Positions 1-64,000 of a stretch of 64,000 bases of DNA are shown here, in pieces. The stretch comes from Candidatus Zixiibacteriota bacterium (GTDB taxonomy: Bacteria; Zixibacteria; MSB-5A5; GN15; JAAZOE01): the NCBI GenBank assembly GCA_030668485.1, contig DAOUTW010000015.1, positions 1 to 64,000 of the forward strand, read 5' to 3'. The first letter of the stretch is position 1, and each line of letters opens with the position of its first letter. Position numbers and translations under genes: made by a program. The notes under the pieces are model-generated. The model saw only the letters and a program-made list of their open reading frames with translations, ran no database searches and was not told where the DNA came from.

Positions 1-141
1 CGATGCCTGAAAATGAGCAAACAAAGCCAAATTATCGTTGTGCGGCAACAACATCGCTTTTATTTCAAAGCCATTCAAAGCCAATTTAAGCCATTTTTTG
101 GGCATAAAAAGTGCTGTTTGGTATCATTTGGGGACATCTGA
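1..141 (-). repeat. Dispersed repeat, left copy (inverted relative to 62550-62655)
   Basis: The reverse complement of about positions 4-105 matches the stretch at about 62550-62655: shared blocks include GTTGTTGCCGCACAACGATAA and TGGCTTTGTTT, followed by several TGGCTT-type short units. On the plus strand the copy carries a 42-codon frame (13-141) whose peptide has KQS..IIVVRQQH, closely resembling the frame on the minus strand of the right copy. No gene was recognised. The remainder of 141-587 holds the tandem hairpins described separately and a possible motA promoter. Confidence 0.75.
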
Positions 142-207
142 CGCGTAGACCGCAGGGTCATCCGCCTATGGCGGACCCTATCGGGAAGGACCCCGCGGAA
201 CACAGGA

Positions 208-380
208 TGATCGGAATTGGTAGCTGTTGTAGGCGCTGGGGCAGACCGGGAGGTCTGCCGCCCACAAAATGATCGGAATTGGTAGCTGTTGTAGGCGCTG
301 GGGCAGACCGGGAGGTCTGCCGCCCACATATTGGTAGCTGATGTAGGCGCTGGGGCAGACCGGGAGGTCTGCCGCCCACA
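208..380. repeat. Three tandem copies of a ~50-60 bp hairpin repeat
   Basis: Three near-identical units begin at about 208, 270 and 331 (GGTAGCTG at 219, 281 and 333, so periods of 62 and 52 bases; the third lacks the GATCGGAA lead). Each contains the perfect palindrome GGCAGACC-GGGA-GGTCTGCC and ends in GCCCACA. This looks like a REP/ITR-type dispersed palindromic element, not a gene. Units are nearly contiguous and there is no variable spacer, so it is not a CRISPR array. Confidence 0.85.
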
Positions 381-390
381 AAAGCATATT

Positions 391-416
391 GTCGTTCCCG
401 CGGACGCGGGAAGCTG
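391..416. repeat. Palindromic element TTCCCGC-GGAC-GCGGGAA
   Basis: A 7-bp perfect inverted repeat (395-401 with 406-412) sits in the context GTCGTTCCCGCGGACGCGGG, resembling the intergenic palindromes with TTCCCGC/GCGGGAA arms that are scattered in many bacterial genomes. It lies directly after the tandem hairpins and before motA. Confidence 0.5.
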
Positions 417-506
417 GAGTCATTTTGAAGTGCAACAGTATAGAGTAAAATACCTCTGCCGGAATATGGAATGGAGCGGAAAGGGCCCGACAGGGCCAAA
501 AATCGC

Positions 507-533
507 TGGAAAAACCGGCGAGCCTGCCGATAT
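507..533 (+). promoter_or_regulatory. Possible sigma-28 promoter for motAB
   Basis: TGGA (507-510), 15 bases, then GCCGATAT (526-533). The -10 element fits the flagellar sigma-28 consensus GCCGATAA and the spacing is exactly 15, but only two of four bases match the TAAA -35 element. motA starts about 55 bases downstream. Sigma-28 control of motAB is common in other bacteria. Confidence 0.4.
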
Positions 534-587
534 CTTAAATGATCAGGTGGAATACAACTGAGCATTTTACGAAAGTAAAAACAAGGT

Positions 588-1349
588 ATGGATTTAGCAA
601 CTATAGGCGGACTGATCCTGGGAGTCGGGGCGATAGCTGTTGCCTTTGGACTCGAGGGGGGAAATATGGGCGCCATTACTCAGGCCCCGCCTATGATTAT
701 AGTCATTGGCGGTACCCTGGGAGCGGCGACTATCAGTACCTCCTTCAGGACAATCAAAAATATCCCGACCTACCTTAAAATCGCCTTTTTCGGAAAGTCT
801 CCGGATCACTTGAAGACTATCGACCAAATCAGCATCCTGGCCGAAAAAGCTCGCCGGGAAGGTGTTCTGGGTCTTGAATCCCATCTGAAAGATATTAAGG
901 AGCCGTTTTTTAATAAGGCGGTGCAACTGGTTATCGACGGCACCGAGGCTACCGTACTGCGGCAAATCCTCGAAACCGAGGTCAATTATATCGCCGAACG
1001 ACACTATACCGGCATCGGCTTGTTCAAATCTCTGGGCGGATTTTCGCCGACGCTGGGAATTATCGGAACCGTGCTGGGACTGATTCATACCCTGTCCAAT
1101 ACCGATGATGCCTCCCGGATGGCTTCCGCCATTGCCGGCGCTTTTATCGCCACCCTCTGGGGTATCGGTATGGCCAACCTCTGCTACCTGCCGATAGGAG
1201 ATAAACTAAGGATGCGCCATGAAGAAGAAGCGGCCAACCTGGATCTGATTATCGAAGGTGTCGGCGCCATTCAAACAGGTGATAATCCTCGAATAATCCG
1301 AACCCGGTTGATGGCTTTCATCCATCCGGATATGCGTCAGGGAAAGTAA
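588..1349 (+). CDS. motA: Flagellar motor stator protein MotA
   Basis: This is the proton- or sodium-channel subunit of the flagellar stator, an inner-membrane protein that works with MotB (next gene). The 253 residues are normal for the family. Four membrane segments are visible: about 5-22, 32-50, 150-170 (with the family motif PTLGIIGTVLGL) and 180-203. The cytoplasmic loop between the second and third segments carries the usual charged region that contacts FliG. The start is ATG at 588; an AAGG lies very close upstream, so the ribosome site is weak. motB follows with no gap, so the two are probably co-transcribed and translationally coupled. Confidence 0.95.
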   Translation: MDLATIGGLILGVGAIAVAFGLEGGNMGAITQAPPMIIVIGGTLGAATISTSFRTIKNIPTYLKIAFFGKSPDHLKTIDQISILAEKARREGVLGLESHLKDIKEPFFNKAVQLVIDGTEATVLRQILETEVNYIAERHYTGIGLFKSLGGFSPTLGIIGTVLGLIHTLSNTDDASRMASAIAGAFIATLWGIGMANLCYLPIGDKLRMRHEEEAANLDLIIEGVGAIQTGDNPRIIRTRLMAFIHPDMRQGK

Positions 1350-2186
1350 TTGCTGTTCCGTAAATCCAAAAAATATATCCCGCAGGACAACCCCGAACGG
1401 TGGTTGTTGACCTACGCCGATTTGATTACTCTGTTGCTGGCCTTCTTTATCGTGATGTATTCGATGTCCCGAATTGACGCCAAACGATTCGGCAAAGTGA
1501 GCCAGGCGCTGCATGGTATCCTCAAAGGCGGACCGTCCGTGCGCCATCTTCCCAAACTGGAGACACTCAATACCGGACATGGTCTGTTAAAGGTCGGTGA
1601 CCTCAAAATGCTCCAGACCGAGGTCCATTCCGAGATCGAAAAGCTGGGACTTAAGGGTGACATCATCACCGAAATCAATGAACGGGGCCTGATTATCCAT
1701 ATCATGGAGTCGGCCATGTTCGATGAAGGCCGGGCCAGATTAAAACCTAAGGCGATCGAGGTTCTCGACCTGGTCGCCAGCGATGTTGTCAACATGCCCA
1801 ATCATATTCGGGTCGAGGGTCATACCGACGACCGCCCGATCAATAATTCCGATTTTTCCTCCAACTGGGAATTATCGACCGCTCGAGCGACTTCCGTAGT
1901 GTGTCATTTCATCGATCAATACGATTATCCACCTGATCAGATTTCGGCGGTCGGTTTTTCATCATTTCGGCCTTATGTGCCCAATACCGGTATAGAAAAC
2001 CGCGCGCTCAATCGGCGCGTCGATGTGGTCGTGCTGACCATGGAATTATCGGCAGCCGAACCGTCATCGCAGGTGAACCGTTTTGCCAGGCAGGAAATGG
2101 ATGTCCTGCGCCAATTGGGGCGGGAAATAGATTCCCTGACTCAGGGGAATAATTTTCCCGATTCAACCCAGGTCGAAGCTCGCTAA
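1350..2186 (+). CDS. motB: Flagellar motor stator protein MotB (TTG start)
   Basis: MotB anchors the stator to peptidoglycan and supplies the ion-binding aspartate. The N-terminus has a single membrane helix with the signature TYADLITLLLAFFIV; Asp24 is the channel aspartate. An OmpA/Pal-like peptidoglycan-binding domain occupies about residues 115-235 (EGHTDDRPI, then the NWELSTARA motif). The reading frame begins with TTG immediately after the motA stop codon, and GGGAAAG just upstream serves as ribosome site; no better ATG lies before the membrane helix. The length of 278 residues is typical. Sequence alone does not settle whether H+ or Na+ is used. Confidence 0.94.
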   Translation: MLFRKSKKYIPQDNPERWLLTYADLITLLLAFFIVMYSMSRIDAKRFGKVSQALHGILKGGPSVRHLPKLETLNTGHGLLKVGDLKMLQTEVHSEIEKLGLKGDIITEINERGLIIHIMESAMFDEGRARLKPKAIEVLDLVASDVVNMPNHIRVEGHTDDRPINNSDFSSNWELSTARATSVVCHFIDQYDYPPDQISAVGFSSFRPYVPNTGIENRALNRRVDVVVLTMELSAAEPSSQVNRFARQEMDVLRQLGREIDSLTQGNNFPDSTQVEAR

Positions 2187-2246
2187 AAATTCTTATCGAC
2201 GACTCAACACATTATTAATCAACGCATTACCGGCTGCGATACGGTT

Positions 2247-2263
2247 TTGGCATCGGGCTTGCT
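2247..2263 (+). promoter_or_regulatory. Sigma-54 promoter upstream of flgB
   Basis: TTGGCATCGGGCTTGCT matches the sigma-54 consensus TTGGCACRNNNNTTGCW with exactly ten bases between the GG (-24) and GC (-12) pairs. Transcription would start near 2274, leaving a leader of only about 12 bases that still contains the GGAGA ribosome site before the flgB ATG at 2286. This is expected to drive the flgB-fliJ operon with an NtrC/FlrC-type activator encoded elsewhere. Confidence 0.8.
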
Positions 2264-2285
2264 TATTAGCCGGGTGGAGAACTGT

Positions 2286-2699
2286 ATGGCTAATGTGATT
2301 AAAACAGCCCTTTGGGATAAGGTCGGCGTCAACAAGTTCAGCAAGCTGCTGGATTTGACCGCTTTCCGGCACAAGCTGGTTTCGGGAAACATCGCCAATG
2401 CGACGACGCCCGATTATGCCGCGAAGGATTTCGATTTCAAGGATGAAATCAACAAAGCGCTCGGCACCGGCCCGAACCTGACGATGAAGGCGACCAGTTC
2501 CAAGCACCTCGAAAGCAGCGGTCCCAACCGCAATATTAAGGTGATCGAAACCGGCGCAGAATCGGATGAGGATCTCAACGGGGTCGATATCGATACCGAG
2601 ATGACCAATCTGGCGATAAACCAGATGCGGTACACAATCGGAGCCAAGATGCTGCAGAGAAAAATGGGTGCTTTGAGCAAAGCGATCAAGGGTAGATAG
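2286..2699 (+). CDS. flgB: Flagellar basal-body rod protein FlgB
   Basis: FlgB is a proximal rod subunit assembled in the periplasm through the flagellar export apparatus. The protein (137 residues) has the rod-family N-terminal motif SGNIANATTPDYAAKDFDF at about residues 37-55 and the C-terminal amphipathic helix typical of rod and hook proteins. The ATG at 2286 is preferred over upstream in-frame codons because GGAGA lies just before it and because the upstream codons fall inside the sigma-54 site. flgC follows after nine bases; the order flgB-flgC-fliE-fliF is the classic one. Confidence 0.95.
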   Translation: MANVIKTALWDKVGVNKFSKLLDLTAFRHKLVSGNIANATTPDYAAKDFDFKDEINKALGTGPNLTMKATSSKHLESSGPNRNIKVIETGAESDEDLNGVDIDTEMTNLAINQMRYTIGAKMLQRKMGALSKAIKGR

Positions 2700-2708
2700 G
2701 GTAAATTT

Positions 2709-3203
2709 ATGGAAGGCGTATTTTCAACAATCAAAATTTCCGGATCGGGGATGTCGGTTCAGCGCCGCAAAATGAATGTGGTGGCGGAGAATATCGCCAA
2801 TGCCGAAACGACCTCGACCGAAGAGGGCGGCCCCTACCGCCGCCGGCGGGTCGAAGTTGAATCGGCCTCGGAAAAACTCCCGTTTCAAACCGTGCTGAAA
2901 AACAGCCAGGCGACCCTGACGCGGACCAGCCGCCGGCATATAGCCGGATTTCCCAGCAGTATTCAGAGGCAGGAATCGGTAGCGGTGGCAACCGGGAAGG
3001 AAGTTGTCGATGGTCCGGATGCTTATAAGCTTGTTTATGATCCGTCGCATCCGGAATCGAATGATGAAGGGTATGTCAAGATGCCCGATATCGAGATAAT
3101 CAACGAAATGGTTGACATGATGTCGGCCAATCGCGGGTACGAGGCGAACGCTATGGCTATTTCAGCATCGAAAGAGATGCTCAAAAGCGCGCTTGATATT
3201 TAG
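2709..3203 (+). CDS. flgC: Flagellar basal-body rod protein FlgC
   Basis: FlgC is the second proximal rod subunit. The 164-residue protein starts with the rod-family pattern ISGSGMSVQRRKMNVVAENI and ends with the conserved NEMVDMMSANRGYEANAMAI helix. It is somewhat longer than the usual 135-150 residues because of a basic stretch at about 40-75 (RRRR followed by an acidic-Ser segment). It belongs to the flgB operon. Confidence 0.95.
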   Translation: MEGVFSTIKISGSGMSVQRRKMNVVAENIANAETTSTEEGGPYRRRRVEVESASEKLPFQTVLKNSQATLTRTSRRHIAGFPSSIQRQESVAVATGKEVVDGPDAYKLVYDPSHPESNDEGYVKMPDIEIINEMVDMMSANRGYEANAMAISASKEMLKSALDI

Positions 3204-3229
3204 GACAGGCGCGCAGGAGGAGAAGGACA

Positions 3230-3553
3230 GTGAGGATTAATACGGTTCCTGTTGAGGCTTATCGACAGGCAAGCAAACAATCCAGTACGAAAAATGAGGC
3301 CGCGGCCAAAGACGACCTCTCGCAGGCGCAGAAGATTACCCTTCCGGGTATGAATGATGCCGATGCGGGGAGTATCAAAGCGCCGCAGGCGCCATCGCTT
3401 CTCAGCGGGGTTCTGTCATCGGAAGAGACAACCATGCTGGTCAAACATTTTGCCCGTTTAGGTGACTCTCAGGAATCTTCGCAGATGTACGGCACCGACG
3501 CCCGCGTTCGGGCCGGGGCCCAAACCGGTATAAAACTGGATGTGAAGGGATGA
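3230..3553 (+). CDS. Unknown 107-residue protein between flgC and fliE
   Basis: I do not recognise this protein. GTG at 3230 follows a good ribosome site (AGGAGGAGAAGG), and the stop overlaps the fliE start by four bases, so it is surely part of the operon. The first half is Lys/Ala/Gln-rich and likely disordered; the second half (about 50-107) looks folded, with LSSEETTMLVKHFARLG and an end G.KLDVKG. No signal peptide or membrane segment is seen. Its position between rod and MS-ring genes suggests a small assembly or chaperone role, but that is only inference. Confidence 0.75.
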   Translation: MRINTVPVEAYRQASKQSSTKNEAAAKDDLSQAQKITLPGMNDADAGSIKAPQAPSLLSGVLSSEETTMLVKHFARLGDSQESSQMYGTDARVRAGAQTGIKLDVKG

Positions 3554-3852
3554 GCGGAATTAAGATAACACCGCCGATTGTCGCTCCCTCCTTTCCTCAG
3601 GCGCCGGCCGGCAAGATTCCGGCAGGTGACAAGGAAGGATTCGGCGATATGCTGAAGAATGCCATCGAAAGTATCAACGGCCTTCAGCAGGAATCGGGCG
3701 TAGCACAGGACGAATTTATTAAGGGGGAAGCGGCGGAATTACATCAGGTAATGATCGCCGCCGAGAAGGCCGGCATATCATTTGATTTACTTCTGGAAAT
3801 TCGCCGCAGGTTGGTGGAAGCTTACCAGGATATCATTCGGATGCCGATTTAA
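3550..3852 (+). CDS. fliE: Flagellar hook-basal body complex protein FliE
   Basis: FliE links the MS ring to the rod and is one of the first exported rod substrates. The 100-residue protein has the family C-terminal half: FGDMLKNAIESIN, then EAAELHQVMIAAEKAGISF and LLLEIRRRLVEAYQDI.RMP. The start ATG overlaps the preceding gene stop (ATGA), indicating translational coupling. Confidence 0.95.
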   Translation: MSGIKITPPIVAPSFPQAPAGKIPAGDKEGFGDMLKNAIESINGLQQESGVAQDEFIKGEAAELHQVMIAAEKAGISFDLLLEIRRRLVEAYQDIIRMPI

Positions 3853-3884
3853 TTGTCTGATATTCGTTTCAAATGGGATTTGAC

Positions 3885-5468
3885 ATGGAATATCTCAAGC
3901 AGGTAGCAACTCATTTATCGGAAATAATCAGAAGGATGTCGGTCAGCCAGGTCGTCATGCTGGTGGCCATAGTGATCGGCGTAATTATCGGCGGAGTAAC
4001 CGTCGCCGGGTGGGTCGGTAAGGTAACTTACCAGCCATTGTACTCCAATCTGGATCCGGCAGAGGCGGCCGACGTCACTCAGTACCTTTCCGAACATAAA
4101 ATTTCATATCAGCTCAGCAACGGCGGTTCGACCATCGAGGTGTCTGAATCGGATCTTTATGAGGCGCGGCTGGCGCTGGCCTCGCAGGGCTTGCCGAATT
4201 CGGGTAGTGTCGGGTATTCGATATTCGACGAATCGAATCTTGGGATGACCGATTTTCTGCAGAAGCTGAATTTCCGCCGGGCGTTGGAAGGGGAACTGTC
4301 GCGCACCATCTCGACCCTCAATGAGGTTCAGGCGGCGCGGGTTCATATTGTGATGCCTGAGGAAAGGTTATTCATCGAACAGCAAAAAGATGCGACCGCC
4401 TCGATAGTGCTGAAACTTCGGCATAACGGTGGACTGGGTAAATCACAGGTCAATGGCATCACCCACCTGGTGGCGTCGTCGGTGGAAGGCCTGAAGCCGA
4501 ATAACATCACTATTGTGGACTACAATGGTAACCTCCTTTCATCCAATACGGGAAGCGACGAACTGGCGGCTCTGACCGGTACTCAGATAGAAATGGCGCG
4601 CTCGGTCGAAAGGGGTCTGGAACAAAAAGCTCAGAGTATGCTCGACGGAGTCCTTGGTCCCGGCAAGGGGATTGTCCGAGTGACGGCGGAATTGAATTTT
4701 CAGCAGTATTCTCGCACCTCGGAAAATTACGACCCCAATATGGTGGCAGTGGTATCGGAGCAAAGGACCGAAGGATCGAATACGGCTACCAAGAAATCGG
4801 ATGAGAACAAGGAAGATCGGCAGGATGATCGTAGCGAGGTTACCGTCACGAATTATGAAGTTTCCAAGACAATCGAATCGGTTCAAAATGCAGTCGGGAC
4901 GATTCAGAGGCTGTCGGTGGCAGTGCTTCTCGATGGTAATTACCGAATGATAGAAAATGCCGATAGGGTTCAGGAAATGATTTATGAACCACGTCCGCAG
5001 GAAGAAATGGATCGGCTTTCGGCTATCGTCAAAAATGCCGTTGGGTTTTCCCCGGAACGCAACGATCAGCTTGAAGTGGTCAATATGGCCTTTGACAATA
5101 CATATCTTGACGAACAACAACAAATGCTCGATCAGCAGTATACACGCGAATTTTATTACGATCTCATAAAAAAGATTTTGATGGTTCTTGCCGCTCTGGC
5201 TCTGCTGTTTTATCTGCGCAAGCAAATCAAGAAATTCTTCGCCGGTATATCGCGCATAATACCTCCCGCACCGCGGGCGACAACCACATATCGCCAGCCA
5301 GGCAGCGGATCGCCGACGGCAGCGGATGAAGTGCCTATACCCGAGATCGAAATTCCTGATGTTGTTCCGGAAAGGCGTCAGCCGAAACTGGTTGACCAGA
5401 TGCAGCGGGTGGCCAAGGAAGAGCCGGATGAAATAGCCAAAGTGATTAAAACGATGATGGTGGATTAG
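3885..5468 (+). CDS. fliF: Flagellar MS-ring protein FliF
   Basis: FliF forms the inner-membrane MS ring on which the flagellum is built. Two membrane helices bracket a large periplasmic part: about residues 17-42 (VVMLVAIVIGVIIGG) and 430-450 (ILMVLAALALLFYL). Between them are the ring-building motifs, for example QPLYSNLDPAEAADV and FRRALEGELSRTI...VQAARVHIVMPE. The C-terminal tail (QRVAKEEPDEIAKVIKTMM) is the FliG-binding segment. ATG at 3885 has GGGA upstream; an in-frame ATG at 3873 would add four residues. The length of 527 residues is normal. Confidence 0.95.
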   Translation: MEYLKQVATHLSEIIRRMSVSQVVMLVAIVIGVIIGGVTVAGWVGKVTYQPLYSNLDPAEAADVTQYLSEHKISYQLSNGGSTIEVSESDLYEARLALASQGLPNSGSVGYSIFDESNLGMTDFLQKLNFRRALEGELSRTISTLNEVQAARVHIVMPEERLFIEQQKDATASIVLKLRHNGGLGKSQVNGITHLVASSVEGLKPNNITIVDYNGNLLSSNTGSDELAALTGTQIEMARSVERGLEQKAQSMLDGVLGPGKGIVRVTAELNFQQYSRTSENYDPNMVAVVSEQRTEGSNTATKKSDENKEDRQDDRSEVTVTNYEVSKTIESVQNAVGTIQRLSVAVLLDGNYRMIENADRVQEMIYEPRPQEEMDRLSAIVKNAVGFSPERNDQLEVVNMAFDNTYLDEQQQMLDQQYTREFYYDLIKKILMVLAALALLFYLRKQIKKFFAGISRIIPPAPRATTTYRQPGSGSPTAADEVPIPEIEIPDVVPERRQPKLVDQMQRVAKEEPDEIAKVIKTMMVD

Positions 5469-5475
5469 GGTGGTT

Positions 5476-6492
5476 ATGGAAACCAAGTATGAAGATTTGA
5501 CACCGACACAGAAGGCCGCCATTTCGCTGGTTGCCTTCGGTACCGAGGTAGCTTCGCTGGTATTGAAGACGCTCAATGACGAAGACCTCGAGAAATTGAC
5601 GATAGAGATTGCCAATTTGCGCGAAGTGCCGCCGGATGTCGAGGAAAAGGTTATTGCCGAGTGCCACGACATCTTTATGGCACGGCAGTATATCTCTCAG
5701 GGGGGGGTCGATTTCGCCAAAGAGATACTCGTAAAAGCGGTCGGCAGCAAGCGGGCGATCGACATTCTCAACCGGCTGGAATCATCGTTGCGAACCTCGG
5801 GTTTTAATCTGCTGAAAAATATCGACCCGCGTCAACTGGTGAACTTCATTCAAAATGAACATCCGCAAACGATTTCCCTGATCCTGACTCAGTTAACGCC
5901 TCATCAGGCGGCTGCAGTTATGGCCGAATTGCCGCCGGAACTTCAGTCCGAGGTTGCCCTTCGGGTAGCCGGGATGGAAAAGATTTCACCAGATGTGCTC
6001 AAGGAAGTGGAAACTACTTTGGAAGCACATTTTCAACATACGGCCGGGCGTGATCTTTCGGTTTCAGGCGGAGCCAAGTCGATAGCCGAAATCCTAAACC
6101 TGATCGAAACGGCCGCCGAAAAAAATATTTTGCAGGCTATCGAGGCTGAAAACCCCGATCTGGCCGCGGAAATCAAGAATATGATGTTTGTCTTCGATGA
6201 CTTGATCCTCCTCGATGATCGCAGTGTCCAGAGACTGCTCAAGGAGGTCGAGACCAAGGATCTGGCGATATCGCTCAAGGCGGCATCGGATGAGGTTAAA
6301 AACAAGATTTATGCCAATGTTTCCGAACGTGTGGGGGTGTTAATCAAGGAAGAGATGGAGTTTATGGGGCCGATGAGGCTTTCGGATGTGGAAGCCGCGC
6401 AGCAGCGAATTGTTGAAACCATCAGACGCCTCGAAGAAGAAGGACAGATCGTCGTCGCCGGCCGGGGGGGGAAGGAAGATATCATTGTCTAA
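5476..6492 (+). CDS. fliG: Flagellar motor switch protein FliG
   Basis: FliG is the rotor protein that couples stator activity to rotation and binds FliF through its N-terminus. The N-terminal domain starts LTPTQKAAISLVAFG; the middle domain contains NEHPQTISLILTQL (the EHPQ motif); the C-terminal torque domain has FVFDDLILLDDRSVQRLLKEV with the alternating charged residues that meet MotA. The length is 338 residues from ATG 5476, which follows AGGGTGG; GTG at 5470 is an alternative. It overlaps the start of fliH by eight bases. Confidence 0.96.
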   Translation: METKYEDLTPTQKAAISLVAFGTEVASLVLKTLNDEDLEKLTIEIANLREVPPDVEEKVIAECHDIFMARQYISQGGVDFAKEILVKAVGSKRAIDILNRLESSLRTSGFNLLKNIDPRQLVNFIQNEHPQTISLILTQLTPHQAAAVMAELPPELQSEVALRVAGMEKISPDVLKEVETTLEAHFQHTAGRDLSVSGGAKSIAEILNLIETAAEKNILQAIEAENPDLAAEIKNMMFVFDDLILLDDRSVQRLLKEVETKDLAISLKAASDEVKNKIYANVSERVGVLIKEEMEFMGPMRLSDVEAAQQRIVETIRRLEEEGQIVVAGRGGKEDIIV

Positions 6493-7201
6493 TATCCGCT
6501 CTCTGCCGCTTTCGGAAAACCGGGTTCTTATTGGCGAATATATCATTGATAGTGATGCCGAAAATAAGGCCGAAGATCTGCTTATCGGCTCTCATCCGGA
6601 AATGATGATTATCACGACCCCGGAAGGTAAAAAGCAGATTCCGCTTCAGGATATTCTTATTCTCCAGCAGCGTTTCCAGACTGAATTAGCCGCAATTGAA
6701 AAAGATGCGTTCGAACGAGGCCGCCAGTCGGGTTATGAAGCCGGGCTGGATAAAGGCAGGGAAGAGGCTCGTAAGGTCGTCGCCTCGTTATCAGGTATGC
6801 TAACCGACTTGACGAAGCAGCGCCATGATCTTTTGTCAGAGGCGAAAGAGAATATTCTAAACCTGGTTCTGAAGATTTCGGAGAAACTGACTTTTACAGC
6901 TGCAACCCTCGATCCTGAAATTACCAAATCGATTATAACGGGAGCGATTGACCAGCTTCTGGATAAATCGAAAATAAAAATTAAGGTTCATCCCGATCAC
7001 CAGGCCGAGTTGGAGCAGCATATCGACCGTTTTCGCGGCAATGATACCGCTATCAAGGAATTCCATATCGAACCCGATCCGCGAGTACGGGTCGGCGGAT
7101 GTTTTATCGAAACGCCGGTGGGTGATATCGACGCCCGGCTGGAATCAATGTATGATATCATCAAGCAGACGATCCTCGAAGGGGAGGATTCGCCGGAGTG
7201 A
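6485..7201 (+). CDS. fliH: Flagellar assembly protein FliH (TTG start)
   Basis: FliH binds and regulates the export ATPase FliI. The 238-residue protein has the family layout: a variable N-terminus, a glycine-rich helix with GRQSGYEAGLDKGREEA at about 80-97 (GxxxG-type spacing), then the FliH/V-ATPase-E-like C-terminal domain ending in PRVRVGGCFIETPVGDIDAR. TTG at 6485 is chosen because a strong GGGGGGAAGGAAG lies eight to twenty bases upstream; a longer frame back to 6386 would run through 100 bases of fliG and adds only low-complexity residues. fliI overlaps its stop by four bases. Confidence 0.88.
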   Translation: MSNIRSLPLSENRVLIGEYIIDSDAENKAEDLLIGSHPEMMIITTPEGKKQIPLQDILILQQRFQTELAAIEKDAFERGRQSGYEAGLDKGREEARKVVASLSGMLTDLTKQRHDLLSEAKENILNLVLKISEKLTFTAATLDPEITKSIITGAIDQLLDKSKIKIKVHPDHQAELEQHIDRFRGNDTAIKEFHIEPDPRVRVGGCFIETPVGDIDARLESMYDIIKQTILEGEDSPE

Positions 7202-8550
7202 AAATCCCATACGAATATTATGCCGGTAAAATTGATTCGGTACGTCTGGTAAAACAATTCGGAACCGTTTGCCGGGTGGCCGGTCTGGTTATCGAATCGA
7301 AAGGCCCGGCGGTACCGATAGGTTCGCTGTGCCGAGTGGAAGTTTCGGAGGGCGGACAGCAGATGCTGGCCGAAGTGGTCGGATTCAAGGAAAATATTAT
7401 TTACCTGATGCCGCTGGGTGATGTCCAGGGCGTGAATCCCGGATCGATTGTGACCAGTACCGGTGAACGCCTGCGCGTCCCGGTCGGGGATAATCTTCTC
7501 GGTCGAGTCGTTAACGGTTTGGGTCAGGTGATTGACGATAAAGGTCCGCTGTTGACCTCCCAATACCGGCCGCTGCATGCCGAACCCCCGCCGAGTTTGA
7601 AACGTCGGCCAATTGAAGAACCGCTCTTTACCGGTATCAAAGCGATTGACACTCTTTGTACCTGTGGCAAGGGACAACGATTAGGTATCTTCTCCGGGTC
7701 GGGCGTAGGCAAGTCGGTCTTGATGGGAATGATTTCCCGGGGTACCAGCGCCGATGTGACCGTGATCGGTTTGATTGGTGAGCGCAGCCGGGAAGTAAAA
7801 GAATTTATCACCAATGATCTTGGTGAAGAGGGGCTCAAGAAATCGGTAGTGGTGGCTGTAACATCGAATGAGCCGGCTTTGATTCGACTTAAAGGAATTC
7901 AGACTGCGACATCAATCGCAGAATATTACCGCGACCAGGGAAAAGATGTTCTTTTACTGGTTGATTCGCTGACGCGAGTGGCAATGGCTCAGCGGGAAAT
8001 CGGTTTGGCGGTGGGCGAGCCGCCGGCGACCAAGGGTTATCCGCCATCGGTATTCGCCATGATGCCCAGACTTTTGGAGAGATCGGGACCCGGCTCGGTC
8101 GGTTCCATTACCGGACTCTATACGGTTCTTGTGGAGGGGGATGATTTTAACGAACCGATTTCCGACACGGTCCGTTCCGTTATTGACGGGCATATTGTCC
8201 TTTCAAGGCAACTGGCGTCCCGTAACCATTATCCTGCTATCGATGTTCTCGACTCCGTCAGTCGTTTGATGTTGAAGGTGATCTCCGACGATCATAAACA
8301 GACTGCAGGTGATATCAAGGAATTGATGTCGATATACCGTGAGGCTGAGGATTTAATCAATATCGGAGCTTATGTCAAAGGGTCATCGGACAAAATCGAT
8401 CGGGCGATTGCCTGCATCGACGGAATTAATCAATTCCTCAAGCAGGGGATAGAGGAACGAACAGATCCGGTAGAGGCGATTGCGGCGTTGCCGGGATTAA
8501 TCGAAGCGGCGAAGATGCCTGAGACGGAGGCGGGAAATGTCGCGGTTTAA
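7198..8550 (+). CDS. fliI: Flagellar export ATPase FliI
   Basis: FliI is the hexameric ATPase of the flagellar type III export apparatus, acting at the cytoplasmic side with FliH and FliJ. Visible motifs are the Walker A loop SGSGVGKS at about residues 166-173, the Walker B strand LLLVDSLTRVAMAQREI, and the family segment GEPPATKGYPPSVFAMMPRLLERSG. The start is GTG at 7198, overlapping fliH (GTGA). The length of 450 residues is normal. Its last 14 bases overlap fliJ. Confidence 0.96.
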   Translation: MKIPYEYYAGKIDSVRLVKQFGTVCRVAGLVIESKGPAVPIGSLCRVEVSEGGQQMLAEVVGFKENIIYLMPLGDVQGVNPGSIVTSTGERLRVPVGDNLLGRVVNGLGQVIDDKGPLLTSQYRPLHAEPPPSLKRRPIEEPLFTGIKAIDTLCTCGKGQRLGIFSGSGVGKSVLMGMISRGTSADVTVIGLIGERSREVKEFITNDLGEEGLKKSVVVAVTSNEPALIRLKGIQTATSIAEYYRDQGKDVLLLVDSLTRVAMAQREIGLAVGEPPATKGYPPSVFAMMPRLLERSGPGSVGSITGLYTVLVEGDDFNEPISDTVRSVIDGHIVLSRQLASRNHYPAIDVLDSVSRLMLKVISDDHKQTAGDIKELMSIYREAEDLINIGAYVKGSSDKIDRAIACIDGINQFLKQGIEERTDPVEAIAALPGLIEAAKMPETEAGNVAV

Positions 8551-8980
8551 GTACCGATTTGAGAAAATACTGTCGTACCGCGGCCATCAGGAGAAGCAGA
8601 AGCAGCGGAAACTGGCCGAGGTGAGAAAACTGGAACAGGCTCAGAATGATAAGATATCGGGTGTCATGAAAGACCGCTCAAGGACGCAGCGGAAGGAAGC
8701 CGAGCAACTAACAGGGACTCTCAATCCTGTCTGCCTGACCGGGTATTCGCGGTATTACCTGAAACTGAAGCAGGTGGAATTGACAGGCCGCGAATTGTTG
8801 CAGCAGATCGGGGTTGAAGTTGAAAAAAGACGACAGGCCCTGGTGGAAGCGACGCGGCAGAAAAAAATGTATGAAAAGCTGAAAGAACGCCACCTCGAAC
8901 GCTTTAATCACGAATATAACCTGGCCCTCCAAAAAGAAAACGATGAAATAGGTCAACAGGTGTTTTTACGCAACAATTAA
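8537..8980 (+). CDS. fliJ: Flagellar export protein FliJ
   Basis: FliJ is the coiled-coil stalk protein that sits in the FliI ring and escorts export chaperones. The 147 residues are almost entirely charged helix (RGHQEKQKQRKLAEVRKLEQAQ and EKRRQALVEATRQKKMYEKL), matching the family in size and position. It is the last gene of the flgB operon; a strong terminator follows 20 bases later. Confidence 0.9.
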   Translation: MSRFKYRFEKILSYRGHQEKQKQRKLAEVRKLEQAQNDKISGVMKDRSRTQRKEAEQLTGTLNPVCLTGYSRYYLKLKQVELTGRELLQQIGVEVEKRRQALVEATRQKKMYEKLKERHLERFNHEYNLALQKENDEIGQQVFLRNN

Positions 8981-8998
8981 TTCCTTCTCACCTCCTAA

Positions 8999-9031
8999 TA
9001 AAAAGCCCCGGTGATTCACCGGGGCTTTTTT
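8999..9031. terminator. Bidirectional rho-independent terminator between fliJ and the opposite-strand gene
   Basis: AAAAGCCCCGGTGA followed by a tight turn and TCACCGGGGCTTTTTTT: a GC-rich perfect stem with an A tract on one side and a T run on the other, so it can end transcription from both directions. It sits between the convergent genes fliJ (ending 8980) and the minus-strand gene ending 9053. Confidence 0.92.
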
Positions 9032-9052
9032 TGCTTGATGAGAGTGTATGCT

Positions 9053-10321
9053 CTATTTCATCAGCATCATTTTTTTGCTCTGGGTGATATCTTCGGTTTT
9101 GATTCTATAGAAATAGACTCCCGAAGCGAGCTCATTGCCATCGCGGTCAAGGCCGTCAAAAGTGATCGAATGATTTCCAGCCGGAAGGCTTTCATTTATC
9201 AGCCGCCGGATATTCTGCCCCAGGATATTGTAGACATCCATAACCACATGGCTGCGTTTCGGCAGGGCGAAGGCGATTGAGGTGACCGGGTTGAACGGAT
9301 TGGGATGATTCTGTTCCAGGCTGAAGGCGGCTGGGAGTATATTCTGATTATTATCATCGACAGCGGTTGAAAGATCAATGGAGATATTGCCGGAATGGAA
9401 CTCCGGATAAATTTTTACATTACTGAAAAGCTGGCCGAGTTGGAAGTAATATCCGCCGAATAAGGAATTGGTGGTATCAACGATTACATCCGAGGTCGTT
9501 CCGGTCACCTGACAGGTGAAATGTAGTTTGGCCAATTGACCGCTTCCGGAGGGGAGAAGGTTGCTGTCATCGAATCTGAGAATGACCATCACCTTTTTCT
9601 TGGAATCGTCGGCCAGACCCTCGACCACCACGGCATCGGATGCTCTGGTTCCGGCGACCGAGATCGAGTCGAAAACGATATTGTCCGACTCATAGCGGAG
9701 TGGTAGACTGATATTGTAAACCGGATGTTGGTTATAGCCATAAACTCCGACCTGGAACCGCTCACCGGGAACAACATCGATATCATCGACCCAGACCGAA
9801 TCATCGAGAGAGGGAGCGAAGGTGTTATCGACATAACCTCTTTCGAAAATCGGTACATAAGAAGCATCATCCTTGGTGACGAACTTCGCGGCGCGAGTGG
9901 TGTCGAACGGAATTAATCTGGTTTCATAGTTGTCAGGTACGGTCAGATGAATACGGGCCAGCAAACCGCTGCCGGGACCGACCTCCTCTTCGCTATCGAA
10001 ATAAAACCCCCCGATATGACAGATGGCGGCAGTATCGTCGATTTCGACAATGGTTATAAATCTGCTTTCGACACGGCTGCCGACAAATGATACTGAGTCT
10101 ATCATAAGATCGGGATAGGTGTATGTAAGCGGCAAGTCAAAGCCATTGATAGTATCAGAATTAGTAAAAAAGATGTCAAGGATTGCCTTTTGACCGGAAT
10201 GGGTGGCTATTGAATCGATCCAGAGGGTGTCGGTGGATCGGTAATCCAGCAGGGTCTGGCCACTGGCGGCAGTGGCAAATAAAAGCAGGGCCAGAACAAT
10301 GATGTGAGGACTTTTTCTCAT
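9053..10321 (-). CDS. Secreted protein with two cohesin-like domains and a T9SS/FlgD-Ig-type C-terminal tail
   Basis: The 422-residue protein has a cleavable signal peptide (residues 1-21, ending ATAASG), then two similar beta-rich domains (about 30-170 and 175-320), each with the pattern of cohesin-like modules (ITVEIDD, ARIHLTVPD; PLRYESDNIVFDSISV, AKLHFTCQV). The last 90 residues are a FlgD-Ig-like sorting domain that begins SLEQNHPNPFNPVT and ends FYRIKTEDITQSKKMMLMK, as in type IX secretion cargo. It is not FlgD: there is no hook-cap N-terminus and it has a signal peptide. It lies on the strand opposite to all flagellar genes, in the place where fliK-flgD-flgE often sit. The target and function are unknown. 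Confidence 0.85.
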   Translation of the reverse strand: MRKSPHIIVLALLLFATAASGQTLLDYRSTDTLWIDSIATHSGQKAILDIFFTNSDTINGFDLPLTYTYPDLMIDSVSFVGSRVESRFITIVEIDDTAAICHIGGFYFDSEEEVGPGSGLLARIHLTVPDNYETRLIPFDTTRAAKFVTKDDASYVPIFERGYVDNTFAPSLDDSVWVDDIDVVPGERFQVGVYGYNQHPVYNISLPLRYESDNIVFDSISVAGTRASDAVVVEGLADDSKKKVMVILRFDDSNLLPSGSGQLAKLHFTCQVTGTTSDVIVDTTNSLFGGYYFQLGQLFSNVKIYPEFHSGNISIDLSTAVDDNNQNILPAAFSLEQNHPNPFNPVTSIAFALPKRSHVVMDVYNILGQNIRRLINESLPAGNHSITFDGLDRDGNELASGVYFYRIKTEDITQSKKMMLMK

Positions 10322-10398
10322 TATGCCATCGGGTTGAGGTTATTTCCAGAAAGTCTAGAGCAAATACGATGCAGAAAACCCGGATTGTGCTCTTTAAT

Positions 10399-10426
10399 CT
10401 ATCGGCAAGGCCTGGCGGGGCCTATA
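10399..10426 (-). promoter_or_regulatory. Possible sigma-28 promoter for the minus-strand secreted protein
   Basis: Read on the minus strand: TATA, 16 bases, then GCCGATAG. The -10 element is one base from the consensus GCCGATAA; the -35 is weaker (TAAA expected) and the spacer is one base long. It would start a transcript about 70 bases before the start codon at 10321. Confidence 0.35.
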
Positions 10427-10799
10427 AGTAGTGAATCTGTAATAAGATATCTAAAATCCAAATCCAATATAATAACTGACAGGAAATAGTACAACTGTTT
10501 TTTGGGTACCCCCGGAAATTAAGTTCTGCAATTTATTGCTCACATTTCTTGAAGTCTGCTCACCTCCTTTCATCCTTATGCAGCGGGAAGTTTCGGCACC
10601 CAATTTTGGCTCAAAAAAGGAATTGAAATTCTCCCAATTCACCGGTGGATTGCAACGGGCGAAGGGAAAGAATTGCTATACCAATCCGGAGAAATCTTCC
10701 AGATTTAGCTTTTAGGCGCGGTTAATCGAACCCCTGGTCGCATTTCAATCGCATTGTATTACAACACGTTACGGTGATTATTGGATGATTCGTCGATAA

Positions 10800-10815
10800 T
10801 GGCATACCCCTTGCC
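10800..10815 (+). promoter_or_regulatory. Sigma-54 promoter upstream of flgF
   Basis: TGGCATACCCCTTGCC has GG and GC separated by ten bases, as sigma-54 requires, and matches the -24/-12 consensus except at the variable positions. Transcription would start near 10826, just before the GGAGGA ribosome site (10828-10833) and the flgF ATG at 10840. The same very short leader design is seen at flgB. Confidence 0.75.
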
Positions 10816-10839
10816 AAGGTAGAAGCTGGAGGAATATCT

Positions 10840-11577
10840 ATGCTTAAAGGCATATACAAAGCAGCCTCGGGGATGATACCCCGAATGAAGCAGCAAGAAA
10901 TAAGAGCCAACAACATCGCCAATGCGTCAACACCGGGATTTAAGAAAGATTCGGTCTTTCTTAAGGAGCTCGATGCTGTTCAGCGGTCGACAATGCCGAC
11001 GAGATCTGACTGGCAGACGCCGATGATTGATCAGGTCTACACCGATTACACTCAGGGCAGTTTCAGCCGTACCGCCAACTCGCTGGATATGGCTATCGAA
11101 GGAAACGGTTTTTTCGTTCTGGAAAGCCCGGAAGGGGAGATGCAGCAATATACCCGCAACGGTAATTTTGCAGTCAGTACCGAGGGTTTCCTGGTCAATA
11201 ACGAAGGCCTGCGAGTACTGGGTGACGGCGGACCGATTGAGGTTGGTAACGGCACCGTTGATATCAGTGAATCGGGGGAGGTCCTCGTCGACGGCAGCGC
11301 CGTCGGGCGGGTGCAGATAGTCGATTTCCCCGACAAATCGGCCCTGGCGAAAGTTGGGAGCTCCGGATTTATGGTCGATGAGTCGGTGGAATCGGAACCG
11401 GCTGCGGCCTTTTCGATTCGGCAGGGATATCTGGAACAGGCGAATATCAATGTGATCAAGGAGATGGTCGGGATGATCATCGCCCTGCGGCATTTTGAAT
11501 CGGGCGCGAAGGCGCTGCAATCGCAGGATGAGTCGCTGACCACATTATTCAATCAAGTTGGAAGAACACGATTGTAA
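10840..11577 (+). CDS. flgF: Flagellar basal-body rod protein FlgF
   Basis: FlgF is a proximal rod protein. The 245 residues begin with the rod motif IYKAASGMIPRMKQQEIRAN and NIANASTPGFKKD, have the central LDMAIEGNGFFVLESPEG segment shared by FlgE/F/G, and end with the helix VIKEMVGMIIALRHFESGAKAL. It opens the flgF-flgG-flgA-flgH-flgI-flgJ operon under the sigma-54 site. FlgF and FlgG are related; the assignment rests on order and on the more divergent N-terminus here. Confidence 0.92.
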   Translation: MLKGIYKAASGMIPRMKQQEIRANNIANASTPGFKKDSVFLKELDAVQRSTMPTRSDWQTPMIDQVYTDYTQGSFSRTANSLDMAIEGNGFFVLESPEGEMQQYTRNGNFAVSTEGFLVNNEGLRVLGDGGPIEVGNGTVDISESGEVLVDGSAVGRVQIVDFPDKSALAKVGSSGFMVDESVESEPAAAFSIRQGYLEQANINVIKEMVGMIIALRHFESGAKALQSQDESLTTLFNQVGRTRL

Positions 11578-11592
11578 ATAAAGGATCGCGCT

Positions 11593-12381
11593 ATGATTAA
11601 AGCGATGAACACCGCCGCCACCGGGATGGTGGCACAACAGGCCAGCATTGATAACATTGCCAACAACCTGGCCAACGTCAATACCACCGGCTTCAAGAAG
11701 GCACGGGTGGAATTTCAGGACATACTTTATCAAAACTTCCGTAAGGCGGGAACGCCCACGGCTATCGGAGCTACTGCGCCGGTTAATCTGGATGTCGGAT
11801 ACGGCACCAGGGCGGTGGCGACCAGCCGCGAATTTTCCCCGGGGTCGATACAAATAACCAAGAATCCGACCGACCTGGCGATTGCCGGCAACGGATTTTT
11901 CCAGATTCAGATGCCGGACGGAACCAATGGCTATACTCGCGATGGCTCTTTTAAAATTTCAGCCGATGGGCAACTGGTGACGACCGATGGTTTTATGATG
12001 ACGCCGGAAATTACCATTCCTGAAGACGCCACCGATTTGTCGGTAGCGATTGACGGTCAGGTATTCATTTTAGTGGTTGGTAACGATGTCCCGCAGCAGG
12101 TCGGCCAGATAGAGCTGGCTCGATTCATCAACGCGGCCGGTCTTTCGGCCGTCGGACACAACCTTTACCGGGAAACTCCGGCTTCGGGAAATCCGATTAC
12201 CGGTACTCCGGGGACAGAAGGGCTGGGGTCGCTGGATCAGGGTAATCTGGAAGCATCCAATGTGTCGGTGGTCGATGAGATGGTGAATATGATCATGGCC
12301 CAGCGGGCATATGAAATCAACTCCAAGGTGATCCAGACCTCGGATGATATGTCACAAACGATAAATAACCTTAAGAGGTAA
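11593..12381 (+). CDS. flgG: Flagellar distal rod protein FlgG
   Basis: FlgG forms the distal rod that runs through the P and L rings. The 262-residue sequence is strongly conserved: MNTAATGMVAQQASIDNIANNLANVNTTGFKK, the core DLAIAGNGFFQIQMPDG, and the C-terminal VVDEMVNMIMAQRAYEINSKVIQ. Fifteen bases separate it from flgF and two from flgA, so it is in the same operon. Confidence 0.97.
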   Translation: MIKAMNTAATGMVAQQASIDNIANNLANVNTTGFKKARVEFQDILYQNFRKAGTPTAIGATAPVNLDVGYGTRAVATSREFSPGSIQITKNPTDLAIAGNGFFQIQMPDGTNGYTRDGSFKISADGQLVTTDGFMMTPEITIPEDATDLSVAIDGQVFILVVGNDVPQQVGQIELARFINAAGLSAVGHNLYRETPASGNPITGTPGTEGLGSLDQGNLEASNVSVVDEMVNMIMAQRAYEINSKVIQTSDDMSQTINNLKR

Positions 12382-12383
12382 TA

Positions 12384-13064
12384 ATGTCGCGCTTGCTGAT
12401 GATACTTTGTTGTCTGGTAATTTTGGTTCAGGCGGTCCCGGCTGAGACGCTGGAACAATACCTGTCTGATAAAATCGTCGCCGATTATCGACTCGACCCG
12501 GAAAAAGTTCGGATAACGGTGGTACGATCCGGTCTTAAGAATACCGAAGTCGATGGCTTTGAAGTCGAAGCTTACCCGGTGACTCATGCGGAACCCAGGG
12601 GACGATTTCCGATGAAGGTGGAGTTGTACCGGGATGGTTCCCGTGTGGAAAAAGGATCGGTTTCGCTCGATATCAGGATTTTTGCCGATCTGCCGATTCC
12701 AATCCAGAATATCAAGCGTCATGAATTGCTGACCGAAGATATGTTCACCTATAAGCGATTTGATATTACTACCATCACCGAAAAGTTGCTGACCGACCCA
12801 TCACAATGGGAAGGATGCCGCGCCAAGCATAACCTGACAGCCGATCGTTATATCCCGATGAGACGGGTGGAAAAACTGCCGGATGTGGAAAACGGTCAAT
12901 CGGTTATGATCGTCGGCAACGGTGGATTTCTGGAGATTCGCGCTCGGGGTCAGGCACTTCAGAACGGGGCTATCGGCGAGAAGATAAAAGTTAAAAATGT
13001 GGATTCACGGAAAATATTAACAGCCACAGTGACCGCCCCCGGGGTGGTAGAAATAACCATCTGA
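12384..13064 (+). CDS. flgA: Flagellar P-ring assembly chaperone FlgA
   Basis: FlgA is a periplasmic chaperone for FlgI polymerisation. The 226-residue protein has a signal peptide (1-19, ending VQAVPA), then an SAF-type domain at about 110-225, with the typical KRHELLTEDMFTYKRFDIT, then NGGFLEIRARGQALQNGAIGEKIKVKN. It lies directly before the ring genes flgH and flgI, as expected for its function. Confidence 0.92.
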   Translation: MSRLLMILCCLVILVQAVPAETLEQYLSDKIVADYRLDPEKVRITVVRSGLKNTEVDGFEVEAYPVTHAEPRGRFPMKVELYRDGSRVEKGSVSLDIRIFADLPIPIQNIKRHELLTEDMFTYKRFDITTITEKLLTDPSQWEGCRAKHNLTADRYIPMRRVEKLPDVENGQSVMIVGNGGFLEIRARGQALQNGAIGEKIKVKNVDSRKILTATVTAPGVVEITI

Positions 13065-13080
13065 TTCATAGGAGGATGGG

Positions 13081-13668
13081 ATGAGTTTAAAACGCATAGT
13101 AATTGTAACCCTGATTTTGATTCTGCTGCCGTTCACGCTGAAGGTGCAGGGTGGAGATTTCGGGCAGGGAAATTCGTTGTTTTCGGATATCAAGGCGCAC
13201 AAAGTCGGTGATATCCTGACAGTCAACATTTACGAAAACACCCAGGCAACCAATAAGGCGGAAACCAAGACCGAGAAATCAGGCCAGTCATCCGCCTCCG
13301 GAGGACCGGGAAGTGGTTTTCTCGATTTTATTCCGCTCTTCGGCGCCAAAATGGAGAGTAAGAACTCCTTTGGCGGCAAAGGTGAAAATCTGCGCAATCG
13401 CAATCTGCGGGCCAAGATGTCGGTGACGGTGGTGGCCGTAAAGGAAAACGGCGACCTGGTCATTGAGGGGACACGCACAGTCGCTATTTCCACCGATAAA
13501 GAAACTCTGACCTTGACCGGAATCGTGCGGCAGCGGGATATATCGAGCAATAACAGCATCGAATCGTACCTGATTGCCGATGCCGAAATATCATACCGGG
13601 GCAAAGGCTCGATTACCAATGCCAGCCGTCCCGGACCGGTGATGCGCTTTCTTAACTGGCTGTTTTAG
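13081..13668 (+). CDS. flgH: Flagellar L-ring protein FlgH, without a lipobox cysteine
   Basis: FlgH forms the outer-membrane L ring. The 195-residue protein has a hydrophobic N-terminal signal (about 4-22), the family segments SLFSDIKAHKVGDILTVNI and NLRAKMSVTVVAVKENGDLVIEG, and a C-terminal ISYRGKGSITNASRPGPVMRF. Well-studied FlgH proteins are lipoproteins with an N-terminal cysteine, yet no cysteine occurs anywhere in this sequence, so it must be processed as a non-lipidated protein or be anchored otherwise. The start ATG follows GGAGGATGGG. Confidence 0.94.
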   Translation: MSLKRIVIVTLILILLPFTLKVQGGDFGQGNSLFSDIKAHKVGDILTVNIYENTQATNKAETKTEKSGQSSASGGPGSGFLDFIPLFGAKMESKNSFGGKGENLRNRNLRAKMSVTVVAVKENGDLVIEGTRTVAISTDKETLTLTGIVRQRDISSNNSIESYLIADAEISYRGKGSITNASRPGPVMRFLNWLF

Positions 13669-13678
13669 AGGTTTTGAC

Positions 13679-14788
13679 ATGGATGTTTTGAAAAAATTAC
13701 TGACGCTGATAGTCTTACTCGCTATCACGAGCGGTGTCTTTGCGGCCAACACCGTCCGCATTAAGGATATCACTCATTATCGCAGCGACGCTGAAATAGA
13801 CCTGATCGGATACGGCCTGATCATCGGTCTCGACGGCTCGGGCGACGGCAAGGGAACCCAATTTACCATCCAGGCCCTGGTAAATATGATGGAAAGAATG
13901 GGTTTGACGGTCAATCCCAAGCAGGTCAAAGTTAAAAATGTTGCCGCTGTAATGGTTACCTCCCGGATCACTTCGGCTCATCAGCCGGGCTCCCGGATTG
14001 ATGTCACCGTCTCCTCGGTAGGGGATGCTACTTCATTGCAGGGTGGAATGCTTCTGATGACACCTCTGTCATCTCTTGAGGGTATCGTTTATGGCGTAGC
14101 TCAGGGAGCAATATCGATCGGTGGTTTCAATGTGCAGCTCGATGACGGCAATAAAATTGTGAACAATTACACTCTCGTCGGGCGTGTGCCCGGCGGCGGC
14201 CTCGTGCAAACCTCCCCCCCTGAAGGCGGAGACAACAAAGACCTCTATCTGACGCTTTTGAATCCCGATTATACGACAGCTTCTCGAATTGTAGATCGAG
14301 TCAACCTCAAATACGGCCTGGCCGCCTATGCCGTCGATGAAGCAACCGTGCGGGTGAGGGTGCCGGATTCTCTGGCCCATCCCAATGATCGTTTGAAGTT
14401 TATGTCAACCGTCGGTAGACTGCGCGTCGCTCCCGATGCCGTCGCCAAGGTTGTTATCAATGAAAAAACCGGTACAATTGTCGCCGGTCAGCATGTCTCC
14501 ATCTCACCGGTTGCACTGGCTCATGGAAATATCACTATCAGTGTACGAACGACCCCGGTTATCTCACAGCCGAACGCTTTCTCTGACGGTGAAACGGTGG
14601 TGACATCGCAATCAAGGTTGACAGTCGAGGAGGAAATGGCACGAGTAGTTCGTTTACCGGAAATCGTAACTATTTCTCAAATAGCGACCGCCTTGAATAA
14701 TATCGGGGCCACGCCTCGCGATATAATCGCCATTTTCCAGGCTCTCAAGGAGACCGGGGCATTGCGCGCCGAACTGGTAATGATGTAA
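13679..14788 (+). CDS. flgI: Flagellar P-ring protein FlgI
   Basis: FlgI forms the periplasmic P ring around the rod. The 369-residue protein has a signal peptide (1-22, ending GVFA) and the conserved core: IKDITHYRSDAEIDLIGYGLIIGLDGSGD, then VKVKNVAAVMVTSRI, GTIVAGQHVSISPVALAHGNI and the C-terminal ATPRDIIAIFQALKETGAL. The length is standard. It is joined to flgJ without a gap (flgJ ATG at 14789). Confidence 0.97.
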   Translation: MDVLKKLLTLIVLLAITSGVFAANTVRIKDITHYRSDAEIDLIGYGLIIGLDGSGDGKGTQFTIQALVNMMERMGLTVNPKQVKVKNVAAVMVTSRITSAHQPGSRIDVTVSSVGDATSLQGGMLLMTPLSSLEGIVYGVAQGAISIGGFNVQLDDGNKIVNNYTLVGRVPGGGLVQTSPPEGGDNKDLYLTLLNPDYTTASRIVDRVNLKYGLAAYAVDEATVRVRVPDSLAHPNDRLKFMSTVGRLRVAPDAVAKVVINEKTGTIVAGQHVSISPVALAHGNITISVRTTPVISQPNAFSDGETVVTSQSRLTVEEEMARVVRLPEIVTISQIATALNNIGATPRDIIAIFQALKETGALRAELVMM

Positions 14789-15706
14789 ATGGAAATTCCG
14801 TCTGAAAATATCAGCCTGAAATCGCTTCAGCCCCAGGAGAAAAAAATCTCCAAGGGATTGAGCGAATCGCTGGAGACTAAAAAGTATCGTCTGAAGAAAG
14901 CGACGAAGGAGTTCGAGTCTTTCTTTATGCTGCATATGCTTAAAGCGATGCGTAAAACCATCCCCCAATCGGAGATGTTCAACGGCGGCCTCGGGCAGGA
15001 TATGTATACTTCGATGTTCGATGAGGAATTGTCGCGCAAAGTCGCCGGAAGCAGCCCCAACAGCCTGTCGGAAATACTCTATAAGTCGCTGGAGAAACAT
15101 CTCGAAGCGACTGCGCCCGATGTTATTCCAGGAACCAAAAAAGGCACCGAAGTTCCAACCTCGATAGCAGAAACTCGCAGGATGGAGACCAACAAATTTA
15201 ATCAGGCGGTATCTTCGCCGAAGGTAACGAAGCCGGTTGAAAAAGAGGAGCCAAAACCAGCTTTGCCGGTCGAAAGAGTCACTCAACCCAAACCTAAAAT
15301 AACCAGCGATCCGATTCTGAAGGAATTCGGCCTCACTATAGATAAGGCATCGCGAAAATATGATGTCGATTCACGGCTAATATACTCGGTAATCGTCGCC
15401 GAATCGGGCGGGAAGCCCGATGCCGTATCGCCGAAGGGGGCCAAAGGATTGATGCAGTTGATCGATAGTACGGCGGTCGAGATGGGTGTGGCTGACAGTC
15501 TCAATCCGCACGAAAACATAGTTGGCGGCACTAAATACCTGCGTCAACTGCTCGATCGTTATGATGGCAACCTGAAACTGACCCTGGCGGCATACAATGC
15601 CGGACCGGGGACTGTTTCAAAATACAACGGTGTTCCGCCCTATTCTGAAACACGGCAATATATTGAAAATGTATTGGGGCGGCTCCATAGCGCAAAAAAA
15701 CCGTAA
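14789..15706 (+). CDS. flgJ: FlgJ: rod-binding domain fused to an SLT lytic transglycosylase
   Basis: FlgJ caps the growing rod and opens peptidoglycan for it. The N-terminal rod-binding domain (about 30-115) shows KKATKEFESFFMLHMLKAMRKT and NGGLGQDMYTSMFDEELSRKV. After a 70-residue Pro/Lys/Glu linker, residues about 185-300 form a Slt70-type lytic transglycosylase: the catalytic Glu205 is in VIVAESGGKPDAVS, followed by GAKGLMQL, LTLAAYNAGPGTV and YSETRQYIENVL. In enterobacteria the second domain is instead a GH73 glucosaminidase, so this protein has a different enzyme in the same place. No signal peptide is seen, in line with export through the flagellum. Confidence 0.92.
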   Translation: MEIPSENISLKSLQPQEKKISKGLSESLETKKYRLKKATKEFESFFMLHMLKAMRKTIPQSEMFNGGLGQDMYTSMFDEELSRKVAGSSPNSLSEILYKSLEKHLEATAPDVIPGTKKGTEVPTSIAETRRMETNKFNQAVSSPKVTKPVEKEEPKPALPVERVTQPKPKITSDPILKEFGLTIDKASRKYDVDSRLIYSVIVAESGGKPDAVSPKGAKGLMQLIDSTAVEMGVADSLNPHENIVGGTKYLRQLLDRYDGNLKLTLAAYNAGPGTVSKYNGVPPYSETRQYIENVLGRLHSAKKP

Positions 15707-15735
15707 TGGATTAAAGCTTTGAGCTAAAGTGAATT

Positions 15736-16266
15736 ATGAAGATAGCCGAAAATAATAGAGTGGATGGAGCCATAGAAAAACTATTGGACAGACTCATCAG
15801 TGTCATCGGTGACGAGGCAGTGCTGTTCGAAAAGTTCCTGCAATTGCTGGAACGGCAGCAGCAAGCTCTGATAACCAATGGTACCGATGAACTCAAGGCG
15901 GTGACCGCTCAGTTGCAGGAGGTTGTTTCGCAATCGCAGCGACTGGAGCAGCAGCGGGTTGCCACGGTCGATGAAATCCGTGAACACGGCGATTCCGACA
16001 CCGACTTGAATGTCTCGCAGATTTGTGAAATGGCTGATTCCGCTCGGTCAAACCAGTTGCAGACCTTTCGCGATACGATTCTCGGTTTATATGGTCGTAT
16101 CGAGGAAACGCGGATGCGCAACGGTTTATTGATCGAGCAATCGCTGGAACAGATTCAGAATACAGTTGAGGTAATCGGCAGGATTCCGGCCCAGAAAGAG
16201 ACATATCATAAGCATGGAGGCTACTCCAAGGAATTAAATCGCCTTGGGGTGGACAGGAGAGTCTAA
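15736..16266 (+). CDS. flgN: FlgN-family flagellar chaperone
   Basis: FlgN is a cytoplasmic export chaperone for the hook-filament junction proteins FlgK and FlgL. The 176-residue helical protein has the family arrangement: an N-terminal helix with LFEKFLQLLERQQQALI and TDELKAVTAQLQEVVSQSQRLEQQR, then a C-terminal helix with RNGLLIEQSLEQIQNTVEVI. It lies directly in front of flgK, its expected client. A second protein of this type is encoded at 28581-29033. Confidence 0.85.
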   Translation: MKIAENNRVDGAIEKLLDRLISVIGDEAVLFEKFLQLLERQQQALITNGTDELKAVTAQLQEVVSQSQRLEQQRVATVDEIREHGDSDTDLNVSQICEMADSARSNQLQTFRDTILGLYGRIEETRMRNGLLIEQSLEQIQNTVEVIGRIPAQKETYHKHGGYSKELNRLGVDRRV

Positions 16267-16267
16267 T

Positions 16268-17662
16268 ATGTCAGGACTTTTTCAGGGACTTGAAATCGGC
16301 AAACGGGCTTTATTGACCCATCAGTTGACGATGAATACTATCGGTCATAATCTTGCCAACGTGAATACGCCCGGTTATACCCGGCAGCGTACTTCTGTGA
16401 GATCGGCCATGCCGCTTGAGATGCCTCATTATAATATCGGGAATGGGGTGACGGTAGAGACGATAACTCAGGTGCGCGATCTTTTTCTGACTTCGCAATT
16501 CCGGCGGGAAAACAAATCGCTCGGGGAATGGACCTACCGCGAGAAATCCTTGACCCAGGTCGAGACTTTTTTCGCCGAGCCGTTCGACGAAAGCCTGGGC
16601 GATGTACTCAATAAATTCTGGTCGAGCTGGCTCGATTTATCGAACAACCCGGAATCGTCCGCTGCTCGTTCGGCAGTTGTGGCTCAGACTAATACTCTGA
16701 CCAATTCGTTTCATTCGCTCGACCGCCAGTTGCGTGAGATGCAGTCAACGGCCGACATGGATGTGGCGGCGCGAGTCGACCAGATCAACCGATATTCGGC
16801 CGAGATCGCCAATATCAACCGGATTGTCGTCAGCGAGGAACTGGGGGGACAGACGGCCAATGACCTGCGGGATCAACGCGATTATCTGATTGATAATTTG
16901 TCGAAGCTGGTCGATGTGACCACCCGGGAGGAAAGCAACGGATCGACGGTGGTTTGTATCAGCGGACTGGCAATTGTTGAAAATGCCGATAATTTCGAGC
17001 TGGATACGGTTGTCAATTCATCGGGAAGCCAAACCAAATTCGATATTGTCTGGAAGAATACCAAAACGACCGCCAAAATAACCGGGGGTGAATTAAAGGG
17101 GCTTTTGGATACCCGCGATGTCTTGGTGCCGGACTACCTGAATCAGCTTGATCAACTCGCCTCAACGATGGTGCGTGAAGTCAATCAACTGCATCGGGAC
17201 GGTACCGGTATGGACGGGATCGGGGGCCGGAACTTTTTTAACGGGTCATTTACGACTGCGGCAACTATCCGGTTGGAGCAGGCGATGGTCCATGATCCAA
17301 CCCTCATTGCCGCATCTTTAAGCGGTGAGCCGGGCGACAATGCCAATGCGCTGGCGATATCGGAGCTTCGCAGTCAGACGACAATGGCGTTCGGAACTCA
17401 GTCGATTACCGAGTTCTACAATTCGATGATCGGCGATATCGGGGTGGCGGCTCATGAGGCCAAGACCTTCAAGGGGAATTTTGAAGTATTAATCCACCAG
17501 ATCGAGAACTCTCGCCAATCGGTGCAGGGGGTCTCGCTGGATGAGGAAATGGCCGAGATGGTTCGTCAGCAGCATGCTTTCGAGGCCGCGGCCAGACTGA
17601 TAACGTACATTGATGATGCGCTCGATACCCTGATCAACGGAATGGGACTAGTCGGGCGTTAA
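16268..17662 (+). CDS. flgK: Flagellar hook-associated protein 1 FlgK
   Basis: FlgK is the first hook-filament junction protein. The 464-residue protein has the conserved N-terminus LFQGLEIGKRALLTHQLTMN and HNLANVNTPGYTRQRT, the middle segment LGDVLNKFWSSWLDLSNNPESSAAR, and the C-terminal VSLDEEMAEMVRQQHAFEAAARLI. The ATG at 16268 follows ACAGGAGA and starts two bases after the flgN stop; an in-frame ATG at 16244 would overlap flgN and adds residues that are not conserved in the family. Confidence 0.96.
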   Translation: MSGLFQGLEIGKRALLTHQLTMNTIGHNLANVNTPGYTRQRTSVRSAMPLEMPHYNIGNGVTVETITQVRDLFLTSQFRRENKSLGEWTYREKSLTQVETFFAEPFDESLGDVLNKFWSSWLDLSNNPESSAARSAVVAQTNTLTNSFHSLDRQLREMQSTADMDVAARVDQINRYSAEIANINRIVVSEELGGQTANDLRDQRDYLIDNLSKLVDVTTREESNGSTVVCISGLAIVENADNFELDTVVNSSGSQTKFDIVWKNTKTTAKITGGELKGLLDTRDVLVPDYLNQLDQLASTMVREVNQLHRDGTGMDGIGGRNFFNGSFTTAATIRLEQAMVHDPTLIAASLSGEPGDNANALAISELRSQTTMAFGTQSITEFYNSMIGDIGVAAHEAKTFKGNFEVLIHQIENSRQSVQGVSLDEEMAEMVRQQHAFEAAARLITYIDDALDTLINGMGLVGR

Positions 17663-17701
17663 CAACAAGATAATCATGCTTATTTCACCACGGAGGGTGA
17701 C

Positions 17702-18025
17702 GTGCTGATATTGACAAGGAAGTTGGGGGAGTCGATTACCATCGGCGATGATATCAAGGTGACGGTGCTGGGTATATACGGCCGGCAGGTTAGACTTGGT
17801 ATTGAAGCCCCTCTGAAAGTTGTGGTTCACCGCGAGGAGATCTATGTCAAGATACAGAATGAAAACCAGAAAGCGGCGCGAACCATCAAGGAGGACCTGG
17901 TTAACGTGATGCAGGTGCTCAAGGATAAAATCAAGAAGGGCGAGAGCAAGGGGAAGAAGCCGATCCAGATAAAATATAAAAAGGATCACGACCAGGGACC
18001 GCACCATCGTGATCGCAGGGAGTAA
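17702..18025 (+). CDS. csrA: Carbon storage regulator CsrA with a long basic C-terminal tail
   Basis: CsrA is a dimeric RNA-binding protein that represses translation by binding ANGGA sites, in many bacteria including flagellin leaders. Residues 1-55 match the family well: [38 protein letters not shown] and [12 protein letters not shown], including the RNA-binding Arg and the VHREEI motif. The remaining ~50 residues are a Lys/Arg/His-rich extension not found in the usual 60-75-residue proteins. GTG at 17702 follows GGAGGG. Its location next to flgL and near fliW and fliC points to control of flagellin synthesis. Confidence 0.95.
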
Positions 18026-18027
18026 AG

Positions 18028-18204
18028 ATGTTTTTCGGCAAAAAAAAGAAAGAACGAAAAGATTATGAGGACCCGGCCACGAAGTACGGTCGGATGCTGA
18101 GGAACAAGAAAGGCAAATCGGGAGGGTATCGCGATAAGCCGTCGCTGCTGGCCAGGATTTTCGGAGCCGGTCATGACAGCGATTTTGTGTACCATGACGA
18201 TTAA
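18028..18204 (+). CDS. Unknown 58-residue basic protein between csrA and flgL
   Basis: A small frame with ATG at 18028 is preceded by AGGGAG (18018-18023) that overlaps the end of csrA; it ends 16 bases before flgL. The product starts MFFGKKKKERKDYEDP and ends in DSDFVYHDD: a very basic N-terminus, glycine and arginine in the middle, an acidic end. It has no membrane segment and is not recognised. Tight packing and a good ribosome site argue that it is real. It could be a lineage-specific CsrA or flagellar accessory peptide, which is speculation. Confidence 0.6.
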   Translation: MFFGKKKKERKDYEDPATKYGRMLRNKKGKSGGYRDKPSLLARIFGAGHDSDFVYHDD

Positions 18205-18220
18205 ACAGAGCGGGTGACCT

Positions 18221-20149
18221 ATGCGGGTAACCACCGACATGATCTTCGACCGGACGATGTTCAATTTGTCACGGAACATCCAGCGCTACATGCGTGTGGA
18301 AAGCATGCTGTCAAGCGGTCGGAGGATTAATGCTCCTTCGGATGATCCGATCGGGACGCAACACGATCTCAATTACCGGTCGCGTCTCAGCGAGATGTCC
18401 CAGCACCTGTCGAATATCAGCCAGGGTATGGGCTGGATGACATCGTATGAAAACGGTTTGGCCGATGTCAAGGATATGTACAGCGCGGTCAAAGAAATCG
18501 CCATTACCATGGCCAACGATACCAATAATGACGAGGTAACACGCATCGCGGCGGCCAATGAAATCGAATCGATATTGGAGCAGGTGCTGCAGGTTGCCAA
18601 TGCCAAAATCGACAGCCGCTATGTCTATGCCGGGCACCGAACCCATACCGAGCCCTTACGGGCTTCGGCCAACGGGGTCATCTACCAGGGAGACCGGGGC
18701 ATCATCGAAATGGAGATGGATGTTTCGTCAAGAATCGCATCCAATTTTATCGGAGAGGATGTTTTTCTCAATCAGTTTTTGACGCTGGGTGAGGATGCTA
18801 ACCTGGAAACAGGGGTTACCGCGGCGACCTTGCTGTCCGATCTCAATATGGGCAATGGGGTGGATCTCTCCACCGGGACATTCGAGATCACTGATAATAA
18901 CCGGGGAATTAATTACACTATTGATCTCACCGGAGCGGTAACCGTCGGCGACGCCGTGACCATGATCAACGCTCAATTGGGTGTTGGCAGCAATCTGGAA
19001 ATTAACATTTCCGAGGCGGGCGCTTCGTTGGAGTGGAATCCTGCGGCTCCGACGACGAACACGATTGCGCTCAATACACCTTTGAAGAATCTTAATGGCG
19101 GTGACGGGGTTGATACCAATCCGGGGACTTTCATATTTACGAACGCCGATTCGAGTATTAGCGTGGAAGTTGACCTGTCATCGGCAACCACTGTCGGTGA
19201 TGTGCTGACGATTATAAACACCACCTTGCTGGTCAATGGTGTCTCTGGAATTACTATGGGGTATAATGCCGACGGGACCGGATTTAGAGTCAACGACGGC
19301 AATTCGCCTCCTCTGGGATTGTCAATCGTCGAGAGTTCGGACGCACAATCCACTGCCTATGACCTCGGAATTCTCGGTGATCTCGATCCGGCGATTGAGG
19401 GTCGGGATATATCACCAAAGCTCGATTTTATTATTCGTGATATCGGCACCCAAACCACCGGCGCCGACCTGGGAATTCTTGGGACCGTGGACTCCCCGAT
19501 AATCGGTCAGAATATACGGCCGTTATTAACCTTGGATACGGCGTTGTCTTCTTTGAATAATAAGGTCGGTTTCGATTTCGGCCAGTTGAAGATTTCCCAG
19601 GGGGATCAGATCGCGATAGTCGATCTGGATAATGCCACGATTACAACCATCGCTGATGTCATTGCCGCGATCAACAGCAGCGGACTTGAAATTAGCGCTT
19701 CGATTAACGACGCCGGGACCGGAATCCAGATTGAACCGACGGTTTCTGGGAAAACGCTGATAATCGAGAGCAATGATTCCTCGAAAACGGCTCATAGCCT
19801 CGGAATTGCCGGCTCATCGGATATGCTGGGATCGCTGATGTTATTGGCCAACGCCCTGAGAAATGATGACCGGGAACTGATCTTGCAGTTGAACGGCAAT
19901 ATGGATCTGGCCATCAACGAATTACTCAGTACCAGGGCTGATGTCGGGGCCAAGATGATACGGATGGAGACAACTCGAAATCGTTTGGAAGCAACGCAGA
20001 TAAATGTCACCCGGCTGTTGTCGGAGGTGGAGGATGCCGATATTATCTCACTGGTCAGCGAACTGGGCCGTGAGGAAAATCTGTATCAGGCCTCATTGGT
20101 GGCGAGTTCCAAGTTAATGCAGATGTCATTAATGGATTTTTTAAGATAA
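18221..20149 (+). CDS. flgL: Flagellar hook-associated protein 3 FlgL, enlarged by three flagellin-IN repeats
   Basis: FlgL joins the hook to the filament. Typical FlgL has about 300 residues; this one has 642. The N-terminus (MRVTTDMIFDRTMFNLSRNI, LSSGRRINAPSDDP) and the C-terminus (EVEDADIISLVSELGREENLYQASLVASSKLMQMSLMDFL) are normal. Between them, residues about 204-285, 286-385 and 440-531 are three related modules of the flagellin hook IN type (LSDLNMGNGVDLSTGTFEI; LKNLNGGDGVDTNPGTFIF; LSSLNNKVGFDFGQLKISQ, each followed by VDL..A.T..D....IN). These modules form surface-exposed parts of flagellins and FliD. Confidence 0.93.
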   Translation: MRVTTDMIFDRTMFNLSRNIQRYMRVESMLSSGRRINAPSDDPIGTQHDLNYRSRLSEMSQHLSNISQGMGWMTSYENGLADVKDMYSAVKEIAITMANDTNNDEVTRIAAANEIESILEQVLQVANAKIDSRYVYAGHRTHTEPLRASANGVIYQGDRGIIEMEMDVSSRIASNFIGEDVFLNQFLTLGEDANLETGVTAATLLSDLNMGNGVDLSTGTFEITDNNRGINYTIDLTGAVTVGDAVTMINAQLGVGSNLEINISEAGASLEWNPAAPTTNTIALNTPLKNLNGGDGVDTNPGTFIFTNADSSISVEVDLSSATTVGDVLTIINTTLLVNGVSGITMGYNADGTGFRVNDGNSPPLGLSIVESSDAQSTAYDLGILGDLDPAIEGRDISPKLDFIIRDIGTQTTGADLGILGTVDSPIIGQNIRPLLTLDTALSSLNNKVGFDFGQLKISQGDQIAIVDLDNATITTIADVIAAINSSGLEISASINDAGTGIQIEPTVSGKTLIIESNDSSKTAHSLGIAGSSDMLGSLMLLANALRNDDRELILQLNGNMDLAINELLSTRADVGAKMIRMETTRNRLEATQINVTRLLSEVEDADIISLVSELGREENLYQASLVASSKLMQMSLMDFLR

Positions 20150-20168
20150 CATGATATAGGGGTTAGAC

Positions 20169-20648
20169 ATGAAAATTGTCACGTCACGATTCGGTGAACT
20201 GGAAGTCAGTGAGGACTTGATAATAAGGATGACCAAACCGATTTTGGGTTTCGAACAACATCGCGAATATGTCATCGTGGAAACTGAGGATTTTGATCCG
20301 TTCAAATGGATGCAGTCGGTCACCAATCCCGATTTGGCATTCGTGGTTGTCAACCCGCTGCTGTTTTTTCCGGATTATATGATTGAGGTCAATCCCAAGG
20401 AAATCGAGGAGCTGAAGGTAGACGATATCAATCATGTTGTCACTTATTCGGTGGTGACGATCCCCTCGGACTACACACAGATGACAGCCAATTTACAGGG
20501 ACCGATTTTGATCAATACCAAGACCAATTTGGCCAAACAGTTGGTCCTGGTCAATTCGCATCATGGTATCAGGCATCGACTTATTGATACTAATATCGCG
20601 AATGAGATTAAGGCGCAGCCGGTCGAAAAGGTTCCCGTTACGGCCTGA
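20169..20648 (+). CDS. fliW: Flagellar assembly factor FliW
   Basis: FliW binds either flagellin or CsrA and so releases CsrA from the flagellin message when free flagellin falls. The 159-residue protein has the family pattern: a short beta-rich start (KIVTSRFGELEVSEDLIIRM), then GFEQHREYVIVE, PFKWMQSVTNPDLAFVVVNP and the C-terminal NLQGPILINTKTNLAKQLVL. It lies 20 bases after flgL. With csrA at 17702 and fliC at 23095 all three players of the switch are within 6 kb. Confidence 0.95.
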   Translation: MKIVTSRFGELEVSEDLIIRMTKPILGFEQHREYVIVETEDFDPFKWMQSVTNPDLAFVVVNPLLFFPDYMIEVNPKEIEELKVDDINHVVTYSVVTIPSDYTQMTANLQGPILINTKTNLAKQLVLVNSHHGIRHRLIDTNIANEIKAQPVEKVPVTA

Positions 20649-20674
20649 CCAAAAATCGGGGGAAGAAAACGGCG

Positions 20675-20827
20675 GTGAGATTATTGATGGAAGCGATTCG
20701 CTGCCGAGGGGGAAGACAGGGAGTGAAAACGATATGGAATATCGAAACACTTTCCGGAATGCAATTTCCAAAACTTTTGATAGCGATGATTGGATGCTCG
20801 GTCATTGCCGGATGCTTTGATAACTGA
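20675..20827 (+). CDS. Possible 50-residue small protein between fliW and the glycosyltransferase
   Basis: A GTG at 20675 with GGGGGAAG nine bases upstream opens a frame that ends nine bases before the next gene. The product has a basic first half (RCRGGRQGVK) and a hydrophobic end, LLIAMIGCSVIAGCFDN, that could touch a membrane. Nothing similar is known to me. Spacing and ribosome site are in favour; the short length and an overlapping alternative frame (20563-20820) are against. Confidence 0.3.
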   Translation: MRLLMEAIRCRGGRQGVKTIWNIETLSGMQFPKLLIAMIGCSVIAGCFDN

Positions 20828-20836
20828 CGGAGTGAT

Positions 20837-22828
20837 ATGAAAACCATCAGCGGGAATAAGCAGGATAAGAAGCGGTCGAGCATCTCGGCTTGTATGATCG
20901 TCAAGAATGAAGAGACCTTTCTGCCGCGATGCCTGGCATCGATTCGCGACCTGGTCGATGAAATCATTCTGGTCGATACCGGTTCCGATGATCGGACGGT
21001 TGAAGTAGCGACCGAATACGGATGCCGAGTTTTTAATTTCTCCTGGACGGGAGATTTTTCGGCAGCTCGCAATGAATCTCTTCGTTATGCGGAAAGCGAT
21101 TGGATCCTGATCATTGATGCCGATGAAGAAATCCCGGCCGAAGAAATCGACTCCATTCGCGAGGCTGTCAATAATCCAGCGCATGAAATAATTTCGATAT
21201 CGGTATATAATAAATCTCTCGAGAGCGGCCAGGTATCATCGTTTTTGCCCTCGGTGCGATTGTTCCGGAGGCAGCTTGAGTTGAAGTATGATGGAATTGT
21301 ACATAACCGTTTGATGCTGCCGCGGGACAAACAAGTCATTCGCCGCGATATAAAGCTTTTTCATTACGGATATGATCTGTCGACGCAGGAGTTGGAGCAG
21401 AAGAAGAAACGCTCGATAGAACTACTCGAAAAACAATTGCGCGAAAATCCCGATGATGTTTTTGCCAACTTCAATATGGCCCAACTGCTGCGCGGTATGA
21501 ATGGTGTCTCAGACCCAGATACCTGCCGGCGGATCATCCAGCATGCCACGCAAGTGATAGATCATCCCGATTCGGAATCAACGGGATATGCCGGTTACCG
21601 CATCATGGCTCATATTCAAGCGGCGATTGCATATTCCGCGATTGGTCGATTCGAAGAGGCTGAAAGTTACTGCCTGGCGGCCCTGTCTGAACGACCCGAT
21701 TATGTCGATGCCGCAATCACTCTGGCCAATGTTTATCTTGCCACCGGAAAGATCGAACAAGCCCGAAAATATTACCGGCGATATCTGGATATGCTCGACA
21801 GCTACCGGCCGGAAGAGGAAACCTCGGATATTATTCTACATTATCTGGATACTCGTCAAGTTGCCTGGTACGGGCTGGCCACCATCGCCCGAATAAACAG
21901 GGAGACCGAACAGGCGCTGAAATATTACAATCGAATTATAAGCGCCGGACATCGATACCTCGATACCTATTATCAGGCGGGAATTATCTATCTGCAGCAA
22001 GGCGACCCGCGCCGCGCCCAGGATATCCTGGATCAGGAGTTGACCCATAACGGTGATTCCGTGGCCGCTCATCTGGCCATGGCGCAGGCGTTGTCGGGAC
22101 AAGCCAAGGGCGATTATGCTCTTCCGCATCTCGACTCGGCTCTTGCCATTGAACCTGGAAATGTGCCGGTTCGGTTATTTCGAGCCAGAATTCTGCTGGC
22201 AGCAGGATCGGGGGAGAAAAGTCTGGATGATGTTCGGAAAATCATGAAAGATGTTCCCGATAACGCCGGTGTACTTTTTGAATGTGGGAATATTCTGTTC
22301 GCGGCAGGTCGAATAAGAGAGGCTCAAGCCTGCTACCTGAAGGTTAAGGATTTACAGCCCGATCATTGCGAAGCGATGAACAATCTTGGAAACTGCTCTT
22401 TTCGTCTCGAAGAATATGACCAAGCGGTGGCAATATATGAGCAATTGATACAGGACTCATCCGAATTCCGGACCGCCTATAGAAATCTCGGAATGGCTTA
22501 TATTCGGCTGGAAAAAAATGAAAAAGCGTTGAATGTATTGGCCCAGTATGTCGATCATTCACCTGAGGACATAGAAGTTTTTCGTATCATCGGCGACTTG
22601 TTATCGAGTCTGGGGTACCACGACAAGGCGATCGGTTGTTACGAAAAGTACTTAAGGCATCACCCAGACGACAGCGCCTGTCTTCTGAACCTGGCTGAAA
22701 TTTATTTTCAGTTGGGGCATCGGGAGGCGGCTGAAGCGGGATATCGGCAGGTATTGGCCTCCGATCCGTCGTGTCGGCCGGCCCAAAAACGGCTGGAATC
22801 GATTTCGGCGACCGAAGCGACCTGTTAA
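20837..22828 (+). CDS. Family 2 glycosyltransferase with C-terminal TPR array
   Basis: The 663-residue protein has a GT2 domain at about 15-250: SACMIVKNEETFLPRCLASI, DEIILVDTGSDDRTVEVA, and the metal-binding DADEE motif. From about 190 onward it is a TPR solenoid with at least ten repeats (for example DYVDAAITLANVYLATGKIEQARKYY and AMNNLGNCSFRLEEYDQAV). This build resembles protein glycosyltransferases with TPRs such as those acting on flagellins. The location between fliW and fliC suggests flagellin O-glycosylation, which is inference; the sugar donor and target cannot be read from sequence. Confidence 0.85.
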   Translation: MKTISGNKQDKKRSSISACMIVKNEETFLPRCLASIRDLVDEIILVDTGSDDRTVEVATEYGCRVFNFSWTGDFSAARNESLRYAESDWILIIDADEEIPAEEIDSIREAVNNPAHEIISISVYNKSLESGQVSSFLPSVRLFRRQLELKYDGIVHNRLMLPRDKQVIRRDIKLFHYGYDLSTQELEQKKKRSIELLEKQLRENPDDVFANFNMAQLLRGMNGVSDPDTCRRIIQHATQVIDHPDSESTGYAGYRIMAHIQAAIAYSAIGRFEEAESYCLAALSERPDYVDAAITLANVYLATGKIEQARKYYRRYLDMLDSYRPEEETSDIILHYLDTRQVAWYGLATIARINRETEQALKYYNRIISAGHRYLDTYYQAGIIYLQQGDPRRAQDILDQELTHNGDSVAAHLAMAQALSGQAKGDYALPHLDSALAIEPGNVPVRLFRARILLAAGSGEKSLDDVRKIMKDVPDNAGVLFECGNILFAAGRIREAQACYLKVKDLQPDHCEAMNNLGNCSFRLEEYDQAVAIYEQLIQDSSEFRTAYRNLGMAYIRLEKNEKALNVLAQYVDHSPEDIEVFRIIGDLLSSLGYHDKAIGCYEKYLRHHPDDSACLLNLAEIYFQLGHREAAEAGYRQVLASDPSCRPAQKRLESISATEATC

Positions 22829-22877
22829 CCTGCATTCTTACAAGGGGTTAAAATGTGTCAGGGGGCACAAAAAAGGG

Positions 22878-22904
22878 TAAAGTCCCGCCTGGATATGCCG
22901 ATTT
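22878..22904 (+). promoter_or_regulatory. Sigma-28 promoter of fliC
   Basis: TAAA (22878-22881), exactly 15 bases, then GCCGATTT (22897-22904): a near-perfect flagellar sigma-28 promoter. The transcript would begin about 22912, giving a leader of roughly 180 bases before the fliC ATG, long for flagellin and containing the elements listed below. Confidence 0.9.
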
Positions 22905-23014
22905 ATTGAATTAGGAAAATAGCTGAATGCTAAAGGTGCCTAAATCTGTAATGTGGAAAGGAGTGGGCGAATAACATTGCAAACAAATTTTTTGTTTTCA
23001 TAGGAGTTACCGCC

Positions 23015-23047
23015 ATGGACAGGCAGCAAAAGGAAATCATTGAATGA
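23015..23047 (+). CDS. Ten-codon upstream ORF in the fliC leader
   Basis: ATG at 23015 has its own ribosome site TAGGAGTT (23001-23008) and reads MDRQQKEIIE before a TGA that ends one base before the leader hairpin at 23048. It ends 47 bases before fliC. It may be a leader peptide whose translation affects the hairpin, or chance; the good ribosome site favours translation. Confidence 0.4.
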   Translation: MDRQQKEIIE

Positions 23048-23087
23048 AATTGCGAGCAAGGATGTTTCGCAATTAGTTCAAGGAGGA
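23048..23087 (+). promoter_or_regulatory. CsrA-type target: GGA-loop hairpin plus GGA Shine-Dalgarno in the fliC leader
   Basis: AATTGCGA (23048-23055) pairs perfectly with TCGCAATT (23067-23074); the 11-base loop GCAAGGATGTT contains the AGGA core bound by CsrA. Six bases later the ribosome site AAGGAGGA (23080-23087) provides further GGA motifs right before the ATG at 23095. The Bacillus hag leader has the same arrangement: one hairpin site upstream and one over the ribosome site. Confidence 0.7.
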
Positions 23088-23094
23088 ATTTTAG

Positions 23095-25263
23095 ATGTCT
23101 TTACGTATTAACAATAACATCGCTGCCATTAATGCTCATCGTAACCTGACAATGACTACTCGTGAGCTTTCCGGCTCGATGGAAAAGCTGTCATCCGGTT
23201 ACCGGATTAACCGCGCTGCCGACGATCCGGCAGGTCTGGTTATTTCCGAACAGTTCCGGGCGCAGATCGCCGGACTGGGACAGGCGATTGAGAACTCGGA
23301 AGGTTCCATCAACATGATTCAGACTGCTGAAGGAGCCCTGAACGAGATCAACAATCTGCTCATCTCGATGCGCGAGCTGGCCATTCATGCCGCCAACGAA
23401 GGTTTCAATGATGCCGATCAGTTGGCTGCCGATCAGGCGGAAATCGCCAATGCGATTGCCACCATCGATCGTATCGCTCAAAACACGCAGTTCGGTACCA
23501 AGAAACTTCTCGACGGCACCAAGGATAATGTAGCCACCATCACGAGCTCAAACTCGGCTGATGTTACCATTCTCAGCAGTGGTTTGTCCACCGGTACGCA
23601 CTCGATTCAGGCGACCAAAACCGCCGATTCGACCGCGACCCTGAACACCACTTCTCTGGGTGTCGCTCTGGACGGTACCAACGGTACCCCGACCAATCTG
23701 ACCGAAGGAATCCATAATATCGACGTTCTCCAGGCTTCGGCCGGTGCGGAGAAGGTATCCGGTTCCATCGATATCAACGACGCTTTTGGTAACGGTTTTG
23801 AAGTAGCAGCCGTTGCCGGATCCGCCCTCCATACCTCCGGTGCCGCTCTGATAGCTGCCGGGGCTGCAACCGAGGGTGATTATTCGGTGGTTTTGAATTA
23901 CCAGGAGAATGGCGAAGCCGTGTCTGGTAATCAGACTCTTACGGCCAGCATCGTTGATGGCGATTCTGCTGCCGTGCAGGTTGGCAAGTGGAATACCGCT
24001 CTGGGCAACAACACCGCCCTGGCCGGCAAAGTTGAAGCTGCCCTCGGCGGCGGCGGGGAACTTGTCTTCCAGTCGACCAACGAAGGTACCCAGTATTCAC
24101 TGAAAATGTCCAGCTTTTCCGGTGTCGATACCGCCACTCTGTTTGGCGATTTCGTCGTTGGCAGTGATCGTGGAATTTCAGAAAATGTTTTGAATTTCAC
24201 CGTCAATACGGCCAAGAATACGGCATTTACTGCGGATGTTACCGTTCTTGCCGGAACTTATACATCGACGTCGGCGCTGGTCTCAGAAGTTAACGTCGGT
24301 TTGACAGGCGCTTTTGGACTTATTGGCGCGACTACTCAGCAGGATATCACCGCTGATGTTTCCGGTACAGACCAGGTTAAATTCTGGACAGCCGATGAAG
24401 GCTCTGAATACACCATCAAGATGAACTCGTCCGGCGCGGATACGGCCCAACTCCAGAAGGCGTTCGATATGACCGCCGATACGGTTGCCGTTGCTGGTAC
24501 CGATGCAATTGTCAGTTTTGACAATTACTCAACCTCAGTCACCGCCGTTAATTATGACTCAACCGGAAGCGTTACCCTTTATAACGGGGCTGACGGTGAG
24601 TCCGGTCGCGGTTCCATTGATATGACAGTGGCCACGGCCGCCAATGGTATCAACCTCGGCAACCTGTTGCTCGACGTGACGGCTGCCAAGTTTGATATCC
24701 GTCTCGATGCCGGTCCGGGAACTTCCGTGACCGCTGGCAAGGATGCCTTTATTTATAACGCCGATCGTACCGAATCGCTGAAGATCAATATTGATCTGAC
24801 CTCCACCGGCGGTACGGAGACGATCCAGAACACTGATTCTTCACTGGTCTTCCAGATCGGCCCGAATGTCGGTCAGACGGCCAATATCGGTATCCGGAAC
24901 ATGGCTGCCTCGTCCCTCGGTCGCGGTATTGCCGGTAATATGTTCCAGAACCTGTCCCAAATCGATGTGACCACGGTCCAGGGTGCTCAGGATGCCCAAT
25001 CGGTGGTCGATTCGGTTATTAACGATGTTTCGACCGTCCGCGGCACGCTCGGTAGTTTCCAGAAGAACTCTCTGGAATCGAACCTGCGCAACCTGCGGAT
25101 TGCCGAGCAGAACTTGACTGCGGCCGAATCGATGATTCGTGACACCGACATGGCTCAAGAGATGTCGAACTTTGTCAAGCAGCAGATTCTGCTTCAGGCC
25201 GGTACGGCCATGCTGGCTCAGGCCAACCAGGTTCCTCAGGTTGTTCTGTCCCTCTTTGGCTAA
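23095..25263 (+). CDS. fliC: Flagellin FliC
   Basis: This is the filament subunit. The 722-residue protein has conserved ends that form the D0/D1 core: N-terminal SLRINNNIAAINAHRNL and LSSGYRINRAADDPAGL..SE, C-terminal LRIAEQNLTAAESMIRDTDMAQEM and the end VVLSLFG. The central ~450 residues (about 160-610) are a Thr/Ala/Gly/Asp-rich surface region with no cysteine, roughly 220 residues longer than in the enteric flagellin of about 500 residues. Only one flagellin gene is in this window. It is expressed from the sigma-28 site, with CsrA/FliW control likely; fliS and fliD follow. Confidence 0.96.
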   Translation: MSLRINNNIAAINAHRNLTMTTRELSGSMEKLSSGYRINRAADDPAGLVISEQFRAQIAGLGQAIENSEGSINMIQTAEGALNEINNLLISMRELAIHAANEGFNDADQLAADQAEIANAIATIDRIAQNTQFGTKKLLDGTKDNVATITSSNSADVTILSSGLSTGTHSIQATKTADSTATLNTTSLGVALDGTNGTPTNLTEGIHNIDVLQASAGAEKVSGSIDINDAFGNGFEVAAVAGSALHTSGAALIAAGAATEGDYSVVLNYQENGEAVSGNQTLTASIVDGDSAAVQVGKWNTALGNNTALAGKVEAALGGGGELVFQSTNEGTQYSLKMSSFSGVDTATLFGDFVVGSDRGISENVLNFTVNTAKNTAFTADVTVLAGTYTSTSALVSEVNVGLTGAFGLIGATTQQDITADVSGTDQVKFWTADEGSEYTIKMNSSGADTAQLQKAFDMTADTVAVAGTDAIVSFDNYSTSVTAVNYDSTGSVTLYNGADGESGRGSIDMTVATAANGINLGNLLLDVTAAKFDIRLDAGPGTSVTAGKDAFIYNADRTESLKINIDLTSTGGTETIQNTDSSLVFQIGPNVGQTANIGIRNMAASSLGRGIAGNMFQNLSQIDVTTVQGAQDAQSVVDSVINDVSTVRGTLGSFQKNSLESNLRNLRIAEQNLTAAESMIRDTDMAQEMSNFVKQQILLQAGTAMLAQANQVPQVVLSLFG

Positions 25264-25280
25264 ATAACAGGTGGGATTTT

Positions 25281-25315
25281 CGGGGAGGTTTTCGCCTCCC
25301 CGATTCCCCCGTTTT
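25281..25315 (+). terminator. Hairpin after fliC
   Basis: CGGGGAGG (25281-25288), a six-base loop, then CCTCCCCG (25295-25302) form a strong perfect stem 18 bases after the fliC stop. Only a short GTTTT follows, so it may be a weak terminator, or a stabilising or attenuating structure that lets some transcription pass into flaG-fliD. Confidence 0.6.
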
Positions 25316-25329
25316 GAGGTAGATAAACG

Positions 25330-25707
25330 ATGCAGATGGAAGAAATAATTTCAACTGCGGGGCTTCATTCCAAGGGGGTAAGCAAAAGCGGCACCAACCG
25401 GAAAGAGGATGGTGCGAGTTTAATAGAAGGGCAAGCAAAAACGACCAGACTGGATGAGGCGGTACTGTCGCAAGACGGAATAAATATGGCGGAGTACGAC
25501 AAAGCCCTGGAAAGCCTGAAGGAGTATGCCGGCTGGGGGAATTTCAATATCGACTTCGCCACCGATGACGAGACCGGCAGTATGGTAATCAAGATAATCG
25601 ACCGGGATTCCGGCGAGATGCTGCGTCAGATTCCACCGGAAGAGATTCTCAGCCTCCGGTCGCATTTACGGGACGTCCTGGGCATGGTCTTTGATCATAT
25701 GGCCTGA
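25330..25707 (+). CDS. flaG: FlaG family protein
   Basis: FlaG proteins are small and usually found beside fliD; they affect filament length in some bacteria. The 125-residue product has a Lys/Ser/Thr-rich first half and the conserved C-terminal domain (about 50-125): NFNIDFATDDETGSMVIKIIDRDSGEMLRQIPPEEIL. The start is ATG at 25330, 13 bases after GAGGTAG. Its location between fliC and fliD supports the call. Confidence 0.88.
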   Translation: MQMEEIISTAGLHSKGVSKSGTNRKEDGASLIEGQAKTTRLDEAVLSQDGINMAEYDKALESLKEYAGWGNFNIDFATDDETGSMVIKIIDRDSGEMLRQIPPEEILSLRSHLRDVLGMVFDHMA

Positions 25708-25747
25708 GAAGGACGAAATAGGATACTTTATTAAATAGGAGTTGACC

Positions 25748-28081
25748 ATGGCTGGATTCCAATCGATAGACGGTCTGGCATCCAATCTCAATACGACCGA
25801 GATCATTAATTCCATTCTCGAATATGAACGCCGTCCGGCGATGCTGATGGAACAGCAACAGGCGTTGAAGACGCGGGAGATCACGACCTTCAATGCTCTG
25901 GCGGCCAAAATGCTGGCCCTGCAAACCAGTATTAACGCTCTCAATGGCGACGAAGCCTTTACTCAGGCCGACATATTGATTTCAAACGATCAGCTCTTGT
26001 CGGCTACTGCCAACGGACGGGTCGGGAACGGTTCATATTCGCTCAATATTCTGTCACTGGCCCAGAATCATCAAATCGCATCTCACGGCTTTGATGATCC
26101 TTCCCAGTCGGTGATGGGGACTGGCACGATAACTCTTGCTCTGGGTAACGATAGCCCCACTACATTGACCATCGATTCCGACAACAATTCGCTGGTCGGT
26201 ATTAAAGAGGCGATCAACGAAGCCGGTATCGGTATCACCGCTTCAATTATCAACGATGGCTCTCAATCGAATCCTTATCGGCTGGTGGTGACCGGCGAAG
26301 AGACCGGGCGCGAAAATCAAATTTCGATTACCAGTTCTTTATCAGGCGGGCTTGATATCGACTTCGAGACGGCCGCTTTCGATAACCCCGAGATAAACAG
26401 TTTCTCCAGTCAGGCGACATCGCAGGTTTCGCTCGGGGCTGCAGCCTCATTCAGCGGATCAACCAACAAGACTTACTCCTTCACCGTGGCCGGTGCCGGA
26501 GTTCAGACCGTCGGGGCGGGAAATATTACGATTAACTGGACCGACGGCGAAGCCAGCGGTTCGATTGTGGTTTCGCAGGCAGATACCGAAGTAATCGGTC
26601 CGGACGGAATGAAATTATCATTTGCCGACGGTGACCTGGTCGCCGGAGATACCTTCGACGTAAGTACTTTTGCTCCGGTTTTGCAGCAGGCTTCAGATGC
26701 CAGGGTGTCCATCGGTTCCGAGGCCAACGGCGGCTCGCCGCTGGTGGTTAGCGCCTCCACCAATCAAATCGAAGATCTTATCCCGGGGCTTACTCTTGAT
26801 CTTAAGGGGGTCACCACCGAGTCGACCGGACCGGTAACGATCAAGACCGGTCTGGATACTGAGGCGGTCAAAGGTAAGATACAGACATTTATCAACGCCT
26901 ATAATGATGTCAAGGATTTCATAGATAATCAGAATAAATATGACGCCGATTCCGAAGTGGGTGGAATTCTTCTTGGCGACCTGACCTTGATGTCGATTCA
27001 GTCGCGCTTGTCGAGACTTGCCAGTGAACCTGTGGCCGGAATCGACGGCTCCCTGAATACTCTCTCGGCGATAGGTATCAGGGCCGGGATGGGCGGCAAA
27101 TTGTCGTTGAGGGACTCCGGGAAACTGACCGAGGCGCTCAATAATGATTTAGATGCGGTGCTGCGCCTCTTTGCCGACGGCGGAACATCGTCCAACAATG
27201 GTATATCGTTTATCAGTACCTCGACCGAGGTGGTGGGCGGTTCGGAATTCGCCATTGATATAACTCAGGCGGCGACCCATGGATATTTCCAGGGACAGAA
27301 ACTGCCCGATCCGGGTGACTCCAATATTACCCTGACCGAAACCACCGATACCATGAAATTGCGTATTGACGGCATCGTCTCGAATGATATCGTCTTATCG
27401 GCACGAACCTATGCCTCGGGCGAAGACCTGGCCAACGAATTACAGACCAGGATCGATGCCGATGATAAGGTCGGTAAACTGGGCGTAGTAGTGGAATGGG
27501 TCGATCTCGGCGGGGAGGGTTATCTCAAGCTGACATCGTCCAGTTACGGCACCAGTTCCAAGGTTGAGATGATCACCTCAGTGTCCAATTCGGCGTTCTC
27601 GTCGCTGGGACTGGTAGGTGATGTTTCCTTGCATTTCGGTAAGGATGTTGCGGGAACGATCAACGGTGAAGCTGCGACCGGCAAGGGGCAGGTATTGACC
27701 GGAGATGAAGATAATAAAACTACCGCCGGGGTAAAGATGAAAATTACCCTGACGGAATCGCAATTGAATTCAGGGGATGAAGGTACGATTACGATTACTC
27801 GGGGATTCGCTTCCGTGATGGAAGAGGGCCTCGATTATATCACGAAATCCCAGGATGGTGTCATCGCTCGTAAAACCAACGGCCTGAAGGGACAGGTAGA
27901 CAATATTGCCCAGCGGGTAAAAGAATTTGATGAACGACTGGCCTTGCGGCGCGAGTCGCTGATATTAAAATGGGCTGAATTGGAGACGGTGTTGTCTCAA
28001 CTGCAAACGGAGCAGGGATTTCTTGAATCGCAGTTGGCGAATATCGATTCCAATTGGTCCCAGATCAGGGGGAATGGCTAA
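25748..28081 (+). CDS. fliD: Flagellar filament cap protein FliD
   Basis: FliD caps the filament and folds flagellin at the tip. The 777-residue protein is larger than the common 450-650. N-terminal FQSIDGLASNLNTTEIINSIL and the coiled segment around 30-60 are typical, as is the C-terminal coiled coil (NIAQRVKEFDERLALRRESLILKWAELETVLSQLQTEQGFL). The middle contains flagellin-IN-like modules (TLTIDSDNNSLVGIKEAINEAGIGITASI) and a second copy-like stretch near residues 490-590. ATG at 25748 follows AGGAG by six bases. Confidence 0.95.
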   Translation: MAGFQSIDGLASNLNTTEIINSILEYERRPAMLMEQQQALKTREITTFNALAAKMLALQTSINALNGDEAFTQADILISNDQLLSATANGRVGNGSYSLNILSLAQNHQIASHGFDDPSQSVMGTGTITLALGNDSPTTLTIDSDNNSLVGIKEAINEAGIGITASIINDGSQSNPYRLVVTGEETGRENQISITSSLSGGLDIDFETAAFDNPEINSFSSQATSQVSLGAAASFSGSTNKTYSFTVAGAGVQTVGAGNITINWTDGEASGSIVVSQADTEVIGPDGMKLSFADGDLVAGDTFDVSTFAPVLQQASDARVSIGSEANGGSPLVVSASTNQIEDLIPGLTLDLKGVTTESTGPVTIKTGLDTEAVKGKIQTFINAYNDVKDFIDNQNKYDADSEVGGILLGDLTLMSIQSRLSRLASEPVAGIDGSLNTLSAIGIRAGMGGKLSLRDSGKLTEALNNDLDAVLRLFADGGTSSNNGISFISTSTEVVGGSEFAIDITQAATHGYFQGQKLPDPGDSNITLTETTDTMKLRIDGIVSNDIVLSARTYASGEDLANELQTRIDADDKVGKLGVVVEWVDLGGEGYLKLTSSSYGTSSKVEMITSVSNSAFSSLGLVGDVSLHFGKDVAGTINGEAATGKGQVLTGDEDNKTTAGVKMKITLTESQLNSGDEGTITITRGFASVMEEGLDYITKSQDGVIARKTNGLKGQVDNIAQRVKEFDERLALRRESLILKWAELETVLSQLQTEQGFLESQLANIDSNWSQIRGNG

Positions 28082-28082
28082 T

Positions 28083-28568
28083 ATGCAACGGGGTTTTAAC
28101 ACTTACAAGCAAATCAATACCATGGGCATGTCTCAAGTCGATTTGATTCTGACCGTTTACCGGGGAGCAATCGGTTTTCTGTCTCAGGCGCAATCCGACT
28201 TCGAACAGGGACGATTGACCGAAGGGCGGACAGCCTGCGATAAAGCCCGCAAGTGTATCGTCCATCTTTATACCACTCTGGATATGGACAAAGGCGAGGC
28301 GATTGCCAATCAGCTCGGTCAGTTGTATGCGTTTATGATTCAGCAGATCGACCTGGCCGTGGCAAGCAAATCGTGTGATCTGCTTGACGATGTCAAGAAT
28401 ATTCTGGGAACCATCAAAGAAGCTTGGGAGGGTCTGAAGGAGCAGGAAACCGTCCCGGCTCCCGCCGACCCGAAAGAAACGGAAGGTGCGCAGGTTGATG
28501 GCAACGATACCGAAGCGGCGCCATCAATGCCGTCCTCCAAAGGACAGAGGTTAACCTTTTCTGCATAG
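28083..28568 (+). CDS. fliS: Flagellin export chaperone FliS
   Basis: FliS binds the disordered C-terminus of flagellin and keeps it from polymerising in the cytoplasm. Residues 1-115 fit the family: YKQINTMGMSQVDLILTVYRGAIGFL and GRLTEGRTACDKARKCIVHLYTTLD. The last ~45 residues are a Pro/Ala/Glu-rich tail beyond the usual ~125. ATG at 28083 has AGGGGGAA ten bases upstream; ATG at 28074, overlapping the fliD stop, is an alternative adding three residues. Confidence 0.93.
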   Translation: MQRGFNTYKQINTMGMSQVDLILTVYRGAIGFLSQAQSDFEQGRLTEGRTACDKARKCIVHLYTTLDMDKGEAIANQLGQLYAFMIQQIDLAVASKSCDLLDDVKNILGTIKEAWEGLKEQETVPAPADPKETEGAQVDGNDTEAAPSMPSSKGQRLTFSA

Positions 28569-28580
28569 GAATTGATTCGT

Positions 28581-29033
28581 ATGGAATATAATGCCATCAG
28601 CAACTTGGAACAGGAACTGGTGCGGGTGCTGAAAGAAGAGTATTCCTTCTACCAGTCGTTATACATCCTGATTGACAAGCAAAAGGATTTGCTAAAATTC
28701 GAGAAAGAGGAAAAGCTGCTCGATATTTACACAGAAATCGAACGCTGTCATAAACGAATACTGGAATCGGAAGAAAAAATCGCGACGCTTCGCAAGAGCA
28801 ATCCGAAATTGTTCAATCTGGCAGCAACGGCTCCTGAAGTTAAGAAAATTGCTCAAAGTATAATCACCTTAATCAAGAAAGACATGGATCTGGTCCGGCA
28901 GAACGAGGATTATGCCTCCAACCGGTATGATCGTGTCAAGCAGGAACTCAGAAAACTGCAGCATTCGGATAAAATTGTCAGGTATATCAAGGACCTGGAT
29001 AATACGCCGCAGTTCGTGGACAAGAAACATTAG
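28581..29033 (+). CDS. FlgN/FliT-like flagellar chaperone
   Basis: The 150-residue protein is almost entirely helical and resembles the FlgN superfamily: LEQELVRVLKEEYSFYQSLYILIDKQKDLLKFEKEEKLLDIY, followed by IERCHKRILESEEKIATLRKSN. In the order fliD-fliS-x the third place is usually taken by FliT, the FliD chaperone, so this may be the functional FliT of this organism. ATG at 28581 is nine bases after TAGGAA. The exact client is uncertain. Confidence 0.75.
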   Translation: MEYNAISNLEQELVRVLKEEYSFYQSLYILIDKQKDLLKFEKEEKLLDIYTEIERCHKRILESEEKIATLRKSNPKLFNLAATAPEVKKIAQSIITLIKKDMDLVRQNEDYASNRYDRVKQELRKLQHSDKIVRYIKDLDNTPQFVDKKH

Positions 29034-29040
29034 ATTTTTC

Positions 29041-29068
29041 TAAAGAATCGAAATTTCACCGTCGATAG
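29041..29068 (+). promoter_or_regulatory. Sigma-28-like promoter of flgM
   Basis: TAAA (29041-29044), 16 bases, GTCGATAG (29061-29068): close to the sigma-28 consensus with a spacer one base longer than ideal. The flgM ATG is at 29088 with GAGGTGA in between. Sigma-28 control of its own antagonist is a known feedback in other bacteria. Confidence 0.55.
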
Positions 29069-29087
29069 GATTAATAGAGGTGAAAAT

Positions 29088-29435
29088 ATGAAGATAGGAC
29101 CTTTAGACAGCGGAGACAGGCCGCAACGGCCTGATGAGGATGAAAGGCGAAAGGCTGATGTAAACAGGGATGCGAGACAGCAGATGAACCAGACCGACAA
29201 GATAGAAATATCTGAGGTCGCACGCTCGCTTTCCGAAAAAGTATCGCCGAAGTCCGAGGAGACCAATGAGGTATCCTCGGTCGATAGCGCCGAGGTCTCG
29301 AATGAAGCAGTCGAGTTCGAAAATCGCCAGGAAATGATAGACCAGGCGAGACAGAGAATCGAATCGGGCTATTATAATTCGCCCGAAGTCAGAAGCGAGA
29401 TCGCAAGACGTATCGCCGATGATTTTGCCGGGTAA
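29088..29435 (+). CDS. flgM: Anti-sigma-28 factor FlgM
   Basis: FlgM holds sigma-28 inactive until it is exported through the completed hook. The 115-residue protein is charged and probably disordered at the N-terminus and has the family C-terminal half: QTDKIEISEVARSL followed by RQEMIDQARQRIESGYYNSPEVRSEIARRIADDF, which are the sigma-binding helices. It is slightly longer than enteric FlgM (97 residues). The window does not contain the partner sigma factor gene. Confidence 0.9.
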   Translation: MKIGPLDSGDRPQRPDEDERRKADVNRDARQQMNQTDKIEISEVARSLSEKVSPKSEETNEVSSVDSAEVSNEAVEFENRQEMIDQARQRIESGYYNSPEVRSEIARRIADDFAG

Positions 29436-29468
29436 ATGACCGGCATTCAGGGGGAGCAGGATTAACAT

Positions 29469-30374
29469 ATGACTACTCAGGTGGACTCCAGGGTTCGGGG
29501 GCAAATTGAAAGTGTAATCGGCGGGGTGCAAAATCTTCCCACGCCGCCAATCGTCTTTACCCAAATCCAGAAAGTTCTCAACAACCCCAACGCTTCGGCT
29601 TTTGATATTGCCGCCATCCTCCAGGAGGATGCGGCGATTTCGGCCAAGGTTCTCAAGATGACCAATTCGGCCTATTACGGCCTGACCCGGGCCATTGAAT
29701 CGGTGCGGCAGGCGGTAGTCATTATCGGTCTCGATTCTATAAAGAACCTGGTGCTGTCCGCCTCGGTTTTTGAAATGTTCGCCAAAGATCAGATCGACGC
29801 TGAATTTCAGGATTGGTTCTGGCGTCATTCTCTTGCCACCGCCTTTGCGGGGCGGATGCTGGCCCGCAACCTGAAATGTAACGTCGGTTTCGACCCTGAA
29901 GCCGGATTTTCCAGCGGTTTGCTCCATGATATCGGGAAAATGATTATTTCCGTCTTTATGACCGAGGAACGCCAGAAAATCAAAGATTTGAGAGAACAGA
30001 AACCGGATTTAACCGATCTGGCCGCTGAGTCGGAGGTGCTGGGATACAACCATACCCAGATCGGCTCGCTACTGGGCGCTCAATGGCAATTGCCGGCCAA
30101 TCTGGTTGAGGCGATTGAATTTCATCATTTTCCGCAATCAACGCCGACTGAAGAAAATAACCTGCCATACCTGACTCATATCGCCAATTATCTGGCCAAA
30201 CTGGCTTTTGAAGTCGATCCTGACGAAGATGAGGTCGTTATCGAACCGATGCAGTCGGAGGCTCTCGACCATGTTGGAATCACCGAGCAGGATATAATGG
30301 TCCATGTCCTTCCTCTGAAAGAGGAATACCTCAAGGCGGAAACCTTCATGGAGATGGCCAAAGGGATGGGGTAG
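29469..30374 (+). CDS. HDOD domain protein
   Basis: The 301-residue protein has the HDOD domain over about 15-220: LPTPPIVFTQIQKVLNNPN, ILQEDAAISAKVLKMTNSAYYGL, ESVRQAVVIIGLDSIKNLVL and the HD-like motif FSSGLLHDIGKMIIS. HDOD proteins are usually catalytically inactive signalling modules, often tied to motility and c-di-GMP. No other domain is seen. It begins 33 bases after flgM, so it is probably co-transcribed with it, and it is the last gene of the flagellar island. Confidence 0.88.
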   Translation: MTTQVDSRVRGQIESVIGGVQNLPTPPIVFTQIQKVLNNPNASAFDIAAILQEDAAISAKVLKMTNSAYYGLTRAIESVRQAVVIIGLDSIKNLVLSASVFEMFAKDQIDAEFQDWFWRHSLATAFAGRMLARNLKCNVGFDPEAGFSSGLLHDIGKMIISVFMTEERQKIKDLREQKPDLTDLAAESEVLGYNHTQIGSLLGAQWQLPANLVEAIEFHHFPQSTPTEENNLPYLTHIANYLAKLAFEVDPDEDEVVIEPMQSEALDHVGITEQDIMVHVLPLKEEYLKAETFMEMAKGMG

Positions 30375-30435
30375 AGTTTAGTTTGCTTCACCGAAAAAAG
30401 GCATCCGAAGATTTCCCACTATCTTAAAAATTCGC

Positions 30436-30464
30436 TTGACATTTCCGATATTTTATAATAGATA
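30436..30464 (+). promoter_or_regulatory. Sigma-70-type promoter for tRNA-Val
   Basis: TTGACA (30436-30441), a 17-base spacer, then TAGATA (30459-30464) in a very AT-rich stretch. The tRNA starts 39 bases downstream. The -35 element is perfect; the -10 could also be one of the overlapping TATAAT-like words just upstream. Confidence 0.6.
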
Positions 30465-30503
30465 TATAGGCTTGAAAGTTATGGCTATATCACGTTGACA
30501 TAT

Positions 30504-30580
30504 GGGCGATTAGCTCAGTTGGTTAGAGTGCTTGCTTGACATGCAAGAGGTCACTGGTTCAATTCCAGTATCGCCCACCA
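30504..30580 (+). tRNA. tRNA-Val (anticodon GAC)
   Basis: A complete cloverleaf of 77 bases: acceptor GGGCGAT pairs with ATCGCCC, D arm GCTCAGTTGGTTAGAGT, anticodon stem CTTGC/GCAAG around the loop TTGACAT (anticodon GAC, valine), T arm ACTGG-TTCAATT-CCAGT. The 3' CCA is encoded. Confidence 0.97.
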
Positions 30581-30592
30581 TTGAAACCTGGG

Positions 30593-30622
30593 AAACCCTT
30601 CCTGAACAAGGGTTTTATTTTT
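30593..30622 (+). terminator. Terminator between tRNA-Val and thrS
   Basis: AAACCCTT, a seven-base loop, AAGGGTTTTATTTTT. It ends only six bases before the thrS ATG at 30628, so it lies on top of the thrS ribosome-binding region. Confidence 0.8.
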
Positions 30623-30627
30623 AGAAG

Positions 30628-32592
30628 ATGGCTGAGATTTCAATAGAGCTGCCGGACGGCAGCAAAAAGAATCACCCTGCCGGAGTGACCGGTCTGGAGA
30701 TAGCCAAGTCTATTTCCGGACGGCTGGCCAAAGAGGCAATTGCGGTCAAGGTCGACGGCCAGGCGATTGATCTATCGCGCCCGATAGAGAAAGACGCCTC
30801 GGTCCAGATCCTTACCTGGAATGACCGCGAGGGTAAGGAAATCTTCTGGCATTCGTCGGCCCATATCATGGCGCAGGCGGTTCTTGAGGTGTTTCCGGAA
30901 GCCAAACTTGCGATCGGCCCCCCGATTGAGGAGGGGTTTTATTACGATTTCGATGTGGAAAAGCCATTTTCACCGGAAGACCTTGAAAAAATAGAGAAGA
31001 AGATGGCGGCGATTGTCGCCGAGAACGCGACCTTCCATCGAGAAGTATGCGACCTCAACGAATTGATTGAAAAATGCCGGGCCCAGGGTGAAATCTATAA
31101 AGTCGAAATGCTCGAGGAAATGCCCGAGGGCGAGATTGTCACGGTGTACAAAGATTCCCGTTTCGAAGATATCTGTCGCGGACCTCATATTCCCTCGACC
31201 GGCCGGATTAAAGCTTGGAAGCTGATAGCTTCTTCGGGAGCCTATTGGCGCGGCTCGGAAGAAAATAAAATGCTCCAGCGGATTTACGGGGTGACTTACC
31301 CGAAGAAGAAAATGCTGGATGAGTATCTTGTAAAGCTGGCTGAGGCGGAAAAGCGGGATCATCGTAAACTGGGCAAGCAGATGGAACTGTTTATGATCTC
31401 GGAAGAGACCGGCCCCGGTCTGGTTCTCTGGATGCCGAAAGGCGGGGCGATCCGCCATGAGATCGAAAATTACTGGCGCGAAGAGCATTACAAGGGCGGT
31501 TATGAACTGGTTTACAGCCCTCATATCGCCAATCTTGAACTCTGGAACCGTTCCGGGCATACCGATTTCTATACCGAGGATATGTACAGCCCGATCGAGG
31601 TCGACAAAGGCAAATATCAGATCAGACCGATGAATTGCCCGTTTCATATCACCATGTTTGCCTCGCGGCTTCGTTCTTACCGCGAATTGCCGATGCGCTG
31701 GGCGGAACTGGGGACGGTCTATCGTTATGAGCGGGCGGGGGTGCTCCACGGCCTGATGCGGGTACGCGGGTTTACTCAGGACGATGCTCATATCTTTTGC
31801 CGTCCGGAGCAGATGGAAGATGAACTGATTCGATTAATCGATTTTTGCCTGCATGTTATCCGGGCGTTCGGTTTTGAGGATTTCGATATTTATTTGTCGA
31901 CTCGTCCGGAAAAGGCAATCGGAGAACCGGCCGATTGGGAAGCGGCACAAAAGGGCTTGCGCAAAGCGCTCGAGTTTCATAAATTAGACTACCAGGTCGA
32001 TGAGGGCGGCGGCGCCTTCTACGGCCCGAAAATAGATATTAAGATCAAGGATGCTCTGGGGCGTTCGTGGCAGTGCTCCACTCTCCAGTTTGATTTTACT
32101 CAGCCGGAACGGTTTGATCTTTCGTATGTAGATCAGAACGGAGAGAAGAAAAGGCCGCTGATGATACACCGCGCCCTGCTCGGCTCCTTGGAAAGGTTCT
32201 TAGGAACTCTGATAGAGCATTATGCCGGCGATTTTCCGCTCTGGCTGGCTCCGGTGCAAGTCAGGTTATTACCGGTGACCGACAGGGCCCTTCAGTATAC
32301 GACTGATCTGAAGGAAAAACTTTTCGCTGCCGGTGTACGCGTCGAGTTGGATGAGCGTTCGGAAAAGATCGGCCACAAGATCCGCGAAGCGGAATTGGAC
32401 AAGGTGCCGATTATGCTCATTATAGGTGATCGCGAGAGTGAGTCGGGCCAGGTTTCGGTCCGCCGCCGTGGTTTGGGCGACATCGGTTCAATGGGCGCCA
32501 AAGAGCTTTTGGACGGCCTTGTTGAAGAGATTAGATTAAGAAGTAATATGCCTCTGGTTGGTCAGGGGCAAAAGAAGGAGGAACGGGTATAA
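30628..32592 (+). CDS. thrS: Threonyl-tRNA synthetase
   Basis: Charges tRNA-Thr. The 654-residue protein has an N-terminal TGS domain (about 1-62), the editing domain with HSSAHIMAQAVLEVFP (the HxxxH metal-like motif), the class II catalytic core with RPMNCPFHITMF (zinc ligand Cys), YRYERAGVLHGLMRVRGFTQDDAHIF and RALLGSLERFLGTLIEHYAG, and a C-terminal anticodon-binding domain. The length is standard. No good Shine-Dalgarno precedes the ATG, and a hairpin abuts it. infC overlaps its stop, as in many bacteria. Confidence 0.97.
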   Translation: MAEISIELPDGSKKNHPAGVTGLEIAKSISGRLAKEAIAVKVDGQAIDLSRPIEKDASVQILTWNDREGKEIFWHSSAHIMAQAVLEVFPEAKLAIGPPIEEGFYYDFDVEKPFSPEDLEKIEKKMAAIVAENATFHREVCDLNELIEKCRAQGEIYKVEMLEEMPEGEIVTVYKDSRFEDICRGPHIPSTGRIKAWKLIASSGAYWRGSEENKMLQRIYGVTYPKKKMLDEYLVKLAEAEKRDHRKLGKQMELFMISEETGPGLVLWMPKGGAIRHEIENYWREEHYKGGYELVYSPHIANLELWNRSGHTDFYTEDMYSPIEVDKGKYQIRPMNCPFHITMFASRLRSYRELPMRWAELGTVYRYERAGVLHGLMRVRGFTQDDAHIFCRPEQMEDELIRLIDFCLHVIRAFGFEDFDIYLSTRPEKAIGEPADWEAAQKGLRKALEFHKLDYQVDEGGGAFYGPKIDIKIKDALGRSWQCSTLQFDFTQPERFDLSYVDQNGEKKRPLMIHRALLGSLERFLGTLIEHYAGDFPLWLAPVQVRLLPVTDRALQYTTDLKEKLFAAGVRVELDERSEKIGHKIREAELDKVPIMLIIGDRESESGQVSVRRRGLGDIGSMGAKELLDGLVEEIRLRSNMPLVGQGQKKEERV

Positions 32593-33209
32593 AGAAAAAC
32601 GAGATTCGGGTCAATACTCAGATAAGGGTTTCACCCATCAGGCTGATTGGCCCGGATGGTGAGCAGGTCGGAATTATTCCGACGCGTGAGGCTCTTGAGC
32701 GGGCCCGCGAAGCGGGTTTGGATTTGGTGGAAGTATCGCCAACTGCCCGTCCGCCGGTCTGTCGTATCCTTGATTACGGGAAATATAAGTACAATCAGGC
32801 GAAGAAAGCGGCTACTTCGCGCAAAAAGCAGCATAACGTATGTATCAAGGGTATGCGTTTCAGACCCAAAATTGAAGAACACGATTATCAGTTTAAGAAA
32901 AAACATGTGCTGACGTTTTTGGAACAGGGCAATAAGGTTAAGTGTTTTGTTCTGTTTCGCGGACGGGAAAAGGCACATACCGAGTTTGGGCGTAAAATCC
33001 TCGACCGGTTGGCTGAAGACTTGAAGGAAATTGCAACGATGGAAAACAGGCCGAAAATGGAAGGGCACAGCATGAATATGTTGCTGGCTCCCCTGGCCAG
33101 TGCCATCAAAGTACCGGCCGAACCGCCGTCCAAGAAATCCGCCAAGCCCGACAAAAAGCCGGTCCCATCGGAGCCCGTTGCCTCGGATGAACAGGTCGAC
33201 GGAAATTAG
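32589..33209 (+). CDS. infC: Translation initiation factor IF-3 with an AUA start codon
   Basis: IF-3 binds the 30S subunit and proofreads start codon choice. The 206-residue product has the N-terminal domain (NEIRVNTQIRVSPIRLIGPD, ALERAREAGLDLVEVSP, PPVCRILDYGKYKY) and the C-terminal domain (GMRFRPKIEEHDYQFK). The first in-frame ATG or GTG would remove part of the conserved N-terminus, but ATA at 32589 stands seven bases after a perfect AAGGAGG (32575-32581) and is followed by KKNEIRVN, the usual beginning. Rare start codons (AUU, AUA, AUC) are characteristic of infC and give IF-3 autoregulation. A Lys/Pro/Ser-rich tail of about 30 residues follows the domain. Confidence 0.92.
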   Translation: MKKNEIRVNTQIRVSPIRLIGPDGEQVGIIPTREALERAREAGLDLVEVSPTARPPVCRILDYGKYKYNQAKKAATSRKKQHNVCIKGMRFRPKIEEHDYQFKKKHVLTFLEQGNKVKCFVLFRGREKAHTEFGRKILDRLAEDLKEIATMENRPKMEGHSMNMLLAPLASAIKVPAEPPSKKSAKPDKKPVPSEPVASDEQVDGN

Positions 33210-33226
33210 TTAGCTGGAGATAGATT

Positions 33227-33421
33227 ATGCCGAAGATGAAAACCAATCGATCCGCTGCCAAGCGTATAAAGAAAACCGCAAGCGGTAAACTGAAACGATT
33301 TAAATCGATGCACAGTCATATTCTGACCAAGAAGACGACCAAGCGCAAACGGAATCTACGGAAAGCTACCATGATTGCCCATTCCGATTTAAGACGATTC
33401 AGCGTAATGCTTCCCAATTGA
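33227..33421 (+). CDS. rpmI: Ribosomal protein bL35
   Basis: A small, very basic protein of the large subunit (64 residues): [39 protein letters not shown]. It lies between infC and rplT in the universal infC-rpmI-rplT order. Confidence 0.97.
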
Positions 33422-33488
33422 TTGAAGCCTGAATTAATGGGATTGGAAGTTTTTACGCAGTAATGCAGTAATAAGGAGAAAGATCAAC

Positions 33489-33836
33489 ATGCCACGCGCG
33501 AAAAATAACGTTGCCGCGAAACATAGACATAAAAAAGTTCTCAAAAAGGCCCGAGGCTACTACGGCGGCCGTAGCCGCCTGTATCGCACTGCCATCGAGA
33601 CGGTGCACAAAAGCCTGAAGTACGCCTATCGTGACCGGCGCAACAAAAAGCGGGAATTCCGTCGTCTCTGGATCACGAGAATCTCGGCCGCGGCCAAAAT
33701 GTGCGGCGTTAATTATTCTTCCTTTATGGATCGCCTCAAGAAATCAGGAATCGATCTTGATCGCAAGACGCTGGCTGATATTGCTGTCCGCGATATGAGT
33801 ACTTTCGAGCGTCTGGTGGAAATGACCAAAGCCTGA
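33489..33836 (+). CDS. rplT: Ribosomal protein bL20
   Basis: bL20 is needed for early 50S assembly. The 115-residue protein has the expected basic N-terminal extension ([25 protein letters not shown]) and C-terminal domain ([23 protein letters not shown]). In other bacteria bL20 represses the rpmI-rplT message; the 67-base gap before it shows no obvious pseudoknot to my eye. The ATG follows AAGGAGAAA. Confidence 0.97.
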
Positions 33837-33843
33837 TTTCACA

Positions 33844-34860
33844 ATGGATATTGCCGAACAATTACAAAAAATCGGACAAACCGCCAGAGAAGAGATGTCG
33901 GCGGCCGATTCGGCTGATGTTCTGGAAAAACTCCGTGTCCATTATCTGGGCAAAAAGGGAGAACTGACATCAATCCTGCGCGGCCTGAAAGACCTCTCCC
34001 GAGAAGAGAAGCGGGAGGTCGGCGGACAGGCCAATAAACTCAAGACGGAACTCGATCGGATTATAGAGGACCGCCGCGAGGAACTCTCTTCCGCCATTTC
34101 CATCGACAGTTCTTTCGATTTCACTTTGCCGGGGCGTCCCCGTCATTACGGCCACCGCCACTTGGTTACGATCGTTATGGACCAGATCAACGGTATTTTT
34201 CAGAGGATGGGGTTTGAAATCGCTGACGGTCCCGATATCGAGAGCGATTACTACAACTTCGAAGCGCTGAATTTCCCTCCCGATCATCCGGCTCGCGACG
34301 AGCAGGATACTTTCTATGTCGAAGGCGGATCGTTGTTGCGGACTCATACCTCCGGCGTCCAGATTCGCGAATTTGAGAAACGTAAACCACCGGTCAAAAT
34401 TATCGCTCCGGGCAAAGTCTTCCGCAATGAGGCGGTAAATGCCCGAAGTTATTGCGTTTTTCATCAGGTCGAAGGTTTTTACGTCGATGAAAACGTTACC
34501 TTCGGAGACCTGAAAGGGGTTCTCGAGGCGTTTTGTTACGAATTCTTTCAGGAAAGCGTCCAATTGCGCTTTCGGCCCAGCTTTTTCCCATTCACCGAAC
34601 CATCGGCCGAAGTCGACGTTCGCTGTTTTCTCTGTAACGGCAAAGGTTGCAGCCTGTGCAAACATGAAGGATGGCTGGAAATCCTGGGTTGCGGTATGAT
34701 CGATCCCGAAGTGTTCAAAGCTGTCGGATATGATTCTGATAAAGTGACCGGATATGCCTTCGGCATAGGGGTGGAGCGTCCCGCTCTGCTGAAGCATCGG
34801 GTCAATGATATCCGTCTGCTATTTGAAAACGATATCAGATTTATTAAACAGTTCCGTTGA
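33844..34860 (+). CDS. pheS: Phenylalanyl-tRNA synthetase alpha subunit
   Basis: The catalytic subunit of the (alpha-beta)2 enzyme. The 338-residue protein has an N-terminal coiled coil (about 1-90), then the class II core: HLVTIVMDQINGIFQRMGF, NFEALNFPPDHPARDEQDTF, TSGVQIREFE, FHQVEGFYVDE and the motif 3 region GYAFGIGVERPALLKH. It has the usual zinc-free-looking CFLCNGKGCSLCK stretch as well. It is followed by pheT after three bases. Confidence 0.97.
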   Translation: MDIAEQLQKIGQTAREEMSAADSADVLEKLRVHYLGKKGELTSILRGLKDLSREEKREVGGQANKLKTELDRIIEDRREELSSAISIDSSFDFTLPGRPRHYGHRHLVTIVMDQINGIFQRMGFEIADGPDIESDYYNFEALNFPPDHPARDEQDTFYVEGGSLLRTHTSGVQIREFEKRKPPVKIIAPGKVFRNEAVNARSYCVFHQVEGFYVDENVTFGDLKGVLEAFCYEFFQESVQLRFRPSFFPFTEPSAEVDVRCFLCNGKGCSLCKHEGWLEILGCGMIDPEVFKAVGYDSDKVTGYAFGIGVERPALLKHRVNDIRLLFENDIRFIKQFR

Positions 34861-34863
34861 CAT

Positions 34864-37242
34864 ATGAAACTTACGTTTAACTGGTTAAAAGAAAAATCCG
34901 GTGTGGACTGGTCTGTCGAAGAGATGGAAGACCGTCTGACTCGCTCCGGAACGGCAGGGGTTGCCCACAAAATAAATCCCGACCATTTCAAAGAAGTGGT
35001 TGTCGGGCAGGTTACCAAACTCGATAAACATCCCAATGCCGACAAGCTGCTCGTGACCGAGGTTAACACCGGCGATGCGACTCATACCATAATCTGCGGG
35101 GCGCCTAATTGTGCGGTCGGGCAGAAAGTTGTGGTAGCCTTGCCGGGGGCCAATCTAAAAGGCGAATTCAAGGTCAAAGAAATAAAAATGCGCGGTGTTG
35201 AATCGGCCGGGATGATCTGTGCCGAGGATGAACTGGGGCTTTCCGACGATCACTCCGGCATAATGGTTCTCGACGACGAGGCGCCTTTGGGCCGGCCGGT
35301 CTTCGACTATCTGGCTCTTGATGATGCCGTCATCGATTTCGAGATCACACCCAATCGGCCCGATTGCCTTTCAGCCGTCGGAGTCGCCCGCGAGATCGCG
35401 GTTCTGGCCCAAAAAGACTTTATTGTCAAAATTGATGAACCCAAAGAGGTAGACAAGAAGGCCTCCGACTATATAAAGGTGGTTATTGACGATCCTGATG
35501 GATGTCCGAGGTATACCGCTCGAATTATTGAAAATATCACCATCGGCGAATCGCCCTGGTGGCTGCGTAAACGATTGCTCAATTGCGGCATCCGCCCGAT
35601 CAACAATATTGTCGATATCACCAATTATGTTATGCTCGAGACCGGGCATCCGCTCCATGCTTTTGATTATGATCGTTTCGGGTCCAAAGAAGTCATCGTC
35701 CGCCGTGCCAGAGCGGGTGAAAAATTTATTACTCTCGATAATCAGGAACATGAACTCGACGACTCCATCCTGCTTATCACCAATGGGGAAAAAGGTGTTG
35801 CCGCCGCCGGTGTCATGGGCGGACTCGAATCCGAAGTCGAAAACGAGACTACGACCATTCTTCTCGAAGCGGCCTACTTCAACCCGACCGTAATCCGACG
35901 TTCGTCACAGAAACTCGGTATCTCTTCCGAATCATCCTATCGTTTCGAGCGCGGAGTCGACCCCAACGGTGTCGTGGCAGCGGCCGATCGCACGGCCGCC
36001 CTGATGGCCGAACTGGCCGGGGGCCGGGTCTTGGCGGGGGTGGTTGACAATTACCCGAAGAAAATATCACCGGTCAAAATTGAGCTGCGTCCCGAACAGG
36101 TCAAACGAATTCTGGGGGCCGATATTCCGGTCTTGTTCATGGAAAAAACTTTGCGCGGGCTGGGCTTGGAAGTTGAGACCGGATCAGCCCTCAAGACCTT
36201 AGCACCGACCAATCGCCCCGATCTGGTCCGTGAAATCGACCTGGTCGAGGAAATCGCCCGTATTTACGGTCTGGACAAAATTCCTACTGCTAGACAAAAT
36301 GGCGGTCCTCTGTTTACACCTTCGCATCGTCGCGATACCATCAAAGAGGATTTACGCCGGATCCTTAACGGTTTTGGTTTCGAAGAGACACTCAGCAGCG
36401 GGATGGCTCATGCCGGCCGTCTGGAAAGAGTCGATTCCACCCTTGATCCGATCAAGGTGACCAATCAATTGTCGGATGAATTTGCCGCCATGCGCACCAG
36501 GATACTATATTCACTTCTGGTTTCAACGGGGAATAATATTCGTCACCGCAATATCGATATCAATATTTTCGAAATCGGCCGCGTATATCTCAAAGAAAAG
36601 TCCGGCCCGGTCGAGCCGACATATCTCGGGCTTCTGATGACCGGCCAGACCGAAGATGTATATTGGAAAAGCCAGGCGGCACCATCCGATTTGTTTGAGG
36701 TCAAGGGAATAGTGGAGGCGGTCGCTGACAGCTTGGGACTGAATTCCCCGGTTTTGAAAGCAATCGCGATACCGGGATATGACAAGCACTATTCGTACGA
36801 AGTGCTCATTGACGATCAGAAGGTAGGTTCCGTCGGCCAGGTTGACAAAAAAGTGGCTCGATTGTTCGATATCAAGCAGAATTGTCTGGCCGCCGAGCTG
36901 CATGTGGAAAAACTGATAGAACTGTATCAGGGTCTCAAAGAATATAAGCCGTTACCCAAATTTCCGGCTTCTTCACGCGATATAGCCGTTATCGTCGATC
37001 TGTCGGTACCGGCCGCGAAAATCCGGGAAGCGATAATCGCATCGGGTGGGGAGCTATTGGAATCGGTGAAGATATTTGACCTGTTTATCGGTGAAGCGGT
37101 GCCGGAAGGAAAGAAATCGCTCGCTTTCGGAATTAATTTCCGATCGGCGGAAAAAACACTGGAGGACGAAGAGGTCGATAAAACCCATGGCCAAATCGTC
37201 GCCCATCTGGAAAAAAGTTTCAATGCCCGGCTGAGGGAGTAA
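34864..37242 (+). CDS. pheT: Phenylalanyl-tRNA synthetase beta subunit
   Basis: The beta subunit binds and edits tRNA-Phe. The 792-residue protein has the tRNA-binding OB domain (about 40-150; HPNADKLLVTEVNTGD, GAPNC), the B3/B4 editing domain (RPINNIVDITNYVMLETGHPLHAFDYD), the B5 domain (PVKIELRPEQVKRILG), the pseudo-catalytic core and the C-terminal ferredoxin-like anticodon domain (KFPASSRDIAVIVD). The length is standard. Confidence 0.97.
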   Translation: MKLTFNWLKEKSGVDWSVEEMEDRLTRSGTAGVAHKINPDHFKEVVVGQVTKLDKHPNADKLLVTEVNTGDATHTIICGAPNCAVGQKVVVALPGANLKGEFKVKEIKMRGVESAGMICAEDELGLSDDHSGIMVLDDEAPLGRPVFDYLALDDAVIDFEITPNRPDCLSAVGVAREIAVLAQKDFIVKIDEPKEVDKKASDYIKVVIDDPDGCPRYTARIIENITIGESPWWLRKRLLNCGIRPINNIVDITNYVMLETGHPLHAFDYDRFGSKEVIVRRARAGEKFITLDNQEHELDDSILLITNGEKGVAAAGVMGGLESEVENETTTILLEAAYFNPTVIRRSSQKLGISSESSYRFERGVDPNGVVAAADRTAALMAELAGGRVLAGVVDNYPKKISPVKIELRPEQVKRILGADIPVLFMEKTLRGLGLEVETGSALKTLAPTNRPDLVREIDLVEEIARIYGLDKIPTARQNGGPLFTPSHRRDTIKEDLRRILNGFGFEETLSSGMAHAGRLERVDSTLDPIKVTNQLSDEFAAMRTRILYSLLVSTGNNIRHRNIDINIFEIGRVYLKEKSGPVEPTYLGLLMTGQTEDVYWKSQAAPSDLFEVKGIVEAVADSLGLNSPVLKAIAIPGYDKHYSYEVLIDDQKVGSVGQVDKKVARLFDIKQNCLAAELHVEKLIELYQGLKEYKPLPKFPASSRDIAVIVDLSVPAAKIREAIIASGGELLESVKIFDLFIGEAVPEGKKSLAFGINFRSAEKTLEDEEVDKTHGQIVAHLEKSFNARLRE

Positions 37243-37246
37243 TGAG

Positions 37247-37513
37247 ATGGAATTGGATGCACTTAACAAATTGGAAGAGCGTATCAGCAGAGCGATTACT
37301 CATATCGAAAAGCTGACCGATGCAAAAAAAGAGCTGACAGATAAAAACGAAGAGCTTTTGTCCAAAATCGACGAGCTTGAAAAAGAATTGAAAGATAAAG
37401 AGTCAACACTGCGGAGTCTGGAGAAACAATCGGGCCAGATCTCCGAAAAAGTCAAGGAAAAGGTTGAGGGATTGCTCAGTAGAATAGAGAATTATGAGAA
37501 AAGCCTGACCTAA
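37247..37513 (+). CDS. Small coiled-coil protein (ZapB-like)
   Basis: The 88 residues are one continuous charged coiled coil (LEERISRAITHIEKLTDAKKELTDKNEELLSKIDELEKELKDKE). Proteins of this kind between pheT and zapA are commonly annotated as cell-division ZapB-like. The function is inferred from the location and the coiled coil only. ATG at 37247 follows the pheT stop by four bases. Confidence 0.7.
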   Translation: MELDALNKLEERISRAITHIEKLTDAKKELTDKNEELLSKIDELEKELKDKESTLRSLEKQSGQISEKVKEKVEGLLSRIENYEKSLT

Positions 37514-37520
37514 TTTATCC

Positions 37521-37550
37521 TTGACAAGGTATTAAATTCTGGAGTATATT
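37521..37550 (+). promoter_or_regulatory. Sigma-70-type promoter before zapA
   Basis: TTGACA (37521-37526), 18 bases, TATATT (37545-37550). It lies between the coiled-coil gene and zapA and would drive the zapA-rny-ymdB-folD group. Confidence 0.65.
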
Positions 37551-37617
37551 GTAAATCGTTGAAGAAGAGTGAGTTATTCCCTGATATAGAGGATTGAACA
37601 TAGGGCTGGTTGAAGAT

Positions 37618-37920
37618 ATGGATTCGCCGAAAAATCGTGTGCGTGTTAACATATATGGTGAGGAATATACTGTCCGTTCTGACGGCGACGAGGATTATAT
37701 CCGTTCGGTGTCCGATTATGTAGATCGTAAGATGCGTGAAATATCGGATAAAATCACGAACAAATCGCCAGCACGTGTGGCGATTCTGGCGGCGCTGAAT
37801 ATCACCGATGAATATTTCAAAGAGAAGAAATTGGAAAATAAAGACATTTCCTCCTTTGAAAAGCGCGCCAGCGATATAATCACCATGCTTGATGATAAGT
37901 TGTCGGATACGTCAGAATAG
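37618..37920 (+). CDS. zapA: Cell division protein ZapA
   Basis: ZapA promotes FtsZ bundling at the Z ring. The ~100-residue protein shows the family N-terminal domain: NRVRVNIYGEEYTVRSDGDEDYIRSVSDYVDRKMREI, followed by ARVAILAALNITDEYFKEK and a helical tail. ATG at 37618 is preferred to TTG at 37594, whose putative ribosome site is too close. The 98-base gap to rny contains no 6S RNA-like structure that I can see. Confidence 0.88.
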   Translation: MDSPKNRVRVNIYGEEYTVRSDGDEDYIRSVSDYVDRKMREISDKITNKSPARVAILAALNITDEYFKEKKLENKDISSFEKRASDIITMLDDKLSDTSE

Positions 37921-38018
37921 AACCTCCGGCCCCAAGTCCACATATCCTCTGTTTCCACTCTCTTCATTTACAACATAGATTTCAACATAGATTGCCTTGA
38001 AGGGCGAGGTGAAGAATC

Positions 38019-39584
38019 ATGGAAACTACGAGCATGGTTGTCCTGATTACCCTTTTGGCTGTTATTATTTCATCCGCGACCGCTTGGTTCCTTTCCCGCC
38101 GGATCGGTGACCGGAAGCTGGCCAATGCTGATGAATTTGCCAAGAAGATAATCGCTGAAGCTGAAAAAGAAGCTGCCATAAAGAAAAAAGAAGTGGCTCT
38201 GGAAGCCAAAGATGAGTGGTTTAAATCCAAGGCCAATTTTGAAAAGGAAATCCAGAGTAAAAAGGCGGAACTGGCCAAAAGTGAAAAGCGAAGTTCCGAA
38301 CGGGAGCATGATCTCAGGCGGAAAACCGAAACGTTCCAGGGCCGCGAAAAGAAAATTGAGGAAAAAGAACGGGTGCTGGCCGGCCGGGAAAAAGGGATCG
38401 ATATCCATGAGAAGGAGTTGGAACGACTGATCGGCGATCAGAATATTCAACTCGAAAAAATATCGGGTATGTCCTCGGAAGAGGCCAAACAGATCTTGAT
38501 CGAAAATATGATGGGCAAGGCGAAGATGGAAGCGGCGGCATTGGCCAAGGAGATCAAGGACAAAGCTGAGCGTGAAGCCGAAAAAGAAGCCAAGGATATC
38601 ATTATCCAGGCTATCCATCGCTGTGCCGCCGATCATACGGTCGAGTCGACCGTTTCGGTCGTGAACCTGCCCAATGATGAGATGAAAGGCCGGATTATCG
38701 GCCGCGAAGGACGAAATATCCGTTCCTTTGAAACCGCTACCGGTATCGATGTTATCGTCGATGATACTCCCGAGGCGGTTATCCTGTCGGGATACGATCC
38801 GATCAGGCGGGAAATCGCCCGGATGTCGCTGGAAAAACTGGTGGTCGACGGCCGAATCCATCCGACGCGGATCGAAGAGGTGGTCGCCAAAGCGGAAAAA
38901 GATATGGACGTCATCATCCGCGAGACCGGCGAACAGGCTGCCTTCGATATCGGGATCCACGGCCTCCATCTGGAAATTATCAAACTCCTCGGCAAGCTCA
39001 AATACCGTACCAGTTACGGTCAGAATGTCCTGGCTCACTGCTGCGAGGTGGCAATGCTGGCGGGAATTATGGCGACAGAACTGAAACTCGATTCGGTATT
39101 GGCGAAAAGGGCCGGGTTGCTGCACGATATCGGCAAAGCGGTTGACCGTGATACCGAGGGTACCCACACTCAGATCGGCGCCAAAATATTGACCCGCTTA
39201 AATGAGAACCCGATCGTGATCAATGCCGTCGAGTCGCATCATGGCGACGTTCCCAAAGAGACGGTTTACCCGGTGTTGATCCAGGCTGCCGATGCCATCT
39301 CGGGATCGCGGCCGGGTGCCCGAAGGGAACCTCTCGAAAGTTATATCAAGCGCCTGGAAAAATTGGAGGATCTGGCCGACAGTTTCAAAGGTGTGGCCAA
39401 AGCTTATGCCATCCAGGCCGGTCGTGAAATCCGAGTTATCGTCGAATGCGATCGGATGGATGATTTGGCGTCCTCGATTCTTGCCTCCGATATTGCCCAG
39501 AAAATCGAAAGTGAAATGGAGTATCCGGGACAAATTAAAGTCACCGTCATTCGCGAAATGCGCTCAGTGGAGTATGCTAAATAA
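38019..39584 (+). CDS. rny: Ribonuclease Y
   Basis: RNase Y is a membrane-anchored endoribonuclease that initiates mRNA decay. The 521-residue protein has one N-terminal membrane helix (about 5-25), a long coiled coil (35-200), a KH domain (NDEMKGRIIGREGRNIRSFE) and an HD domain (AGLLHDIGKAVD, then SHHGDVPKETVYPVLIQAADAIS). The length and order match well-studied homologs. The start is ATG at 38019 with GAGGTGA upstream. ymdB overlaps by one base. Confidence 0.97.
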   Translation: METTSMVVLITLLAVIISSATAWFLSRRIGDRKLANADEFAKKIIAEAEKEAAIKKKEVALEAKDEWFKSKANFEKEIQSKKAELAKSEKRSSEREHDLRRKTETFQGREKKIEEKERVLAGREKGIDIHEKELERLIGDQNIQLEKISGMSSEEAKQILIENMMGKAKMEAAALAKEIKDKAEREAEKEAKDIIIQAIHRCAADHTVESTVSVVNLPNDEMKGRIIGREGRNIRSFETATGIDVIVDDTPEAVILSGYDPIRREIARMSLEKLVVDGRIHPTRIEEVVAKAEKDMDVIIRETGEQAAFDIGIHGLHLEIIKLLGKLKYRTSYGQNVLAHCCEVAMLAGIMATELKLDSVLAKRAGLLHDIGKAVDRDTEGTHTQIGAKILTRLNENPIVINAVESHHGDVPKETVYPVLIQAADAISGSRPGARREPLESYIKRLEKLEDLADSFKGVAKAYAIQAGREIRVIVECDRMDDLASSILASDIAQKIESEMEYPGQIKVTVIREMRSVEYAK

Positions 39585-40429
39585 TGGCGATTAGAAAAGT
39601 GATCTTTATCGCCGATGTGGTCGGCAAGCCGGGCCGCAATATCCTTGCGAATATGACCCGGCGGTTGAAATATAAGTATCAGGCCGATTTTGTCATCGCC
39701 AATACCGAGAATGCCGCCGGGGGATTCGGGATCACACCGGAGATGGCCGGCAAGGTGTTCTCCTATGGCGTCGACTGCCAGACCTCCGGCAATCATGTCT
39801 GGGACCGGCAGGGAATCGGGGACTTTATGGTAGGGGAACCGCGGTTCATCCGCCCCGCCAATTACCCCGATGCCAAAGGCCGGGGGTGTTATATACATAC
39901 CGAAGGGGAGATGTCGATTGCTGTGGTTTCGCTTATGGGGCGGACCTATATGAACAATATCGAATGCCCTTTCCGGACCGCTGATCGAATCATCGAACAT
40001 ATTCCGGAAGAGATCGGCGTCGTCATCGTCGATATGCATGCCGAGGCGACCTCGGAGAAAGAGTCGATGTGGTTTTACCTCGATGGACGGGTTTCGGCTG
40101 TGATCGGTACTCATACCCATGTCCAGACGGCCGATGAACAGGTCTCGGGCCGGGGAACTGCCTATATCACCGATGCCGGCATGACCGGTCCGCATGATTC
40201 AATCCTCGGAATGAAAAAAGGGCCGGCGCTGAAAAGATTCTTGAGCGGTCGGCCAATCCGTCTTGCAGTGGCTGAGGACAATGTGAGGATATCCGGGGTC
40301 GTGATCGATGTCAATATGGATGACAAGGGGAGAGCGGTGGCAATTGAAAGATTCTGCATGGCGGCCGATCTGACCATGCCCTTCAAAGATCCAGAAGAGG
40401 AGACTATCGATGCCGGCGAAACTGATTGA
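39584..40429 (+). CDS. ymdB: YmdB-family metallophosphoesterase
   Basis: A family of dimetal phosphoesterases acting on cyclic nucleotides such as 2',3'-cAMP in Bacillus. The 281 residues carry the metal motifs: IFIADVVGKPGRNIL, NTENAAGGFG, SGNHVWDRQ, VDMHAEATSEK and GTHTHVQTADEQV. It is coupled to rny (ATG overlaps the rny stop), the order rny-ymdB being common. It overlaps folD by 20 bases. Confidence 0.93.
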   Translation: MAIRKVIFIADVVGKPGRNILANMTRRLKYKYQADFVIANTENAAGGFGITPEMAGKVFSYGVDCQTSGNHVWDRQGIGDFMVGEPRFIRPANYPDAKGRGCYIHTEGEMSIAVVSLMGRTYMNNIECPFRTADRIIEHIPEEIGVVIVDMHAEATSEKESMWFYLDGRVSAVIGTHTHVQTADEQVSGRGTAYITDAGMTGPHDSILGMKKGPALKRFLSGRPIRLAVAEDNVRISGVVIDVNMDDKGRAVAIERFCMAADLTMPFKDPEEETIDAGETD

Positions 40430-41300
40430 CGGTAAAGCGATCGCTAAGCAGGTCAAGGAAGAACTTAAATCGGATATAGCCGAGCTAAAAGAAAAAGGTA
40501 TCGTCCCGGGACTGGCAGCGGTTTTGGTCGGGGATGATCCTGCCTCGCATATATATGTCCGTAGTAAATCCAGGGCTTGCAAAAAACTTGGCATCTACAG
40601 CGAGGTCATCGAACGCCCTGCCGATTTGAAACGGGAAGAATTGAACCGGCTTATCGATGAACTGAATAATCGCACCGATATTCACGGTATTCTGATACAG
40701 TCGCCGTTACCGAAACATCTCGATGAACTGGAAGCGGTTCTGTACGTCAATCCACACAAGGATGTCGATGGTTTCCACCCGATGAATGTCGGGTACATGC
40801 TTCTGGGTTCGCCGGTGTATCTGCCCTGCACTCCTTTTGGAGTGATTAAAATGCTCGATGCCTCGGGAGTAGAACCGAACGGCAAAAAAGTCGTCATTCT
40901 GGGCCGGGGTAATATCGTTGGAAAACCTCTGGCGGCGATCCTGATGCAGAAATGGGAAGGATGCAATGCCACGGTCACGATCTGCCATACCGGAACGGTC
41001 GATATTGCAGCCGAGACTCGTCAGGCCGATATCATAGTGGCGGCGATGGGCAAAGACCGTTTTGTGAAGCCGGATATGATCAAAGAGGGTGCGGTTTTAA
41101 TTGATGTCGGAATCAATCGCGTTGATGATGAAACCGCCGAAAAAGGATACCGTATCTATGGCGATATCGATTTTGAAGCCTGCCAGGAAAAAGCGTCGAT
41201 GATCACTCCGGTACCGGGCGGAGTGGGGCCGATGACAATTGCCATGCTGCTTTACAATACTGTCAGGGCTGCAAAAATATTGACCTATGAAAATAAGTGA
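40410..41300 (+). CDS. folD: Bifunctional methylenetetrahydrofolate dehydrogenase/cyclohydrolase
   Basis: FolD interconverts methylene-, methenyl- and formyl-tetrahydrofolate. The 296-residue protein has the catalytic Tyr/Lys region (HIYVRSKSRACKKLGI), the signature HGILIQSPLPKHLDE, VDGFHPMNVG, and the Rossmann segment KKVVILGRGNIVGKPLA and PVPGGVGPMTIAMLL. It ends the housekeeping operon. Confidence 0.97.
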   Translation: MPAKLIDGKAIAKQVKEELKSDIAELKEKGIVPGLAAVLVGDDPASHIYVRSKSRACKKLGIYSEVIERPADLKREELNRLIDELNNRTDIHGILIQSPLPKHLDELEAVLYVNPHKDVDGFHPMNVGYMLLGSPVYLPCTPFGVIKMLDASGVEPNGKKVVILGRGNIVGKPLAAILMQKWEGCNATVTICHTGTVDIAAETRQADIIVAAMGKDRFVKPDMIKEGAVLIDVGINRVDDETAEKGYRIYGDIDFEACQEKASMITPVPGGVGPMTIAMLLYNTVRAAKILTYENK

Positions 41301-41670
41301 TTACGGCAATTATTTAAAGTAATACATTAAATATTGAACCTTTTCTCATAATCTCCCGGAAGCGGCCTTTGAGAGCGACTCTGGTTGCACTCCGATTTAA
41401 ATCAGTTGATTTATTTTGCCTAATAAATGCATTGTAATGCATATAGAAAAAATAGCCCATTTAAAAAATGTTTTATTCCTTCCCGATCCACTCATGGGGT
41501 GATTTTAGCATTGTCATAACAGACTGTTTTCTATGGCATTAAGAGGGGCTGTGAGCAGCTCTGGGGGGATTCCACATTATATACAACTTGATCGATTCCT
41601 ATGTCCGATTCAGGGCATACGATTTGCTTATTCAAGCTCTCATATGGAACCGTTATACCTATTGGGAAAT
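41301..41670. other. 370-bp upstream region of the secreted-cargo gene, with a palindrome
   Basis: This AT-rich region lies between folD and the secreted-protein gene. It contains the perfect 7-2-7 palindrome ATGCATT-GT-AATGCAT at 41427-41442, which could be an operator. The reading frame of the next gene stays open back to 41533, but the translated extension looks unstructured. No RNA gene or clear promoter was found. Confidence 0.5.
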
Positions 41671-44600
41671 ATGGCTCGAAAACTAATATATATGGTAATA
41701 CTCGGCCTGATTGCCCCGGCTTTGGCCCTGGGGCAGGAACCGGGGATAACTTACCTGGATGAACCTTATCATTCGGTGGTGTCTCTGGATCAGTTCTCCC
41801 GTCCGCCTGTCCCAATAGAATTGGAGAATATTACCGATTCCCTCTCCGATTATATCGTCGGTCATGACGCCGTTCATCAGATCGGTTTTCAACTCCCTTA
41901 CTTTGAAGGTCAACCGGTTGGACTGTTGCGCGGCCGCCAGGTTGTTGTCACTTTTCCTCAGGAATTTGATGTTTCGACCATACATTCTGTTTCATACCGG
42001 GATACCGACGATGATTCCGCAGATCCGAAAATTGCTTGGATATTCATTTACGCCAATTCGGTTGTCGTCAGGTTTAAGGATAAAGTCCCCGGTCCGGAAG
42101 ATCCCCATTTTGCGTATTTAACACTTCGTTCCGTCGATAGCCCAAATATTGCCCGCAGCTATCAAGTTGTGGTCAAAGTCGATAATGTTCTCATGCAAAC
42201 CATCGCCGGACCCGACTTCAGCGAACCGTTCACGCTTCTTCCGTCTCAGGCACAATCGTTGGAAATCGAACCTGATGATGCCATGACACTCCGCGCCGGC
42301 GAGGGTATTGATTTTGAGGCCACGGCGGTCGATAGTTACGGCAATGTGATTCCAACCGATATGATTGAGTGGTCGATCGATCCCGAATTTGATCCGATCG
42401 GGACTATGTACGGCTCCTTCTTCCAGGCGACGACCACCGGAATCGGCAGGGTTCTAGCTTCGGTCGATGATCTTGAAGCTTCCTCCGGATTGATCACTGT
42501 CACCGCCGGTGATTTCGCCGCCCTCGGTATCGATTTGCCCGAAACTCAATTTATCGGTCATCCCTTCATCGGGGTAAATCCTAATTTATTCGCCTATGAT
42601 CAGTACGGTAACCGTGTTGCCGATTTTGACCAAACCGGAATAGAGATTCATTTGAGTTCTCCATCGGGAGCCATAACTCCCGATATGATTTCCGCCGCGG
42701 AGTTTGTTGATGGTATCGCCGATTTATCCGGTTTTACATATTCAGGCGACCCCGGTGCAGTTACAATAACGGCCGAGGCCGATGGGGTCGAAACTTCAAC
42801 CGAATTTTATGCCAACGGTGTCCATGCCATAATCGACGAGGGATATAATTTACCCGCCTGGCTGCTGACCGACTGGTATTTTTACAATCGTGGATATATC
42901 TGGAATCCGGCGGATCAGACGCCTGTGCAATTGATACTCAGCGCCGGCTTCATCGAAGGTAATGCTCCTGATCCGCGAATTACACAGGTACGGGATTGTA
43001 TTCCGCAGCCGTTCAACGGCGAATCATGCCGCTTCTCAGTTACTCAGGATGCTTTGATGGATCCCGGGGCTTATGAATACCGGGTCACCATCACGGCGGT
43101 CTACGAATTTGAATCGGAATTGATCAACACCGTATCGGCTTATAGCCGGGAGATGCCTGTTGAAGAGTTTATCCCATTTGCCTATGAAGCGATAGATCTT
43201 CCGACTATCGGCCGGGCGATACAATACAGTGTTCCTGCAAGTGTAAAGCTGATCAATGAAAACTCATTTGAATTTTCCCCGCTGTTGCGAACCTTAATTG
43301 GAATTCGATCAGAGGAAATGACTGCAAGTATGAGCGGTCTCAGTTACAGTTTCAATTGGGAACCGGAGAGAACAATTGATTTGTCGGTGGAATTTAACGA
43401 TTATCTTATACCCGGAGATTATATTTACTTCGTTAAAACCGATGCCCAATATTCCTCGCCGGAAGGTGAATGGCGTATCGGCCATCGGGACGACTTCTTC
43501 CTCTCTGATAGTTTGGTAATTTCGGAGGCCTCGTACCCTACAGTAAAAATTGTCTCCATCAACAACGATGCCCTCAATACCCCTTATGTAAATACTGGCC
43601 AGGAATTCAATATATCGGCCTTGCTCAGCAATCTTACCGACTCGACCATTGGCGGGCCGTTCACTGTCGAATTGATCACCGATGGACAGTCGGAAGTTCC
43701 TCCTCCATATATCATCCCCGAAATTCCGGCAACCGATACACCGTTCGTAATAAATTTCGCGGTCACGGCCGGAGCCGAGTCAAATCCGATCGAGGTTTTC
43801 ATGCTTCGATTTACAGATGTTCCCGATGGGGTTCAGGTCCTTCCGGGAGAAAATAGCTACGCGACGGTAATTATCCAGACGCCGGCGAATATATCCGTCG
43901 TTGCTGAGATTGTCGATCATCCCGGAGTGGTAGCCTCGCTGGGGTACAGCGAAGAGTTTGAAATCAGCGGCGGCTTTGAAAACTCTGGTATGGCACAGGC
44001 TGATGGCGGAACGGTAATTCTGAATTATGCCGGAAGCGAAGATTTCGGAATCGACCTCCCGGCGGAAATGCCATTTGATGCCATGGAAAACTGGCTGCTG
44101 ACTGCTCCGGATTTCGATTTGTCATCCAATTTTACAGTCAGTCTGGGCGAAATCCCGATAGACCGAAACACCGGCGAACCGGTGATAATGACTGGCAATT
44201 CGGTTTTCCTGGGCTTTGAAGTCCAGAGATCGCAAACCAAGCTTATTATCGAAGCCGGCGGATTCGATACCCGGCCGTTGGAACGGGGTGTCTCCAGCAT
44301 GCTGTTCGAATTAACCATGCAGAACAACACCATCGATCTGAGAAATACCCTGGCGCTGGAACTGCTGCTGATCAAAATGGTTGACCGCGACGGAAACCCG
44401 ATTGATGCGGGGTTGCTGATTGATGAAGCAACCGATGACGGTACTAATTTTTATCTCAATGGCAATCCGGTCGGCGAAAGATCGCCCCTGACCGGTGAAT
44501 TGATTTACAGTTTCCCGAATCTTAAAATTCGCGGCGGAGAGGTGATTACTCTCGAATATCGTCTGAAGCCGAAGGCGGATGCCAATCTCGATTTCTTCAA

Positions 44601-45039
44601 TATGAGCCTGAGTGGTGATAATATTGTAGCGCGAATTGTCGAAGGTCCCCAGGCAGGGCAACGGGTGCCGGTCACTGGTCTACTCGACCGGTCTTTCGAG
44701 GTCAATCTGCCTCAGTCGATCATCCCCGAAGAATTCGCCGCCTCGTTCAAAAATTATCCAAACCCGTTCAACCCGACGATCAAGCCGACTGAAATCAGAT
44801 ATAATCTGCCGTCTGCATCCGATGTCGATATATACATCTATACCATGACCGGGGAAGAGGTGCGGCATATGCACTTCGAGGCCGGCGCCAACGGAGGCAG
44901 AGAAGGTCTGAACGCCGGAATTTTCTGGGACGGTTATAACGGCAACGGCGAGATGGTCCTCAACGGTATCTATGTCGCCTACATTGAAGTCGCTTCCGGC
45001 GGCTTGACAGCTAAGGTGAAAATGGCGGTGGTGAAATGA
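41671..45039 (+). CDS. Large secreted Ig-like protein with T9SS-type C-terminal tail
   Basis: The protein has 1122 residues from ATG 41671. It begins with a signal peptide (1-21, ending ALALG), followed by beta-rich Ig/invasin-like domains (for example SIDPEFDPIGTMYGSF and PNLFAYDQYGNRVADFDQTG, at about 200-390) and several CARDB-like segments (NTGQEFNISALLSNLTDS; GYSEEFEISGGFENSG). The last ~90 residues form a FlgD-Ig sorting domain: FKNYPNPFNPTIKPTEIRYNLP, ending TAKVKMAVVK. This is the design of type IX secretion cargo. An upstream start at 41533 is possible, but only 41671 places the signal peptide first. The ligand or activity is unknown. Confidence 0.85.
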   Translation: MARKLIYMVILGLIAPALALGQEPGITYLDEPYHSVVSLDQFSRPPVPIELENITDSLSDYIVGHDAVHQIGFQLPYFEGQPVGLLRGRQVVVTFPQEFDVSTIHSVSYRDTDDDSADPKIAWIFIYANSVVVRFKDKVPGPEDPHFAYLTLRSVDSPNIARSYQVVVKVDNVLMQTIAGPDFSEPFTLLPSQAQSLEIEPDDAMTLRAGEGIDFEATAVDSYGNVIPTDMIEWSIDPEFDPIGTMYGSFFQATTTGIGRVLASVDDLEASSGLITVTAGDFAALGIDLPETQFIGHPFIGVNPNLFAYDQYGNRVADFDQTGIEIHLSSPSGAITPDMISAAEFVDGIADLSGFTYSGDPGAVTITAEADGVETSTEFYANGVHAIIDEGYNLPAWLLTDWYFYNRGYIWNPADQTPVQLILSAGFIEGNAPDPRITQVRDCIPQPFNGESCRFSVTQDALMDPGAYEYRVTITAVYEFESELINTVSAYSREMPVEEFIPFAYEAIDLPTIGRAIQYSVPASVKLINENSFEFSPLLRTLIGIRSEEMTASMSGLSYSFNWEPERTIDLSVEFNDYLIPGDYIYFVKTDAQYSSPEGEWRIGHRDDFFLSDSLVISEASYPTVKIVSINNDALNTPYVNTGQEFNISALLSNLTDSTIGGPFTVELITDGQSEVPPPYIIPEIPATDTPFVINFAVTAGAESNPIEVFMLRFTDVPDGVQVLPGENSYATVIIQTPANISVVAEIVDHPGVVASLGYSEEFEISGGFENSGMAQADGGTVILNYAGSEDFGIDLPAEMPFDAMENWLLTAPDFDLSSNFTVSLGEIPIDRNTGEPVIMTGNSVFLGFEVQRSQTKLIIEAGGFDTRPLERGVSSMLFELTMQNNTIDLRNTLALELLLIKMVDRDGNPIDAGLLIDEATDDGTNFYLNGNPVGERSPLTGELIYSFPNLKIRGGEVITLEYRLKPKADANLDFFNMSLSGDNIVARIVEGPQAGQRVPVTGLLDRSFEVNLPQSIIPEEFAASFKNYPNPFNPTIKPTEIRYNLPSASDVDIYIYTMTGEEVRHMHFEAGANGGREGLNAGIFWDGYNGNGEMVLNGIYVAYIEVASGGLTAKVKMAVVK

Positions 45040-46850
45040 TACGGCGAGCGATTCTCATATCGGTCCTGATCATGCTCCTGGTACCGCTGAACCTGGCGGC
45101 GTCCGACGATGGTGGCACCGAATCGGTTTTCAATCTGGGAGCCGGCGCCCGCGCTATGGGAATGGGCAACGGTTACACTGCCCTTGTTGAGGACGCCACG
45201 GCGGTCTATTACAATCCGGCCGCCATGCCATTCTTGCCCTCGCAGCAAATTTCATTTCTCCATACCGTCCTGTTTGAAAGCACCGTCTACGACTTCGCGT
45301 CCTATGTCTATCCCCTCAGTGATTTCGGAGGCTTCGGTATTGCCGCCATGAGGCTTGGCACCGACGATATCGGCCGCCGTGACGAAAATACCGACCTGGG
45401 GCGTTTCAACGCCTCCCGCATGCAATTGCTGTTGTCGTACGGACGGCGCATCGGCCAAAGATACTCCGCCGGCGCGAGTCTCAAACTGGCGCATCAGTCT
45501 ATTGACGATTATTCGGCTTATGGTTACGGTCTCGATCTGGCCGGTCGGGCCGAGATAACCGATAAACTGCGGGCCGGAGTACTGTTGCAGGATATTATCG
45601 GCTCCCGTATGAAATTGGCGACTGTCAAAGAACGAACGCCGTTTACTTTCAGAGCGGGACTGGCCTATCTGGTCGATCTTAAAAATTCCCCGTTTTCCGG
45701 CACGGCGACTTTTGACCTGGAAAAACCGGAAAACCGCAGTGCCAAGCTGCGTACCGGTGTAGAGATCGCTCATACCTCGGGACTGGCCTTGCGCGGCGGT
45801 TACGATCGTGACAACGTTACTCTCGGAATGGGTCTGGTGTATCAGCAATTGAATTTCGATTATGCTTTTAAATTTATGAAGCACCTCAGCGACAGTCATC
45901 GTTTTTCCCTGAGTTTCAGTTTCGGAGAAACACAGGACGATCGACAGGCGAGCCGGATTGAGGAAGAGCAGAGAAACCGAGACAATTACCTGCAGGCCCA
46001 ACGTGCTGACGCACTGCGACGAGATTTGAAGAAAGCCGATGCCTGGTTCAACTCCGGCAAACTCGACTCCGCCCTTTCCGCATATTATCGGGCTTCCACT
46101 CATGCTGACGATCCTGGAACCGAAAAACATATAAATACCCGCATCACAGGAATCCTGCATATGCAGGAGGAAGCACGCCCGAGTCAGGCCGATGGCGAGG
46201 CTCGCGCTATGCTGGTAATTCATCAGGCGACGGACATGATGGAGAAGGGTGAATTGAAGGCGGCCCGCGACATTATAGATGCGGCCATTGGAAATAAAAT
46301 CGACGCTACCGAACTTTATCTGCTCCGGCGAGAAATTGTCTTCAGGATGGACGCCAACATTAAAACTTTTCTTGATGAAGCGGAAAAGTCTTTCGATCAT
46401 GGCGATTACATCGAAGCGTATAACAAATACAACAGCGTACTGACTCTCGATGTCAATAATCCCCATGCCCGTGACGGTTCTCGCGCGGCCAAGATTCAGA
46501 TGGATATCGCTCAGCTTATGAAGATGGCAATGGATTACTATGATCAGGATCGATATATTCTGTCGCAACGTGAATTCAACGCCGTTCTTCTTCTGGACCC
46601 CGGTAATGAGACGGCGCGGAGGCATCTGCGAAATATCGACGATAAGCTGCGTGACTCCGGTACCCAGACCGAGAAGGACCTGCGCCATGACCAGGAACTG
46701 TGGCAGATTTATCTGGATGGTGTCGAGGCATATCGCGCCGGTGATTTCAAAAAGGCGATTGAACTCTGGGATAAGGTTCTGCGGAAGTATCCTAATGACA
46801 AAATGACCCTGGAAAACAAGAAACAGGCCGAGTTAAGGGTTAAGGAGTAA
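45036..46850 (+). CDS. PorV/PorQ-like outer-membrane barrel with a C-terminal TPR domain
   Basis: The start ATG overlaps the cargo gene stop (ATGA). A signal peptide (1-22, ending LNLAAS) is followed by a ~290-residue beta-barrel of the PorV/UPF0164 type: FNLGAGARAMGMGNGYTALVEDATAVYYNPAAM. Instead of ending there, the protein goes on with about 300 residues of helical TPR repeats (ADAWFNSGKLDSALSAYYRAS; DHGDYIEAYNKYNSVLTLD; DYYDQDRYILSQREFNAVLLLD; YRAGDFKKAIELWDKVLRKYP). In type IX secretion PorV shuttles cargo to the attachment complex; here the paired gene would be its cargo. The TPR part is periplasmic by prediction. Confidence 0.85.
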   Translation: MIRRAILISVLIMLLVPLNLAASDDGGTESVFNLGAGARAMGMGNGYTALVEDATAVYYNPAAMPFLPSQQISFLHTVLFESTVYDFASYVYPLSDFGGFGIAAMRLGTDDIGRRDENTDLGRFNASRMQLLLSYGRRIGQRYSAGASLKLAHQSIDDYSAYGYGLDLAGRAEITDKLRAGVLLQDIIGSRMKLATVKERTPFTFRAGLAYLVDLKNSPFSGTATFDLEKPENRSAKLRTGVEIAHTSGLALRGGYDRDNVTLGMGLVYQQLNFDYAFKFMKHLSDSHRFSLSFSFGETQDDRQASRIEEEQRNRDNYLQAQRADALRRDLKKADAWFNSGKLDSALSAYYRASTHADDPGTEKHINTRITGILHMQEEARPSQADGEARAMLVIHQATDMMEKGELKAARDIIDAAIGNKIDATELYLLRREIVFRMDANIKTFLDEAEKSFDHGDYIEAYNKYNSVLTLDVNNPHARDGSRAAKIQMDIAQLMKMAMDYYDQDRYILSQREFNAVLLLDPGNETARRHLRNIDDKLRDSGTQTEKDLRHDQELWQIYLDGVEAYRAGDFKKAIELWDKVLRKYPNDKMTLENKKQAELRVKE

Positions 46851-46903
46851 TTTTATCTGACAGGTACTGGCCATGTGAAGCTACCTCGATAAATATATTG
46901 AAA

Positions 46904-46948
46904 TGATCGGGCCGACCGGTTTTATGCCGGTCCGGCCGATTTTTTTGT
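46904..46948 (+). terminator. Rho-independent terminator after the PorV-like gene
   Basis: The arms ATCGGGCCGACCGG and CCGGTCCGGCCGAT pair at 12 of 14 positions around a short loop and are followed by seven T residues. This terminates the cargo/PorV operon. Confidence 0.85.
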
Positions 46949-46981
46949 TTGCGAAACTCTGATTTATACTAAATTGACTGT

Positions 46982-49036
46982 ATGTTTAAGAAACCGATAA
47001 GAGAGACGGTGGCTGCCTTTCCGGCTGAAGAAAGCCAATTGGCCGGGCTCCGGAAGACGGTCGAGGAAATATGTTCGCAGGTCAATCTGGCCCCCAAAGA
47101 ATTAAATAATATTATCCTTGCCGTCGAAGAAGGAGCCACTAACATCATCCGGCATGCCTATCTGCTCGGTGATGGAGAAATCCGTCTCAAAGTTGCGATC
47201 TTTAAACATTCCATAATTTTATCCCTGTTCGATACCGGCAAATCATTCCAGCCTCCCGACAAAACCAAACTCGATTTGAAAAAAATGGCTGACACCGGCC
47301 GCAAGGGGGGGCTCGGTTTTTACCTGATAAACAAGGTTATGGATCATGTCGATTATTATTCCCTCGAGGGGGAAAATGAACTGCGCATGACCAAGTTCCT
47401 CACCGATAAAGGAGAAAAGGAACTGGAGTGGAGCGGCGGGGTTTCGCTGCGCGTAAAATTCTCGGCCTGGACTTTTTTGATTATCCTGATTTTGGTCGCC
47501 GGAGCCTACTTGTACATCGATTCTCAGTCGAAAAACTATATCCAGTCGCGGCTGGATAAGATGGTCGATGCGCTGTGCAACTCCATCGCCTCCCAGGCTT
47601 ATGGGTATATAATCAACCAGCGTTCGGATGTGGAGTTCGACGAACTGGTGGTTTCGTATCAGCGCGCCAATGATGTTCTGCTGTCGATTGTCATTATCGA
47701 TAACAAAGGGGAGGTCCTGGCCGATTCCCACGATCCCAGCCAGTTGCATACCATCTATGATCCTCAAAAGCTGAAACTGATTATGGAAACCGGCTTCCCG
47801 GAGGCGAATACTCCCCATGGCAATTATGCTTTTGTAACACGCAAAGTCGGTCTGAGCGGCAATCGGCTCGGAAGCGTCATCATGGAATATTCATCCGAGA
47901 GTATGGAATTACAACTCAGACGTGCGCGGCAGATCATCCTGATAGTAACCGGAATTGGTCTTCTCATCGGCATAACGGGAATTTATCTGTTGTCGACCTA
48001 TTTCGTACGCCCTATCGGTCGGATTGTCGATCGGGTGCGTCGTTTCTCTCAGGGGGATCTGGACAGTCAGTTGCCGCTGGTCGGGGCGGGCGAATTTTAT
48101 GAAATTTCACGAGCCTTAAACGAACTGATAATGCGCATCAGACGCGACCGCAAAAATATTATAGAACGTGAGATCCTGCACAAGGAAATGCAGATGGCCG
48201 AGGAAATCCAGAAGGCCCTTATTCCCAGCAGCCTGCCGACCGTCACCGGATTCGAGATCGGTACGATTTATAAAGCCGCCCGGATGGTCGGGGGAGATCT
48301 GTTCGATATTGTCCAGATGGATGATCATACCTTCGCTGTAGTGGTGGCCGATGTTTCCGGTAAGGGTGTCCCGGGTTCATTAGTGATGTCGATGGTCAGA
48401 ACCGTCCTGCGGCTGGAAGCGAGGGGAAGTCGCTCCGCACGCGATATCCTGATCAAAGTAAACGATTTTGTGGCCGGCGATATCAAGCAGGGGATGTTCG
48501 TCACCATTCTCCTGGCGGTAATCGACTCCCGCTCCCGAAAGATAAATTTCGCCTCGGCCGGTCATAATCCGATGATTTATTATAACAGCCGAAAACGGGA
48601 GGCCAGGTTCCTCAACGCTCCCGGCATGCCGGTCGGGATCAAGGCCGATCATGTCGATTTCGCTAAGGCGATGAAGGCGGCCGAAATCAAATTCGAAGAG
48701 AATGATTTTCTTTTGATTTATACTGACGGTGTTACCGAGGGCCGAGGGCAGCATGAAAACGCCTATGGCACGGAACGGATAACTGATATGCTGACCGAAC
48801 ATGATGATAAAACCGCCATGGAATTGGCGGAATTGATAGAATCTGATATCATTCGCTTTATCGGCAAAGCTGACCAGCATGACGATATCACCATGGTAAT
48901 TCTTAAAAGTAACCAGGCGATTGCAGGCCGAGATAGCGACCGAACTGCCGATTCTGAAAAAGATGAAAACCCGGACCGGCAGAATATCGATTCGGTGACT
49001 CTCAAACCGGGTCAGGATCAATCCCCGGAAGAATAG
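46982..49036 (+). CDS. Fused RsbW-like kinase, membrane sensor, HAMP and PP2C (SpoIIE/RsbU) phosphatase
   Basis: The 684 residues combine opposing enzymes. Residues 1-150 are an anti-sigma-type histidine-kinase-like ATPase with intact boxes: N box (ILAVEEGATNIIRHAY), DTGKSF and GGLGFYLINKVMD. A membrane helix (about 161-180), a ~130-residue extracytoplasmic region, a second helix (318-340) and a HAMP domain (340-395) follow. Residues about 405-645 are a PPM phosphatase: EMAEEIQKALIPSSLP, GGDLFDIVQMDD, VVADVSGKGVPGSL and the metal aspartates in IYTDGVTEGRG. In partner-switching systems the kinase phosphorylates and the phosphatase dephosphorylates the same anti-anti-sigma STAS protein. No STAS or sigma gene is adjacent. 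Confidence 0.9.
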   Translation: MFKKPIRETVAAFPAEESQLAGLRKTVEEICSQVNLAPKELNNIILAVEEGATNIIRHAYLLGDGEIRLKVAIFKHSIILSLFDTGKSFQPPDKTKLDLKKMADTGRKGGLGFYLINKVMDHVDYYSLEGENELRMTKFLTDKGEKELEWSGGVSLRVKFSAWTFLIILILVAGAYLYIDSQSKNYIQSRLDKMVDALCNSIASQAYGYIINQRSDVEFDELVVSYQRANDVLLSIVIIDNKGEVLADSHDPSQLHTIYDPQKLKLIMETGFPEANTPHGNYAFVTRKVGLSGNRLGSVIMEYSSESMELQLRRARQIILIVTGIGLLIGITGIYLLSTYFVRPIGRIVDRVRRFSQGDLDSQLPLVGAGEFYEISRALNELIMRIRRDRKNIIEREILHKEMQMAEEIQKALIPSSLPTVTGFEIGTIYKAARMVGGDLFDIVQMDDHTFAVVVADVSGKGVPGSLVMSMVRTVLRLEARGSRSARDILIKVNDFVAGDIKQGMFVTILLAVIDSRSRKINFASAGHNPMIYYNSRKREARFLNAPGMPVGIKADHVDFAKAMKAAEIKFEENDFLLIYTDGVTEGRGQHENAYGTERITDMLTEHDDKTAMELAELIESDIIRFIGKADQHDDITMVILKSNQAIAGRDSDRTADSEKDENPDRQNIDSVTLKPGQDQSPEE

Positions 49037-49155
49037 GCCTTTTTAACTTCTCCCAATTCCGCATATGTTATTATCCCTCAATGTTATGGCGGTAACAAAA
49101 GGCATCAAATCGGTTATTTGAAGCAAAATGGCAGATTTCCGGCTGAAGATTTTTA

Positions 49156-49183
49156 TTGACAAATTTCAGGCTTGTATTATCCT
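49156..49183 (+). promoter_or_regulatory. Sigma-70-type promoter before the diguanylate cyclase gene
   Basis: TTGACA (49156-49161), 16 bases, TATCCT (49178-49183); the gene starts at GTG 49249. Confidence 0.5.
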
Positions 49184-49248
49184 GATATTAGAAAAGTGTA
49201 GCCTTTCACTTTCGTTCGCTGAATGCAATTGTACTAAGAGGGGAAATA

Positions 49249-50931
49249 GTGGAGAGCCTGATTGTAAATATAGTTCTTGTAATTCTAGTTATTACCCTGA
49301 CGATACTACTTTTTTTGCGACAACGTCAATTAAAAGAGGCGCGGCCGCTGGCCGATCTCGAAAAGGTTCTGGAAAGTCTGAAAAATAATCTTTGGGCCAG
49401 TCGGAATGACGGGAAAATACAGGCCGTTGCCAGCAATCTCTCCGATATTCTCATAAATAACCTGGGATCGGACAAAATTCTTTTTTTCCGCAAGCAGTCC
49501 CGGTTTATGGAAATGAATTATGTTTACGGGTTGAAAAACATTCAGCGGGCCAAATTCAGAATTCGGCTGACCAAAAAGTTAATGGAGAAGCTTGTCGAAA
49601 ATGATCTGTTACGGCATCCCGAACAGCTTGAGGGATTGTTAAACAACGATCTTCAGGATTTGATGCGGCGAGATCATTTCAACCTCGTTTTTCCGATTTT
49701 CTGGATGGGCAATCTTTTCGGGGTTTACTTTATCAGCACCAGATTGAATGTCGATCACCCGATCATAAAGACCTTTCTTTTATTCCTCAATCAGAACTTG
49801 TCGGTCGCCTATCATATCACCCGTATGGAATCGAACAACCAGATTTTGAAAACCAAGGTTGATAATGATCACCGCAAGATCAGGCAGCTTGAGGATGAAA
49901 AGGCCAAACTGGCAGAGAAGGAAACGGAAGACGATCCCGGTCATCTGATTGAAATGTTCGGGCATCGTCGAGTGGATGAATTGGTTACCGGTCTTTTCGA
50001 CCGCGTCAAGGCTGGGCTAAAGGCCGAAAAATTGATGTTTGTCTCACGCCCCGATGAAAAGAACAAAAGCAATCTCAAGTATATGCTTGGTGTCAATAGG
50101 GAAAATATCATCCTCGATGGTGAGGAATTTCAGAATGTGTTTGGGAAATTAAAGAAGCATCAGGTCTATAAGGTCGGACATTTGCAGGATATTGAAGTCA
50201 GTAATCGATTAACGAAGCACGTCGAGCGGGAAAAGCTGGATCAATTTTCGACCTTTTCGCTGGCCGACGGTGAGCAGGGATTGTTGTTCTGGGCCGGTCG
50301 GAATAATGACAAAAAGGCGGAAACCCGTCTGCTGGGCCGGCTGGAACAGGTAGCCTGGCGAGCTATGGTAAACGCCAGGGAGTTCGAAAAGGTTGAAGAG
50401 AAATCATATACCGACAGCCTCACCAGCCTCTATAACCACCGCTATTTCGTAAAGCGGCTCAATGAGGAAATCCAGAGGGCGGTACGGTATAATCGCACCG
50501 TCGGTTTGCTGTTGTTTGATATCGATGACTTCAAATTATACAATGATAATTTCGGCCATCAATGGGGCGATGAACTGTTGCGGAGAATGGGGCGGACTTT
50601 GGAAAAATCCCTCCGGTCAATAGATATCGTGGCGCGCTACGGAGGCGATGAATTCAGCATAATTATGCCGGAGGCCGACAAATCGACCTGTGGTATTTTT
50701 ATGGATCGATTGCGTAATGCCATTTCCGGGACCGATTTCCGCGACCGGGCCAACGGTTTCGAGGGACGGATTACGATCAGTATCGGAAGCGCCATTTTCC
50801 CCAATGATGCCGATAATTCGGAAAAACTCGTTTATTGCGCCGATATGGCTCTGTTCCAGTCCAAGGATATGGGGCGAAATCGGAGCACTATTTTCGATTC
50901 CGAGTTAATCAAACAGAATGGTAGTCGTTAG
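49249..50931 (+). CDS. Membrane-anchored diguanylate cyclase with GAF-like sensor regions
   Basis: The 560-residue protein makes c-di-GMP. It has an N-terminal membrane helix (about 4-24), a coiled linker, two GAF-like regions (about 50-200 and 235-380) separated by a coiled coil (205-235), then a GGDEF domain (390-555). The active site ARYGGDEF is intact (GGDEF at about 465), and the inhibitory I-site RSID sits five residues before it, so product feedback is expected. GTG at 49249 follows AGAGGGGAA. Position between the phosphatase fusion and the polysaccharide genes suggests control of exopolysaccharide or motility, an inference. Confidence 0.92.
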   Translation: MESLIVNIVLVILVITLTILLFLRQRQLKEARPLADLEKVLESLKNNLWASRNDGKIQAVASNLSDILINNLGSDKILFFRKQSRFMEMNYVYGLKNIQRAKFRIRLTKKLMEKLVENDLLRHPEQLEGLLNNDLQDLMRRDHFNLVFPIFWMGNLFGVYFISTRLNVDHPIIKTFLLFLNQNLSVAYHITRMESNNQILKTKVDNDHRKIRQLEDEKAKLAEKETEDDPGHLIEMFGHRRVDELVTGLFDRVKAGLKAEKLMFVSRPDEKNKSNLKYMLGVNRENIILDGEEFQNVFGKLKKHQVYKVGHLQDIEVSNRLTKHVEREKLDQFSTFSLADGEQGLLFWAGRNNDKKAETRLLGRLEQVAWRAMVNAREFEKVEEKSYTDSLTSLYNHRYFVKRLNEEIQRAVRYNRTVGLLLFDIDDFKLYNDNFGHQWGDELLRRMGRTLEKSLRSIDIVARYGGDEFSIIMPEADKSTCGIFMDRLRNAISGTDFRDRANGFEGRITISIGSAIFPNDADNSEKLVYCADMALFQSKDMGRNRSTIFDSELIKQNGSR

Positions 50932-51013
50932 CCTCTCTTTTCTTGTTCAATTTACAAAATCAGACGTATAAATACAGACGGAGAAAGCTTGGTTTTTTGG
51001 CTGTGAATTGCTC

Positions 51014-51042
51014 TTGACATAACCTTTGAAAGCGGTTAAATA
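51014..51042 (+). promoter_or_regulatory. Sigma-70-type promoter of the exopolysaccharide operon
   Basis: TTGACA (51014-51019), 17 bases, TAAATA (51037-51042), followed by the first export gene at 51118. Confidence 0.55.
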
Positions 51043-51117
51043 GTTGTTAATTAATGGGAAATGAGGTCGATTTTAGTAATGATGAGGAAAATTCGACCGT
51101 ATTTTAAGGATAGTTTT

Positions 51118-52083
51118 ATGTACAATCCGACCAGGCTGACAGGGAATGTGGCTGTCATGCTGCTCGCCATGCTGATCTTCGCCGGCTCGCTGTTGGCCGA
51201 TGAATATGTTATTGGTCCCAATGATGTTCTGAAGATCAGTTTCTGGCAGGACCCGGAACTGGACCAGGTGGTAGCGGTCAGGCAAGATGGGAAAGTCACC
51301 TTGTCGATTATCGGCGAAATTATCGCTACCGGAATGACCAGCCGGGAACTGGCTGATAAGATCGGAAGGAATGTTGCTCTGTACCACAAGCAGGTTTCTC
51401 AGGCGGCGGTTACTGTCGTAGGTTTTAATTCCCAGATCGTTTTTGTCACCGGCCAAATCAGCGAACCGGGAAAGAAATCATTTGAGGTGATACCCGATCT
51501 CTGGACGGTGATCAAGGAGGCGGGAGGCGCGACCGAATCCGGCGATATGACGAGGGTAACGATTATACGATCCGAAGAAAACGGTAGTGAGAGAATCACG
51601 GTTAATATACTTGAGGCGATCGCGACCGGAAAGGTCGATAAACTTCCCAAACTCAAGCGGGGCGATACGGTGGAAATTCCCAAGATGGCCGGCGGAGTTC
51701 CCGGACGGCAATTGACGGATGAATTTACTCAGCGGAAAAATCTGTATTATGTCCTGGGCCAGGTACGGATGCCGGGCAAAATACCATATGAAAATGGCCT
51801 GGATATCTATGACGCGATCGGATCGGCCGGTGGTGTGACGGTAATGGCCGATCTGAAAAATATCAAGATCATCAGCAAAATCGGTGATGGTTCGACGGTG
51901 ATGAAAGTAAATCTAAAGAAATATCAGGCCGAGGGTCAGGCCCGACGGATTATGATCAAACCGGAAGATACGGTTCTTATCGGCGAGAAAAAACAATCGA
52001 TCTTAAGCTGGAGTCAGGTTCGGGATATTGCTGCTGTCGCCGGTACGATTATCTCATTTGTTTATCTAATCGATCGAAGGTAA
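51118..52083 (+). CDS. Polysaccharide export protein (Wza/SLBB family)
   Basis: This family forms the outer-membrane exit channel for exopolysaccharide. The ~320-residue protein has a signal peptide (1-24, ending LLADE; no lipobox cysteine), the Poly_export domain (YVIGPNDVLKISFWQDPELDQVVAVRQDGKVTL with GEI.ATG.T..EL), and two SLBB domains (SQIVFVTGQISEPGKKSFEV and LYYVLGQVRMPGKIPYENGLDIYDAI). A hydrophobic C-terminal helix follows. ATG at 51118 has AAGGA upstream and gives a proper signal peptide; ATG 51061 would add 19 residues. Confidence 0.9.
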   Translation: MYNPTRLTGNVAVMLLAMLIFAGSLLADEYVIGPNDVLKISFWQDPELDQVVAVRQDGKVTLSIIGEIIATGMTSRELADKIGRNVALYHKQVSQAAVTVVGFNSQIVFVTGQISEPGKKSFEVIPDLWTVIKEAGGATESGDMTRVTIIRSEENGSERITVNILEAIATGKVDKLPKLKRGDTVEIPKMAGGVPGRQLTDEFTQRKNLYYVLGQVRMPGKIPYENGLDIYDAIGSAGGVTVMADLKNIKIISKIGDGSTVMKVNLKKYQAEGQARRIMIKPEDTVLIGEKKQSILSWSQVRDIAAVAGTIISFVYLIDRR

Positions 52084-52084
52084 T

Positions 52085-53602
52085 ATGGCTGAAAACGGAA
52101 AAGAAACTACCCTTGATATCAAAGATGCCATGGCCATACTGCGTCATCGGAAATGGTTTCTTATTCTACCGCTTCTGCTGGTGACGGTCATTGCCTTTGG
52201 CGGTTCCTATTTGCTGGAGGAGCGCTACCAGTCATCCACCATGGTCATGATCGGCCAGAAGACATATCTATCCAAGCAACTACAGGCGATGGTTCCGGGG
52301 CAGGAGCAAAATCGTTTCTCGAGCCTGCAGCAAAAGAACCTTCTGATCGCGATTCACAATGAAATCCTCTCCAGTACTTATCTGGCCCGCCTGATCGACG
52401 AGCTTGGTCTGGCCGAGGATCCTGAGACTGTCAGAGACGCTCAGAAGTTGCATGTCAAGCGGCCTGATATCCCGGCCCGGGATTTGCTCTATCGCATTTT
52501 GATCAACGATCTGCGCAAAAATATCGAAGTCGATTTCAACGGCGAGAATATTATCGAAATCACCTCGGAATCGTCGGATCCGGCGCGGGCAATGGGGATC
52601 GCCACCAAAATAGCCGAAATCTTCAAGGATGAGAGACTGAAACGAGAGATGAGCGGCGCTCGCGGAGCGCTTGATTTTTCGGATGAGCAACTGGAGATTT
52701 ATAAGGCGAATCTTGAAGATGCGGAAAACGACAAAGCCGAGTTCGCAGCCGAATACCTTCGAAACCAACTCGATGAATCGGTAACGGCTGCCGCCAACAT
52801 CCGTTCGATAATGGCTGATATCGATAATATCAAGCTGATTATCGACGACAATATGACCAATCAGGCGACGGTTCGATCCCGGTTATCGAAATACAAAAAG
52901 TCCGAATTGAAACTCGATTTAAGCGACGAATACAACACTCTGAAGAGTAATATTTCCAATGAAACCGAACGTCTGGCCGACCTGATGTTGAAGTATACCT
53001 GGTCGGATCCAAAAGTACTCAATGCCAACCTGAGAATAAGCAACTGGGTTAAAGATATTGAAGACCTGATCAAGCGCTCGGTGGAGAGGCGATTTGAAAA
53101 CGCACCGGCGGTGGAAGAGGATGACCTGAAAGAATTTTTTGTGCTCCAGACCCGCGAAATGATTCTCAGGGGCAAAAAGGATGACTTCGAGGTGGCTCTT
53201 TCAACCCTTCGAGACAGGATAGCCCGCCAGCCGCAGTACGAGATTCAGATGAGAAACCTCGAAAACGAGGTCGCCTCGGCCCGCGACATTTATGAAAAAT
53301 TCAAAGATCAGGTAACCGGGTCGGAGATATCGCAATCGCTGATGAGGGGCGAGGCGGAATCGAAGTACCGGATTATGGAACCGGCCTCGGTACCGCTGGT
53401 TCCGGTCAAGCCGAATCGTGTAAAAATAACCGTTCTCGGCGCCATTCTGGGGCTGGTCATCGGAGGTGTCGCTGCCCTGCTGGTCGAATTGCTGGATAAT
53501 TCATTCAAGAAGGTGGAGGATGTGGAAGGGTATCTAAATATGTCGGTTCTGGCAACCATACCGAATATCGCTTCCATCAAGGGAAAAGTTAAAGTCGGAT
53601 AA
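52085..53602 (+). CDS. Polysaccharide chain-length determinant (Wzz/GNVR family)
   Basis: An inner-membrane co-polymerase that sets chain length and, in this family, activates the partner tyrosine kinase. The 505 residues have an N-terminal helix (about 27-47, WFLILPLLLVTVIAFGGSYL), a long coiled-coil periplasmic region, the Pro-rich PASVPLVPVKPNRVK motif and a second helix (about 445-465, VTVLGAILGLVIGGVAALLV). There is no fused kinase domain; the kinase is the separate gene at 54768. Confidence 0.92.
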   Translation: MAENGKETTLDIKDAMAILRHRKWFLILPLLLVTVIAFGGSYLLEERYQSSTMVMIGQKTYLSKQLQAMVPGQEQNRFSSLQQKNLLIAIHNEILSSTYLARLIDELGLAEDPETVRDAQKLHVKRPDIPARDLLYRILINDLRKNIEVDFNGENIIEITSESSDPARAMGIATKIAEIFKDERLKREMSGARGALDFSDEQLEIYKANLEDAENDKAEFAAEYLRNQLDESVTAAANIRSIMADIDNIKLIIDDNMTNQATVRSRLSKYKKSELKLDLSDEYNTLKSNISNETERLADLMLKYTWSDPKVLNANLRISNWVKDIEDLIKRSVERRFENAPAVEEDDLKEFFVLQTREMILRGKKDDFEVALSTLRDRIARQPQYEIQMRNLENEVASARDIYEKFKDQVTGSEISQSLMRGEAESKYRIMEPASVPLVPVKPNRVKITVLGAILGLVIGGVAALLVELLDNSFKKVEDVEGYLNMSVLATIPNIASIKGKVKVG

Positions 53603-53611
53603 AGGTGAATT

Positions 53612-54733
53612 ATGGAAAATTATCGCCTAAAAAGTAAAGTTGCTGTCAATGATAAGGAATATATGGTCCAGACTGTCAACGATGCCAGCGAAATGTCGGT
53701 GGTTTCATCGCTGTTCGTCGATGGTCAGATCCTGGAGGTGACTCGTTTCCCTCACCCGTCAGAGGTGTCGGCCGAGGATATCCTTGGCATGGTAAAAACG
53801 ACTCATCATGAGAAAAAAGGCGAACTGGAAAATCTTCTGGAAACCTATTCCAAAGTAATCAAATCCGGTGATGTCGAACTTATGCATCATTTGGGGACCG
53901 CTTTTTATTATAAAAGGATTTTCGAAGAGGCGGTCTCGCTTTTCAGCACGGTTATCCAGTTGAAACCCGAACATCATCAGGCCTACAATTATCTGGGATT
54001 GACTCTGCTGGGGCAGGGGAAATGTGATGAGGCGGTCAAAGCTTTGGCCAAAGCGGTAGAAATGCGGCCGAATTTTGCCGACTATCATAATAATTTCGGT
54101 GAGTCTTTGCTGGAGGCAGGTTTCTGCCGACGGGCGGTGGAGGAACTGGAGACGGCGCTCAAGCATAACATCTATTACGCCGATGCCTATTTCAACCTCG
54201 GTATCGCCTATATCGTCAATGCCGTCAAAAGGGAAGATTTCGACCTTTATTCAAATCTGCTGGACAAAACCACCGATTTGTTTGATCGGGCTGTTCTGAT
54301 CGCGCCTGAATTCAAGAATGCGCAGTTCGACCAGGCTTTTGAAGTCCTCCGCCAGGGTGATTTACCCCGGGCCTATACGCTGTTCAAGGCGGTACGCGAT
54401 TCAAAACGTGAACGGAGTCGGCAGGAATTTTCCAGTTTCTATCTCCGCTTTCTGCTGCACGCCGACCGCCCCAGCGAAAAAGCGATTGCCGATAGGATTA
54501 ATTACCTGGAAAAAGAAATAAATAAGAATCCGACCTATGTCGATCTGCATCATGAACTGGCCTTGTGTTACCTGCAGCAGGCACAGTATTCGTGGCAAAA
54601 AGGTATGAGCCAGTTCAGGAAGACCATCGAGATCAACCCGAGGCTGGTGAAGGCAAAAAATGGACTTGATAAGGCCGCTGAGTTTGAATCTTCGCTCAAC
54701 CATGTAGTCTCGGAAATTGTCAAAGGCGCATAG
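53612..54733 (+). CDS. TPR protein of the exopolysaccharide cluster
   Basis: The 373-residue soluble protein has an N-terminal ~75 residues with a beta-like segment (KVAVNDKEYMVQTVNDASEMSVVSSLFVDGQILEV) and then TPRs (HLGTAFYYKRIFEEAVSLFSTVIQLKPEHHQAYNYLGLTLLGQGK...). It sits between the chain-length gene and the kinase with tight spacing, so it is surely part of the operon. It might be a scaffold for the polymer machine; the role is unknown. Confidence 0.75.
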   Translation: MENYRLKSKVAVNDKEYMVQTVNDASEMSVVSSLFVDGQILEVTRFPHPSEVSAEDILGMVKTTHHEKKGELENLLETYSKVIKSGDVELMHHLGTAFYYKRIFEEAVSLFSTVIQLKPEHHQAYNYLGLTLLGQGKCDEAVKALAKAVEMRPNFADYHNNFGESLLEAGFCRRAVEELETALKHNIYYADAYFNLGIAYIVNAVKREDFDLYSNLLDKTTDLFDRAVLIAPEFKNAQFDQAFEVLRQGDLPRAYTLFKAVRDSKRERSRQEFSSFYLRFLLHADRPSEKAIADRINYLEKEINKNPTYVDLHHELALCYLQQAQYSWQKGMSQFRKTIEINPRLVKAKNGLDKAAEFESSLNHVVSEIVKGA

Positions 54734-54767
54734 GGAAAGCGTCTTTTGATATCAAGGGAGTGACGGA

Positions 54768-55475
54768 GTGAAAAGAAACAACGGGATAAATCTGGTAGAT
54801 TACTTTGACCAGGAATCTCCATACGCCACCGAGTTCAGGCGGCTGTTGCATAATATCAATGGCGCCGATCCCGGCCAGGAGAAGAAAACGATTCTGGTCA
54901 CGTCAGCTATGCTCGCAGAGGGCAAATCTACGATTGTCTCATTTCTCGCCATGACCGCAGCCCGCCAGAAACGGCGAAAAACGTTGCTGGTCGATTGCGA
55001 CCTGCGCCGTCCTACCCTGCATTATCTCTTTGGAGTACCCCGCGAAAACGGTGTGGTCGAGGCCTTGATGGGGGGCAAAAGAGCTAAGGATGTCATCAAG
55101 AAAACCTCTGAGCCGCATCTCGATATTATTACCGCCGGCAAGTCTGTCCTCAAGCCGACTGAGGTTTTTGATTCCGGCGCGATTCATAAACTTCTCGAAG
55201 AAGTGCGTTTCTATTACGATCTGATTCTGGTCGACTGTGCGCCGATTTTACCGGTGTCCGATCCCATGCTTCTTGCGCCCGATATGGATGGCGTGATTCT
55301 CGTGGTCAAGGCCGGAGCGACTCAGCGCGAAGTTGCCAAGAGGGCGTCACTCCTGCTGAAAAATAATAAAACTCGATTCCTGGGCGTGGTGCTCAATAAC
55401 CTTTCCAATATCCTGCCGTACTATTACAGCGACTCATATTACGGCTATGAATATAAGCCACGACCTGAGAAGTAA
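54768..55475 (+). CDS. Bacterial tyrosine kinase (CpsD/CapB family)
   Basis: The 235-residue cytoplasmic autokinase partners the Wzz-type protein. Walker A is AEGKST at about 47-52 and the Walker A' is LLVDCDLRRPTLHYLFGV; the Walker B-like segment is LILVDCAPILPVSDP. The C-terminus has the tyrosine cluster YYYSDSYYGYEY that is the autophosphorylation site in this family. GTG at 54768 has AAGGGAG seven bases upstream. Confidence 0.92.
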   Translation: MKRNNGINLVDYFDQESPYATEFRRLLHNINGADPGQEKKTILVTSAMLAEGKSTIVSFLAMTAARQKRRKTLLVDCDLRRPTLHYLFGVPRENGVVEALMGGKRAKDVIKKTSEPHLDIITAGKSVLKPTEVFDSGAIHKLLEEVRFYYDLILVDCAPILPVSDPMLLAPDMDGVILVVKAGATQREVAKRASLLLKNNKTRFLGVVLNNLSNILPYYYSDSYYGYEYKPRPEK

Positions 55476-55481
55476 TTCCCA

Positions 55482-56366
55482 ATGAAAAATATTCTGACGG
55501 TTGACCTCGAAGACTGGTTTTCAGTTGAGGCTCTTAATGAGGTGCTCGGACCGGACCTGTGGGACAAGCAGGAGTCGGTGGTTGCCAGAAATACATACAA
55601 AATCCTCGAACTTTTCTCGGTAAATGAGGTCAGGGCGACGTTTTTTGTCCTGGGTTGGATCGCTGACCGGTATCCCGAACTAATACGCGAAGTATCGGCC
55701 GCCGGACATGAAATAGCGTGCCACAGTTACCATCATCAGATGGTCTCGTCGATCACCCCGGAACAATTCAGAGACGATACCAAAAGAGCGGTTGATGCCA
55801 TCATCGACGCCGGGGGACAGGTACCGGCCGGATATCGTTCACCCAGTTGGGGGATGAGGCGCGATATGCAATGGGCCTTCGACATCCTCGATGAGCTCGG
55901 CTTCTCTTACGACTCCTCGATTTATCCGATCCGCCATGATATCTATGGCGATCCCGATGCCCCGCGATCGGTCTTTACCGTCCCGCTGTCATCAGGGTCA
56001 TCGATGATTGAAATACCGGCCACCACGGTCGAGGTCCTGAAGCGCCGAGTTGCCATCGGCGGGGGAGGGTGGCTCCGCCAATTTCCATACTGGTTTACCC
56101 GCTGGGGAATAAAAAAACTTAATCGACAGGGAATGCCGGCGATGGTATATTTCCATCCCTGGGAACTGGACCACGATCTGCCGGGAAGCGGCTTTATAAC
56201 AAATGTTTTGAAAAATAAGGGGAGCCTGAAAAACTGGCTCAGGCAATATAAGAACCTGACAACCATGGAAACCAAGATCGAGAAACTTCTCGATGACTTT
56301 GACTTTATTCCGATCAGGGAATATATTGAGACATTAAACACAAAGACCGATGAGGCCCAAAAATGA
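55482..56366 (+). CDS. Polysaccharide deacetylase of the exosortase-associated type
   Basis: The 294-residue NodB-family protein has LTVDLEDWFSVEAL (metal aspartate), the HxxxH motif in HEIACHSYHHQMVS, and RSPSWGMRRDMQWAFDILDELGFSYDSSIYP. The C-terminal part (LRQFPYWFTRWGIKKLNRQGMPAMVYFHPWELD) matches the DUF3473-containing deacetylases that accompany exosortase/PEP-CTERM exopolysaccharide clusters. No signal peptide is present, which is usual for this subgroup. No exosortase gene is in the window. Its last four bases overlap the next gene. Confidence 0.88.
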   Translation: MKNILTVDLEDWFSVEALNEVLGPDLWDKQESVVARNTYKILELFSVNEVRATFFVLGWIADRYPELIREVSAAGHEIACHSYHHQMVSSITPEQFRDDTKRAVDAIIDAGGQVPAGYRSPSWGMRRDMQWAFDILDELGFSYDSSIYPIRHDIYGDPDAPRSVFTVPLSSGSSMIEIPATTVEVLKRRVAIGGGGWLRQFPYWFTRWGIKKLNRQGMPAMVYFHPWELDHDLPGSGFITNVLKNKGSLKNWLRQYKNLTTMETKIEKLLDDFDFIPIREYIETLNTKTDEAQK

Positions 56367-57457
56367 AATCAAAAGTCGCCATCATAAAAACTACTCCGGA
56401 AACCGTCGTTGCCGATTATCATCGCCTGTGCGAGCTGGCAGGATATAAATACGGGCTTGATTTCTCGGCTGACTGTATCCTCAAACTGAATCTCTCCTGG
56501 ACCAAATACTTCCCTGCCTGCTCATCGCAGCCGTGGCAGGTCGAGGGTCTGGTCAAATCGCTTCTGGACGATGGTTTTCCGAAAGAGAAACTTATCCCGG
56601 TAGAAAATAAGACCGTAGTGACCAATCCGATCAAGGGAGCCGAGAACAATCTCTGGATGCCGATCCTTGAAAAATACGGCCTGCCGTTTTTGCCGTTGCC
56701 GGATCAGGAATGGATTACATATAAATTCAAGTCGAAACTCCTGAAGCTCAACGATATCTTCCCCGAGGGGATCGAGATTCCCAAGCTTTATGTCGGCAAG
56801 CAGATCATTCATCTCCCGACGGTCAAGACTCACGGCCATTCGATAACCACCGGAGCGATCAAGAATTCCTTCGGCGGACTGCTCAAGGAAGTGCGCCATT
56901 ATGCGCATAAGTATATCCATGAGGTGATGGTCGACTTGATGCTGATGCAGAAGGAACTGCACCCTTCGGTTTTTGCCGTCATGGACGGAACCGTGGCCGG
57001 CGATGGAGCGGGACCGCGCACGATGATTCCACGCGAAACCGACTATATCCTTGCTTCGTTCGATTCGGTGGCGATCGATTCTACCGCGGCGAGGTTGATG
57101 GGTTATGACCCGATGGATATCCCTTATCTGAATATGTGCGACGATATGGGGCTGGGGCATGCCCGCAAGGAGAATATCGAAATTGTCGGTGAGGATGTGG
57201 AAGGAGTCAATTTCCATTTTCAGACAAAAAAATCGCTGGTTATCTGGGGCGACCAACTGCTTCGCAAAGGGCCGCTTCAATTTTTGGAAAAAGTAGCCTT
57301 GCATTCGCCGCTGGTGGTATGGGCGCCTTTTGCGTCGAATGTTTACCATGATATGATGTGGTATCCGACCATTGGCAAATCGATTATCCGCAAGTTCGCA
57401 AAAACTAAATGGGGAAAACTATTCGACGATTACAAATCCGGCAAGTTTGCAGGCTGA
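56363..57457 (+). CDS. DUF362-family protein
   Basis: The 364-residue cytoplasmic protein resembles DUF362: KVAIIKTTPETV..DYHRLCEL, ILKLNLSWTKYFPACSSQPWQVEGL, and IHLPTVKTHGHSITTGAIKNSFGGL, then FAVMDGTVAGDGAGPR and SFDSVAIDSTAARLMGY. No ferredoxin-type cysteine motif is present (some DUF362 proteins carry one). It is coupled to the deacetylase gene by a four-base overlap. The biochemical role is unknown. Confidence 0.85.
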   Translation: MKSKVAIIKTTPETVVADYHRLCELAGYKYGLDFSADCILKLNLSWTKYFPACSSQPWQVEGLVKSLLDDGFPKEKLIPVENKTVVTNPIKGAENNLWMPILEKYGLPFLPLPDQEWITYKFKSKLLKLNDIFPEGIEIPKLYVGKQIIHLPTVKTHGHSITTGAIKNSFGGLLKEVRHYAHKYIHEVMVDLMLMQKELHPSVFAVMDGTVAGDGAGPRTMIPRETDYILASFDSVAIDSTAARLMGYDPMDIPYLNMCDDMGLGHARKENIEIVGEDVEGVNFHFQTKKSLVIWGDQLLRKGPLQFLEKVALHSPLVVWAPFASNVYHDMMWYPTIGKSIIRKFAKTKWGKLFDDYKSGKFAG

Positions 57458-57526
57458 TCGAATGACATATCATCTGCCGGATCGGCATATATGAAACCTT
57501 TGAATTTAATATTCGTTTAATTGATT

Positions 57527-58471
57527 ATGACCGCTGAGACAACCGCCATACGAACCACCAATCTCTCCAAAAGCTTCTGGGGAGGCTTGCGCGGACAGGA
57601 AGTAAAAGCTCTGTGCGACGTCAGCCTCGAAGTCGCTACCGGCGATATTTTTGGCCTCCTCGGCCCCAACGGTGCTGGCAAAACCACCATGATCAAAATC
57701 CTGCTGGGATCACTTCGCCCCTCGTCCGGATCGGCCTCAATAAGCGGCCTCGACTCAACCAGGTGGCGGGCGCGGCAGCGGGTCGGATTCCTGCCGGAAA
57801 ACCATCGTTTCCCGCTTTATCAAACCGGCATGCAAATGATGTATCATTTCGGCGGCCTCGCCGGTATGTCGCGGTCGGACATTAAAACGCGCGCTACCGA
57901 GCTTCTCGAACTGGTCGATATGTCTCGCTGGCATAAAACCAAAATCAAGAAATATTCCAAAGGGATGATGCAGCGCCTGGGACTGGCGCAGGCAATGCTG
58001 TCGGATCCCGATATCATTTTCCTCGATGAACCGACCGACGGCGTCGATCCGATCGGCCGCCGGGAAATCCGCGATATCCTCCTCAATATCAAAAAACAGG
58101 GGAAAACGGTTTTTCTTAATTCGCATCTCTTGGCCGAGGTCGAGGCGGTTTGCGATCATGTCGCCATTCTCGACAAGGGAAAAATGATTAAGACCGGCCC
58201 GGTATCAGGCCTGATCGGCGGCAAGCCCAGCTACAAAATCGAAACGAAACATCTGTCGCCCGAAGTAGCCGACCGGGTTTCACATCTCTATCCGGATTCA
58301 AAGATAGTCGGACATCTGATCAGCATGACTTTCGACGACGCTCTGCAGGTCAATGCGTTGATCGATCTCTTGCGGCAAAACGGCGTCGAACTGATATCGG
58401 TCTCGCCGCGAAAGATCAGCCTCGAGGACAGCTTCATGCAGTTGATCAAGGGAGAGGCGGCCGGTGAATAA
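57527..58471 (+). CDS. ABC transporter ATP-binding protein
   Basis: The 314-residue protein has a Walker A GPNGAGKTT at about 47-55, the signature KYSKGMMQRLGLAQAML, the Walker B DIIFLDEPTDGVDP, and a switch His in FLNSHLLAEVEAV. It carries the ~80-residue C-terminal extension of exporters with ABC-2-type permeases. The start ATG at 57527 lacks a good ribosome site; TTG at 57521 is an alternative. The permease overlaps by eight bases. Confidence 0.9.
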   Translation: MTAETTAIRTTNLSKSFWGGLRGQEVKALCDVSLEVATGDIFGLLGPNGAGKTTMIKILLGSLRPSSGSASISGLDSTRWRARQRVGFLPENHRFPLYQTGMQMMYHFGGLAGMSRSDIKTRATELLELVDMSRWHKTKIKKYSKGMMQRLGLAQAMLSDPDIIFLDEPTDGVDPIGRREIRDILLNIKKQGKTVFLNSHLLAEVEAVCDHVAILDKGKMIKTGPVSGLIGGKPSYKIETKHLSPEVADRVSHLYPDSKIVGHLISMTFDDALQVNALIDLLRQNGVELISVSPRKISLEDSFMQLIKGEAAGE

Positions 58472-59261
58472 ATTCAAAGCGATATTCATCGACTCCCTGC
58501 TGGAGGTGCGCGACAGGAAGATATTCTACCTCTACCTCGTGGTGACGTTGGTGGTCGTGCTTATGCTGGTATTACTTCCCAACTTCAAAATCGACGATGT
58601 CGATCTTTTTGAAAGCGGGATCATACCTCCTGAAATGCTGAATGAGGCGGTGTCTCGCTTCTTCGATCAGTTCTTCGGTTTTATGATATTCCTGATGGTC
58701 TTTGGATCGGCAGGGCTATTGCCGTCATTCCTCGCCAAGGGCAGGATAGAACTGACTCTATCCAAACCGATCGACCGCTACCGCCTGCTGTTGATGAAAT
58801 TCGCGTCGGTATTTATCATCATGTGTGTCATTCTGGCGATCCTGACCACCGCTATCTGGCTGATTTTATCCTTCCGCCTGGGAGGATTGTCATGGTATTT
58901 CTTCCTCGGACTGCTTTTTGCCTTTGTCCAGTTTTTCGCCGTCTATAGCATCGTATTCCTGCTCGGAGCGTCTACCAATTCGGCTGCAGTGGCGATTATG
59001 GGCTATTTCATTATACGGGTTGCTACCGGTCTGCTGGCCGGACGGGAGGCTCTTTATAAATTCCTCGGGGAATCGATCTGGAAGAAACTCCTCGATGCCG
59101 TCTATCATATCCTGCCCAAAATCGGCGAAATGGCGGATAATTATGTGCCACTGATGAAAGGGCAGGGGCTGTCCGAGACTTATCCGGTATACTCGACCCT
59201 TGGCATTTCGGTTGCCTTAATTCTTCTGGCCTTGCTGATTTTCAGCCGCCGGGATTATTAA
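58464..59261 (+). CDS. ABC-2-type transporter permease
   Basis: The 265-residue protein has six membrane segments (about 20-38, 72-92, 108-138, 145-167, 170-190, 240-260). It starts with GTG at 58464, overlapping the ATPase gene, the usual coupling for such pairs. The substrate cannot be told from sequence. Confidence 0.85.
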   Translation: MNKFKAIFIDSLLEVRDRKIFYLYLVVTLVVVLMLVLLPNFKIDDVDLFESGIIPPEMLNEAVSRFFDQFFGFMIFLMVFGSAGLLPSFLAKGRIELTLSKPIDRYRLLLMKFASVFIIMCVILAILTTAIWLILSFRLGGLSWYFFLGLLFAFVQFFAVYSIVFLLGASTNSAAVAIMGYFIIRVATGLLAGREALYKFLGESIWKKLLDAVYHILPKIGEMADNYVPLMKGQGLSETYPVYSTLGISVALILLALLIFSRRDY

Positions 59262-59325
59262 ACCTCGGTACTTTCAGCCGGCAACTCCGTCAAAACTCAT
59301 AATTAAATAAAAGATAACCTACTGC

Positions 59326-59354
59326 TTGAATTCTCGTTTCCCCCTGCGTATATT
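59326..59354 (+). promoter_or_regulatory. Sigma-70-type promoter before the M20 peptidase
   Basis: TTGAAT (59326-59331), 17 bases, TATATT (59349-59354), then AGAGGGAGT and the ATG at 59390. Confidence 0.65.
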
Positions 59355-59389
59355 CGGTAATTACAATTTACTTTAGAGGGAGTTAAACT

Positions 59390-60757
59390 ATGGGTCCGTT
59401 TGAATATCTGAAAGAAAATCAGGATAAATCGCTGGAACAACTCAAGGATTTCTTGAGAATTCCCAGCGTCAGCGCCCAATCGGCGCATAAAGACGATATC
59501 AGAAATTGCGCTCAATGGGTGTCCGATTACCTCATAGGCCTCGGCCTCAAATCGGAACTTTGCGAGACCGGCGGCCATCCTCTGGTGTATGGCGAATATC
59601 ATGTCTCCGACGATGTCCCGACCGTTTTGATCTATGGCCACTATGACGTCCAGCCGGTCGATCCGCTTGACCTCTGGAAAACCTCGCCGTTTGAACCGAT
59701 TGAGGAAGACGGCTACCTGATCGCCCGTGGCGCCACCGATGACAAGGGGCAATTGTTTGCCCATCTCAAAGGAACCGAGGCGTACCTCAAGACCGTCGGT
59801 AAAGTCCCGGTCAATCTGAAATTTATGATCGAAGGCGAAGAGGAAGTCCAGTCGGAAAACCTCGACACCTTCATCGAAAACAACAAAGAGAAATTCGCTG
59901 CCGATATCGTCGTCGTGTCGGATGGCTCCATGTACGGCCGCGATCTTCCCGCCATAAACTACGGCCTGCGCGGGATCGCCTTCGTCGAAGTCAAGGTCAC
60001 CGGCCCCGACCGTGACCTGCATTCCGGCTCCTACGGCGGCACCGTCGCCAACCCGATCAATATCCTGGCCAAAATGATCGGGCAATTGCATAACGACGAC
60101 GGGCGCATTGCTATCGACGGCTTCTATGACAACACATATCAGATGACCGATTGGGAAAAAGAACAGATCACCAAACTGCCATTTGACGAAAATGAATTTA
60201 AGGCCTCGACCGGCTCGGTCAAACTATGGGGCGAAAAAGGCTTTATGCCGCTGGAGCAGACCGGTTCTCGCCCGACACTCGATTGCAACGGTATCACCGG
60301 CGGGTATCAGGGTGAGGGAGCCAAGACGATCATTCCGTCATGGGCCTCGACCAAGATTACCATGCGGCTGGTCCCGAAAATGAAACCGGGCGAAATCTGC
60401 GACAAGATCGAAGCTTTTTTAAAGAAAATCTGTCCCGACACGGTCAAGCTCGAAGTTATCAAGCATGGCGGCGCCAACCCGGTTCTGGTCCCGACCGATG
60501 GTCCGTGGCTGGATGCGGCGGCGAAGGCGCTCAAGACGGCTTTCGACAAAGAACCGTATTTCACCAAAGAAGGCGGATCGATCCCGGTGGTAGAGACATT
60601 CAAATCGGCTCTGGGCATCGATACCCTGTTGATCGGTTTCGGGCAGCATGATGATAACGCCCATTCGCCCAACGAACGTTTCCTGGTCAAGGATTTTCAT
60701 CGCGGCTGTGTGACATCGGCGGCGTTGTTTGAAGAATTATCGAAAGTGAAGGCATAG
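59390..60757 (+). CDS. M20-family dipeptidase
   Basis: A dizinc peptidase of the carnosinase-like M20 group. The 455-residue protein has YGHYDVQPVDP (metal His, Asp), GATDDKGQ (bridging Asp), EGEEEVQSEN (catalytic Glu and metal Glu), SDGSMYGRD and the C-terminal metal His in GFGQHDDNAHSPNERF. It is a cytoplasmic enzyme with no signal peptide. The SDR gene follows after three bases. Confidence 0.92.
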   Translation: MGPFEYLKENQDKSLEQLKDFLRIPSVSAQSAHKDDIRNCAQWVSDYLIGLGLKSELCETGGHPLVYGEYHVSDDVPTVLIYGHYDVQPVDPLDLWKTSPFEPIEEDGYLIARGATDDKGQLFAHLKGTEAYLKTVGKVPVNLKFMIEGEEEVQSENLDTFIENNKEKFAADIVVVSDGSMYGRDLPAINYGLRGIAFVEVKVTGPDRDLHSGSYGGTVANPINILAKMIGQLHNDDGRIAIDGFYDNTYQMTDWEKEQITKLPFDENEFKASTGSVKLWGEKGFMPLEQTGSRPTLDCNGITGGYQGEGAKTIIPSWASTKITMRLVPKMKPGEICDKIEAFLKKICPDTVKLEVIKHGGANPVLVPTDGPWLDAAAKALKTAFDKEPYFTKEGGSIPVVETFKSALGIDTLLIGFGQHDDNAHSPNERFLVKDFHRGCVTSAALFEELSKVKA

Positions 60758-60760
60758 ACG

Positions 60761-61549
60761 ATGAATCTCGGTCTTGATAAAAAAGTCGCTCTGGTGGCAG
60801 GCGCTTCGTCCGGTTTGGGATTCGGCGCGGCCAAAATCCTTTTCGATGAAGGAGCCTCGGTCGCCATCTGTTCCAGTAATGAGGAACGGATAGGCAAGGC
60901 AGCTAAGGCGATTTCAGGCGATGACAACAAGGTTTTCCCGGTCGCCTGTGATCTGACTCGCAAAGATGAAATCGACCGACTGATCAAAACGGTTGAAGAA
61001 AAGTTCGGGCGGATCGATATCCTTGTGACCAATTGCGGCGGTCCGCCGACCGGGCAGCATGACACTATCGGTGAGACCGAATTGGAACTTGGTTATAATC
61101 TCACCTTCATGTCGGCTATTCGCATGATCCAGGGCGTCCTGCCGGGGATGAAGGAAAGGAAATTCGGACGGATTATCCTGAGCACCTCAATCTCGGCCAA
61201 ACAGCCGATTGAAAATCTCCTGCTGTCCAACACCTATCGCGCCGGACTTCTTGGCTATGCCAAAACGATTTCGATTGAACTCGGCCCCTTCGGTATTACC
61301 GTCAACAGCGTCCTGCCGGGATTTACCAAAACCGAACGGCTCGATTATCTGGCGGCCGATATATCGGGGCGTACCGGGAAGTCGAAAGAGGAGGTCGCCG
61401 CCGGATGGATCGGTAATATTCCGGTCGGACGGTTGGGAACGCCGGAGGAACTGGGTAGCCTGATCGCATATCTTGCTTCGGACAGGGCCGGATTTATCAC
61501 CGGGACAGCGACCACGGTCGATGGCGGTCAGAATGCCGGACTGCTGTAA
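60761..61549 (+). CDS. SDR-family oxidoreductase with a non-canonical active site
   Basis: The 262-residue protein has the NAD(P)-binding GASSGLGFGAAKIL and the C-terminal SDRAGFITGTATTVDGGQN of SDR enzymes. The catalytic YxxxK motif is missing: the corresponding stretch reads SNTYRAGLLGYAKTI, with no Lys four residues after the Tyr, and the NNAG motif is NCGGPP. A recognised subgroup shares these traits; whether it is active is unclear. It is probably co-transcribed with the peptidase gene. Confidence 0.88.
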   Translation: MNLGLDKKVALVAGASSGLGFGAAKILFDEGASVAICSSNEERIGKAAKAISGDDNKVFPVACDLTRKDEIDRLIKTVEEKFGRIDILVTNCGGPPTGQHDTIGETELELGYNLTFMSAIRMIQGVLPGMKERKFGRIILSTSISAKQPIENLLLSNTYRAGLLGYAKTISIELGPFGITVNSVLPGFTKTERLDYLAADISGRTGKSKEEVAAGWIGNIPVGRLGTPEELGSLIAYLASDRAGFITGTATTVDGGQNAGLL

Positions 61550-61564
61550 TTCAGGCGGTGGTCG

Positions 61565-62461
61565 GTGACGATAGCTAAGCGGCCGGCACTGGGACTTCTG
61601 ATTGCCGCCGCTTTTGCCCATCAGATATTCGGGGGCGGAACCTTTGTTTTCGCCCGGTATGTTCTGCTGCAAGCCGATCCATTTGTCGTCGCCTTTCTAC
61701 GTTATTGCATCGCCGCTGTGGTCTTATATCTGATAGCCCGGCGGATGAGTAATCGCCCGGGCGCTCTCACGATAACATCAGCCGACAAGCGCAAAATCAT
61801 TACCCTCGGTCTGGTCATAATAATTTTCAACCAGACGCTTTATCTCTATGGGCAGAAGTTTACCACCGCCGGTCACGGATCATTGCTTTTTGCCACCACT
61901 CCGATTTTTGTTTATCTGATGGCGATGAAGCGCCTGGGGGAGACCTGGTCGAGAATGAAAGGGATCGGTATCCTTCTGGCGGTTGTCGGTTCGGGGGTAA
62001 TTGTCTTTGAGACCGGGCTGGAGTATGATTTTGCCATGCTCAAGGGCGATCTTGTTATTCTCATCGCTGTGGTAGCCTGGGCCTATTATACCGTATGGGG
62101 CAAACCACTGGTGGAGAAGTACGGTGCCTTCCGAGTTACGGCTTATTCGCTGGCATCCGGAGCTATTGTTTATTTTCCCTTCGGCCTCTATCGCTTTATC
62201 ATAGCCGACCTGTCGCAGGTAGATACGATGGGATGGTTTTCGATTCTCTACATCGCCATTCTGACCTCGGTGGTTGCTTATTCGATCTGGTACTGGCTGC
62301 TGAAATATATGGAAGCCAGCCGCCTGTCGGTCCTGACCAATTTCCAACCGGTAGTCGCGGGGATACTTGGCATCTATATTTTGAATGAACCGCTAACGAT
62401 TCCATTCGTAATCGGCGGCCTAATAATCCTCGCCGGCGTGACGATTACACAGAGAGCATAA
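61565..62461 (+). CDS. EamA/DMT-family transporter
   Basis: The 298-residue membrane protein has about ten helices in two repeats (first starting around LGLLIAAAFAHQIFGGGTFVFARY, second around LVILIAVVAWAYYTVWGKPLVEKYGAF), typical of drug/metabolite exporters. It starts with GTG at 61565 after a weak GGCGGTGGTCG. The substrate is unknown. Confidence 0.88.
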   Translation: MTIAKRPALGLLIAAAFAHQIFGGGTFVFARYVLLQADPFVVAFLRYCIAAVVLYLIARRMSNRPGALTITSADKRKIITLGLVIIIFNQTLYLYGQKFTTAGHGSLLFATTPIFVYLMAMKRLGETWSRMKGIGILLAVVGSGVIVFETGLEYDFAMLKGDLVILIAVVAWAYYTVWGKPLVEKYGAFRVTAYSLASGAIVYFPFGLYRFIIADLSQVDTMGWFSILYIAILTSVVAYSIWYWLLKYMEASRLSVLTNFQPVVAGILGIYILNEPLTIPFVIGGLIILAGVTITQRA

Positions 62462-63392
62462 TAAAATTCATTCCCAATATAAACTAGTGAGCCACCCGTC
62501 CATTCACGAAAGCCATTTTGTACCCATATTTGACCCCTTTTGAGCCCTAAAATGGCTTAAAAATGGCTTATAATGGCTTAAAATGGCATTGTGGAAAAGG
62601 TTATGTTGTTGCCGCACAACGATAAAGTGGCTTTGTTTCGTCATTTTTGCATGTTTTTCGGATTTCTCCTCCTTTGGGGTCATATTTGGACTGTTTCTTG
62701 GGGTGATTTTTTTCATAGATACACCTTTCTTGTTCATGTTCACTTAATATGACGGCATCGGGATTAACAGTAGTTTTATGGTGATTTTGCAGGCAGGGGC
62801 CTGTTTTTGGCTGTCGCGTAGATGACCTAAGATGGGAGCATAGGATTGTCGAAACCATCCTTCGCAATAGTATGGGATTGTCGAAACCACAGGGATTTCG
62901 ACCCACAGGCAGGGGCCTGTTTTTGGCTGTTCCGCCAGAGGCGGACAGGCGTGGGCATGACAGGATAACACTCTTGCGCGTGGGAGACCGGAGTTTTTCA
63001 ACAAACCCCAAACTGTGGGGCACCCGGCCTGCAGGGGCAACAATCACGCGAAGGGCGTAGATAGTTTATTTCCACCATAGATGTGGGTCACCTGCCAAAT
63101 TTTATGGTGGGATATAATAGGCCGCAAAATAAAATGATAAACCCACTTTGCGCCCGTCAAGGGCGATCTAAGGTGGGGTACAAAGCCTTTTGGCCTTGAT
63201 TTGATGTTGATATTGCTATATCTTGACGACGCAACTGGGATATCCTGCAATGCATCGCGAGAACACGGGCAGATTAGGAACATAGATGAAAATGAACAAC
63301 GCGGGGGAACGGATCTGCTGGTTTTCGGGTTGATTTATGGGCGGATCGGACCATTATCGCCATATGCTACAATGCCGAAGAGGAGGTTGTCT
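62462..63392. other. 930-bp repeat-rich region without a recognisable gene
   Basis: It holds four degenerate AAATGGCTTA units (62550-62590), the right-hand copy of the dispersed repeat, two identical 25-bp copies of CAGGCAGGGGCCTGTTTTTG... (62790-62814 and 62906-62930), two copies of GGATTGTCGAAACCA (62843-62857 and 62875-62889), a small palindrome TCCGCC-AGA-GGCGGA (62931-62945) and a stretch around 63060-63360 in which I see nothing. Confidence 0.75.
62504..62743 (-). repeat. Dispersed repeat, right copy, with a 79-codon minus-strand frame
   Basis: Positions about 62550-62655 match the reverse complement of 4-105. On the minus strand a frame from 62743 to 62504 reads KMTKQS.FIVVRQQH in the part matching the left-hand frame (MSKQSQIIVVRQQH), and the two align with no frame shift over about 27 codons. 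This may be conserved DNA that happens to be open, or a small repeat-encoded peptide. Confidence 0.6.
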
Positions 63393-64000
63393 ATGGAAAG
63401 CAAGCAGATGCATTTTCATTGCATCATAATATTCCCGTTCGGTGGTCTGAGAAAGAAAAGCAAAGGGTATGAGCTTTTCGATAAATTGGTACAATTATGT
63501 TGTGATCCAGACCGAGGGAGGAGTCTGGTTGTGGTTTTTGACGCCAAATCTATAGATGCGGGAGAAAACAGGGAAATACTCAATGGATTACGCCCCAAAT
63601 GCCGTGAACTGCTTCGTGCATGGTCCGTCGACACGTGCCAAGGCTGGCTGACAGCATGGGGATGTATCTTTGATAGAGATCTTCAGGGTAGCGAGGCGAA
63701 CCACCGCATAATCTTGCTTCCGGGAGATCTTGAACAGGTAAGCGATGAGACGAAATTTTTCCGAAATTTGGATGCTTTTATTTCAAGCCAAACAACTGAT
63801 TTTCTCATCGGGGATTTTGAAAGCATTAATCGCGTAAGCTCTAAGGAGCTAATTGATACATATGGTGTTTATCCGCTAACTGCCAACTGGTTTCCTGAGG
63901 CATGGCAGGCGATTGCTTCTCTCAAATTGAAAAAAGTCAGATCAGAATTCCTCAATATCAACGTCCCGACGCTTCGCCGTCTATTGAAGAGCCGCGCATT
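63393..64000 (+). CDS. Unrecognised protein, cut by the end of the window
   Basis: ATG at 63393 follows AGAGGAGG by six bases and the frame stays open for 202 codons to the last base. It starts MESKQMHFHCIIIFPFGGLRK and later has SLVVVFDAKSIDAG, HRIILLPGDLEQVSDETKFF and DFLIGDFES, with alternating beta/alpha character and no membrane segment. I cannot name it; LLPGDLE followed by DFLIGDFES gives a faint impression of a nucleotide-sugar or glycosyltransferase fold, which should not be relied on. Codon use (ATA, TTG, TGT, AAT more frequent) differs from the neighbouring genes and could mean transfer. Confidence 0.7.
   Translation, partial: MESKQMHFHCIIIFPFGGLRKKSKGYELFDKLVQLCCDPDRGRSLVVVFDAKSIDAGENREILNGLRPKCRELLRAWSVDTCQGWLTAWGCIFDRDLQGSEANHRIILLPGDLEQVSDETKFFRNLDAFISSQTTDFLIGDFESINRVSSKELIDTYGVYPLTANWFPEAWQAIASLKLKKVRSEFLNINVPTLRRLLKSRA

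Follow-up and report, generated by a model that had tools for sequence, protein, structure and literature searches.

A candidate CsrA-FliW switch in the fliC leader of Zixibacteria, with a conserved and covarying GGA hairpin

The flagellar island and the fliC leader

The window, i.e. the whole 64-kb stretch of DNA that was analysed (taken from a 78-kb contig that belongs to a 4.5-Mb genome), carries a flagellar island encoding FlgA, FlgH (L ring), FlgI (P ring), FlgN and FlgK, as well as CsrA, a FlgL-type protein (with flagellin domains), FliW, a glycosyltransferase-TPR protein, FliC, FlaG, FliD and FliS. The closest flagellins among named relatives come nearly all from Candidatus Zixiibacteriota (FCB group). 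Together with the presence of FlgI and FlgH, these Zixibacteria relatives bear out the first-pass annotation of this DNA, which had presumed a diderm host of the FCB group equipped with flagellar rings. It had also placed csrA and fliW upstream of fliC in the same island, and Pfam searches found both genes there, on the strand of fliC. The genes and leader elements are as follows (window positions).

17702-18025, + strand: csrA, 107 amino acids, with a C-terminal extension (Pfam CsrA, 3.5e-24)
20169-20648, + strand: fliW, 159 amino acids (Pfam FliW, 2.8e-39)
22878-22904, + strand: sigma-28-type promoter TAAA-N15-GCCGATTT, read from the sequence
22911-23094, + strand: fliC mRNA leader, about 185 bases, with nine GGA triplets (4.2 expected from mononucleotide shuffling)
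22955-22964, + strand: distal GGAAAGGAGT element, a possible additional CsrA site (the weakest claim of this list)
23012-23024, + strand: P2 mini-hairpin GCC-AUGGACA-GGC, with its GGA at 23017-23019; P2-type elements are conserved across leaders
23048-23074, + strand: P1 hairpin, stem AATTGCGA/TCGCAATT, with its loop GGA at 23060-23062; candidate CsrA site 1
23080-23087, + strand: ribosome-binding site AAGGAGGA, overlapped by candidate CsrA site 2
23095-25263, + strand: fliC, major flagellin, 722 amino acids, with its ATG start codon at 23095 (Pfam Flagellin_N, 5e-37; Flagellin_C, 7e-22)

The csrA gene encodes the only CsrA of this genome. The protein possesses the RNA-binding residues L4, R6 and R44, along with I51 and N55 at the FliW contact. 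CsrA requires N55 to bind FliW in both C. jejuni and B. subtilis, and V or I occupies position 51 (PMC7829508). The best PDB relatives of FliW (5dmb chain A) and of CsrA (aligned over residues 2-75, into the C-terminal extension) together make up the Geobacillus FliW-CsrA complex 5dmb. Among the 98 genomes of the class, CsrA occurs in 95 and FliW in 91, and csrA, fliW and fliC lie in the same order on one contig in about 46 genomes.

The promoter, the GGA-loop hairpin and a ribosome site within ten bases of it had all been annotated ahead of fliC, and each one lies where it had been placed. The inferred transcription start is near 22911. The P1 arms (23048-23055 and 23067-23074) enclose the loop GCAAGGATGTT, which is closed further by inner pairs, while outer UUGAAU/GUUCAA pairs can lengthen the stem; the ribosome site starts five bases after this stem. 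The loop context GCAAGGAUGU resembles the CsrA SELEX consensus RUACARGGAUGU (PMC7652899). A 61-base segment containing P1 folds at -14.7 kcal/mol (z = -2.3 relative to dinucleotide shuffles). For the 204-base leader in full, the predicted stability is unremarkable (z = -0.8), so that the folding of one sequence, taken by itself, provides weak evidence. Rfam returned no covariance-model match up to E = 1 for window positions 22500-23400. As to the distal element, a possible additional CsrA site judging from its sequence, an GAAAGGAGG-like motif stands at this position in five of six same-family leaders and is degenerate (GAAAGGGGGAG) in L004.

Three other features of this region and of the source's family were recorded. 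Between fliW and fliC, a family 2 glycosyltransferase with TPR repeats (20837-22828, + strand) possibly plays a role in flagellin glycosylation. Between csrA and flgL, a 58-amino-acid reading frame (18028-18204, + strand; MFFGKKKKERKDYEDPATKYGRM...GHDSDFVYHDD) is kept within the source's family at 44-65% identity, and its Pfam search gave no match. The family also has a second, short flagellin (about 260-300 amino acids; loci L009-L014). A promoter of the sigma-54 type (GGC-N8-TTGCA pattern) precedes the matched start of its gene by about 42-51 bases, and its leader is devoid of the CsrA-type hairpin. C. jejuni splits its flagellins between sigma-54 and sigma-28 control, an arrangement that this short flagellin and fliC resemble.

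Conservation and covariation of the P1 hairpin

The fliC starts were gathered from the source's family, from 98 genomes of its class (flagellin match in 76; 71 leaders in all) and from a named genome collection. The 88 Zixibacteria leaders thus obtained were reduced to 80 by collapsing those at least 80% identical. CCGA-core promoters occur in 58 of the 80, and the median leader spans about 197 bases.

An alignment of fliC leaders for the conservation of both GGA sites had been suggested by the first-pass annotation, and its outcome speaks for the two of them. A ribosome site is present in every leader examined, and its GGAGG is invariant across 72 aligned leaders. Across this leader set, the P1 GGA hairpin exceeds chance in the following respects. 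First, 75 of the 80 leaders have a GGA positioned 14-25 bases ahead of the ribosome site, as compared to 26% of dinucleotide shuffles. Second, the GGA is inside a hairpin loop in 70 of the 80 (17% in shuffles). Third, a loop-GGA hairpin of -3 kcal/mol or better is found in 63 of the 80 (9% in shuffles).

The stem differs in sequence between lineages: it reads GCGAGCAAGGAUGUUUCGC here, GGGUAAGGAUACCC in the sister families, and GUCGACAAGGACGCUCGAC, GACAAAGGAUGUC or UCGGAUACGGAAUAUCCGA elsewhere. Exchanging the 3' arm between leaders weakened the mean pairing from -6.8 to -3.1 kcal/mol, and none of the 200 swaps was as good (all 73 leaders). The same was observed within family f2 (0 of 300 swaps) and with one leader per family (11 families; 0 of 500). 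The swaps were not significant within f9, f17 and f7, which have only four leaders each. The percent paired and the covariation score of P1 surpassed those of all 500 shuffles; in the pair-count test, shifting the register by one column gave an equal score, as the stem register differs between lineages.

These data bear on the explanation that the GGA triplets are mere ribosome sites or chance purine-rich sequence. It is true that a ribosome site must contain GGA and that purine-rich leaders raise the counts (4.4 GGA expected per leader). However, the observed mean is 7.75 GGA per leader, the P1 and P2 positions are fixed as compared to shuffles, and the compensatory stem changes revealed by the arm swaps already contradict this explanation, to which we give hardly any credence.

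The loop GGA and the ribosome-site GGA are separated by 22 bases here, and by 18-25 bases in 73 leaders. A CsrA dimer can bridge two sites over a distance of 10 to 63 bases, and does so best above 18 (PMC7652899); the spacing of the two candidate sites is in this range.

A covariance model (R1) was built from the hairpin and the ribosome site. In the 4.5-Mb genome of origin, it scored the fliC leader, which is part of its training set, at 37.4 bits and the next match at 20.0 bits. The other genes of this genome were rejected as bearers of the same leader (20 bits at most), the inspected ones matching mostly through the ribosome site, and four non-fliC matches inspected in relatives were likewise unconvincing. 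The phylum-wide R1 search is not counted as independent evidence, because most of the new genomes that were checked duplicated training leaders.

The upstream element P2 and the leaders without a loop GGA

A second conserved GGA element, P2, absent from the first-pass annotation, is usually located 73-106 bases ahead of the start codon. Most lineages carry it as ACAUNGGANGU, f5 as GACCAUGGAGGUC, the source's family as GCCAUGGANNGGC and f17 as AAGGAGGUG. Of the 80 leaders, 54 have the exact type, which did not turn up once in 2400 shuffles; a score of at least 4, which admits weaker matches, is reached by 70 of the 80 leaders, as compared to 7% of shuffles. We claim P2 as a conserved sequence, not as a conserved structure, because its hairpin is often weak and the arm swaps within families provided no covariation support for it. 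P2 probably loads a further CsrA dimer, or substitutes for P1 when the latter is lost.

In the source genome, P2 coincides with the ATG (23015) of a short upstream frame (MDRQQKEIIE), which could be taken for a leader-peptide or translational-coupling device, the more so as ATGGA is present in six of six same-family leaders, where a GGA precedes it at a distance fitting a ribosome site. However, this ATG is usually missing outside the source's family, where the element is mostly ACAUNGGANGU and the GGA stays; furthermore, both the length and the stop of the frame vary, that of L004 continuing into fliC. Because the ATG is confined to the source's family, the leader peptide was rejected as a conserved feature, and such a device is extremely unlikely to account for the element.

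About seven of the 80 leaders have no GGA at the P1 position, and their genomes, where searched, retain csrA and fliW. This GGA is absent from L050, L062 (GGG), L067, L069, L083 (GGU) and L107, and L117 has a longer spacing. It had been stated beforehand that relatives lacking the loop GGA yet retaining csrA and fliW would speak against CsrA control; such losses do occur in this minority, whereas most leaders retain the GGA. Since all seven leaders keep an upstream GGA element (located further out in L069, at -132, beyond the scanned range), we read the loss as site turnover, not as lost regulation.

Two of these leaders, L067 and L069, come from one genus. They retain the proximal hairpin, with a loop lacking GGA (GACUAGCGAGUC), and they have a perfect GAACAUGGAUGUUC hairpin upstream, a possible case of site turnover.

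The persistence of the L067 and L069 hairpin without GGA would also fit a 5' stability or ribosome-access element acting without CsrA in a highly expressed mRNA; flagellin expression is very high, and a stem just ahead of the ribosome site could shield the transcript or leave the site accessible. Yet, conservation resides in the loop GGA, which usually follows AA (53 of 73 leaders), while the stem sequence drifts, and nearly all genomes with the element carry both CsrA and FliW. We thus consider an element of this kind improbable, and CsrA binding the better reading of the hairpin.

A proposed CsrA-FliW switch and its relation to known systems

Because the hairpin and the ribosome site resemble CsrA docking sites, this lineage very probably uses a FliW-CsrA brake. 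The first-pass annotation had likened the leader to that of Bacillus hag. At the sequence level, the comparison is supported by the covarying GGA hairpin, the ribosome-site GGA at bridging distance, the two protein partners and their key residues, and we are confident, short of certainty, that the fliC leader operates as a translational switch repressed by CsrA and relieved by FliW.

We propose that transcription from the sigma-28 promoter would generate the leader of about 185 bases, on which a CsrA dimer would place one pocket on the P1-loop GGA and the other on the ribosome-site GGA 22 bases downstream, thereby blocking the ribosome. The export of flagellin through the finished hook-basal body would free FliW, which would then bind CsrA at its C-terminal helix, by way of N55, thereby lifting the block. 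Conversely, backed-up flagellin would capture FliW, and repression would return. In this scheme, we infer the CsrA binding, the repression, the FliW antagonism and the flagellin-FliW binding from the leader and the proteins encoded beside it.

The hag leader, with CsrA and FliW, is reportedly the subject of work by Yakhnin (2007) and Mukherjee (2011). In B. subtilis, it has two CsrA sites, one of them over the ribosome site, and FliW is the protein antagonist (PMC7652899). The Zixibacteria leader is alike in belonging to a flagellin mRNA with two (here candidate) CsrA sites, one over the ribosome site, and in having FliW as presumed antagonist. It differs in its diderm FCB host, in its extra conserved upstream GGA element and in that CsrA binding is predicted here from sequence.

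C. jejuni flaA, with a GGA-GGA spacing of 21 bases (22 here), is a diderm precedent for the FliW-CsrA control of flagellin (PMC4894983). The two systems share a diderm host, GGA stem-loops with compensatory changes, a sigma-28 promoter and FliW as (here putative) antagonist. In contrast to the Zixibacteria fliC leader of about 185 bases, the flaA leader comprises 45 bases with two stem-loops, and there a loop also holds the GGA of the ribosome site. Such control being already known in a diderm, the novelty here lies in the phylum and in P2, the conserved element further upstream, and our literature search found no paper that mentions Zixibacteria together with CsrA.

The multi-site CsrA leaders of gammaproteobacteria (e.g., pgaA and glgC) have several GGA sites, as does fliC here; there, CsrA is antagonised by the CsrB/C RNAs, not by FliW.

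The comparative RNA evidence extends the FliW-CsrA flagellin checkpoint, beyond gene presence, to an uncultured FCB phylum, and it speaks for an ancient and broad origin of this checkpoint. In addition, the leaders provide about 80 natural variants of putative CsrA sites, usable for reading sequence rules.

A wider proposal is tentative and, in our judgment, rather unlikely as a whole. The leader might be a multi-dimer CsrA platform, with P2 as important as the hairpin and the fliC mRNA titrating CsrA (as the flaA mRNA of C. jejuni does), and in flagellum-less Zixibacteria FliW-CsrA might answer to a non-flagellin partner. At least five near-complete genomes (G008, G014, G015, G025 and G031) retain CsrA and FliW, and profile searches of these drafts gave no flagellin or FlhA match. 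Genomes of this kind offer a direct route to asking what FliW senses without flagellin.

The gene neighborhoods were also recorded. In G030 (family f16; L213, 2795-5377), FlhA, FlgN, a FlgM-like gene, csrA and fliW are present, and flagellin was not detected. csrA adjoins fliW in L214 (G014), L215 (G015), L216 (G070), L217 (G008), L219 (G031) and L220 (G066), i.e. in genomes, some of them near-complete, in which FlhA and flagellin were not detected. A FlgN-like gene lies beside csrA in L214 and L217, and N55 is retained in the CsrA proteins extracted from flagellum-less Zixibacteria genomes.
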